From the IMG/VR virus record IMGVR_UViG_3300027847_000003, positions 1 through 32,399 of that record: a stretch of DNA of 32,399 nt; one strand, written 5' to 3'. This DNA comes from a virus. Each line of letters begins with the position of its first letter. Within the stretch, counting starts at the first letter, position 1. Below are positions 1-32,399 of this stretch, one piece after another. The notes beneath the pieces are model-generated. The model did no database searches. It saw only the letters and a program-made list of their open reading frames with translations, and was not told the DNA's origin. The position numbers were made by a program, and so were the translations under genes.

Positions 1-127
1 CCGGAATCAGCGATATCTTGCGCTTGACCGAGGTAGGCAAGCTGGGTGTTAGCGGTCACCACCGCAGGGCTGAGTGTCGCATCGTTTGTCGCATTCGTGC
101 CCGTGATCGAGCAGGTGCCGCGTTGGA
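1..127. repeat. Terminal direct repeat, left copy (circular overlap)
   Basis: These 127 bases recur exactly at 32273-32399. A repeat of this length at contig ends is the usual signature of a circular assembly closed by k-mer overlap. It could also be a true short terminal redundancy. A reading frame that becomes complete across the junction supports circularity. Confidence 0.95.
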
Positions 128-227
128 TGCTTTTAAGTGTCCCGGCTGCGCCAGCCCCAAGCGACACTGTTCTATTCGCAAGCGGAACCTGCGTCCAGAG
201 GGCGACAGGAGATAGTTCGCGGCCCAT
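1..227 (-). CDS. Small virion-type protein, 5' part of the gene crossing the circle junction
   Basis: Reading down from ATG at 225-227, this frame runs off the window start and continues in phase at 32272 to a TAG at 32143, giving 118 residues when the circle is closed. It begins MGRELSPVALWTQ and ends in a beta-strand-like segment finishing VTEWY. The start overlaps the TAA of the preceding gene by one base (TAATG). It lies between the adaptor/virion proteins and the nozzle-like gene, so a minor virion role is inferred from position only; no family was recognised. Confidence 0.8.
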   Translation of the reverse strand, partial: MGRELSPVALWTQVPLANRTVSLGAGAAGTLKSIQRGTCSITGTNATNDATLSPAVVTANTQLAYLGQAQDIADS

Positions 228-571
228 TAGGCGGTGATCCTATTCACGAAGCCGACAATACCGATCACGCTCGCGGACGCCGCAAACGCGGTGACGACCG
301 CCGACCCGTTCATCGGAATCCCCTGCACGACCGGGACAAGCCCTGACTCTGCGGGGATCGTGAGTTCGATCGTGTCCTTGGCCGCCACACCCCCAAACTC
401 AATCGTGAGCTTCCGATCCGTCCCGTCGGTGTTGTGCGCCCATATCCATATCTCGTCAAGGTCCGTCGCCCCAGTCGTGTGGATCGCCGTGCCCACGGTG
501 GCCGTCGCCACTACTAGAATCGGCTTGTTGTTCGTCGATCCCGAGAGAATAACCTTGCTAAATGTCGCCAT
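227..571 (-). CDS. Small beta-rich virion-type protein (114 aa)
   Basis: The protein is acidic, free of Cys, and rich in Thr, Val, Ala and Gly with alternating hydrophobic residues, as in compact beta-sandwich virion proteins. Motifs visible include TIELTIPAESGLVPVVQGIP near the middle and a hydrophobic C-terminus. It sits seven bases after the adaptor/fibre gene and overlaps the next gene by one base. A head-completion, decoration or tail-attachment role fits the location. I do not recognise a specific family. Confidence 0.75.
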   Translation of the reverse strand: MATFSKVILSGSTNNKPILVVATATVGTAIHTTGATDLDEIWIWAHNTDGTDRKLTIEFGGVAAKDTIELTIPAESGLVPVVQGIPMNGSAVVTAFAASASVIGIVGFVNRITA

Positions 572-578
572 GCTGTCC

Positions 579-1586
579 TCAACTAAACACTGCTACCCCG
601 AGAATAATCTGATCGCTATCCCCACTCAATGATGCGGGGGCGGTGTGAATATGATCCCGTCGCGCCGCCACCAACGCTGTCCCCGGTCCCGCCGTCCCTA
701 ATGCCGCCGGGTTCGTGGTATCAAAGAGCGCCTGATCCGTCCGTGTCGTCTCCCCGTTGCCAATCGCAAACACACTCAAGAGACCAGACCCCGGCGCCGT
801 CGCCTTCGAGGCCAGCCCGTGTAATGTCGTCGTCGCGTCCAGGTCGGTGTTGTCCGACGGGGCCGCGAGGTCGTCCAGTTGTATCGGGTCGCCCCCGCCG
901 GATTCGTGCGTCGGGGCGTGGATCGCAATCCCGCCACCACCTCCGGCCGACCCCGCCCCGGTGGTGGAGCCACTGGTGGCCTGCCGGGTGTCGCGGCTGT
1001 GGGTGTCCGCAAGGTGGAACCGAAGATCGGATAACAGCTGCTCGGCCCGCTGCTGGTATTCTTTCGCGAGTCCGGTTTTTTCCTTCTTGAGCAACTCCTC
1101 CGAAATGACAAACCAGGAGAGAATGTCGTGGAACGACTCAGCGAAGGCGGGAGAATCGCCGCTCGTCAGATCCGAGAGGCTCGTCCACCCGTCCGCTTCG
1201 AGGGTGTACGCGCTCGTCGGTTGAGTGTCGAGCATCACCTTCACCGACGTGGTGGTATAGGACTCCGCCGACCACTCCAGTGGCTCCCCGGTGTTCGGCT
1301 GCCGCGTCCTGATGGTATTGACGCTCACCTCATCAAGCACCCGGATCGCCGTGGCCGTCGTGATGTCTCTAATCCGGTCTATCTTCTCGATGCTGGTGAA
1401 CGTGACATTCTGCGAGCCGATCGAGGTCGATCCCGTCCGCGAGACAAACCGGGTCGCGTCCATCCCGAGCGACGACGTGATCCGCTTATAGTGCCGGTTG
1501 ATCGAGTTCCCGACACGAGTCGTCGCCTCCGTGCTGGTCAGGCTGCAATAGTCCTTGACCTGCGTTTGGAGTTCGGCAAATGTCAC
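579..1586 (-). CDS. Head-tail adaptor-like protein fused to a fibre-like C-terminal domain (335 aa)
   Basis: Residues 1-200 look like a podovirus-type head-tail adaptor that would bind below the portal: an N-terminal helix (MTFAELQTQVKDYC), a mixed middle part, then a helical C-terminus (about 150-195). A Gly/Ser linker (205-220) leads to residues 222-335 with the fibre signatures HAPTHESGGGDPI and RRDHIHTAP. The start is GTG, overlapping the TGA of the previous gene (GTGA). Adaptors are usually about 150-250 residues with no fibre domain, so the fusion is unusual. The adaptor role is inferred from order after the portal; the fibre-like motif is seen directly. Confidence 0.75.
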   Translation of the reverse strand: MTFAELQTQVKDYCSLTSTEATTRVGNSINRHYKRITSSLGMDATRFVSRTGSTSIGSQNVTFTSIEKIDRIRDITTATAIRVLDEVSVNTIRTRQPNTGEPLEWSAESYTTTSVKVMLDTQPTSAYTLEADGWTSLSDLTSGDSPAFAESFHDILSWFVISEELLKKEKTGLAKEYQQRAEQLLSDLRFHLADTHSRDTRQATSGSTTGAGSAGGGGGIAIHAPTHESGGGDPIQLDDLAAPSDNTDLDATTTLHGLASKATAPGSGLLSVFAIGNGETTRTDQALFDTTNPAALGTAGPGTALVAARRDHIHTAPASLSGDSDQIILGVAVFS

Positions 1587-1978
1587 AGCTCTTTGCCCCG
1601 CATGATCCGCGCCTCACGCCGCTCACGCCGGTCCTGTTGATACTCCGCGCTCTTCATGTGCGCCAAATGCTCCCGCCCTTCGCGGGTTTCCGACTCGTCA
1701 TACATGTCCGTCCAACGCGTCAGCCCACGCCGCTTGCACTCCCGGTTGATCTCAGTGTAGGAGTCATACCGCCGGGGCGTGCCGTCCGTGTTGCACAGCC
1801 CGTGGTGAATCCACACCCCGCCAGGGATCTCATCGCCTCGCACGGACACGCCAAACGACCACAGCCGCTCCGTCGCCGCGCCGCAGGTGCAGTCGGGATA
1901 CTCCCCCGCGTTCTCGGTGAACACGTCAATCCGCACCGCCTTGCACTCCGCGCAGATCGTGTCGATCAGAATCTTCAT
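1583..1978 (-). CDS. FmdB-like zinc-ribbon protein (131 aa)
   Basis: The start chosen is ATG at 1978 (MKILIDTICAEC), which overlaps the portal stop as ATGA; a longer frame exists upstream inside the portal gene but is less likely. Two Cys pairs (CAEC near residue 9 and CTC near residue 30) resemble the small FmdB-type zinc ribbons often found among phage head genes. The C-terminal half is highly charged and helical (QQDRRERREARIMRGKEL). Such proteins may aid assembly or bind nucleic acid; the function is unknown. Confidence 0.75.
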   Translation of the reverse strand: MKILIDTICAECKAVRIDVFTENAGEYPDCTCGAATERLWSFGVSVRGDEIPGGVWIHHGLCNTDGTPRRYDSYTEINRECKRRGLTRWTDMYDESETREGREHLAHMKSAEYQQDRRERREARIMRGKEL

Positions 1979-3993
1979 GCCCCGCCATCCGCCTGTCTGC
2001 GGTCGATTCTGGGCGCCGCTTCCCATCCCGCATTGGATATTTCAGGGGTTTCGATCTCTGTCGGCGGCCCACCCTGCGGCTCGCTCCCCTGCGGAGGCAT
2101 CCCCGTCATCGCGGACTGCCAGAGTTTCGTCGCGGCCGAGAGGTCGTCGGGGGTCGGCCCCTGCCCCGTCCGCATCAGCATGGCCAGGAACATCACATTG
2201 TTCAGGTCTTCCGCCTTGCTCACGCTCACTTTGATCGGCTCCGGCCCCTTCGGCTGCGGGTCAATCACGACCTTGGCCGGGTCCACCCCGCTTAGTTCCC
2301 AGATCTCCGCGATCACTTCCTTCGGGTTCACATAGCCCGACTGCGCCGTCAGGTTCAGTGCGCGGGTCAGTTGCTCGATACGCTGATTCGCGTCGAGGAG
2401 CACCGTGGAGTCCACCCGCACGGCGTAGGTGAATTCACCGGCGATCTGCGTCCGGTCCCACGTCTGAATCCGCTGCTGCCCCTCGTCCCCGATACTGGCG
2501 CCGATCTCCTCCGGCAACTCGAAATTGCCATAGAGCGACAGCAGCCCCGCGAGGCATTCCGTGATCCCCACGAAAAACCGCGTGACCTTGTCTCGCTCCT
2601 GTCCCACGCGGGTCGAGAAGTTTTGCTGGATGATCCGCGCTTCTGAGGCCGAGCGTTCCCCGCTGGCAAAGCCCCCCGCCTGATTCGTCCCCACCTGCCA
2701 GATTTCGGTCAGGTCGGAGTTCACCACGCGGTCAAACTCGAATTTCTCCTGCGGGAAGGACGCCCGCGCCACTTCCCCAACCGCCCGATCTCCCGGCCCG
2801 TTGGTGCCGATAAAGCCCTGGAATGTGCCCTTCTCCAGCAGCGAGCGCGTCCCCGGCCCCACACGGTTCGTGTCGAACCACCTGAGCGGGATCGAGTGCT
2901 TCCGCTGTTGCACCATCGCATCCCGCGAGGCTTCCAACTCATCGACCTGAAACCGGCCGACGGTCGAGTCCGACGGAGGCAGCCCATCGTCAGAGATATA
3001 CGTGAGGGTCAACACGCGGATCGGGAGCGTCAACACGCCCACCATGCCGCCGCCCTCGATCCGGCGCTGCCCGGTGTATTCCTCGTTGATCACCGGCTCG
3101 TCGATCCCATCGACAAACACGACCCGCTGGATCGCCTTGAAGGAGGTTTCTTCCGGGTGGTAATAGTGCCGCCAGTAGAAGACTTCGGTGAAGTTCACCA
3201 CGTCGGTGTCGCGAAACTTTGTCGTGTCGGTGTTGAGGCTATTGCTCGTGCCGCCAGACCGCTTGTCGCCGGACAACGCCTCGTCCTTCACTGAGTCGTC
3301 CAGGCCGAAGGCGGACTGTGCCTGCGTCCAGGTCTTCCGACCGTCATGCCCCAACCACAAGGATTGGCTGTAATTGCTTCTCGTGAAATCCGCAGGGACC
3401 AACAGATCCGCTGGGCTGATCCGGTCGCAGGGGTAGCGCACATCGACGACATGCTCTACCTGGGTCATGGGAATCCTTATCTCGCCCGCCATGACTTGCA
3501 TCTGAATATCAGGGGGGAGGGTGGCGATGTCCACCTCGGGCACCTCCCGCATCTCCGTGCGCTTCTCACACCCGACGATGATCGCGCCAATTCCCGAGGC
3601 GTTGACCACGTCCGCGAGCACTTCCTCGATGGCCGTCCCGACGCTTTCCTGGTGGATCGTGTCGTTCAACACCCGTCCAAACACCGGCACCGCCGCCCGG
3701 AACGCGTCCTGCTTTGGTGTGAGCCTGACTTCGGGGGTCTGGGAAAAGAGCTGCGCGATCTTGCCCTTGGTGAGCGGCCAGTCTTTATTGACCGAGACCG
3801 CCGCAGAGGTCGAGTCGAGACTCCCTGCGGTGGCATTCCCCCAGCGCGTGCTCGTCTCCGACCGCGACCCCCGACGGGCGATGACGTTCTCCTGCCACGT
3901 CGCCACGAGGTCTTCCCGACGGTCCCGAGACGCCGCGAGACGACTCCGCCACGCATCCCAGGGGGAGGTGTCGTCTGTCTGGGTGTCGTCCAT
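1975..3993 (-). CDS. Portal protein (672 aa)
   Basis: This is a large podovirus-type portal, which would form the dodecameric ring at the capsid vertex through which DNA enters and leaves. The length fits the P22/T7-like class, and the composition matches: charged N-terminus, a mixed alpha/beta body, a long helical region around the VTRFFVGITECLAGLLSLYG segment, and a flexible Pro/Gly/Gln C-terminus (GMPPQGSEPQGGPP). The start is ATG at 3993, overlapping the upstream TAA (TAATG). Its position after the capsid genes and before the adaptor supports the call; no detailed homology can be checked here. Confidence 0.85.
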   Translation of the reverse strand: MDDTQTDDTSPWDAWRSRLAASRDRREDLVATWQENVIARRGSRSETSTRWGNATAGSLDSTSAAVSVNKDWPLTKGKIAQLFSQTPEVRLTPKQDAFRAAVPVFGRVLNDTIHQESVGTAIEEVLADVVNASGIGAIIVGCEKRTEMREVPEVDIATLPPDIQMQVMAGEIRIPMTQVEHVVDVRYPCDRISPADLLVPADFTRSNYSQSLWLGHDGRKTWTQAQSAFGLDDSVKDEALSGDKRSGGTSNSLNTDTTKFRDTDVVNFTEVFYWRHYYHPEETSFKAIQRVVFVDGIDEPVINEEYTGQRRIEGGGMVGVLTLPIRVLTLTYISDDGLPPSDSTVGRFQVDELEASRDAMVQQRKHSIPLRWFDTNRVGPGTRSLLEKGTFQGFIGTNGPGDRAVGEVARASFPQEKFEFDRVVNSDLTEIWQVGTNQAGGFASGERSASEARIIQQNFSTRVGQERDKVTRFFVGITECLAGLLSLYGNFELPEEIGASIGDEGQQRIQTWDRTQIAGEFTYAVRVDSTVLLDANQRIEQLTRALNLTAQSGYVNPKEVIAEIWELSGVDPAKVVIDPQPKGPEPIKVSVSKAEDLNNVMFLAMLMRTGQGPTPDDLSAATKLWQSAMTGMPPQGSEPQGGPPTEIETPEISNAGWEAAPRIDRRQADGGA

Positions 3994-4412
3994 TACGCGG
4001 GCATCTCCGCCCACACCTTATCGACCAGGACTTCAAACGTCGGCGCCACATCGAGCGCAAACCGCATCCGGTCTTCCGGCGTGGCCGACTTGTAGGAGAG
4101 GTGCACCTGCTCTTTCGCGTCCACCATGACGCGCACCTTCCCGCCGATGTAGGAGCCGGTCTTCAGCCGCGCGAGCCGATGAATCGTTTTCTCGGGCAGC
4201 CCCCTGGCTTGCACTTCGCGCCCGTTCTGAAACGCGGGTTTCTCCAGTTTGGAGAATAATCCCTCCTTGCGGAGTCGCGCCTGATATTCGGGGTCGCCAA
4301 GGGTAAGCTCACGACGGGGGGCGTTAGCCTCCTGCCGCTCCATCAAATCCGCCAGACGGGTCATCACCTGGGCGTTGCTCGGTTCGTCTTTGGGCTGCTC
4401 AACTTTGGGCAT
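3993..4412 (-). CDS. Hypothetical protein upstream of portal (139 aa)
   Basis: The protein is highly charged, with a helical N-terminus (MTRLADLMERQEANAPRREL) and a mixed C-terminus. It overlaps the Rossmann-like gene by 14 bases and the portal by one base. No Cys, membrane segment or signal peptide is visible. Its place between capsid and portal genes suggests an assembly or virion role, but I do not recognise a family. Confidence 0.75.
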   Translation of the reverse strand: MPKVEQPKDEPSNAQVMTRLADLMERQEANAPRRELTLGDPEYQARLRKEGLFSKLEKPAFQNGREVQARGLPEKTIHRLARLKTGSYIGGKVRVMVDAKEQVHLSYKSATPEDRMRFALDVAPTFEVLVDKVWAEMPA

Positions 4413-5088
4413 ACAGTTCCTCTAGGGGTTGTGCGCTCGACACGGGCGCAGTGGTGAGAAGATGACGGAGTCCCACGGTATCGGCCGTCCGGTGCCGGCG
4501 CTCGCCGGCGAATTCCTCGGGGAGGGCCATGTAGTTATGACCAGGACTCAGGGATATCCCGCACGTCACGACAGAGTCAGCCCCCGCCATGAGGGCCAGA
4601 CACGCCGCCGCGACCCCAGAGGATAAACAATAGGCGTCGTCCAGGTCTGTGATCCCGGCCCATTGCCCAATCCGCGCACGGTCGCCCATGCCGATCTCTG
4701 TGGCCTGATCCCAGGTCGTCCCCTGTGCCGCGAGTCTCGCCGTGGTGTGTTCGGACTGGTCGCGCATGAAGATCACGAGGTGCCCCACGTGCCGCCCCGC
4801 CGACTGCGCGAGCATCTGGGCGTGGCACCATCTCCGGGCGTCTGACCACGTATCGACATAGGGACCGTCCGTGTAACGCCGCCCATTCGTGATATAGACA
4901 TCCACATCGGGCGCACTGGCGATCCCTCCATTCACCGCCAGAATCAGATCAGACGGTGTCCGCGTGATCGCTGCGAGGTCATCCCCCACCGTAGGAGACG
5001 ACCCGACAACGAGAACCCGACGGCCCGTGAACGCCAGCCCACGAAGCCGTCGGAGTGTGCCCGCAAACGCACTGACTAACGTCAGCAC
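4399..5088 (-). CDS. Rossmann-like protein resembling the DUF115/MptE group (229 aa)
   Basis: The segment VLVVGSSPTVGDDL (about residues 25-38), followed by DLILAVNGGIASAPDVDVYIT, has the beta-loop-alpha pattern with a G-x-S-P-T loop seen in 6-hydroxymethylpterin-kinase MptE-like/DUF115 proteins and in some glycan-modifying phage proteins. Later it shows a Gly-rich GITDLDDAYCLSSGVAAAC region. The start is GTG at 5088. An enzyme-like Rossmann protein between the decoration-like and portal genes is uncommon. It may modify a nucleotide or a surface glycan, or be a repurposed structural protein. The fold call is moderate; the function is unknown. Confidence 0.7.
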   Translation of the reverse strand: MLTLVSAFAGTLRRLRGLAFTGRRVLVVGSSPTVGDDLAAITRTPSDLILAVNGGIASAPDVDVYITNGRRYTDGPYVDTWSDARRWCHAQMLAQSAGRHVGHLVIFMRDQSEHTTARLAAQGTTWDQATEIGMGDRARIGQWAGITDLDDAYCLSSGVAAACLALMAGADSVVTCGISLSPGHNYMALPEEFAGERRHRTADTVGLRHLLTTAPVSSAQPLEELYAQS

Positions 5089-5094
5089 GTCGTG

Positions 5095-5565
5095 TTACGT
5101 CGTCGGCTCCAGAATGCCCATCAGCATCGGGTACTGAATCTGGAAGGTCGCCACGCCCCCCGAATCAGATGATCGTGCGATGGCCCCGAGGATTCGACTC
5201 CCCTGCACCGCCGCATCGTCCACACTCCCCGCCGTCGAGGTCGAGTAGACGTGGCCGTTATCGGCAATCGTCCCCGACGTGCCGGTGAACTTCCCGGCGA
5301 GGCCATACCAGCCCCAGTTGCTCGCCACAATCGCCGCGCTGGCAATCGCACACGGGCCAAGCGTGGCCGCGAGTGTTCTGGTGGAGGCGAAGACTTCGTC
5401 ATACGCGACCCAGTCATTCGCCACGGTCGAGGCCACCCCCGCGAGGTAGATGTACTCGTTACCGAGTTCGTCAAACGACCGCGCCCCGAGGGCGTTGCGC
5501 TGTGTCGTGTGAATGTCGCCGGGGTTCCCGACGACGCCCATACGTGATCCGGTCAAAAAGGCCAT
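5095..5565 (-). CDS. Head decoration-like or minor capsid protein (156 aa)
   Basis: A Gly/Ala/Thr/Ser-rich, beta-type protein lying nine bases after the major capsid gene, in the position where phages often carry a capsid-stabilising decoration protein. It begins MAFLTGSRMGVVG and contains SFDELGNEYIYLAGVAST. There are no membrane segments and only one Cys. The role is inferred from order and composition. Confidence 0.7.
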   Translation of the reverse strand: MAFLTGSRMGVVGNPGDIHTTQRNALGARSFDELGNEYIYLAGVASTVANDWVAYDEVFASTRTLAATLGPCAIASAAIVASNWGWYGLAGKFTGTSGTIADNGHVYSTSTAGSVDDAAVQGSRILGAIARSSDSGGVATFQIQYPMLMGILEPTT

Positions 5566-5574
5566 GACGTCCCC

Positions 5575-6522
5575 TTACGTGAAGAGCACGCCGCCGCGTG
5601 CGCGGTTCCGGGTTGCCAACTGTGCCACGCTGAAGATCTTCATGTTCATCATCGCGGCGTTGATGTGCTCCACCGGGGTCCGGCGCTGCCTCCAGGCAGA
5701 CTTGACCACAAAGAGGCACGTGTCGTGGGTGTTATACATCCACGCGCTGTCAGTCGAACTCTGGCCCGAGAAGATGTAGTCAGCCTGCTTGAACTGCAAC
5801 GCCTTAAACCCACCCGAGGCCGTCCCCGCGTTGTTCACGAAGCGCTGATTCGGCGTGAGCGCCGCCTCATACGAGGCATGAAGCGTCGCGCTCCCAACCA
5901 CCACATTCGGCTGACGACCCGAGCTGCCGAAGGAGCACGAGTTCCACAGCGTCGTGTAGTCCGCGAGCAGGGTGGCCCCGGTGTCCGTGCCCCAGTCCTT
6001 GTACTGGTTCTTGAACCACGTCTCCGTCCCCGACACGATGGTGCCCACGGTGCCCGTGCCGTCCTCGGTGAACAGATCGACCAGCGTGTTGAACCCGTCC
6101 GTGCCACCAGTCGCGGCGAAAAAGGCCGTTTCCAGGGTGCGATCGTGCGTGGTCAGCGCGTTATCCACGATCGACGACACGAGATCAACCTTCTGGCTTT
6201 TCTCGGAGTTGACCGCTTCGTCGAACATCGTCCAGTTCACGGGGACCACCAGCGGCACCATCGAATAGGATGCAGCCGTGAGAATCTCCGTTTTGCTGGT
6301 GCCCGTCGCGGTGCTGTCCGTGGCGAGAAAGTCCGCCGCGGGGTTCGACTGGTAATCGAGGGTGAGCTGGAGCGTTGCGCCGCCGTTGATCCGCTTGACG
6401 CCGCCGATCTTCTCCAGATGCTTCAGAAAACTGGAGTCACTCCAATTATCTGCCGCCTTGTTGCGTTCGTTGACCACATCATCGTAGGTCGATGCGACCA
6501 GCTGTGTGAATGGGATAGCCAT
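5575..6522 (-). CDS. Major capsid protein (315 aa)
   Basis: Expected to have the HK97 fold and form the head shell. The N-terminal region (MAIPFTQLVASTYDDVVNER) is followed by typical capsid motifs: GGATLQLTLDYQ near residue 48, a long central helix around VDLVSSIVDNALTTHDRTLE (about 113-132), and a C-terminal beta region ending ARGGVLFT. It has a strong ribosome site (AGGAGGT, eight bases before ATG), its own promoter at 6645-6673 and a 5' hairpin, consistent with very high expression. It follows the scaffold-like and polyvalent genes and precedes decoration and portal genes. Confidence 0.88.
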   Translation of the reverse strand: MAIPFTQLVASTYDDVVNERNKAADNWSDSSFLKHLEKIGGVKRINGGATLQLTLDYQSNPAADFLATDSTATGTSKTEILTAASYSMVPLVVPVNWTMFDEAVNSEKSQKVDLVSSIVDNALTTHDRTLETAFFAATGGTDGFNTLVDLFTEDGTGTVGTIVSGTETWFKNQYKDWGTDTGATLLADYTTLWNSCSFGSSGRQPNVVVGSATLHASYEAALTPNQRFVNNAGTASGGFKALQFKQADYIFSGQSSTDSAWMYNTHDTCLFVVKSAWRQRRTPVEHINAAMMNMKIFSVAQLATRNRARGGVLFT

Positions 6523-6560
6523 GGGGCTGTACCTCCTAATGAATAAGGTTGTCCGTCCAT

Positions 6561-6576
6561 CTCGGAAAGGCCCGAG
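6561..6576 (-). promoter_or_regulatory. Small hairpin in the capsid-gene leader
   Basis: CTCGG and CCGAG form a 5-bp perfect stem with a 6-base loop, about 40 bases before the capsid start codon. There is no U-tract, so it is not an intrinsic terminator. It may affect leader structure or stability. Confidence 0.35.
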
Positions 6577-6610
6577 TCAGCCAACCCTGCACTAGGTAGC
6601 AGGCGCCCAT

Positions 6611-6632
6611 GAATGTGGAGAGGGGCACATTC
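6611..6632 (-). promoter_or_regulatory. 5'-proximal hairpin of the capsid mRNA
   Basis: GAATGTG and CACATTC form a perfect 7-bp stem with an 8-base loop. It begins about six bases after the predicted transcript start (about 6638). Hairpins at extreme 5' ends often protect abundant mRNAs from decay, which would suit a capsid transcript. There is no U-run, so a terminator is unlikely. Confidence 0.5.
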
Positions 6633-6644
6633 AACCCCGTGAGT

Positions 6645-6673
6645 ATCTTACGCCTCAGCGTTCAGCGTGTCAA
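6645..6673 (-). promoter_or_regulatory. Strong sigma70-type promoter for the capsid operon
   Basis: On the minus strand, TTGACA (6668-6673), a 17-base spacer and TAAGAT (6645-6650) match the bacterial housekeeping promoter consensus closely. The -35 element contains the TGA stop of the polyvalent gene. The predicted start is near 6638, giving a leader of about 116 bases before the capsid ATG. Confidence 0.75.
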
Positions 6674-9246
6674 GAGGCTTCGACGTTCCTCCGGGCGATA
6701 TGTTCCGTAGACGGCCCCACCCCCGTGAGGTCCGCGATACCGTCGTTCTCCTCCGCTTGCCTACGCAGCCCCTCGATCACCGGGAGCGACACGCCGTATT
6801 TCCTGAGAATCTCGATGGTGCTGGCGTCGAACACCACGTAGTTGCTGGTGCCCTCACCGGCTGCGCGGGAGCCTTGGTCCAGATACTTGATGCCGGGGAT
6901 GCCGGCCAACTGCCGAGTAGCGGCGATGTCGTCTACCTCTCTCCCGACTGACGTATACGCATCCCCGCGATCCATGTGCGACATCGCGTTATAGGCTCCA
7001 CCGCCTGTCTTGTCGTACTGCCTCCCGTACGAATCTGTCAGCGTGTGCTCGTCCTTTGACCACACACCACGAGCCTCTAAGCCTTTATCTATTTCGCCTT
7101 TCACTCTTGCGCTCTGCTGACTCAGGGGCGCGTCCCAGTCGAGGAAGTCGGCGGGATCGGCGTGGATGTTGACTTCGTAGGTGCGGCCACGCTCAGGTAG
7201 TTTTAGGCGATCCCATAAACTCCCAGCAGGCCCGGATAAGGCTACTTCCCCGCCCTCTTGGTGCAATTTCAACGCTGCTCTAATCTGTGCAGCCCCGTCA
7301 TCTCCGATAGTGCGACGAGCTAAGTCCTCAACTCCAAGAGTCGTCAACTCTGTCGGCTTGCCTCCATACATTGAGGTGCCGGACGGATCATATCGGTACG
7401 TGCCCATGAGTGGGTTATTCCCCGGAGACAACGCCTCCTTATACCCCGCCGCCACCCCCTCATTCTCCGCAAAATACAGCCCATGCCCGTAGGCTTGCGC
7501 CCCCTCACCCGTGCCGATGTTCTCCGACCGGAACCGGCCCATCGGTGCCCCCGGTTCCGGCGCAAAGTCATGCGGGGAGCCGTGATACGCCTTGATCGGG
7601 TTCGCCACTCTGTTCGTCAGCACCTCGGCGGCCGCTTTCGCGGGGGTAAATGACGGCCGCACGAAGGCGTAATTTTTGTCGCCCAGTTTCGTCGCTAAAC
7701 CTCTATCCACGAAGCTGTCCCACATAGATACCGCATCTGGGGTCATTTCGTGAACTGTCTCTCCAGTCATCAGCGTACGCGGCCCCGTTGAACGCAACGG
7801 GTTGCCAGTCGCCTCAAGACTTCTCGCGTTTATGTCTGAATACGCTCGCGATGCTATCCCCTGACGCTGCAACTCATCAGGGACGAGGGCATTGCGAACC
7901 ACAAACCCATCGGGAGACTCATGGACGGTGAACATTGGCCCTCGTCGGGCCTTCGCTAACTCAGGCGCGCCAAGCGTGTCGTAAGCTGAGAAATTACCCT
8001 CCGGAGTAGCGAACGATCGGACGTTATTGGCCGTTTTGTTCGTCAGCACCTCGGCGGCCGCTTTCGCGGGGGTTTGGAATGGCTGCTTGGTTGCCACCAA
8101 ATCTGCTGGCAATAAATACTCTATCGCGCCCTTGCCGCCCCCGACATTTACCCGCGCATACGTCTCTGCCAGTTCAGACGGCGCATCGACCGTGTACGTT
8201 GTGTGGCCTGCTACCCCGTGCCCGTAGTCGGCGGCATTAGATAGATCGTCGGAGAACAGCCGCCCTCGCTCGCTGCGGAATGAATCGTATTGTTCTGGCG
8301 TCAGGTGCTTTTTTAACCATTCACCCTGATCCCCTAAGTCGTTTGCTTCCACGCGATATAATCGCTTCGTCAGCACCTCGGCGGCCGCTTTCGCGGGGGT
8401 TTGCAAGGGGGCCATTAACTGAGAGGCCCGGAGGTACGCCGACGCGAGTGACGGATCAACATGAAACGTGGCGAGGTATTCACTTGGGCTTGATATGTCA
8501 CCAGCCCCGATAGCCTCACGGATGTCGGTCACGATCCCCCTCGCGTTTTGCGACCCTCCCCCAGACGCCCGGTATTGACTCGGCAACATGTCTACAATCT
8601 CACGTTCGTCTATAGGGGGAAGGTCTTTTATCGCCCTCCCACCACTGAGGGGCATCCCAGACTCGCGGACGACGACAGCCGGGACATTGCTTGCTTGTAA
8701 TTCGTGCGCCGCCCCCAGTCTGTGTTGCCCTTCAAGCACGTACGCGCCATCCGGCCCTCTGACGACAATCAAAGGGTCCATCCTTCTCGATTCCCTGATC
8801 GTCTGCGACAGTTCCGCCGTCCGCTTCGCCTCACTCACAGAATACGACAATGGACGATCCCCGAGATCGCTCAATGGCACCGACTGTAACCCCGGCTCTA
8901 CGACGTAGCCCCGGTCAAGGGACGACTCCAACGAACCCATATTTGACACGTCTTCGCCAGAAATGAAGGGACCCATGTCATCCCCTGCCTTTATGGCCTT
9001 GAATGATATGGTCGGCTTCTTCGTCAGCACCCGCGCGGCCGCTTTCGCGGGGGTTTGCAAGGGGGCCATCAGCCCGAGGACTTGACTCTGCGGGTCCTCG
9101 ACACCTGCCGCTTTCGCCAAGGATCGGAAGACATCCTGCCAACTGGTCGTATTACTCCCCCGGTGGGCTTGCCCCTGATCGGGTTGTGGCTCAGGGTTGA
9201 GCCACGCTTTGAGCCAGCCGGGTGTCGGATCAGGGTAAATCGGCAT
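6670..9246 (-). CDS. Polyvalent multidomain protein: ParB-like, ART-like, GNAT-like and ART-PolyVal-like modules (858 aa)
   Basis: Four modules are separated by four copies of a 14-15 residue linker with core TPAKAAAEVLT (residues 63-77, 281-295, 390-403, 533-546). Residues about 80-200 carry a ParB/sulfiredoxin-type motif (VLEGQHRLGAAHEL). Residues 296-389 resemble a small ADP-ribosyltransferase fold (LYRVEA, GRLFSDDLSNAADYG). Residues 404-532 show a GNAT-like acetyl-CoA loop (RQGIASRAY). Residues 550-858 start with AYHGSPHDF and GTGEGAQAYGHGLYFAE, the signature of the ADP-ribosyltransferase domain of phage polyvalent proteins. In that class the protein is thought to be packaged and injected to alter host targets. 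It lies among head genes, immediately after a 47-codon gene. The first and last modules are recognised well, the middle two tentatively. Confidence 0.8.
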   Translation of the reverse strand: MPIYPDPTPGWLKAWLNPEPQPDQGQAHRGSNTTSWQDVFRSLAKAAGVEDPQSQVLGLMAPLQTPAKAAARVLTKKPTISFKAIKAGDDMGPFISGEDVSNMGSLESSLDRGYVVEPGLQSVPLSDLGDRPLSYSVSEAKRTAELSQTIRESRRMDPLIVVRGPDGAYVLEGQHRLGAAHELQASNVPAVVVRESGMPLSGGRAIKDLPPIDEREIVDMLPSQYRASGGGSQNARGIVTDIREAIGAGDISSPSEYLATFHVDPSLASAYLRASQLMAPLQTPAKAAAEVLTKRLYRVEANDLGDQGEWLKKHLTPEQYDSFRSERGRLFSDDLSNAADYGHGVAGHTTYTVDAPSELAETYARVNVGGGKGAIEYLLPADLVATKQPFQTPAKAAAEVLTNKTANNVRSFATPEGNFSAYDTLGAPELAKARRGPMFTVHESPDGFVVRNALVPDELQRQGIASRAYSDINARSLEATGNPLRSTGPRTLMTGETVHEMTPDAVSMWDSFVDRGLATKLGDKNYAFVRPSFTPAKAAAEVLTNRVANPIKAYHGSPHDFAPEPGAPMGRFRSENIGTGEGAQAYGHGLYFAENEGVAAGYKEALSPGNNPLMGTYRYDPSGTSMYGGKPTELTTLGVEDLARRTIGDDGAAQIRAALKLHQEGGEVALSGPAGSLWDRLKLPERGRTYEVNIHADPADFLDWDAPLSQQSARVKGEIDKGLEARGVWSKDEHTLTDSYGRQYDKTGGGAYNAMSHMDRGDAYTSVGREVDDIAATRQLAGIPGIKYLDQGSRAAGEGTSNYVVFDASTIEILRKYGVSLPVIEGLRRQAEENDGIADLTGVGPSTEHIARRNVEAS
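7609..7650 (-). repeat. Linker repeat copy 4 in the polyvalent gene
   Basis: Encodes FTPAKAAAEVLTNR, joining the GNAT-like and ART-PolyVal-like modules. Its central bases are the same as in copies 2 and 3, so the repeat is conserved in DNA as well as in protein. The 5' edge differs: the Gln codon of the other copies is missing. Confidence 0.85.
8038..8079 (-). repeat. Linker repeat copy 3 in the polyvalent gene
   Basis: Encodes FQTPAKAAAEVLTN, joining the small ART-like and GNAT-like modules. The DNA matches copies 2 and 4 through the TPAKAAAEVLT core. Confidence 0.85.
8362..8406 (-). repeat. Linker repeat copy 2 in the polyvalent gene
   Basis: Encodes LQTPAKAAAEVLTKR, joining the ParB-like and small ART-like modules. 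With its upstream flank (LMAP) it is nearly identical in DNA to copy 1. Confidence 0.85.
9016..9060 (-). repeat. Linker repeat copy 1 in the polyvalent gene
   Basis: Encodes LQTPAKAAARVLTKK between the N-terminal tail and the ParB-like module. The upstream LMAP flank is shared with copy 2. The core differs from the other copies by an E-to-R change. Confidence 0.85.
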
Positions 9247-9390
9247 TTACTGCACCGTGTGACGCTGATAGAGCAGAATGTCCCGCACGGACGCCTCCAC
9301 CGCGCGGGGCGAGCGCCCCGACACCCGTGACTTGACCCCGTGCGTCAGCCGGTAGGAGACGAGAATGGTGAACATGGGCGAGTCTACCAC
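9247..9390 (-). CDS. Small hypothetical protein between scaffold-like and polyvalent genes (47 aa)
   Basis: The frame fills the gap between its neighbours exactly. A GTG at 9388-9390 overlaps the scaffold TAG (TAGTG) behind a GGGGCGG ribosome site, and the TAA directly abuts the next ATG (TAAATG). An internal ATG at 9375 is an alternative start giving 42 residues. The product is basic with a short hydrophobic start (MFTILVSYRLTHG) and no recognised family. The neat junctions are the main support. Confidence 0.6.
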   Translation of the reverse strand: MVDSPMFTILVSYRLTHGVKSRVSGRSPRAVEASVRDILLYQRHTVQ

Positions 9391-10475
9391 TAACCGCCCC
9401 GCTCCAGCCGCGCCAACGTCTTCGCCGCGATGTCCGACGTGCTCACCGTCCCCGTCCTCGGGGCGTCTGTCGGGCCACGGGAGACAGAGGTGCCTTTCGG
9501 GGCGGTGTTGAGTTCTGCGAGGATTCTCGCTCGCATCGCCTTGTCGTTTTCCGCGAATCTCGGGGCCGATATCTTCAGATACGCCCCCTCTAACGTCAAC
9601 CTCGGGCGCTGTCCGGCCGCCCTCGCGGCGGTGCTGTCGGCTTCGAGTGCCCCTAAGACTTCCTGCTGGAACGGCGTCAAGGAGCCGTCCTGCGCCATAC
9701 TGCCAAAGAGGGGCCACGTCTGCGCCTCCTGCATCTGGGTGGACATGGTCTGGTGGAGTTGCTGCTCGAACGCCTGCCGCTCCGTCCGCTGGCCCGCCGC
9801 CTTCTCCCGGTCGGTGAAGGGCTGGAGACGGGTATCGATCTCCTTCATCGACTGCCGACGGTCCCATTCTCTCACCGCTCGCATGCCCTCAAGGGAAAAG
9901 GTCTTCTGCCCGTTCCCGAGGTCGAGATCGGGGCCGGGTTCGGGGTCGTCGTCTCGGGCGGGTTCAGCCGGCGCCGCTGGTGGTTCAAGGAACACCTTAT
10001 ACCGGGTGTCGATGGAGGCCAGTTCCGTCAGAAACGCCCGAGGATCGCCCGTCACCCCTTGCTGAAGCTCTGCCAGTTGCCCCCGCGAGGTCTTCAGCTC
10101 CGTTTCGAGCGTGGTGCGCTGGAGGTCAAACGCCTCCCGTCCCTTGCGGAGGCCGTTCTCGATGATCCGCCGGACTTTCGGCTTCGGAATGCGCTGCTTC
10201 TCGTCCTTGTCGTATCCGGCATCCAGCATGAGCTGATCGGCCTCGGACACTGCCTTTTCCGGTTCAGGGGCGGGGTCGGCCTTCGCAGGGTCGGCCGGTT
10301 CAGCCACGGTGTCTACCGCTGCGGGGGCCTCGGCGGCCTGTTCGGGGTCTGCGTGTTCGGCCTGTTCGGCCTCGTCAAACGCCTCGATCACCGCTTCGGC
10401 GGCTTCTGACGTGGTGCTGATCGGGTCTACGTCGCTGATCGGATCACTCGGGGTGCTGCTAACTGGTTCGTCCAT
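9390..10475 (-). CDS. Scaffolding-like protein (361 aa)
   Basis: A very acidic, Ala/Glu/Pro-rich N-terminus (about 1-90) is followed by a coiled-coil region (about 105-145, including TTLETELKTSRGQLAELQQG) and a charged helical C-terminus. This composition and its place between large terminase and capsid genes are typical of scaffolding proteins, which direct capsid assembly and then leave or are degraded. There are no Cys or membrane segments. The ATG directly abuts the preceding TAA. The call rests on position and composition. Confidence 0.75.
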   Translation of the reverse strand: MDEPVSSTPSDPISDVDPISTTSEAAEAVIEAFDEAEQAEHADPEQAAEAPAAVDTVAEPADPAKADPAPEPEKAVSEADQLMLDAGYDKDEKQRIPKPKVRRIIENGLRKGREAFDLQRTTLETELKTSRGQLAELQQGVTGDPRAFLTELASIDTRYKVFLEPPAAPAEPARDDDPEPGPDLDLGNGQKTFSLEGMRAVREWDRRQSMKEIDTRLQPFTDREKAAGQRTERQAFEQQLHQTMSTQMQEAQTWPLFGSMAQDGSLTPFQQEVLGALEADSTAARAAGQRPRLTLEGAYLKISAPRFAENDKAMRARILAELNTAPKGTSVSRGPTDAPRTGTVSTSDIAAKTLARLERGG

Positions 10476-10676
10476 TTATGCTCTCCTTTGTTTCTGTAAT
10501 TTCACGCGCCGATGCGCTGTCGCCCTACAGAGGTCAGAACAGTATCTCGCCCCATATCGACGCCCAACGATCGATATCAGACATTCCACGCATTTCCTGT
10601 GATCTGCCGGATACGGTTCCCCGCACACTGGACAGAAACGCCATGCGCGACGGGTACCAATGGTGCAACACCGCAT
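10476..10676 (-). CDS. Small zinc-finger protein (66 aa)
   Basis: Cys pairs at FCPVC and KCVEC, with a further C-x3-C (YCSDLC), and a strongly basic tail (RRVKLQKQRRA) suggest a zinc-binding, nucleic-acid-binding protein. It sits between large terminase and scaffold genes with TAGATG and TAAATG junctions. Its role is unknown; packaging, DNA binding or transcription control are all possible. Confidence 0.75.
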   Translation of the reverse strand: MRCCTIGTRRAWRFCPVCGEPYPADHRKCVECLISIVGRRYGARYCSDLCRATAHRRVKLQKQRRA

Positions 10677-12128
10677 CTATGCTCTCCTTCGTCGTCGGCC
10701 GGAGCCTTCTTGCATCCAGCGCATCCATTCGGGTTCGTCTTTCGTGGCTTCATGGGCCGTGAAACTCAGCACGCCGCTGGAAATAGCCCAATACGCCAAG
10801 GCCACAATCCAATGATCAAAGCGATGATTGGCCATTTTCCGGGGGTTTTTCTCGTCCCAGCGCATCTTCGGGAGGTATTTTGCCAACTGGGGGCACCCAG
10901 GTTCATAAATTTGGAGTCTGGGCACGCCCGGTTCGACTTCTTCCCCTAAGAGGCCGTGAATGGCGTCCGCATAGAGCACCCGGTCGTTAATCGAGCACTC
11001 AATCGGGACGCCGTGCATTTCCAACGTATCCCTGACCGTCACCGTGTCCGATCCCGTCCTGACGTCAATCACCGGGTCGGCGTAGGTCATGACCACCGTC
11101 CCATCCGTGAGTTCACGGGTGGTCTCCTGCATCTTCGCCGCGAGATCCTTGGCAATGGTGCGGAACCACGTCTCTTCACGGACCACAATCGCCCGCTTCC
11201 CCAGCACCGCAATCCACAAACACGCCGCAGGATCAGGAAAATAGCCCATGTCAAAGGCCCGATAGACCTGCATCCACGGAATCTGCAACAAGGGCACCCC
11301 GCTCACCGTCGGCAGCTCCTGAATGTAGTGATACGGCACCTCGTCACGGGTCTTCTCCACCGTAAACAGCGTCCGCGCCTCCATCCGGACCCCGTCGAGC
11401 CACGCCTTCCGGTAATGCTCCGGTAACCCCGCAAACTGCTTCCGATACTCATCCGGGTCAATACTGGGGTTATCTTGGAGCCGCAACTCAAGGGCTAAGA
11501 AGTCCTCCGGGTGGTATTCCGGGTCGTGCTCCACGTCCTGATCGACGAAATACTGCCAAATTTCCTCAATCGACTCGCCAATCGGGTTCCCGCCGTAAAT
11601 CGACAGCACCCGAAACGCCGCCGGCGACCCGTCCGCCTGCTTGGGTACCCGCAAACTCGGCCCGATCAGACGCAAATACTCCCACTTGATCTGCGGGGCC
11701 TCATCCACAAACAACGCCGCCGCCTCCGCCCCCACAATCTTCTCCACATCCTCTTCCGTCTCGCACTGGCTGTAAAAGCCCAGCGACCCATTCCCGTAAT
11801 CAAGAATGTGATCCCCCTTGTGATACGTCCCCCCCAGCAGCCGCGCCTCCTTCCCCACATAGATCAGGTGGTTTTTCTGCAAGTCAGGGAAATTCCGACG
11901 CGCAATCACATACTTAAACCCCGGAAACGCCAGCGCACACCCATGAAAGAACATCCGCACGAGGAAACTCTTCCCCCCGCCACGGTTCCCCCACAGAAAC
12001 ACGTTCCGCGCCACGTCCCCCGCCCCCGCCACGCGCTCCCGCAACAGCGCCAAGACCTCCACCTGCTTCCCAGGGTGAGGGTCGAACAGCACCGCGTCAT
12101 CGACGATAAAGGCGTAGGGAGAAGGCAT
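10677..12128 (-). CDS. terL: Terminase large subunit (483 aa)
   Basis: This is the DNA-packaging motor and headful or site-specific nuclease. The ATPase domain shows a Walker A loop (GNRGGGKS, about residues 47-54) and a Walker B with catalytic Glu (ALFVDEAP, 138-145). The RNase H-fold nuclease acidic residues are visible as D293 (FDMGY), D351 (YADP) and D438 (FDHW). The length is normal for the family. It ends in a basic tail (RRRRRA). It starts the head gene series, after a 675-bp noncoding region. Confidence 0.93.
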   Translation of the reverse strand: MPSPYAFIVDDAVLFDPHPGKQVEVLALLRERVAGAGDVARNVFLWGNRGGGKSFLVRMFFHGCALAFPGFKYVIARRNFPDLQKNHLIYVGKEARLLGGTYHKGDHILDYGNGSLGFYSQCETEEDVEKIVGAEAAALFVDEAPQIKWEYLRLIGPSLRVPKQADGSPAAFRVLSIYGGNPIGESIEEIWQYFVDQDVEHDPEYHPEDFLALELRLQDNPSIDPDEYRKQFAGLPEHYRKAWLDGVRMEARTLFTVEKTRDEVPYHYIQELPTVSGVPLLQIPWMQVYRAFDMGYFPDPAACLWIAVLGKRAIVVREETWFRTIAKDLAAKMQETTRELTDGTVVMTYADPVIDVRTGSDTVTVRDTLEMHGVPIECSINDRVLYADAIHGLLGEEVEPGVPRLQIYEPGCPQLAKYLPKMRWDEKNPRKMANHRFDHWIVALAYWAISSGVLSFTAHEATKDEPEWMRWMQEGSGRRRRRA

Positions 12129-12344
12129 TTACAGGGCGTCCAGCCGATTATTGAGTCTCCACCGTGTACAGAATCGCATTTTTGCTAGCAGATACGCACA
12201 TTCGAGGTTTTCGCGCAGCCACGCTTTCGGCCCCCAGGACGCACACAGATGGGGTTTGGGGGGAGGGAAACAGGGGGACGGAGGGTAAAAACAATTTAAC
12301 CCAGGGGGCCTAAACCCAAACCCCAGGCCCCAGGAAACCCACAC
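12129..12344 (-). other. Possible short ORF abutting the terminase start
   Basis: A frame ends in TAA directly before the terminase ATG (TAAATG), the same junction used elsewhere in this genome. The last 30 or so codons look protein-like (NLECAYLLAKMRFC), but the upstream half reads through the C-rich G-quadruplex region and no convincing start codon or ribosome site is visible. It may be a 16-codon leader from ATG near 12176, or chance. Confidence 0.25.
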
Positions 12345-12350
12345 CCCCCC
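12315..12350 (-). promoter_or_regulatory. G-quadruplex motif upstream of terminase
   Basis: The minus strand carries five G-tracts of 3-7 bases separated by loops of 3, 6, 3 and 3 bases, a good match to the canonical intramolecular G-quadruplex pattern. It lies about 190 bases before the large terminase start and would be in the transcript or the nontemplate strand. Confidence 0.6.
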
Positions 12351-12450
12351 ACCCGCTTCACCTTCGCTTTCGCCTTTTGTTCGGGCCTATTCGTGTCGCT
12401 CGTTCGGCTGTAAGTTGTTGATACCATTGGACTTAGCCAAAACAACGTCG

Positions 12451-12466
12451 CATAATAGACATTATG
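12451..12466. promoter_or_regulatory. 16-bp palindrome (possible operator)
   Basis: CATAAT and ATTATG flank a four-base centre as a perfect inverted repeat. It resembles a dimeric repressor site and overlaps AT-rich -10-like sequences. On the plus strand TTGGAC lies 18 bases before CATAAT, a possible divergent promoter. Confidence 0.45.
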
Positions 12467-12542
12467 TTAACTTTCACCAGGGTTCCTAGGGCGCACACCC
12501 CAAACCCTGTAACCTACTGAACCCAAGGGGGTTAACCCGGGT

Positions 12543-12589
12543 GCGCCAATTTCTTGACGACTCGAGGGAGAAAGCGCCAATCTTTTGAC
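12543..12589. repeat. Pair of 16-bp direct repeats (iteron-like)
   Basis: Units at 12543-12558 and 12574-12589 match at 14 of 16 positions, both starting GCGCCAAT and ending TTGAC. The 31-base period is about three helical turns, placing both on one face of the DNA. They could be binding sites for the small terminase or a repressor. Confidence 0.5.
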
Positions 12590-12803
12590 ACACGAGGCGA
12601 GGGCGGCGAAGAAGGTCACCCCTCACGTTCTGCCTTGTTCAAAACGGTGCCTCTCCCTATCACAGTAGCCCTATAGAGCGCCCAGCAGTCTCTACAGCAT
12701 TCGGTGGGTCTGTCTGTCCCTGTGTAGCCTGGGTGTGCTGTGCAGGGCGTCTTCAAGCCCTCTCGCCTTCATGCCGTAAATGCATGGTGTCCATCTGTCT
12801 GTG

Positions 12804-13322
12804 TTATGGGTTGAGTGCTGGTGTGACCACTTCGACTGCCGTGGCCTCGATAGCTGGCTGCTCTGGGGCTTGCAGGAAGCCGATATTGACCGTCACCCCT
12901 GAGACGTGGCCTTGGTGGCTTGATCGGACCTTGGCTTGCACCACTTCACCGATGCCGCCTCGGTCGAGCAGGTCGGCGCCGGCCTTGACGGCAGCACTGA
13001 GGTTCTCGGACTGTGTCGCGGTCTTCAGCATGTTAGCCAAGATCGGATCGACCATCGCCGCAATCCGTCTAGCAGCGGCCTCTCGGACCTCTTTAAGCGT
13101 GGCGCCGTGTGTCGGACAGACCGTGGTGCCCTTCGTGTGATACTTCCGGCACGGCAGTCCTGTGCGGTGGCTGAAGCCTGAACAGTGCCAGTCCTTGCGC
13201 TGTGACTCAGCCAGGGCGATCTCCTCGGGGGTGGCTCTGCGGAGTCCTGGGTCGTCTCGGCTTTTGGCTGTCAGCATCACCTGCTGAAGCGCCAAGAGGG
13301 AGGCAGCGGTGTCATCTGGCAT
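12804..13322 (-). CDS. Putative small terminase subunit / zinc-binding DNA-binding protein (172 aa)
   Basis: Residues about 45-80 contain a metal-binding pattern (CSGFSHRTGLPCRKY, then TTVCPTHGATLKEVREAAA) of the C-x-C-x-C-x2-H type, seen in phage proteins often placed as small terminase subunits or packaging DNA-binding proteins. A helical region follows (MVDPILANMLKTATQ). The start chosen is ATG at 13322 (MPDDTAASLL), behind a GGG-rich ribosome site and overlapping the previous gene by 11 bases. It is the last gene before the noncoding region and large terminase, which supports the role. Confidence in a real gene is high, in TerS moderate. Confidence 0.7.
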   Translation of the reverse strand: MPDDTAASLLALQQVMLTAKSRDDPGLRRATPEEIALAESQRKDWHCSGFSHRTGLPCRKYHTKGTTVCPTHGATLKEVREAAARRIAAMVDPILANMLKTATQSENLSAAVKAGADLLDRGGIGEVVQAKVRSSHQGHVSGVTVNIGFLQAPEQPAIEATAVEVVTPALNP

Positions 13323-13719
13323 TGCCCACCCTTGCCCTAACTTCCCGGAAGAGGTTCTCGACACCATGTGACGCCATAGGGCGCGGGATCTTCTCTTCCC
13401 CTGGTCGGGCAAACGCTGGTAGCCCCGCCCGCTGGCGCCCCTTGTAAAACTCTATCGCCTTCGTTGTGACCGCCTCTGTCGGGGAGGCACCGCCCAATAA
13501 CGACCGCACTTCCCCCCCTGTGAGCGTCGGGACCAGTAGCGGTAGTTGAGCCTCTACACCGTCATCAAACGACACCCCGATCGTCAACTCGCTTGACACG
13601 CCTCCGTCTGGGCGTGCCAATGGGCCGAAATATCCCTCGCCCTTCGGTGTGCCATCTGCGCGCATTCCAAATTTGGGGCTATGTGACGAAACAGGGCGCA
13701 AAAATTCGTATTTAGGCAT
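13312..13719 (-). CDS. Conserved phage protein with LVPTLT domain (135 aa)
   Basis: It carries a pattern seen in many podovirus internal or polyvalent proteins: MRADGTPKGEGYFGPL followed by LPLLVPTLTGGEVRSLLGG and a helix ending in RQRAGLPAFA. The molecular role of that domain is unknown. A basic C-terminal tail (REVRARVGNAR) follows. It overlaps both neighbours by a few bases. Confidence 0.75.
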   Translation of the reverse strand: MPKYEFLRPVSSHSPKFGMRADGTPKGEGYFGPLARPDGGVSSELTIGVSFDDGVEAQLPLLVPTLTGGEVRSLLGGASPTEAVTTKAIEFYKGRQRAGLPAFARPGEEKIPRPMASHGVENLFREVRARVGNAR

Positions 13720-13975
13720 CGGGTGCCCCCGTCACTTTGATCGTCCCGGCGTCCTCGGTGGTGGACTCGTCCCCAACCGTCCGCTGGATGATCCGGTGGT
13801 AGCTCGTGTCTTCGAGGTAGACGATGATCTCTTCGGAGCACTCCGGGGACTGCCTGAGCTGCACCTTGACCCGGCGATCGTCCATCGCAATCACGTCTCG
13901 TCCATCTTCGGCGCTGAATTGCAGCTCGTGGCCGTTGCGGAACCGGAAGTCGAAGTCGTAGATCACGACGCTCAT
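13712..13975 (-). CDS. Hypothetical protein (87 aa)
   Basis: A small acidic protein starting MSVVIYDFDFRFRNGHELQF, with beta-strand-like segments and one Cys. ATG at 13975 overlaps the upstream TGA (ATGA). No family recognised. Confidence 0.7.
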   Translation of the reverse strand: MSVVIYDFDFRFRNGHELQFSAEDGRDVIAMDDRRVKVQLRQSPECSEEIIVYLEDTSYHRIIQRTVGDESTTEDAGTIKVTGAPDA

Positions 13976-14256
13976 ATCATCGTCCCCACGCGGGCTTCGT
14001 AGTCTGTGCGCTTCTGGAGTCGCACATTCGCGATGGCGTCACCGATCAAGGTGAGGCTCGTCTCAGCCAGTGCGCCGTTCAGTTGTGTGCGGAGTCGGTG
14101 CATTTCGTATCCGTCAAGGGATCGATGGGTCGGCCAGCCAGCCCAGACCGTCGGATGGGCAGTACACCACGCCATCAATTCTATCATACGCGGCGTATAT
14201 TTCGACTTGATCCTGCGCTCATGCCGGGTATGTGTCAAGCGTTTCCGGGGGTTCAT
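13972..14256 (-). CDS. Hypothetical basic protein (94 aa)
   Basis: The N-terminus is strongly basic (MNPRKRLTHTRHERRIKSK), followed by a helical Trp-containing region (MIELMAWCTAHPTVWAGW). Its start lies three bases after the stop of the Cys-rich extension described at 14260-14331. It may bind nucleic acid; no family recognised. Confidence 0.7.
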   Translation of the reverse strand: MNPRKRLTHTRHERRIKSKYTPRMIELMAWCTAHPTVWAGWPTHRSLDGYEMHRLRTQLNGALAETSLTLIGDAIANVRLQKRTDYEARVGTMI

Positions 14257-14259
14257 GGC

Positions 14260-14331
14260 CTACTTCTTCGCCAGACACGTCCGGCAGATCGCGCAGTAGA
14301 ACAGGATCGGGCAGTCGGCGCAGAGCGTGGG
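14260..14331 (-). other. In-frame Cys-rich tail behind an amber stop
   Basis: Directly after the TAG of the gene at 14332-14547, in the same frame, 23 sense codons follow before a second TAG. They encode CADC, YCAIC and RTC, five Cys spaced as C-x2-C-x5-C-x2-C-x2-C, then LAKK. There is no ATG, GTG or TTG in the frame. It is either the tail of a once longer gene, a readthrough product, or an ORF started at a rare codon. Confidence 0.5.
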
Positions 14332-14547
14332 CTAGAACTCATCGGTTCCTCCGTTCATCGCTTGCCGTGGTTCTGGCATCTCATGGCGCTCGGCCTCTAG
14401 CGTATCGAGGGCCGTAAACAACTCCTCAGCGCATTCCCGTTTCTGGCGTGATGAGTCAGTCCAGTAATGGGCATCGAAACTGGCGTCCTCTAGCCATTCC
14501 TTCGCCAGTTTCCGCAGCGGGTGTGGCGTCCCTGTCTGGTTACTCAT
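14332..14547 (-). CDS. Hypothetical helical protein (71 aa)
   Basis: Start chosen at ATG 14547 (MSNQTGTPHPLRKL), five bases after a GGGGGGAG ribosome site; a longer frame upstream overlaps another small gene and is not favoured. The product is charged and helical (AEELFTALDTLEAERHEM). It ends in TAG followed by an in-frame Cys-rich extension. Confidence 0.65.
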   Translation of the reverse strand: MSNQTGTPHPLRKLAKEWLEDASFDAHYWTDSSRQKRECAEELFTALDTLEAERHEMPEPRQAMNGGTDEF

Positions 14548-14644
14548 GTCTCCCCCCTCGTCTGGCCGGGTGTCGTCCTTCCCCGTATGAGGCGAGGGAT
14601 CCGCCAAGCTCTCGCGCTTTTTCCCCGGCCAGCCGAAACCTCAT
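14540..14644 (-). CDS. Micro-ORF (34 aa), basic
   Basis: The ATG overlaps the TGA of the upstream membrane peptide gene (ATGA), and the frame ends within the start region of the next gene. The product is basic, starting MRFRLAGEKARELGG. Only the junctions support it; the ribosome site is weak. Confidence 0.4.
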   Translation of the reverse strand: MRFRLAGEKARELGGSLASYGEGRHPARRGGRHE

Positions 14645-14772
14645 CGACACCGCACATCCCCCGCGCACGGCTGCCGATACGTACCCTCGACGTAGACCAC
14701 GGTCACGCCCCACAACAGCACCGCGCAGAGGGCAAAGGCTACCGCGCAGATCGCAAAGGCTAACACCCTCAC
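14641..14772 (-). CDS. Small membrane or secreted protein (43 aa)
   Basis: GTG at 14770-14772 overlaps the upstream TGA (GTGA). Residues 2-28 form one hydrophobic segment (LAFAICAVAFALCAVLLWGV), followed by a short tail with two Cys (QPCAGDVRC). It looks like a single-pass membrane protein, or a signal-anchored periplasmic peptide with a possible disulfide. Its function is unknown. Confidence 0.65.
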   Translation of the reverse strand: MRVLAFAICAVAFALCAVLLWGVTVVYVEGTYRQPCAGDVRCR

Positions 14773-14942
14773 GGCTTCGCCCCGTGCTCGGCCTCAAACC
14801 GCACCAAACACGCGCATTTCGTCAGCGTCGGCAGCGGAAACGACTTGCCCATATCCGCGTAGCCCGCCAGGTATCCCGAGCTGTTACAGACACCACAGGA
14901 CACGAAGATCGGGCGCTCGGGCGTGGGCTTACGCTTTGGCAT
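14769..14942 (-). CDS. Small zinc-binding-like protein with MPKRKPTPERPI leader (57 aa)
   Basis: Start at ATG 14942, behind a GGAGAAGG ribosome site and overlapping the previous stop by 14 bases. After the leader comes CGVCNSSGYLAGY and then KCACLVRFEAEHG, two Cys pairs that could bind zinc. The same 12-residue leader and the same 14-base overlap recur at 16206-16337 before a different body. Confidence 0.7.
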   Translation of the reverse strand: MPKRKPTPERPIFVSCGVCNSSGYLAGYADMGKSFPLPTLTKCACLVRFEAEHGAKP

Positions 14943-15093
14943 TCGCCTTCTCCGGTATCCACAGCACGCACTCCACATACGCCCCGCCCGGTACCCGCTT
15001 GACGTGCGCCGCGTTCTCCACGGACGCCTCCGTGATCTTCGCCAGCACCTTCCGGGCCTGCTCGCGGTAGAGATCGTGGGGATCGGGCGTCAC
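14929..15093 (-). CDS. Hypothetical protein (54 aa)
   Basis: GTG at 15091-15093 overlaps the upstream TGA (GTGA). The ribosome site (GAGGAAGGGGAAGG) is supplied by the codons of the upstream basic peptide's tail. The product is a short alpha/beta protein (DLYREQARKVLAKITEAS) ending EKANAKA, whose last codons overlap the next start. Confidence 0.65.
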   Translation of the reverse strand: MTPDPHDLYREQARKVLAKITEASVENAAHVKRVPGGAYVECVLWIPEKANAKA

Positions 15094-15209
15094 CCCTTCC
15101 CCTTCCTCGGCCGGGGCCGCTTCGCATTCAGACGGCAAGAATGGGTCTTCTTGTCGCTTGTGGCTTGGCCGCCCTTCCGACCGAGGGCGACAGCGTTTGG
15201 ATCCTTCAT
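15090..15209 (-). CDS. Basic micro-protein of the KDPNAVALG / CRLNAKRPRPRK family, copy a (39 aa)
   Basis: ATG at 15209 overlaps the TGA of the GNAT-like gene. The protein begins MKDPNAVALGRKGGQATSDK and ends in a very basic RPRPRK tail. A related peptide is fused to a winged-helix protein at 20674-21099, and a disrupted copy lies at 20581-20677. Here it is a separate gene whose stop overlaps the next start. It may bind nucleic acid; the function is unknown. Confidence 0.7.
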   Translation of the reverse strand: MKDPNAVALGRKGGQATSDKKTHSCRLNAKRPRPRKGKG

Positions 15210-15802
15210 GCTTTCGACTTTCGGTTTGACCATGCGAGTTTCCCTAATGACCCACGATCGATAAATCCTTCCGGCGCAGACACCAGAAACCCCGTTTCGA
15301 TGTCCCGGCAGTCCTCCCGCCGCTGGAATACTGGATCCGTCGCCAATTCCTCTGGACTGAATAGCAACACGCCGGGTCTCAGAAAATGATTCCAGATGTT
15401 TATCTTTCTCCCCCGCCGTGCCCCGCCATCTTTGACACCGACGCACACTAACCCAAGCGAGCGCCAAAACAGGTTGCTTTCCAAGTCTGCGGCACACTTC
15501 AGCCTCACCCTCGACGTATCCCACTGCTCCAACCCCCAGCCATACAACTGCGCCCCGTACACTCGGCGCCTAGCGTCATATTGGATGCACGCTTGCAGCA
15601 CATTCACGGCGTCAGTCTGATAGTCAAACAGTAAATACCCAAACGGGGCACCACCTAACCACCCCATGAACACACGTCCAGCCGTCACCCTCTCAGACAA
15701 CGCCATACTAGGGAGGAAACCTAGCGATTCCTTGTTCTTGCGCTGCAAGTCTGTGACATACGGTAATTCAGCCTCCGTAGCCACGGAAAACACTGGTGTC
15801 AT
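15206..15802 (-). CDS. GNAT-like acetyltransferase fold protein (198 aa)
   Basis: The order of elements fits a GNAT fold: an N-terminal helix (YVTDLQRKNKESLGF), a hydrophobic strand (PFGYLLFDYQ), a strand plus loop near the acetyl-CoA site (ACIQYDARRRVYGAQL), and a C-terminal helix-strand (ADLESNLFWRSLGLVCVG). Phage GNAT proteins of this kind are common in accessory regions; the substrate is unknown. The classic Q/R-x2-G-x-G/A loop is only partly preserved (RRRVYGA). The start is ATG at 15802. Confidence 0.65.
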   Translation of the reverse strand: MTPVFSVATEAELPYVTDLQRKNKESLGFLPSMALSERVTAGRVFMGWLGGAPFGYLLFDYQTDAVNVLQACIQYDARRRVYGAQLYGWGLEQWDTSRVRLKCAADLESNLFWRSLGLVCVGVKDGGARRGRKINIWNHFLRPGVLLFSPEELATDPVFQRREDCRDIETGFLVSAPEGFIDRGSLGKLAWSNRKSKA

Positions 15803-15806
15803 TTAC

Positions 15807-16160
15807 CTATTCAGTCCGCGCCCTGATCTCGCATCTCTCTTGGAAGGCGTCAAACTCATGGTTGGGATAATTACTGTCAAGGCTCGTCGGAGCATCTACC
15901 CCGTTCGGCGGGAGTGGCCTTGTCCCGTTCACCCACACGCTACGATCCATGAGGCGGAACCTATCGTCAGCAGCGTCATTGATGACCTCAACCCTGCGCC
16001 GAGAATTAACCCTGCTGAGTTTCTCCCCAGTCAACGCCCAACTAGACCACGAATGCCGCCCTTCATGCCCCTCCGCCTTGGTGCATCTGCGCTGGCACTC
16101 CATACGCCCCGAGAAGTCTCGCTCTCGTCCCTTGCAGCCGATCGCGTTTATGTTGTTCAT
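15807..16160 (-). CDS. Hypothetical protein with N-terminal Cys/His cluster (117 aa)
   Basis: The N-terminus (IGCKGRERDFSGRMECQRRC, then EGHEGRHSW) could bind a metal. The remainder is charged without a recognised domain. It is the first gene after the promoter at 16181-16209, with an AGGGGAT ribosome site. Confidence 0.7.
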   Translation of the reverse strand: MNNINAIGCKGRERDFSGRMECQRRCTKAEGHEGRHSWSSWALTGEKLSRVNSRRRVEVINDAADDRFRLMDRSVWVNGTRPLPPNGVDAPTSLDSNYPNHEFDAFQERCEIRARTE

Positions 16161-16180
16161 CTCTTAATCCCCTGACAACG

Positions 16181-16209
16181 ATCTTACCAAACCGCTCCGC
16201 TAATGTCAA
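16181..16209 (-). promoter_or_regulatory. Sigma70-type promoter, near-twin of the one at 21294
   Basis: TTGACA (16204-16209), a 17-base spacer and TAAGAT (16181-16186). The -35 contains the TGA stop of the preceding gene. The spacer begins TTAGC and contains AGCGGTT, as in the 21294-21322 promoter (about 22 of 25 bases shared up to the -10). The predicted start is about 14 bases before the ATG at 16160. Confidence 0.7.
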
Positions 16210-16337
16210 CCCCGCCCCTGCCCATACAACTTGGCCTCTCTCTGAGGGAGCTTGCGCCATTCCTTCTTGAGCCACGTCACCAGAAACTTGTCCATCAATT
16301 TGATCGGACGCTCGGGGGTGGGCTTACGCTTTGGCAC
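16206..16337 (-). CDS. Small protein with MPKRKPTPERPI leader and WLKKEWRK body (43 aa)
   Basis: Starts at GTG 16337, overlapping the upstream stop by 14 bases. Its leader matches that of the gene at 14769-14942. The body (FLVTWLKKEWRKLPQRE) resembles the C-terminal helix of the protein at 17724-18074 (TWLKREWRKTRR). It appears to be a mosaic of two modules found elsewhere in this genome. Confidence 0.6.
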   Translation of the reverse strand: MPKRKPTPERPIKLMDKFLVTWLKKEWRKLPQREAKLYGQGRG

Positions 16338-16464
16338 GCGTCCCCTTCGGCCTGCCGCCCTTCATTCCGTTCTTCCGTGCCGCCTCAGCCTTCGCCAAAC
16401 TCTTCGACCTGCCGCCCTTCACGGCGCCGAGTTTTCCGAGCGCGACCGCGTGGGGGTTCTTCAT
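16324..16464 (-). CDS. Basic micro-protein of the KNPHAVALG family, copy d (46 aa)
   Basis: ATG at 16464 overlaps the TGA of the upstream gene (ATGA). It begins MKNPHAVALGKLGAVKGGR and ends in repeated basic motifs (MKGGRPKGTRAKA). Short peptides with KNPHAVALG starts are widespread in phage and bacterial genomes but lack an assigned function. Its C-terminal codons overlap the next start in the same way as at 14929/14942. Confidence 0.7.
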   Translation of the reverse strand: MKNPHAVALGKLGAVKGGRSKSLAKAEAARKNGMKGGRPKGTRAKA

Positions 16465-16940
16465 GCCTGACTCCAGTAGCCGTAGACACAGCGCCCGCCT
16501 CCGAGTCGAACGTACGATCCGCTTGAGTCGTATGTGAAGGTGTCGCCTCGCTGTGGATCATGCGTGTCGTGGATCACGCCATCGATCACCGTCGTGTAGT
16601 GCTTTGAGACAGACACAATCAACCGGCCCATCGGCAACTCGCCATCGGACAGATGCACCGTGCAGCCCGTCCCGATACCCATCGTTGGCGTCCACGTCCA
16701 CCCCAGCGCAGCCATGTAATCCTTGAACCATTTACGCTTGGTATGCACGCCGTTGCTCGCGCCAGTCTTCGCTCGCGCCCCGCGTGTGACTCTCTCGCTC
16801 CGAGAGCCATGAGACAGCGCCGCATACACCACGTCGTAGGGCTGCTGCGTGGCGATAGCGACCGCCCGCGTGACGCAATCCCCACCCGCACCCCTGATAC
16901 CAGCCGCCGCCCGTCCACCGTCAGTGACATGTAATTCCAT
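16461..16940 (-). CDS. Putative papain/C39-like cysteine-peptidase fold protein (159 aa)
   Basis: Near the N-terminus GAGGDCVTRAVAIAT has the Gly-Asp-Cys plus helix typical of papain-like enzymes. A later KHYTTVIDGVIHDTHDP supplies a candidate His and Asp in the expected order. Phages carry related conserved proteins whose activity is untested as far as I know. The start chosen is ATG at 16940 rather than GTG at 16946, because the promoter at 16947-16975 places the transcript start on that ATG. The fold call is moderate and the activity inferred. Confidence 0.7.
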   Translation of the reverse strand: MELHVTDGGRAAAGIRGAGGDCVTRAVAIATQQPYDVVYAALSHGSRSERVTRGARAKTGASNGVHTKRKWFKDYMAALGWTWTPTMGIGTGCTVHLSDGELPMGRLIVSVSKHYTTVIDGVIHDTHDPQRGDTFTYDSSGSYVRLGGGRCVYGYWSQA

Positions 16941-16946
16941 GTCCAC

Positions 16947-16975
16947 AGCTTACCCTACCCGCGTTCGGTTGTCAA
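16947..16975 (-). promoter_or_regulatory. Sigma70-type promoter, apparently leaderless
   Basis: TTGACA (16970-16975), a 17-base spacer and TAAGCT (16947-16952). Seven bases beyond the -10 is the A of the ATG at 16940, so the transcript would have no leader. The promoter lies inside the 3' end of the small gene at 16950-17108. Confidence 0.6.
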
Positions 16976-17108
16976 GCACCATCGCCAGCGCCAACCGCTC
17001 AGCCTCAGCCCGTGTGTTTCCGGCGTCGAACTCCAGGATGGCGCTTCTCTCGGCCCAATCCTCTCGCTCTGCTTCGGTCAAATCATCCACAGTTACGCGC
17101 TCTTCCAC
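16950..17108 (-). CDS. Small acidic protein with AILEFDAG motif (52 aa)
   Basis: GTG at 17108 lies five bases after an AGGGAG ribosome site and overlaps the HNH gene by 16 bases. The motif LTEAEREDWAERSAILEFDA followed by RAEAERLAL is common to small phage and plasmid proteins, often as a helical segment appended to larger ones. Its role is unknown. A truncated relative lies just upstream of the HNH gene. Confidence 0.7.
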   Translation of the reverse strand: MEERVTVDDLTEAEREDWAERSAILEFDAGNTRAEAERLALAMVLDNRTRVG

Positions 17109-17680
17109 GATCTCCCTTTCACCACATTCAAGACCGTGCCAGCGCTAACACCTAACGTCCTAGCCAATGCTGAATACGAGCGCCCGCTCTTGTTATGGGG
17201 AATAACTGGAGTCGATCTGATAATTTCAACGTCTGCACGAGATAACCGTGAGGCACCCACCCGATCGCACGTCGCCTGTCTACGCTTCGCCACCATGTCT
17301 GCCGCATTGTCTTGAGTCGTGCCTTCAGATAAGTGAGCAATATTCACGCAGGACGGGTTATCACAGCTGTGCATAACCTGAAATCCATCGCGGATAGGTC
17401 TCCCAATTGCCAACGCCAACACCACGCGAGACACGATCTGTGTTTTGCCCTGATACCTCAGCCTCCCATACCCATCGGCTGATCGGCACCCCGTCCATTC
17501 CATACAACCGATAGGCGATAGAGTCGTCCGAGATTCAATATAAGTGAGCAGGTTTTCGCTATTACCCCTACGGCGCCTTGGCGTGAAATCTCCCCTCCAT
17601 TTCGCAGCGTTATAGCATTTCTGGCACATCCCCCTAGCGCAATAGGGCCGCGCCGGATGACAGTCGGGAGTATTTTTCAT
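17093..17680 (-). CDS. HNH homing-type endonuclease with C-terminal HTH (195 aa)
   Basis: An N-terminal Cys cluster (about 7-22) precedes an HNH core with VMHSCDNPSCVNIAHL (about 102-117), typical of free-standing phage homing nucleases. The C-terminal helix-turn-helix (SALARTLGVSAGTVLNVVKG, about 170-189) would recognise the target. ATG overlaps the TGA of a micro-ORF (ATGA). Its codon pattern is more AT-rich than its neighbours, consistent with mobility. It sits between two related fragments of an AILEFDAG-type gene. Confidence 0.88.
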   Translation of the reverse strand: MKNTPDCHPARPYCARGMCQKCYNAAKWRGDFTPRRRRGNSENLLTYIESRTTLSPIGCMEWTGCRSADGYGRLRYQGKTQIVSRVVLALAIGRPIRDGFQVMHSCDNPSCVNIAHLSEGTTQDNAADMVAKRRQATCDRVGASRLSRADVEIIRSTPVIPHNKSGRSYSALARTLGVSAGTVLNVVKGRSWKSA

Positions 17681-17727
17681 CCCCGTTCCTCGAAGTCGGC
17701 CCGCTGAGACTCGGTAAGAGTGATCAC
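17677..17727 (-). CDS. Micro-ORF, truncated relative of the AILEFDAG peptide (16 aa)
   Basis: GTG at 17727 overlaps the upstream TGA (GTGA), and its TGA overlaps the HNH ATG (ATGA). The peptide LTESQRADFEERG aligns with LTEAEREDWAERS of the gene at 16950-17108 and stops where that motif would go on to AILEFDAG. It looks like the stub left by insertion of the HNH gene, or a short coupling ORF. Confidence 0.45.
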   Translation of the reverse strand: MITLTESQRADFEERG

Positions 17728-18074
17728 AGCCCCGCCTCCCGCTTCATGGCCGCCAGCGTGTCCACGAGTTCGCATTGTGTCCGTCCCCCATGCTCAGGTG
17801 TGCCGTCCGGTAAACGGTGTGGACAGCGCCAGTCGGCAAAGGCCGGTTGGGGGGTTGCGCTTGTGCGCCGCGTCTTCCGCCATTCCCGCTTAAGCCACGT
17901 ATTCAGCGCCTTTTTCATGAGCCGGACGGGCTGCTTGGACGGGTTGGCCAGATACCACGCCAGCGCAACCGCCGCCTCCGCTTCCACGTCAAGCCCAGGA
18001 TACGCTGCGGCCCATTCGTCCGCCTGCTCCCTGTAGAGTGTCCAGGTGTTCCCGCCTCTTAACTGGAATTCCAT
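17724..18074 (-). CDS. Helical protein resembling the C-terminal domain of phage replication proteins (116 aa)
   Basis: Start at ATG 18074, five bases after AGGGGA; the frame is open for 106 more codons upstream but without protein-like character. Residues 1-60 (WTLYREQADEWAAAYPGLDV, then AVALAWYLANPSKQP) and TWLKREWRK match a helical domain usually attached to phage replication initiators or helicase loaders. Here it stands alone and ends with a Cys/His tail (RCPHRLPDGTPEHGGRTQC). A replication role is inferred; no catalytic motif is seen. Confidence 0.7.
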   Translation of the reverse strand: MEFQLRGGNTWTLYREQADEWAAAYPGLDVEAEAAVALAWYLANPSKQPVRLMKKALNTWLKREWRKTRRTSATPQPAFADWRCPHRLPDGTPEHGGRTQCELVDTLAAMKREAGL

Positions 18075-18156
18075 TGTTTCCCCTGTCTTGTACGTACTTG
18101 CCCCGGCAACCCCGCTCCTCAGCTCTCTCCCTTCCCTCTGGCATCCCACACCCGGC

Positions 18157-18174
18157 CCTAGAGTCTCGTCTAGG
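18157..18174. promoter_or_regulatory. Perfect inverted repeat (operator-like)
   Basis: CCTAGA and TCTAGG flank a six-base centre, about 85 bases before the start of the gene at 18074. It could be a repressor site or a small mRNA hairpin. Confidence 0.35.
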
Positions 18175-18460
18175 TCACAGCCGTCGAACACATGCCGTCG
18201 GTCGGTCGGTCGCGTCGTCGCACGATCACTGTCAGCCCACACACGCTGTTTTGGCAGCCCGATCCTGGCTGCCCCTCCTGGCGAGGCGTCGCACCCGGCG
18301 TAGTGAACTGCTCGGCACGTTTGGCGGTTTGTCCGCGCCCCGTGCCGAGAAGTGTCTGTTTGGAAAGTTTGGTATACTGGAGGCACTCGCATCGGCTGAC
18401 TTCCCAGAAAAGCCGATAGTGAGTAGGGCCGGATGATATTCAGTCCGCCGACCCATCCTC

Positions 18461-18488
18461 ATTATGCACACATCGGGCACGGTGTCAA
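18461..18488 (-). promoter_or_regulatory. Sigma70-type promoter
   Basis: TTGACA (18483-18488), a 16-base spacer and CATAAT (18461-18466). An ATG follows five bases later (18456) and opens a 74-codon frame of doubtful quality; the first convincing gene downstream starts at 18074. Confidence 0.55.
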
Positions 18489-18520
18489 GCCCGATACCCG
18501 ATCGCCCACCACGTCAGCTG

Positions 18521-18715
18521 TCATGTCTCCCCCTGTCGGCACGCCACGCACACCGGCCGCGCCCGCCACGCCCACACCCCGCACACCGCGCACGCCGTGA
18601 GGGACTTGGCACATTGCCGGTCGTCGTAACTCTCACGGCCAGCCGGGAGGCGCGATACAGGGCCGGGGCTTCCATTCACCAGCTCCCCTCCTGCGCCGTC
18701 CCGGCTGACAGTCAC
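18521..18715 (-). CDS. Small zinc-ribbon-like protein (64 aa)
   Basis: GTG at 18715 overlaps the TGA of the nuclease gene (GTGA). The C-terminal half has two Cys pairs (ACAVCGVWAWRARPVCVAC) suited to bind one zinc ion. The N-terminal half is Gly-rich and probably flexible. Its role is unknown. Confidence 0.6.
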   Translation of the reverse strand: MTVSRDGAGGELVNGSPGPVSRLPAGRESYDDRQCAKSLTACAVCGVWAWRARPVCVACRQGET

Positions 18716-18984
18716 AATGCCTCCACATCCGCCACCGACCGCACCACGGACACCGGCCAGCCCTGGAGCTGAAAGCGCACCTGCGACGGCCTAAGCTTGC
18801 CCTTGTCGGTCTTGACTTCGATCAGTGCCCAGCGGCCGTCAGCGGGCCTGTGGGCCAAAATATCCGGCACACCATGCCCACACATAGCAAGGGACTGGCA
18901 CAGCCAACCACGGGCACGCAGGGCGGCCACAACGATAGGCTGCACAGTGTCGATCTTGGCCCGTTGGCGTGGACTCACCGGCAC
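18712..18984 (-). CDS. VRR-NUC-type nuclease (90 aa)
   Basis: This minimal PD-(D/E)XK nuclease shows GVPDILAH and WALIEVKTDKGKLRPSQ, the D...E-x-K signature of the VRR-NUC family, with the usual Gln/Arg helix following (RPSQVRFQ). Stand-alone phage versions are thought to process branched DNA. The start is GTG at 18984. It lies near the methyltransferase and HNH genes, in the DNA-processing part of the genome. Confidence 0.85.
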   Translation of the reverse strand: MPVSPRQRAKIDTVQPIVVAALRARGWLCQSLAMCGHGVPDILAHRPADGRWALIEVKTDKGKLRPSQVRFQLQGWPVSVVRSVADVEAL

Positions 18985-19157
18985 ACCTCAAACTCGCTGA
19001 TCCGCCCCTGCATGGTCGCCACTTGCAGGCTCAGCTCGAGTAAGTCCGCGGCCACCGCACGTTCGGCCAGGGTGCGCGTATCCCAGCGGCCCATCAAGCA
19101 CCCCGCGCTAAAGGCTGAGACGAGGCACAACACGGCAAAGGCTATTCGGGTCTTCAT
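18975..19157 (-). CDS. Small lipoprotein-like or membrane protein (60 aa)
   Basis: ATG at 19157 overlaps the methyltransferase TGA (ATGA). The N-terminus (MKTRIAFAVLCLVSAFSAGC) has a Lys/Arg start, a hydrophobic core and a lipobox-like FSAGC, followed by a helical segment (LLELSLQVATMQGRISEFE). It could be a lipoprotein, possibly spanin-like, or a simple membrane anchor. A spanin role is speculative because it lies far from the lysis genes. Confidence 0.65.
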   Translation of the reverse strand: MKTRIAFAVLCLVSAFSAGCLMGRWDTRTLAERAVAADLLELSLQVATMQGRISEFEVCR

Positions 19158-19861
19158 GCGGACGCACCGAATAGATCGAGCGCACCTTGCTGGAGCCTCC
19201 GGGCCGCGATCTCGCAGTACTTCTCCTCGATCTCGATGCCGATGCACTTACGGCCGAGGCGCTTGGCGGCGACGAGAGTTGTGCCGCTGCCCATGAACGG
19301 ATCGAGGATCGTGTCGCCGCTGTCGCTGAAGTCTGACACCAGTGACGCCATCAGCCCTTCCGGCTTCGGTGTCGGATGGTCTGGGCGCGTTGCTCCCTTG
19401 TCTGGTAGAAACCTCCAAATTCCAGCCCCTCCACCTCTGTTCCACTTCTTGCGACCGGGGTTGTGCATGATCGCAATACCCTCGACAGCCTGACCCGGCC
19501 GGTCTCCTGTGATTTGAGGAGACGGTGCGATCTTGTCCCAGACTCCCGCTCTCACCCATGCGCCACCAGCAGCGGCAGCATACGCGCCCAGTTGCTCTAA
19601 CGCACAAAACGCGATCACCCAACGCTGGCTCAGAGCCAACAGTGCCAGCGTCACACCTTGCACGTCATCCAAACATGAAAACGACACCCCAGAATCCTTA
19701 GACGATTGCACGCTCGCGGCTACAGTGATCGCTCCCCTGTGCGTCTTCGCGTCATACGGCGGATCAGTCAGCACGAGATCAACCTTCGGCAGTGTCGGCA
19801 ATATCTCGCGGCAGTCGCCGTGGTAGATCACTATCCCGTCCTGCTCGTAATACGGCGTCAT
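19154..19861 (-). CDS. DNA methyltransferase, N4/N6 amino type (235 aa)
   Basis: The catalytic motif DPPY (residues 33-36) precedes the AdoMet-binding motif DPFMGSGTT (187-195), the order of beta-class amino methyltransferases. HPTPKPEGL is a typical motif X neighbour. The N-terminus (VIYHGDCREILPTLP) is characteristic of the family. No cognate restriction enzyme is evident, so it probably protects phage DNA from host restriction. ATG overlaps the TGA of the HNH gene. Confidence 0.9.
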   Translation of the reverse strand: MTPYYEQDGIVIYHGDCREILPTLPKVDLVLTDPPYDAKTHRGAITVAASVQSSKDSGVSFSCLDDVQGVTLALLALSQRWVIAFCALEQLGAYAAAAGGAWVRAGVWDKIAPSPQITGDRPGQAVEGIAIMHNPGRKKWNRGGGAGIWRFLPDKGATRPDHPTPKPEGLMASLVSDFSDSGDTILDPFMGSGTTLVAAKRLGRKCIGIEIEEKYCEIAARRLQQGALDLFGASA

Positions 19862-20238
19862 CGGGTGCGCCTATACACGTCAGTCCAGCGCGGCTCCGCG
19901 TCCCCGACCCGCTCGATCCGCCCGCCCACGCCATGCACGAGGGCATGATGGGAGTCGCACAATATCTGCTTCGCGTCCATCTCCGCCGACGCCCCCCGGC
20001 CACGCTTCCCCCGGCCCCATATCATGTGGTGGCAATGGATCGCTCGCTTCCCACACCGCTCGCGGAAGGTGGCCGTGGTGTTGTCCAGGTTCGTCGCCGT
20101 GTTCACCGTCTCGATCACGGCCTCACACTGGCCCCCTGAGCGCGTGAGCGCGAGGCCCGACTGTGCCCGGTCGTAGGCTGCTGACGCCCGCTTGCGCTTC
20201 GCTCGGTCTTTAGTGGCGGTGGGCTTCGGGAACATCAT
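19858..20238 (-). CDS. HNH endonuclease-like protein (126 aa)
   Basis: The C-terminal half shows HCHHMIWGRGKRGRG followed by KQILCDSHHALVHG, an HNH pattern with flanking Cys. The N-terminus is basic. ATG at 20238 overlaps the upstream TGA. It lies directly upstream of the methyltransferase, so a restriction-modification or recombination role is possible, as is a homing nuclease. Confidence 0.75.
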   Translation of the reverse strand: MMFPKPTATKDRAKRKRASAAYDRAQSGLALTRSGGQCEAVIETVNTATNLDNTTATFRERCGKRAIHCHHMIWGRGKRGRGASAEMDAKQILCDSHHALVHGVGGRIERVGDAEPRWTDVYRRTR

Positions 20239-20438
20239 GACGACGCGATCCGCGTCTGCCTCACCCGATCCGCCGCCGTCTCGACCGTGCTATGCCGCAC
20301 GACTTCAGACGCCTGATCCGCCTCCGTCCGCGCTTCCCACTCCCGGAACCGCTCAGCCTTCCGATAGCTGAATATGTCCAGGTTCTCAGGCGGGGGAAAC
20401 TCTACCCGCGTGAGACGCGGCGGAAACGGGCCTACCAT
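20235..20438 (-). CDS. Hypothetical protein (67 aa)
   Basis: Starts MVGPFPPRLTRVEFPPPENL, then becomes a charged helix (ERFREWEARTEADQASEVV). The start overlaps the previous gene by seven bases and the stop overlaps the HNH ATG. No family recognised. Confidence 0.65.
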   Translation of the reverse strand: MVGPFPPRLTRVEFPPPENLDIFSYRKAERFREWEARTEADQASEVVRHSTVETAADRVRQTRIASS

Positions 20439-20584
20439 CGCTCCCCCCGGTATTCCTCCGCGAAGTATTCCATCCGGTCCAGCTCGGCTTCCAGGTCGTA
20501 TGCCTCACACCGTGCACACGCGCAGCTCGGCAGGCACTCGTCCTCGATACGCTCGCCGCACTCACAGAGATCGTCCTCGGTCAT
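20432..20584 (-). CDS. Small Cys-rich acidic protein (50 aa)
   Basis: Start chosen at ATG 20584 (MTEDDLCECGERIEDECLPS), with an AAGGCGAAGGC ribosome site supplied by a repeated basic-peptide sequence. The frame is open upstream to ATG 20677, giving 81 residues, but that part reads the basic peptide module in the wrong frame. Six Cys (CECG, ECLPSCACARC) suggest metal binding. The protein is acidic and ends in a helix (ELDRMEYFAEEY). Confidence 0.6.
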   Translation of the reverse strand: MTEDDLCECGERIEDECLPSCACARCEAYDLEAELDRMEYFAEEYRGERW

Positions 20585-20677
20585 GCCTTCGCCTTTCGGG
20601 GCCGGGGTTTCCGCGCATTGAGACGGCAAGAAATGGTCTTTTTCTCGGACTTGCCCTTGGCCGTCCCAGCGGCTCAT
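20581..20677 (-). pseudogene. Frame-disrupted copy c of the CRLNARKPRPRK micro-gene
   Basis: In the frame ending TGA at 20581, the codons read KSEKKTISCRLNARKPRPRK, matching copy b at 20674-21099, but a stop lies at the very start of the module and no start codon follows it in frame. The ATG at 20677 opens a different frame that runs through into the next gene. A 27-base block (20590-20616) is identical to 20983-21009. Confidence 0.6.
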
Positions 20678-21099
20678 GGCCGCACCCGGTATTCAAACGT
20701 GCCCGGAGAACGGCGCTGGCGCTCCACCACGTAGGAGCCAAAACGCGATTTACGGAGATCGCGCATTCTCGCGCTGATGCTTGCCTCCGGAATATTCAGG
20801 CGCTCATGAAGCTCGGCCAGTGACCGCCACACCGGATAGCGTGCCCGCATGTATTTCCGCACCGTCGCCAGTTGCCCCGTCAGCCGCTCGGCATCTTTCG
20901 CTGGCTCAAAGGTCGCCCCGTCAAAGGCTGGCTGACGAGTAAAAAGATCCGGTTGAGTCATGCCCGCCACTCCATCGACTCCCGCCTTTCGGGGCCGGGG
21001 TTTCCGCGCGTTGAGACGGCACGCGAGCGTCTTTTTCTCGGACTTGGCCTTGCCGCCGAGACGGCCAAGGGCAACGGCGGCGTGGAGTTTCCTGCTCAC
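20674..21099 (-). CDS. Basic CRLNARKPRPRK peptide (copy b) fused to a winged-helix protein (141 aa)
   Basis: GTG at 21099 has a strong AGGAGGT ribosome site. Residues 1-38 are the basic micro-peptide (AVALGRLGGKAKSEKKT and a basic RPRK end). After a short linker, residue 47 is a Met (20961) that would suit an independent gene starting MTQPDLF. Residues about 65-141 contain a winged-helix pattern (RSLAELHERLNIPEASISAR) found in small phage DNA-binding proteins. The fusion lacks the stop that separates copy a from its neighbour. Confidence 0.72.
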   Translation of the reverse strand: MSRKLHAAVALGRLGGKAKSEKKTLACRLNARKPRPRKAGVDGVAGMTQPDLFTRQPAFDGATFEPAKDAERLTGQLATVRKYMRARYPVWRSLAELHERLNIPEASISARMRDLRKSRFGSYVVERQRRSPGTFEYRVRP

Positions 21100-21110
21100 A
21101 AGGACACCTC

Positions 21111-21287
21111 CTATCCCTTCTGGTCAGAGTAAATTCGATACAATCGATCTATTTCCTCTTCGCCAGCGTAGAAAACGTCGTACCGGTGTTGGACGGCGGA
21201 CTGATAATTCTTGTATGCAGTGACCTTCATGCTCGCGTCCCTGATCTGGGCGTCCGTTCGTCGGCTGGCCTCTTGTGTCTTTGTCAT
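21111..21287 (-). CDS. Small hypothetical protein, apparently leaderless (58 aa)
   Basis: ATG at 21287 is seven bases beyond the -10 of the promoter at 21294-21322. The product is charged and helical (MTKTQEASRRTDAQIRDAS) with a Tyr-rich centre (YKNYQSAVQHRYDVFYAG). The TAG at 21111 is followed by a strong ribosome site for the next gene. No family recognised. Confidence 0.65.
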   Translation of the reverse strand: MTKTQEASRRTDAQIRDASMKVTAYKNYQSAVQHRYDVFYAGEEEIDRLYRIYSDQKG

Positions 21288-21293
21288 GCCCCT

Positions 21294-21322
21294 AATCTAC
21301 CGAACCGCTTAGCTAATGTCAA
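21294..21322 (-). promoter_or_regulatory. Sigma70-type promoter, apparently leaderless
   Basis: TTGACA (21317-21322), a 17-base spacer and TAGATT (21294-21299), just after the stop of the NinB-like gene. The predicted start coincides with the ATG at 21287. The -35 and spacer closely match the promoter at 16181-16209. Confidence 0.7.
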
Positions 21323-21325
21323 CAC

Positions 21326-21766
21326 TTATTTTGCGGTCTTCGCGTGCTCGGAGTCTTCGGCCCCTGCGTCCGGTGTGATAATTCCAAAATTCGTCACCGC
21401 CCAGTGCCTCACATCGTCCACAAAGGCGCTCCCGTCCTCGTGCCCCATCTCAGCCAGCGACACGCGCAACTTGAGCGGGTTTGGCTCCGGCTGCAACCCG
21501 CGCAGCTCACGAATGATCGCGTCGTGGACTTGATCTATCTCGTAGTTCTTGTAGCCCAGTTCGTCGGCAATGATCGGGTAGACCACGCCGAACAAATAGC
21601 CCAACATCCCCGACGACTTCCGCCGCGCCGCTGCCTTGATCGTGACGGTGACGGGCTTGTTCTTGAGCCGCTGGAGCTGATACTTCCGCAGCGAGGACTC
21701 GGACGGCTCCATGATCAGCTTGCCGTCCTTGTCCACCACTCCGCGCCATGCCGGGGTCACGGGCAT
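21326..21766 (-). CDS. NinB-like recombination protein (146 aa)
   Basis: Features of the NinB/phage recombination group include a basic N-terminal part (KNKPVTVTIKAAARRKSSGM), a helix (LGYLFGVVYPIIADELGY), and a C-terminus with AFVDDVRHWAVTNFGIITPD. NinB-type proteins bind ssDNA and assist recombination. It follows the annealase, exonuclease and SSB-like genes, which supports the assignment. Confidence 0.7.
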   Translation of the reverse strand: MPVTPAWRGVVDKDGKLIMEPSESSLRKYQLQRLKNKPVTVTIKAAARRKSSGMLGYLFGVVYPIIADELGYKNYEIDQVHDAIIRELRGLQPEPNPLKLRVSLAEMGHEDGSAFVDDVRHWAVTNFGIITPDAGAEDSEHAKTAK

Positions 21767-21768
21767 GG

Positions 21769-22008
21769 CTAAAAGGGCACGTCCTCGGCCGTGATCGGCG
21801 CGACAGGCTCGTCCGCGTGGCCGTCCGGCTGGCTCACCGCCTCCCGTGGCTTCGCCTTCAACACGCGCCAGTCGGGCGCCTTGTCGTTCGTCTTGTCCGT
21901 CTGCTTGAACATGACCACGCGCTCACCGTTGATCGTGCCCGTCATATACGGCCCCCTGCCGCTCGTCTTCTCCCACATCGCACCGATCTCATCTGGGTTC
22001 CTGGGCAT
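21769..22008 (-). CDS. SSB-like or DUF736-like protein with acidic C-terminal tip (79 aa)
   Basis: Short beta-type protein (YMTGTINGERVVMFKQTD, then KAPDWRVLKAKPR) ending ITAEDVPF, which resembles the acidic D-x-PF tip that bacterial ssDNA-binding proteins use to recruit partners. It sits between exonuclease and NinB-like genes. It could bind ssDNA during recombination; it is shorter than a canonical SSB. Confidence 0.65.
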   Translation of the reverse strand: MPRNPDEIGAMWEKTSGRGPYMTGTINGERVVMFKQTDKTNDKAPDWRVLKAKPREAVSQPDGHADEPVAPITAEDVPF

Positions 22009-22667
22009 TACCGCTCCTTTCGCATGGTTTCGAGTGCCGCTACTTCCGCTTTTACCGCGTCCAGAAACGCGATCACCCGCGCCTCACAGTCCGTGATCGC
22101 CGCCTCGTCCCGCTTGTGCTCGACCACCAACAGCGCCAAGTCTGCCGGGAGCCGGTCGTCGAAGCTGGCGAAATACGCCATCGGCGCACCCGTGAGCCAC
22201 ATATTGAACGTGACTTGCGGCATGTAGGCCGGAGGCACCACCCCCGCCCGGAGATACCCGATGTGCGTATGTGTCTTCGGGCACTTCACTTCGAGGATCG
22301 CCTCCGGGGCGCTCACGTCCCCAACATGCCCATCGAGCGAGCACCCGGCCTGTAAGGTGTCATGGCTGAGAAAGCCGCTCGTAGAGGCCAGCAGCCCCGT
22401 TGCGGCCTCAAATGCGGCGAAGGCGTCGGCCTCCTTGTCGATCCCCCGCTGCATGTGGGCCGGGAGGGTAAATTCTTCCTCAAGGCTCATGCCGGTAATG
22501 CGCTCACAGGCCAGTTTCAGGATCAGATCCCGCCGCGCCACGGAGATCTCGCCCTTCTTCCGGCCTTCCTTGTAGAGCACGTCGGCCACGCTGCCGGTCA
22601 GTCTGCCGGCTCGCGAGGCAAACCACTCAGCCGAACGCTGGGGGTCATTCTTGACGGTGTAGCTCAT
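22008..22667 (-). CDS. YqaJ-type (lambda exonuclease family) recombination exonuclease (219 aa)
   Basis: The PD-(D/E)XK core is visible as D112 (SLDGHVGD), E126 and K128 (ILEVKCPK), with the preceding basic helix and the following HIGYLRAG and YMPQVTFNMW regions typical of YqaJ nucleases. It would resect double-strand ends 5' to 3', giving ssDNA for the annealase encoded just upstream. ATG overlaps the annealase TGA. Confidence 0.9.
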   Translation of the reverse strand: MSYTVKNDPQRSAEWFASRAGRLTGSVADVLYKEGRKKGEISVARRDLILKLACERITGMSLEEEFTLPAHMQRGIDKEADAFAAFEAATGLLASTSGFLSHDTLQAGCSLDGHVGDVSAPEAILEVKCPKTHTHIGYLRAGVVPPAYMPQVTFNMWLTGAPMAYFASFDDRLPADLALLVVEHKRDEAAITDCEARVIAFLDAVKAEVAALETMRKER

Positions 22668-23299
22668 GCCGCCGCCTTGTCGGCCCCATCAGCGGCCACC
22701 TTGAGCGCGTCCGTGGCGCTCTTGCTGGTCGCCTTGCGGAATGCCTCGGGGCTGTCCTTCCACGCTTCGCGCAGCGGGATCGTGCCCTTCACCGACTCGT
22801 CCTGCAACGCCGTGAGCCAGTCGTCGTAGCCCTCTGGCTTGGCTGGCTTCGTCGCCTCTGGCGTCGTGGCGTCGGCGTCGTTATCCCCTTCGGTGGGGAT
22901 GCAAAACGTCTGAAAGGCCGCGTATTTGTAGGCTGCGCTCATCGCCTTATTCGTGGCCTTGTCGGCGCTATCCTGTGCCTCTCCGAACGTCCGAACGGTA
23001 TGACGGCTCTCTGGATTCTTGGCCGCCACAAAGTCAAACTCGGCCTCGACCGTGACGAAAAACTGCGCCGATCCAGATCGGGCGGTTCGCTCCACACATT
23101 CCCGCGACAGGATACGGGGCAAGATCACCAATTTGTGCTCGGCCAACATCGGCGCGAGCGCGTTATACACGTCATCAATGCCACGGAAGCTATACCCCTG
23201 CTGGACGTTCTTCCGCCCCTTCGCAATGCCGCCCTTCGCCATATCTGCGCTGACGAGCGAGATCAACTCGTACACCGTCGCCTTCGTCACTGTGTCCAT
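22664..23299 (-). CDS. erf: ERF-family single-strand annealing protein (211 aa)
   Basis: Start at ATG 23299 (MDTVTKATVYEL), behind a GGAGAAGGGGAG ribosome site. The family motif GYSFRGIDDVYNALAPMLAE lies at about residues 35-55, followed by a core beta region and GEAQDSADKATNKAMSAAYK. The C-terminus is Ala/Lys/Asp-rich and probably flexible. ERF proteins form rings on ssDNA and pair with exonucleases in phage recombination and genome circularisation. Confidence 0.9.
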   Translation of the reverse strand: MDTVTKATVYELISLVSADMAKGGIAKGRKNVQQGYSFRGIDDVYNALAPMLAEHKLVILPRILSRECVERTARSGSAQFFVTVEAEFDFVAAKNPESRHTVRTFGEAQDSADKATNKAMSAAYKYAAFQTFCIPTEGDNDADATTPEATKPAKPEGYDDWLTALQDESVKGTIPLREAWKDSPEAFRKATSKSATDALKVAADGADKAAA

Positions 23300-23397
23300 G
23301 CGCTCCCCTTCTCCCACATCCACCGCACACCCTCGACCGCGCCCCAGACGATCAGGGCCAACCCGAGCAACCCGAATGCCGTCAGGGCTTCTGCCAT
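23287..23397 (-). CDS. Small single-pass membrane protein (36 aa)
   Basis: ATG at 23397; residues about 6-24 are hydrophobic (LTAFGLLGLALIVWGAV), followed by a Trp/Arg-rich end (EGVRWMWEKGSAWTQ). It overlaps the annealase start and the previous micro-ORF. Membrane topology or function cannot be stated. Confidence 0.55.
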   Translation of the reverse strand: MAEALTAFGLLGLALIVWGAVEGVRWMWEKGSAWTQ

Positions 23398-23462
23398 GTC
23401 AGCCCCGGAATGCGCTTGTTGAAATCTTCCGCCAGCAGCCGCGCCAACAGGGAGGGCGTCAC
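23382..23462 (-). CDS. Micro-ORF (26 aa)
   Basis: GTG at 23462 overlaps the TGA of the zinc-ribbon gene (GTGA), and the end overlaps the next ATG by 16 bases. The product starts MTPSLLARLLAEDFNKRIPG, plausible as one helix. Support is limited to gene packing. Confidence 0.4.
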   Translation of the reverse strand: MTPSLLARLLAEDFNKRIPGLTWQKP

Positions 23463-23590
23463 TTCCCCCCCTTCCGCACGTTCCAGTAGGCTGATTTGCA
23501 TTTTCCGCACTGACGCACATCCGCCTTACGCGGCAACCACTTATGCCCGCAGCGCAGGCAGTGCAGTCGTTTCCCGAGGCTGATCTTCAT
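23459..23590 (-). CDS. Zinc-ribbon protein (43 aa)
   Basis: ATG at 23590 is probably leaderless from the promoter at 23598-23626. The pattern CLRCGHKWLPRKADVRQCGK followed by CKSAYWNVRK is a compact zinc ribbon (C-x2-C, then C-x2-C) with the W-x-P-R and K-S-x-x-W features shared by many short phage zinc-ribbon proteins. It may bind nucleic acid or act in transcription. Confidence 0.75.
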   Translation of the reverse strand: MKISLGKRLHCLRCGHKWLPRKADVRQCGKCKSAYWNVRKGGK

Positions 23591-23597
23591 GTGCCGT

Positions 23598-23626
23598 AGG
23601 TTATCGCATAAGTAAACCTATGGCAA
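23598..23626 (-). promoter_or_regulatory. Sigma70-type promoter for the recombination block, near-leaderless
   Basis: TTGCCA (23621-23626), a 17-base spacer and TAACCT (23598-23603). The A of the zinc-ribbon ATG (23590) is eight bases past the -10, so little or no leader is expected. Confidence 0.6.
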
Positions 23627-23688
23627 GAGGCAAAGCTATACAATGTAGGCATGGGTCAGGGACGATCCATGCGCGGGGCGTATGGGTG

Positions 23689-23937
23689 CTACTTCGGCGC
23701 GACGATATGCACGGGCGCCCCGGTGACGACGCGCAGCCCGATATTGATCAGGTTCGTTACGATCAGCACGGTGCCGGGAGGCAGCGGGAGTATCTGGGTG
23801 AGTTCCGCCGCGACCGAGAGCACGTTGAACCAAAACGTCTTCGATGTCCACAATGATTTTGACACGGCAGCCTCCTGTAATAGATTTACGAGTGTATTGG
23901 CCTTGCGGTAGACCTTCCACATGGTGATCGGGTTCAC
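23689..23937 (-). CDS. Phage membrane protein, holin-like (82 aa)
   Basis: GTG at 23937 overlaps the endolysin TGA (GTGA). SLWTSKTFWFNVLSVAAELT and GTVLIVTNLINIGLRVVTG form two hydrophobic segments, as in small phage membrane proteins near lysis genes. It could be a holin or antiholin; the position after the endolysin suits either. Confidence 0.7.
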   Translation of the reverse strand: MNPITMWKVYRKANTLVNLLQEAAVSKSLWTSKTFWFNVLSVAAELTQILPLPPGTVLIVTNLINIGLRVVTGAPVHIVAPK

Positions 23938-24341
23938 GGCGTGTCCTTTGTCCCGCCCTGCGTCTGCGTCGGCATCCACCTCCGCCCCGGTCGTACGTCA
24001 ATATGGACGAAACTGCGGTAGCGCCCCAGCCCGCGCACCGCTGGGACATGATCGCGGATATACGTATGAAACCGGGCGACTGTCCAGCCATTCGGAGGCC
24101 GGAGGTCGAGCGCCCGGCCTTGGAGGTGTTGACTCTTGCGTGCCCCGCCGATCTTCCGGTTGTGGCTCGGCGTCCGGTAGGCGCTGTTCACGCCGATAGG
24201 CAGCCCACCACAGCCCGCACGGATCGCTTCAAAGGCGCCCACAAGGTCCCGGAGTCGCGTGGCTCTCAGGGCCAGTGGGTAGGGTGTGCCGTCCTTGCAC
24301 GCCAGTTCCGACCAGCTCAGGTGTTTGGAGGGCTTGCTCAT
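23934..24341 (-). CDS. M15-family peptidase endolysin (135 aa)
   Basis: This zinc peptidase would cut peptide cross-links of peptidoglycan. The motif SAYRTPSHNRKIGGARKSQH followed by LQGRALDL gives zinc ligands H72 and D79, and FVHIDV gives H113. The Y-R pair (about 55-56) is also typical. No signal peptide is visible, so it probably needs a holin. It is flanked by two membrane-protein genes with ATGA and GTGA junctions. Confidence 0.92.
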   Translation of the reverse strand: MSKPSKHLSWSELACKDGTPYPLALRATRLRDLVGAFEAIRAGCGGLPIGVNSAYRTPSHNRKIGGARKSQHLQGRALDLRPPNGWTVARFHTYIRDHVPAVRGLGRYRSFVHIDVRPGRRWMPTQTQGGTKDTP

Positions 24342-24574
24342 TGAATCACCGTGTTCGACTGCTCCCGACAGTGGCGCTCGATCTTTTTCATACGCTCAAC
24401 CAGTCCGATGCTCGAATCTCTCTCTGTCCCGAATACCGCGACGGACACCTGCATGAACGACACGCGTATCTCGCGTAGCGTCCGGACCAGCGACCGAACG
24501 ATCGGAACGAAGACCAGCCCGAGAAGGGCGACCAGGAGATCCCCCGCATCGACCGTCCAGTTGAAATCAATCAC
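24338..24574 (-). CDS. Small membrane protein, possible holin (78 aa)
   Basis: One hydrophobic segment (LLVALLGLVFVPIVRSLV, about residues 13-30) is followed by a charged cytoplasmic-type helix (RMKKIERHCREQSNTVIQ). The start is GTG at 24574; its stop overlaps the endolysin start. Location directly before an endolysin suggests a lysis role. Confidence 0.7.
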   Translation of the reverse strand: MIDFNWTVDAGDLLVALLGLVFVPIVRSLVRTLREIRVSFMQVSVAVFGTERDSSIGLVERMKKIERHCREQSNTVIQ

Positions 24575-24590
24575 GGCAACCTGCTAGACT
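24561..24590 (+). promoter_or_regulatory. Plus-strand promoter candidate, leaderless
   Basis: TTGAAA (24561-24566), an 18-base spacer and TAGACT (24585-24590). The A of the ATG at 24597 lies exactly seven bases past the -10. The spacing parallels the minus-strand leaderless promoters. Confidence 0.4.
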
Positions 24591-24596
24591 TTGGCA

Positions 24597-24689
24597 ATGG
24601 TAGACGATGACGTAGAGGCTGCCGATACCGTGCTCACAGTGTGGGCGTGCATTGCCGGCGTCGTGTTTATCATCACGGCCCTACTGTGA
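24597..24689 (+). CDS. Plus-strand micro membrane protein (30 aa)
   Basis: An acidic N-terminus (MVDDDVEAADT) precedes a single strongly hydrophobic segment (VWACIAGVVFIITALL). The gene is the only credible one on the plus strand; it lies between the last ejection-type gene and the lysis genes and overlaps the former by nine bases end to end. There is no Shine-Dalgarno sequence, but a promoter fits a leaderless transcript. It could modulate lysis; chance cannot be excluded. Confidence 0.45.
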   Translation: MVDDDVEAADTVLTVWACIAGVVFIITALL

Positions 24690-26042
24690 CGACTCAGAGG
24701 AGTGTGACGCCATAAGCGCCTGAAGCGCCCGCGTAAGTTGCGGCCCGTATTGCCCACTACGCGCCAAGCCTACTCCTGTTCGAGTCAGTCCCCTCGGGGT
24801 AGCTAACGCTGCGCCTGCCAGGGCGGTAGCGATGCCAGCCTCCGCGCCTCCGCCAGCGCCCACAGCCCCGCCCGCGCCTAACCCTACCAGCCGCGACAAA
24901 ATGTGCCCGGTGTTCCCAGACTGATCGGCGGCCTTAGCTAGATTCCCGAGAACTTGCGTGCGCTGGTTTACTCCTCCGAGGCCAGACACAATCGCCTCTA
25001 ATTCTCTCCGTAACCCCGTAGCGACAGCCACATCTGAAGCGGTCTGTGCCCCTGGAACCGGGCCACCGCGGCTCATAGAATCGTAGGCCGCCTTTGACAA
25101 TGCCTGCAAACGGCGCTTGATCGCCTGCGCCTCAACAATGGGTATACCGTTCGGGTGCTGCGCGATCAGTTCGCGGCCTTGCGCTAATACCTCAGCAATC
25201 TCCCTGCTGGCCCCCGAACGACCCACAGAAACATCAAGGGATAGATCGCCAATTACCGTATCGAGTTCCCGCGCCACCGTCGTCGGTGATACAGTCCGCG
25301 CCCCGGCATCCTGCGCCGATTGAATCATCGAGTCCGCTTGTTGTCGGTTCCCTGTCCGCAGGGTTGCCGCACGGCCAGAGCCGCCAGTCGTCAACGGAAT
25401 ACGCTCGTTGATACCCGCGTCGATCATGTCGTCCACGCCGGTCATGGCTGGCCCTCTGATCTTTTCCTTCAGCGTGCGCGGGAGTAGTCCAACCCCTCCC
25501 CTGTACGCCTGTCGCCCGAGCCATGACGCCCCACGACCTAGACCCTCGATCCCGCCCTGAATGGCTCCGTTGACTCCAATGTCTGTTGCGGCCTCTCGCG
25601 CTGACGACGGCGCTTGGTCCCCCGCCATCCGTGCGTCTATCTGACTGATCGCTTCTCCGCCAGCCCCGCCTAACGCTGCCCCTGGGATACCGCCGAACAT
25701 CGCACCTATCGCCCCGCCCACCATAGGCAATACTTCGCGCCCCTCGCGCACCTTCTGGGCCGCATCCCGGTCGGCCATCGCCATCACTGCTGGGAAGTTC
25801 TCTCGGGTCATCACACCAGGATAGCCCTGTAAGCCAGCACCAGTCCACGCCTGCGGCACGTCCGGGTCGCTGCCCACGGTGCTCTGCCCCATCATCCCGC
25901 GTGTGGCATCAGGTGGCAGTGTGGCTGCGGGTTGCGCGTATGCCGCGACCGCTTCCCGCGCCTCTGCCTCTGTGGGCGGACGATCCCCCTCGATGTCATA
26001 CTGCTGGCCGTCAATTTCCACAATGTAGGTCTGCTGTGCCAT
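24681..26042 (-). CDS. Internal virion / DNA-ejection-like protein (453 aa)
   Basis: The protein is Ala/Gly-rich with glycine-zipper hydrophobic stretches (MVGGAIGAMFGGIPGAALGG, about 105-125; LVGLGAGGAVGAGGGAEAG, about 395-413) that could insert in a membrane, and helical connecting parts. Such proteins in podoviruses form the ejected trans-envelope channel. The N-terminus (YIVEIDGQQYDIEGDRPPTE) is a small beta domain common at the start of phage internal proteins. It is the last gene of the structural series. Confidence 0.7.
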   Translation of the reverse strand: MAQQTYIVEIDGQQYDIEGDRPPTEAEAREAVAAYAQPAATLPPDATRGMMGQSTVGSDPDVPQAWTGAGLQGYPGVMTRENFPAVMAMADRDAAQKVREGREVLPMVGGAIGAMFGGIPGAALGGAGGEAISQIDARMAGDQAPSSAREAATDIGVNGAIQGGIEGLGRGASWLGRQAYRGGVGLLPRTLKEKIRGPAMTGVDDMIDAGINERIPLTTGGSGRAATLRTGNRQQADSMIQSAQDAGARTVSPTTVARELDTVIGDLSLDVSVGRSGASREIAEVLAQGRELIAQHPNGIPIVEAQAIKRRLQALSKAAYDSMSRGGPVPGAQTASDVAVATGLRRELEAIVSGLGGVNQRTQVLGNLAKAADQSGNTGHILSRLVGLGAGGAVGAGGGAEAGIATALAGAALATPRGLTRTGVGLARSGQYGPQLTRALQALMASHSSESSQ

Positions 26043-27220
26043 CAGCGCAGCCCCAGCACGCGAAACCCGCCACTAGACGGGGGCGGGGCAGACCCGTCAC
26101 CACGAATGCGATCTGGTTTCATACTTGAAAAGGAAATGACCTTCTCCATCGCACCCCTGATCTCCATCAACCGCTCTAAATATGTTCCCTCGCTTTGCGC
26201 CGTCTTCAACATGGCTGCCGCGTTTTCCAATACGCTCAATTCGCGCTCGCTTAAAGCCCCAAATCCAGTCGCCCCGGTGCGTGACTGCGCCTTGAGTTCG
26301 CGCAATGTGTTGATGTCCATTTTCGCCAAGAGGCTATCTATGGCGAATATCGCATCCGACTGGTCACTCATCCCAGGCAAACCCAACCGGGCAATCGGGG
26401 CCGGGACTCTCGCCCCGCCTACTACCTTCTTCGTATTGTCGTTTAACCTGAATGCCCCAGACTCATCGACGACCATCAGCCTATCTAATTCGGTCATCAC
26501 GCCGTTGGCGAAATCTAGCTCCCCAACACGCGCCCGCTCACCCGCTAATCTGGCGTCCTCCTGTTTCTGGTTCGCCGTATCGACCTGCGTTTGCAGTAAC
26601 TCATTCCGGAGGGCGCCCGTTTCCCGCTGGCCCTGTGCGGCAAAACTCGCTATGTCTACCCGTGCCTGATTAGACGCTTCCGATCGTTCGGCGCTGGCCG
26701 CAGCGGTCGCTGCCGCTTGTTCGGCTCTAGCGGCCTCGGTCGCCCGCGCCGACAGGAAACGGCTCCCGCCACGCATAACCGACTGATCCGGCGCCTGGTT
26801 TACCCCATAGGTGGGGATATAGTCATTCTCAGCGCTCTCGGCCTCCACCATTGGACCCTGCGATATAACCCCTGGGACGGTTTGGACCTGCCCCCCATAC
26901 CCCTGCTCAGACAACATCGCGGCAGTCTGCTCATCCACCGGATCGCCTGGGAGCGCGTTCCCAGCGATCGTCGTGGCCCTCCGGAATAACCGCTCGTCGT
27001 CCAGGCCCGTCTGTGTCAACTCCCGCAGTCGGGCCGACTCCTCTACTTGCTGCCGCTGAACGGCGATGGCTTCTGACTGGCGCTGTATGTCGGCGTTCTG
27101 CTTTTCCATCGCGGCGGCATCCAACATCCGCTGGCGCTCCTCCATTTTCCGCTGAACGAGAAACTGCTGGATCGCGTTCCCGGCATCAGCGCCGGGGGAC
27201 CGGAAGTCATAGCGGGGCAT
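26042..27220 (-). CDS. Coiled-coil internal virion-like protein (392 aa)
   Basis: A long charged coiled coil (about residues 20-75) is followed by an Ala/Glu-rich helix (about 165-245), and then a motif RELKAQSRTGATGFGALSER, found in internal proteins of several podoviruses. Its TGA overlaps the next ATG by one base (TGATG). A DNA-ejection role is inferred from composition and neighbours. Confidence 0.7.
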   Translation of the reverse strand: MPRYDFRSPGADAGNAIQQFLVQRKMEERQRMLDAAAMEKQNADIQRQSEAIAVQRQQVEESARLRELTQTGLDDERLFRRATTIAGNALPGDPVDEQTAAMLSEQGYGGQVQTVPGVISQGPMVEAESAENDYIPTYGVNQAPDQSVMRGGSRFLSARATEAARAEQAAATAAASAERSEASNQARVDIASFAAQGQRETGALRNELLQTQVDTANQKQEDARLAGERARVGELDFANGVMTELDRLMVVDESGAFRLNDNTKKVVGGARVPAPIARLGLPGMSDQSDAIFAIDSLLAKMDINTLRELKAQSRTGATGFGALSERELSVLENAAAMLKTAQSEGTYLERLMEIRGAMEKVISFSSMKPDRIRGDGSAPPPSSGGFRVLGLR

Positions 27221-27225
27221 CTCAG

Positions 27226-28005
27226 CTACCTCGTCGGGAAGTATGGGTTACGGCTCACGTCCGACCCAAACGATCCTGGCTCGATAAACCCTCCGGGGCG
27301 GGGGTTGGAGCCACCCCGTGCACCGTCAGGCCGACCGTATTTCCTAAAGTACTCGTCGCGGAGTCTCGCCATGACATCAGGGTCGCCCTTGCTTGCCTGC
27401 TGTAGCCCGCTCCCTAGCCCACCCAAGAGGGCAGACAGCCCGCCCATCGCTCGCTCGCTCCCTGAGGCGTCGAGTAGCCTACGATCAACCGAATCGTTGG
27501 GATCGCGCACGCTCACATCGCGGCGAGTCACGTCGGGTAGTGGGTTCCCGCCCTCCAATCTCGCCAACACTTCCGCGCTCAGCGCTCCCGCGCCGCTGCG
27601 CTCGTTCGCCGTGGCCTCTCTCGGGGCGATGGAATACGTGCTGAGCTGAGGCTGTGCCCCCGGCGACACGGTGCGCTCCGCAGACTGGAGCTTGCGCCAC
27701 GCGTCCTGTCGCCCCGCCCTCCCGTCCTGCTCGCGGCTGAGGCTCTGGCTGTGGAAGTCCCGATCAGCCTGCCCTTCCAGGTTCCCTTGCCCGAGGTCGC
27801 GCATCATCATTTGTTGCGCGAGATCGGACTGGCCCGCGAATTTGTTTCCCCGGTTGCTCGCCTGTGATTGGCTCATGGCCCCCAACCCGGCCCCGGCCGC
27901 CCCAAGCGCCGCAGGCACCCACGACAGCGATGTGCCGCCCGTGAACGGCGCCGCCGCGATGCCGCCGATCCCAGCGATTCCGCCGAGTACTTCTTTCCAC
28001 CCCAT
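27226..28005 (-). CDS. Internal virion-like protein with glycine-rich N-terminus (259 aa)
   Basis: ATG at 28005 is five bases after AGGAGG; a GTG three bases upstream is possible. The N-terminal segment (LGGIAGIGGIAAAPFTGG, then ALGAAGAGLGAMSQ) is hydrophobic and Gly-rich, as in ejection proteins that enter membranes. The rest is polar and probably disordered, rich in Arg, Ser and Gly. No enzyme motif is seen. Confidence 0.7.
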   Translation of the reverse strand: MGWKEVLGGIAGIGGIAAAPFTGGTSLSWVPAALGAAGAGLGAMSQSQASNRGNKFAGQSDLAQQMMMRDLGQGNLEGQADRDFHSQSLSREQDGRAGRQDAWRKLQSAERTVSPGAQPQLSTYSIAPREATANERSGAGALSAEVLARLEGGNPLPDVTRRDVSVRDPNDSVDRRLLDASGSERAMGGLSALLGGLGSGLQQASKGDPDVMARLRDEYFRKYGRPDGARGGSNPRPGGFIEPGSFGSDVSRNPYFPTR

Positions 28006-28014
28006 CACAACCTC

Positions 28015-28989
28015 CTAGATCGTGCCCCAGTTATAGTTCCACTTATTCCGGTCGTTCCACTCGCGTAAAGCCAGCTCCCGCATGAACTGATCGTTGTTCT
28101 GATACAACCCCTGCCGCTGGAGGTCCAGCCCCCCGAAGCCGAGCGCTCCCTGGAGGTCCTGCCCCCGCGCACCGAGACTGATCCCAGCCTCCCCAATGGC
28201 CTGATCCATCATCCCGAGTTGCATCTGGAGGTTCCGCTGCTGATCGCCCGACAACATGCTCCCTTGCATCTGGAGGGCTTGCGCGATCTCATCCCTCCGC
28301 GACTGCAATTCGCGTGACAAGAGTTGCGCCTGAAACCCGCCCACGCCTTGCCCGAGACGCTCTTGGGTCATCCGGCGTTCGCCCTGGATATTCGCCAGCG
28401 CCCCGCCACGCTCCGCGATGGTGTCCAGGTAGTCGTTCCGCGAGCGCGTGCCCTCGTTGCGGTAGGCGTCCACCTGCCCACTGATGATCGGGTCGCTGGC
28501 GTCGATATTCAACCCCTGCTGTGCCCGTTGCTGCAACTGGCCGTAAAAGGCGTTGGATCGCTGGAGCGCTTGCTGTCTCGCGGCCTCCTGCTGGGCCATC
28601 TGCGCCGACATCATCCCGGCGGACCAGTCCGGCATGAGGTTCTGGCCCTGGTTGTTCCACGCCTGCGACGGCGTCCCCTGTGGTCCACTGGGGCCACTGG
28701 GGCCAGACGGTCCAGTCGGCGGAGGACCAGTCGGCGGAGGACCAGTCGGCGGAGGACCAGTCGGCGGAGGAGGATCCGTGGCGTTATTGGCTCGCGCTGT
28801 CACCTCTGTGCCAAGATCAACCCATGACTGGTTGTTCTCGTACACCGAGTCCCGCTCATTCTGGTCTGCCTCACGCCCCAGACGATCGCGGTAGATGCCG
28901 CCTACCGTGGCATCAGAGAGCGCCTTCGGCCCCATGATGTCCCAGTAGTTAACGTCAGACCCGTCCTCGAAATCGTCCCCGTATTCCAT
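28015..28989 (-). CDS. Gln-rich internal virion-like protein with PPPTG and GPS repeats (324 aa)
   Basis: The N-terminal 68 residues include a helical part resembling DUF4214-type segments (YRDRLGREADQNERDSVYEN). A Pro/Gly region of PPPTG units then GPSGPSGPSG follows (about 72-103), and the C-terminal 200 residues form a Gln/Met-rich helical domain (MMSAQMAQQEAARQQALQRS). This composition is common in podovirus internal or ejection proteins. Function is inferred from position. Confidence 0.7.
   Translation of the reverse strand: MEYGDDFEDGSDVNYWDIMGPKALSDATVGGIYRDRLGREADQNERDSVYENNQSWVDLGTEVTARANNATDPPPPTGPPPTGPPPTGPPPTGPSGPSGPSGPQGTPSQAWNNQGQNLMPDWSAGMMSAQMAQQEAARQQALQRSNAFYGQLQQRAQQGLNIDASDPIISGQVDAYRNEGTRSRNDYLDTIAERGGALANIQGERRMTQERLGQGVGGFQAQLLSRELQSRRDEIAQALQMQGSMLSGDQQRNLQMQLGMMDQAIGEAGISLGARGQDLQGALGFGGLDLQRQGLYQNNDQFMRELALREWNDRNKWNYNWGTI
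28712..28771 (-). repeat. Four tandem 15-bp repeats (PPPTG-encoding)
   Basis: Four identical 15-bp units in a row encode repeated PPPTG. The array is in frame and followed by a short GPS repeat. Slippage at this array could change the length of the linker without breaking the frame. Confidence 0.85.
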
Positions 28990-29001
28990 AGCGTGCCCCT
29001 T

Positions 29002-29817
29002 TTAACTCAACACCTGCACGAACCCGATCTCTGACATGAGCGTATTGGCCGCCGCAGCGGTCCCCCACTGGAACGTCGCGTCAATAACCAATGTGCCTGT
29101 CGTGTCGATCGTGGTGAGCGTCCCCGCCACGTCCAATCGCTCAATAGACGAACTCCCGGTAGAGGTTTCGTATTCCCAGTCGATCACTGTCTCGATCGTG
29201 CCCGAGGCTCCCGTGGAGCGGCACGTCATGAGGACCACGCACTCCCATTCCTCAGTGCCCGACAACCCCGCCAACGTAATGGCCCCTGAGTCAATGCAGG
29301 ACGTGGACCCGAGATACGCCTGCACCTCTGCTGTGGGATTCCCCGTGTCCGCAAAGTCCCCGTGGATCTCAATCCTGAGCGTCCGACCCACGATCCAGAA
29401 GTTCGCAGGGAGGGTCAGGCTTCCGACCCCCGTCCCGAACATAGTGGTTTCAGTCGTGGTATTAGCGATGGTCTTATCGGCGGTCTCCACAAACAGCGTG
29501 CGAGTCAGGCCCAACCCCGACCCCGTAATGAGCGCGGCCTGCGCGATCGTGTCCAGCTCCGCGTCCCACGCCTGGACATTGCTTCCAATCGCCACCCCAA
29601 GCGATGCCCTCGCGGCCGGAGCCGTGATAGCACCCGTCCCGCCAGACGCGATCACGACCGGGATAGCGAGACCGTCCCCGCCGGGGTCCACGATCAGCGC
29701 ACCCGTGTTGTCGTGCGCCTTCAGCAGGAACGTATTGAGCCGCTGGTAGTGCTCGTCCAGTTCTTCCCACAGCCCCGGCACCGTCAGCAGGAACTCACGA
29801 TATTTTGTGGCGAACAT
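29002..29817 (-). CDS. Tail fibre / receptor-binding-like protein (271 aa)
   Basis: The N-terminal part (MFATKYREFLLTVPGLWEEL) is helical and may attach to the tail. ASGGTGAITAPAARASLGV (about 58-76) is the common fibre repeat signature. The C-terminal 150 residues are Thr/Gly-rich beta strands suggesting a jelly-roll or spike tip. ATG overlaps the TAA of the nozzle-like gene (TAATG). Confidence 0.75.
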   Translation of the reverse strand: MFATKYREFLLTVPGLWEELDEHYQRLNTFLLKAHDNTGALIVDPGGDGLAIPVVIASGGTGAITAPAARASLGVAIGSNVQAWDAELDTIAQAALITGSGLGLTRTLFVETADKTIANTTTETTMFGTGVGSLTLPANFWIVGRTLRIEIHGDFADTGNPTAEVQAYLGSTSCIDSGAITLAGLSGTEEWECVVLMTCRSTGASGTIETVIDWEYETSTGSSSIERLDVAGTLTTIDTTGTLVIDATFQWGTAAAANTLMSEIGFVQVLS

Positions 29818-31703
29818 TACGCCCCCTGCCCCGACACCCCGAGCACGTCAAACCTATTCAACTGCCACTGCGCCGTCGGGACCGTGATATCCGTGAAGGT
29901 GAACTGGGCGACCGACATCTCCATGCCTTTGAAGTCGTCGAGGGACTTGATCGCCTCCGTCTCACTCCCGGACGCGGTGAACGTCACACTGGAGACAGTG
30001 GCCGTGGTTTCCAACCCGAAGTTCCGCACGCAACTCACATCCACCGCCGCCGCAGTCGTGGCCTTCCCCATGATCGACGCCGCACGAATCCCAAATTGGT
30101 GCATCGTGCTCTTCATGGTGATCGGCTTCGTCGTGACCGTCGCCGTATACGTCACGCCGTTGTCGTCTACGCCAGTCTCACACCGCTGGACATAGCCCAG
30201 CCCCGTCAGACCGATAAAGGGCACTAGCGAAAAGCTCCGCGCCGCGTTGTCTTCAATGTTGTCCGCAAAGAGGCACATCGAGAGCGCCTTGGCAATGTCC
30301 CCCGTCCAGAGGGTCCAGCCCTTTCGCACACCGTCCGCAAAGGGACGAGCCTTGTCCACATGCAACACAAGCCGGGTGTCTGGCGTATTACTTGCCCCGG
30401 TCGCAACGTTCCACATCATCTGCCGCTTCTTCGGGTAATACAGCCCCGACACCGCGACCGCCGTGGCATCCACGTTCAGTCCGGTCCACGTCGTGCGAAG
30501 ATCCTCGCCGCAGCGTTTGATCCCGCCGATCCCCACCCGGCACGGCCCCTGCTCGTCGTCGATAAAGTAGATGCACGGCTGCCCCACCTCATCCACCCCA
30601 GAGAGGACCGACCCGTGCATCGCCCCGACGGCGTCAGTGACTTTCGACGCGTCATACGCCGCATCCGGAGACCCCGAGCGGGTGAGCCGGTAGATCGCGC
30701 TGCGCTTGAAGACCCAGATCGCCCCGAAGATCGGGGCGCTGATGCCCGTAATCGGGCCATGCTCATACGTGTCGAGGTCTAGCGTGGGGTCAGTGTCCGT
30801 GGCATACCGCTCGTCGTTCCCGTCGCCGGTCGCGTTGAACACAGGCGTCCAGCCCACACGCGAGGCTTGGTCGTCGTCTTCCCAACTCCCCGCCCACATC
30901 AGCCGGTCCTCGTCTGTCGTGAGGTAGCGGGCGCTCGGGAGCACGGTGTAGTCCCCCGCGTCTGCGCTCAGTGTGCCACTGGTATAGACCGTGTCCGTGT
31001 CGCTATACGTCGTCGTCCCGACCACGATCCGGCTCATGCGGTAAAACGTGCTGTTGTCGAGGGATAACTCGATCTCCCAGTGCGTCTCACCCTCGCTAAT
31101 CGTCGCGGGTTTCGTCCAGGTAATACTCGACCCCGATCCAGACGGGGCGAAGGTTTTTACCGCCGATGCCTCGCCGCGCCGCGTCACTGTCGATCCGACA
31201 ATATCCACATACCGCACCCGCCCGTAGCGCGTGTCAGACAACGATCCCGATCCCGCGTTCGCCGCCGTGGGTGCCGCCGAGATCCCCATCCCAGACCGGC
31301 GCATCGATGTCCCATCCCAGACGTGCAGCCGATCCACATCAGAATCGTAGGCAAAATGAATCTTCCCGTGTAACGTCACGGCCTGCCAGCGGTATTGCGT
31401 AAGCCCGGTGAGCAGCGGCGTATCGGAGATCGTGATCTCTGACCAGACCGTCGTCTTCCGCCCGAGTTTGGCCGTGGTGGTCCCGGTGACGCCCAGCGCC
31501 CACAGTTCCGCCGCCGTCTCATCCGCCGTGGGCAAATGCCGAAACAGAAACGGCACCCGGTCGCGGTCGCTCAGAAACGACGGGAGCGTGATCGCACTCG
31601 TGCCTAAGCGCCGCTCGCCCAGCATGGAATCGACGTATTCCACGTTTTGCGCGAGCACGCTCTGATCTGTCGGCACACCGATGGCGGGGTCAGTATTATT
31701 CAT
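29817..31703 (-). CDS. Tail nozzle-like structural protein (628 aa)
   Basis: The protein has many beta-type repeats (LHVWDGTSMRRSG, GAIWVFKRSAIYRLTRSG, CIYFIDDEQGPCRVG) such as those of the propeller-like hub/nozzle proteins of podovirus tails. Its size matches this class. Start chosen at ATG 31703 (MNNTDPAIGVPT) rather than TTG at 31709. The ribosome site overlaps the 3' arm of the hairpin at 31712-31752, which could limit translation. Confidence 0.7.
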   Translation of the reverse strand: MNNTDPAIGVPTDQSVLAQNVEYVDSMLGERRLGTSAITLPSFLSDRDRVPFLFRHLPTADETAAELWALGVTGTTTAKLGRKTTVWSEITISDTPLLTGLTQYRWQAVTLHGKIHFAYDSDVDRLHVWDGTSMRRSGMGISAAPTAANAGSGSLSDTRYGRVRYVDIVGSTVTRRGEASAVKTFAPSGSGSSITWTKPATISEGETHWEIELSLDNSTFYRMSRIVVGTTTYSDTDTVYTSGTLSADAGDYTVLPSARYLTTDEDRLMWAGSWEDDDQASRVGWTPVFNATGDGNDERYATDTDPTLDLDTYEHGPITGISAPIFGAIWVFKRSAIYRLTRSGSPDAAYDASKVTDAVGAMHGSVLSGVDEVGQPCIYFIDDEQGPCRVGIGGIKRCGEDLRTTWTGLNVDATAVAVSGLYYPKKRQMMWNVATGASNTPDTRLVLHVDKARPFADGVRKGWTLWTGDIAKALSMCLFADNIEDNAARSFSLVPFIGLTGLGYVQRCETGVDDNGVTYTATVTTKPITMKSTMHQFGIRAASIMGKATTAAAVDVSCVRNFGLETTATVSSVTFTASGSETEAIKSLDDFKGMEMSVAQFTFTDITVPTAQWQLNRFDVLGVSGQGA

Positions 31704-31711
31704 GCTCAACC

Positions 31712-31752
31712 GCCCCGTAGTGACGCGATCGTTAGATCAGCCACTACGGGGC
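31712..31752 (-). promoter_or_regulatory. 11-bp perfect stem-loop before the nozzle-like gene
   Basis: GCCCCGTAGTG and CACTACGGGGC form an 11-bp perfect stem with a 19-base loop that itself contains GATC/GATC. There is no U-run, so it may attenuate, protect mRNA ends, or hide the ribosome site of the next gene. The stop of the 25-codon gene lies within it. Confidence 0.6.
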
Positions 31753-31821
31753 AACTCCTGAGCGGGACTGGAACATGCCATCTCCCTCTGTGTGTAGGGT
31801 GTCAATGACGAGATCGGCCAT
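31744..31821 (-). CDS. Micro-ORF (25 aa)
   Basis: ATG at 31821 abuts the upstream TAG (TAGATG). The peptide begins MADLVIDTLHTEGDGMFQSR and ends inside the stem-loop. It may be a coupling ORF rather than a functional protein. Confidence 0.45.
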   Translation of the reverse strand: MADLVIDTLHTEGDGMFQSRSGVAP

Positions 31822-32133
31822 CTACGCGATCCGATCCGTCCGCTGGGCAATCCGGCGTAAGAACTGGCGCTGCTCGCGTGGCGTCAACGGCTCATCGAGC
31901 GGATCAACTGGCGGTGCCGGTGGTGGGGCCGCGAATCTCCCGGTCGCCGAGTTCCGCGTGTGTCGGATCAGCGACCCGACGCCCTGCCAGTCCGGGTGAT
32001 CCGTGACGTTGATCTGCGTCGGCGGCAGTGGCAACAGGTCGAACTTCTGCCATTCCTCATGCGATGTGCTGCTCTCGACATCCCCAACAACAACACCACT
32101 ATCATTCAGAGTCACATAGTTCCGTGTGTGCAT
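31822..32133 (-). CDS. Hypothetical tail-region protein (103 aa)
   Basis: ATG at 32133 follows an AGGAGAG ribosome site. The N-terminal half is beta-like (YVTLNDSGVVVGDVES); a Pro-rich stretch (APPPAPPVDPLDEPLT) precedes a basic helix (REQRQFLRRIAQRTDR). The context suggests a virion component. No family recognised. Confidence 0.7.
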   Translation of the reverse strand: MHTRNYVTLNDSGVVVGDVESSTSHEEWQKFDLLPLPPTQINVTDHPDWQGVGSLIRHTRNSATGRFAAPPPAPPVDPLDEPLTPREQRQFLRRIAQRTDRIA

Positions 32134-32142
32134 GATTCTCTC

Positions 32143-32399
32143 CTAGTACCATTCTGTAACTTGCCAGTTGATCGTCGCCACGATGGTCCCGATATTCCCG
32201 GCGTCATCACGCGTGGCCCTGACGGCTGTCGTAGACTGAATCGACAAACGTAGTCTATATTTGGTTCCCCAACCGGAATCAGCGATATCTTGCGCTTGAC
32301 CGAGGTAGGCAAGCTGGGTGTTAGCGGTCACCACCGCAGGGCTGAGTGTCGCATCGTTTGTCGCATTCGTGCCCGTGATCGAGCAGGTGCCGCGTTGGA
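32143..32399 (-). CDS. Small virion-type protein, 3' part of the gene crossing the circle junction
   Basis: This is the C-terminal part of the gene that starts at 227, with its stop at 32143-32145. Bases 32273-32399 duplicate 1-127, so only 32143-32272 are unique. An internal GTG gives a 63-codon frame if the window is treated as linear, but the intact 118-residue frame is the real one. Confidence 0.8.
   Translation of the reverse strand, partial: QRGTCSITGTNATNDATLSPAVVTANTQLAYLGQAQDIADSGWGTKYRLRLSIQSTTAVRATRDDAGNIGTIVATINWQVTEWY
32273..32399. repeat. Terminal direct repeat, right copy
   Basis: Identical to bases 1-127. Removing one copy leaves a 32,272-bp circle with the crossing gene intact. 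Confidence 0.95.

Follow-up and report, generated by a model that had tools for sequence, protein, structure and literature searches.

A phage polyvalent protein whose modules are separated by near-identical DNA linkers, and an allele that lacks one linker-to-linker cassette

Genome Context of the Polyvalent Gene

The stretch of viral DNA analyzed here (IMG/VR record IMGVR_UViG_3300027847_000003, positions 1 to 32,399; "the window," 32,399 nt in length) carries an exact direct terminal repeat of 127 bp (1–127 and 32273–32399). As L011 (sequences compared with the window are designated by L numbers) runs across the join, we conclude that the window holds the complete genome, which closes into a circle of ~32,272 bp. 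An 858-aa ORF on the minus strand, in a single frame without interruptions, encodes an N-terminal region followed by four modules (A to D), each with a short linker before it (Table 1). This ORF sits among late virion genes, flanked by the major head gene and by a gene without a family match that we call scaffold-like from its position.

Table 1. Coordinates of the polyvalent gene, its parts, its neighbors and the phage recombination genes in the window.
Feature	Position	Strand	Remarks
Polyvalent ORF, 858 aa	6670..9246	-	N-terminal region, linker 1, A, linker 2, B, linker 3, C, linker 4, D
N-terminal region, aa 1–64	9055..9246	-	resembles N-termini of L033, L076
Linker copy 1, TPAKAAARVLT	9020..9054	-	3 mismatches vs. 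core
Module A, ParB/Srx-like	8422..9018	-	LEGQHRLGAA motif; missing from L002
Linker copy 2	8366..8400	-	exact; longer MAPLQ flank in common with copy 1
Module B, 94 aa	8083..8364	-	family not detectable
Linker copy 3	8039..8073	-	exact
Module C, GNAT-like	7657..8034	-	RQGIAS; 49% identical to L100 cassette
Linker copy 4	7613..7647	-	exact
Module D, ART-PolyVal-like ADP-ribosyltransferase	6673..7612	-	relatives at 40–48% identity
Scaffold-like gene	9390..10475	-	upstream of cargo site; kept in relatives
Major head protein gene	5575..6522	-	downstream of cargo site
ERF-family single-strand annealing protein	22664..23323	-	PF04404, 1.1e-19
YqaJ-like exonuclease	22008..22667	-	PF09588, 4e-21

Among relatives found through their terminase or capsid (61–76% identity), the interval that separates the scaffold-like gene from the major head gene is ~170 bp with no cargo in L015, L016/L017, and L018, and is filled by unrelated ORFs in L012, L013, and L014; the polyvalent gene is thus optional cargo. 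Matches to the polyvalent protein were absent throughout three related records of 34–40 kb. At the cargo site of L014 (12938–14207), an FkbM-like methyltransferase and a T5orf172-like ORF were noted by eye, and given this content the scaffold/capsid gap resembles a general cargo hotspot. By module, GC3 in the polyvalent gene ranges from 0.59 to 0.69, below that of most structural genes (0.75–0.83).

Identity of the Four Modules

The original prediction had named the modules, in order, ParB-like, small ART-like, GNAT-like, and ART-PolyVal-like, and searches lent support, partly sub-threshold, to all of these labels except the second. Module A gave sub-threshold yet consistent matches to PF02195 (E = 3.6e-4, 21.0 bits, cut-off 26.3), PHROG ParB (E = 1.2e-4), and ParB in the PDB (E = 0.004), which favor reading it as ParB/sulfiredoxin-like. 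Module C had no match in Pfam; its GNAT-like assignment draws on a profile comparison, which matched it (hhalign E = 8e-10) to the GNAT modules of other ART-PolyVal proteins (L049, L042, and L038, the first two of which match GNAT Pfam models, but below cut-off), and it carries the GNAT motif RQGIAS. Module D is related at the identity given in Table 1 to proteins matching PF18760, and H11, Y47, and E268 are invariant in the alignment with these relatives; we take H, Y, and E to be the catalytic residues of ARTs. We call the module ART-PolyVal-like because its own PF18760 score (17.5 bits) is under the curated cut-off of 31.2; its close homologue L050 scores 53.9 bits, above the cut-off.

For module B, a small ART-like identity found no support: searches with Pfam, PDB, phage tblastn, and Foldseek gave no ART match, and the AF2 model was of low confidence (pLDDT 58). 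Foldseek matches of the module B and C models were set aside as meaningless at pLDDT 58 and 47, respectively. Modules A, B, and C had no tblastn matches in INPHARED, modules B and C matched only L001 and L002 in single-sequence viral scans, module C had no matches in GTDB genomes, and a plasmid search returned ART relatives only, annotated LPD23. Module C is reused beside other linkers: its likeness to the L100 cassette, which lies next to different linkers, runs from edge to edge.

Linker Conservation at the DNA Level

A core of 35 nt encoding TPAKAAA(E/R)VLT is present in four copies in the ORF, three exact and one with 3 mismatches, and 0 matches to it were found in dinucleotide shuffles. 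Copies 1 and 2 additionally have a flank in common, 94% identical over 51 nt, which adds ATGGCCCCCTTGCAA (MAPLQ). Given the codon preferences of this phage, two copies would agree by chance in every codon of the 11 residues with a probability of 3.4e-5, and three copies with one of 6e-9. The likeness of the linkers thus lies at the DNA level, with a codon match well past codon bias, and in the nucleotide-level alignment the synonymous sites are not saturated. These results confirm the original prediction of four near-identical linkers that are alike in DNA and not in protein alone, with a longer common flank for the first two copies. No homology was found on comparing the modules between the linkers with each other, so the array is not a diverged tandem duplication.

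One alternative is that protein function keeps the linkers alike, with each acting as a protease site or as a helix that forms a hinge or serves capsid packaging, and that modules change beside them because hinges tolerate junctions. We consider this unlikely: selection on protein leaves the synonymous identity in three copies unexplained, and a prohead protease was not recognized among the scanned proteins, although a linker does stand before every module and short repeated Gly/Ala-rich motifs occur at the joints in other lineages too. The exactness of the DNA conservation might also reflect a nucleic-acid function, such as an RNA hairpin, an internal start site, or a site-specific recombination site, a reading that we regard as highly improbable. 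Linker RNA folds no better than shuffles (z = 0.6), and a hairpin was rejected as not significant. GAGGTG is present in copies 2–4 and a GTG codon lies 12 nt past copy 4, but copies 1–3 are without a suitably placed start codon downstream; with only copy 4 having a GTG at a workable distance, internal starts were rejected as a general role of the linkers. A degenerate linker DNA pattern matched only this phage among viral contigs and had zero matches in GTDB genomes, and a site-specific recombinase was not recognized among the annotated genes, both of which count against such a function.

Other repeats occur elsewhere in the genome. A 70-nt repeat with the basic motif KKxxxCRLNAxRPRPRK (15099–15168, 20590–20659, and 20983–21052; 70–90% identical) forms the end of a short ORF once and the N-terminus of a longer ORF once, and its middle copy is in a different frame from the listed ORF. 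A 49-nt repeat (14907–14955 and 16302–16350; 84%) encodes PKRKPTPERPI in small minus-strand ORFs, at their start or close to it, and we read it as a further gene segment of the early region that has been reused. Within the minus-strand ORF at 28015–28989, a run of 15-nt direct repeats (28709–28783) encodes PPTGP repeats.

An Allele Without the ParB-Like Cassette

The IMG/VR contig L002 aligns with the window over 8.3 kb, minus exactly 654 nt. The missing DNA is the ParB cassette A, its length equals the distance from linker 1 to linker 2, and it is missing from this one contig only. To the left of the junction lies copy-1 DNA, and to its right the flank of copy 2. L002 and the window differ by three substitutions, all within the surviving linker, with 0 in the other ~8.3 kb; the probability of such confinement is ~1e-6, or 1.7e-4 if an adjacent pair among the three, which may represent one event, is counted as such. 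The substitutions are private to L002, occurring in no window copy, and include A to D and L to M, a tolerance that argues further against linkers held alike by protein function.

The clustering of substitutions in the linker suggests that recombination with a linker of differing sequence, and not slow drift, was at work. Because all three are private, simply joining copies 1 and 2 would not yield the L002 linker, and an unseen donor or later mutation would be needed. The comparison is compatible both with gain of cassette A in the window and with its loss in L002.

Repeats of 35–51 nt are classic sites of chimera formation and graph collapse, and the L002 junction lies 90–140 bp in from the start of the contig, contig ends being the parts where assembly is least reliable. 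We therefore considered whether the deletion is a repeat-caused assembly or PCR-chimera artefact. Neither collapse nor template switching can make the three junction-linker substitutions absent from the window copies, and like changes are seen in independent lineages (see below), so that an artefact appears quite unlikely. L001, from a different metagenome, has the arrangement of the window with 6 mismatches and a 1-base gap; the four-module form is thus not an error of one assembly.

Module Differences at Linkers in Other ART-PolyVal Lineages

Most of the 80 module D relatives that were retrieved, of 491 found, have a short N-terminus and one ART, without repeats. In three further lineages, which have linkers of their own (79–92% identical), modules have been swapped or duplicated at the linkers. 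L003 and L065 are 97.7–97.8% identical in the flanks on both sides and enclose unrelated modules, with a drop in identity at the linker edge (1.0 to 0.23); L100 and L101 carry a third module at the same site plus an added linker and ART unit, and their linker copies agree at 92% over 91 nt. Compared with L050, L075 has one extra module and linker, and the middle module differs between L029 and L039. In L090, a linker-containing segment of ~535 nt is duplicated (4473–5006 and 5859–6392, 97.8% identical), and the two copies precede two different modules in the same 1761-aa ORF. Module content is therefore not invariant among relatives. With linkers of this lower identity, a preference for hinge positions could also put the breakpoints at the linkers of these lineages.

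In a survey of exact repeats among 118 ORFs of at least 500 aa, six were repeat-bearing, four of them ART-PolyVal; the enrichment was given zero weight, since two of the four are from the same phage.

A Candidate Route for Cassette Exchange

The phage's own ERF and YqaJ recombination genes, proposed earlier as possible drivers of such exchange, are both encoded and adjoin one another (Table 1). By published values, RecA needs pairing segments (MEPS) of 31–34 bp and Red-beta segments of 23–27 bp, and phage D3 encodes an Erf that is an active recombinase, on par with Red (PMC3945230). Exact linker identity of at least 35 nt is, by these lengths, enough for a RecA or annealase route, and the ERF and YqaJ proteins are plausible agents.

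We infer that recombination at the linkers is the best mechanism for these observations, and it is probable, in our assessment, that the gene as a whole is optional polyvalent cargo of the ART-PolyVal kind with linker-bounded cassettes exchanged in this way. The N-terminus of the window protein is like those directly before the ART in L033 and L076, which suggests that modules A, B, and C were inserted between the N-terminal region and the ART. The ParB-like module, module B, and the GNAT-like module would each have come with its own copy of one short linker, the DNA of which has stayed near-identical since. Serving as in-frame homology blocks, the linkers would allow the ERF/YqaJ annealase/exonuclease pair, or host RecA, to recombine linker with linker, and a linker-to-linker cassette could be lost, gained, or replaced with the frame intact. 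The original prediction, that linker-bounded cassettes could be added, dropped, or exchanged, is supported by L002, which is without one linker-to-linker unit, and by the swaps in other lineages, which break at linkers.

Comparison With Known Systems

By its domain content and gene position, the protein likely belongs with the polyvalent proteins known from phages and conjugative elements (Iyer et al., 2017; PMC5512222), which have unrelated effector-type domains (ART, ParB, GNAT) in each polypeptide and genes beside virion genes, with predicted packaging. The ParB-like, GNAT-like, and ART-PolyVal-like modules are likewise unrelated effector-type domains in one polypeptide, by matches that are partly sub-threshold. 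Packaging in the virion and injection are predicted from gene position, the polyvalent class (PMC5512222), and a weak ejected-protein family match, and the modules would then act on the newly infected host. This match (E = 6e-7) lies elsewhere in the late genes, at 26042–27220, where a candidate ejection protein resembles phrog_2534 ("released from the phage upon host infection").

Iyer et al. (2017) do not use the word "linker" and raise cassette recombination as a possibility at one locus only, whereas in the window the joints are identical in DNA and an allele without one cassette was observed. In the open-licence papers searched, cassette recombination in polyvalent proteins was found no more than suggested; the linker-delimited cassette design and the module-lacking allele are new here. 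Polyvalent proteins have been described as gaining domains under an arms race, with no known route for domains to enter in frame. Repeated linkers are a possible such route, with an allele difference observed, and may also help to find new effector modules, since the content between two copies, for example module B, is a candidate domain.

Module D shares its level of identity and the invariant H, Y, and E with members of ART-PolyVal (PF18760), but three cassettes precede the ART in the window, unlike the short N-terminus and ART of most surveyed relatives. Recent domain reshuffling inside phage proteins was reported by Smug et al. (2023; PMC10684548), who do not describe polyvalent proteins, linkers, or a homology block repeated at each joint. 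Homology that is short or diverged can be recombined by annealases of the ERF type (De Paepe et al., 2014; PMC3945230); in that work, genome segments are exchanged between phages, whereas in the window the homology is repeated inside one gene.

In polymorphic toxin systems, domain diversity arises via recombination with toxin cassettes (Zhang et al., 2012; PMC3482391). The part exchanged there is the C-terminal domain of a secreted toxin, in contrast to the window, where the modules are internal to a phage protein and are bounded by a repeated linker. We tentatively put forward, at somewhat less than an even chance, that ART-PolyVal effectors across phages are open cassette arrays, with lineage-specific linkers as in-frame homology blocks at which annealases load, drop, and exchange modules on a population time scale. 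If true, such arrays would be akin to a viral counterpart of toxin-tip exchange.
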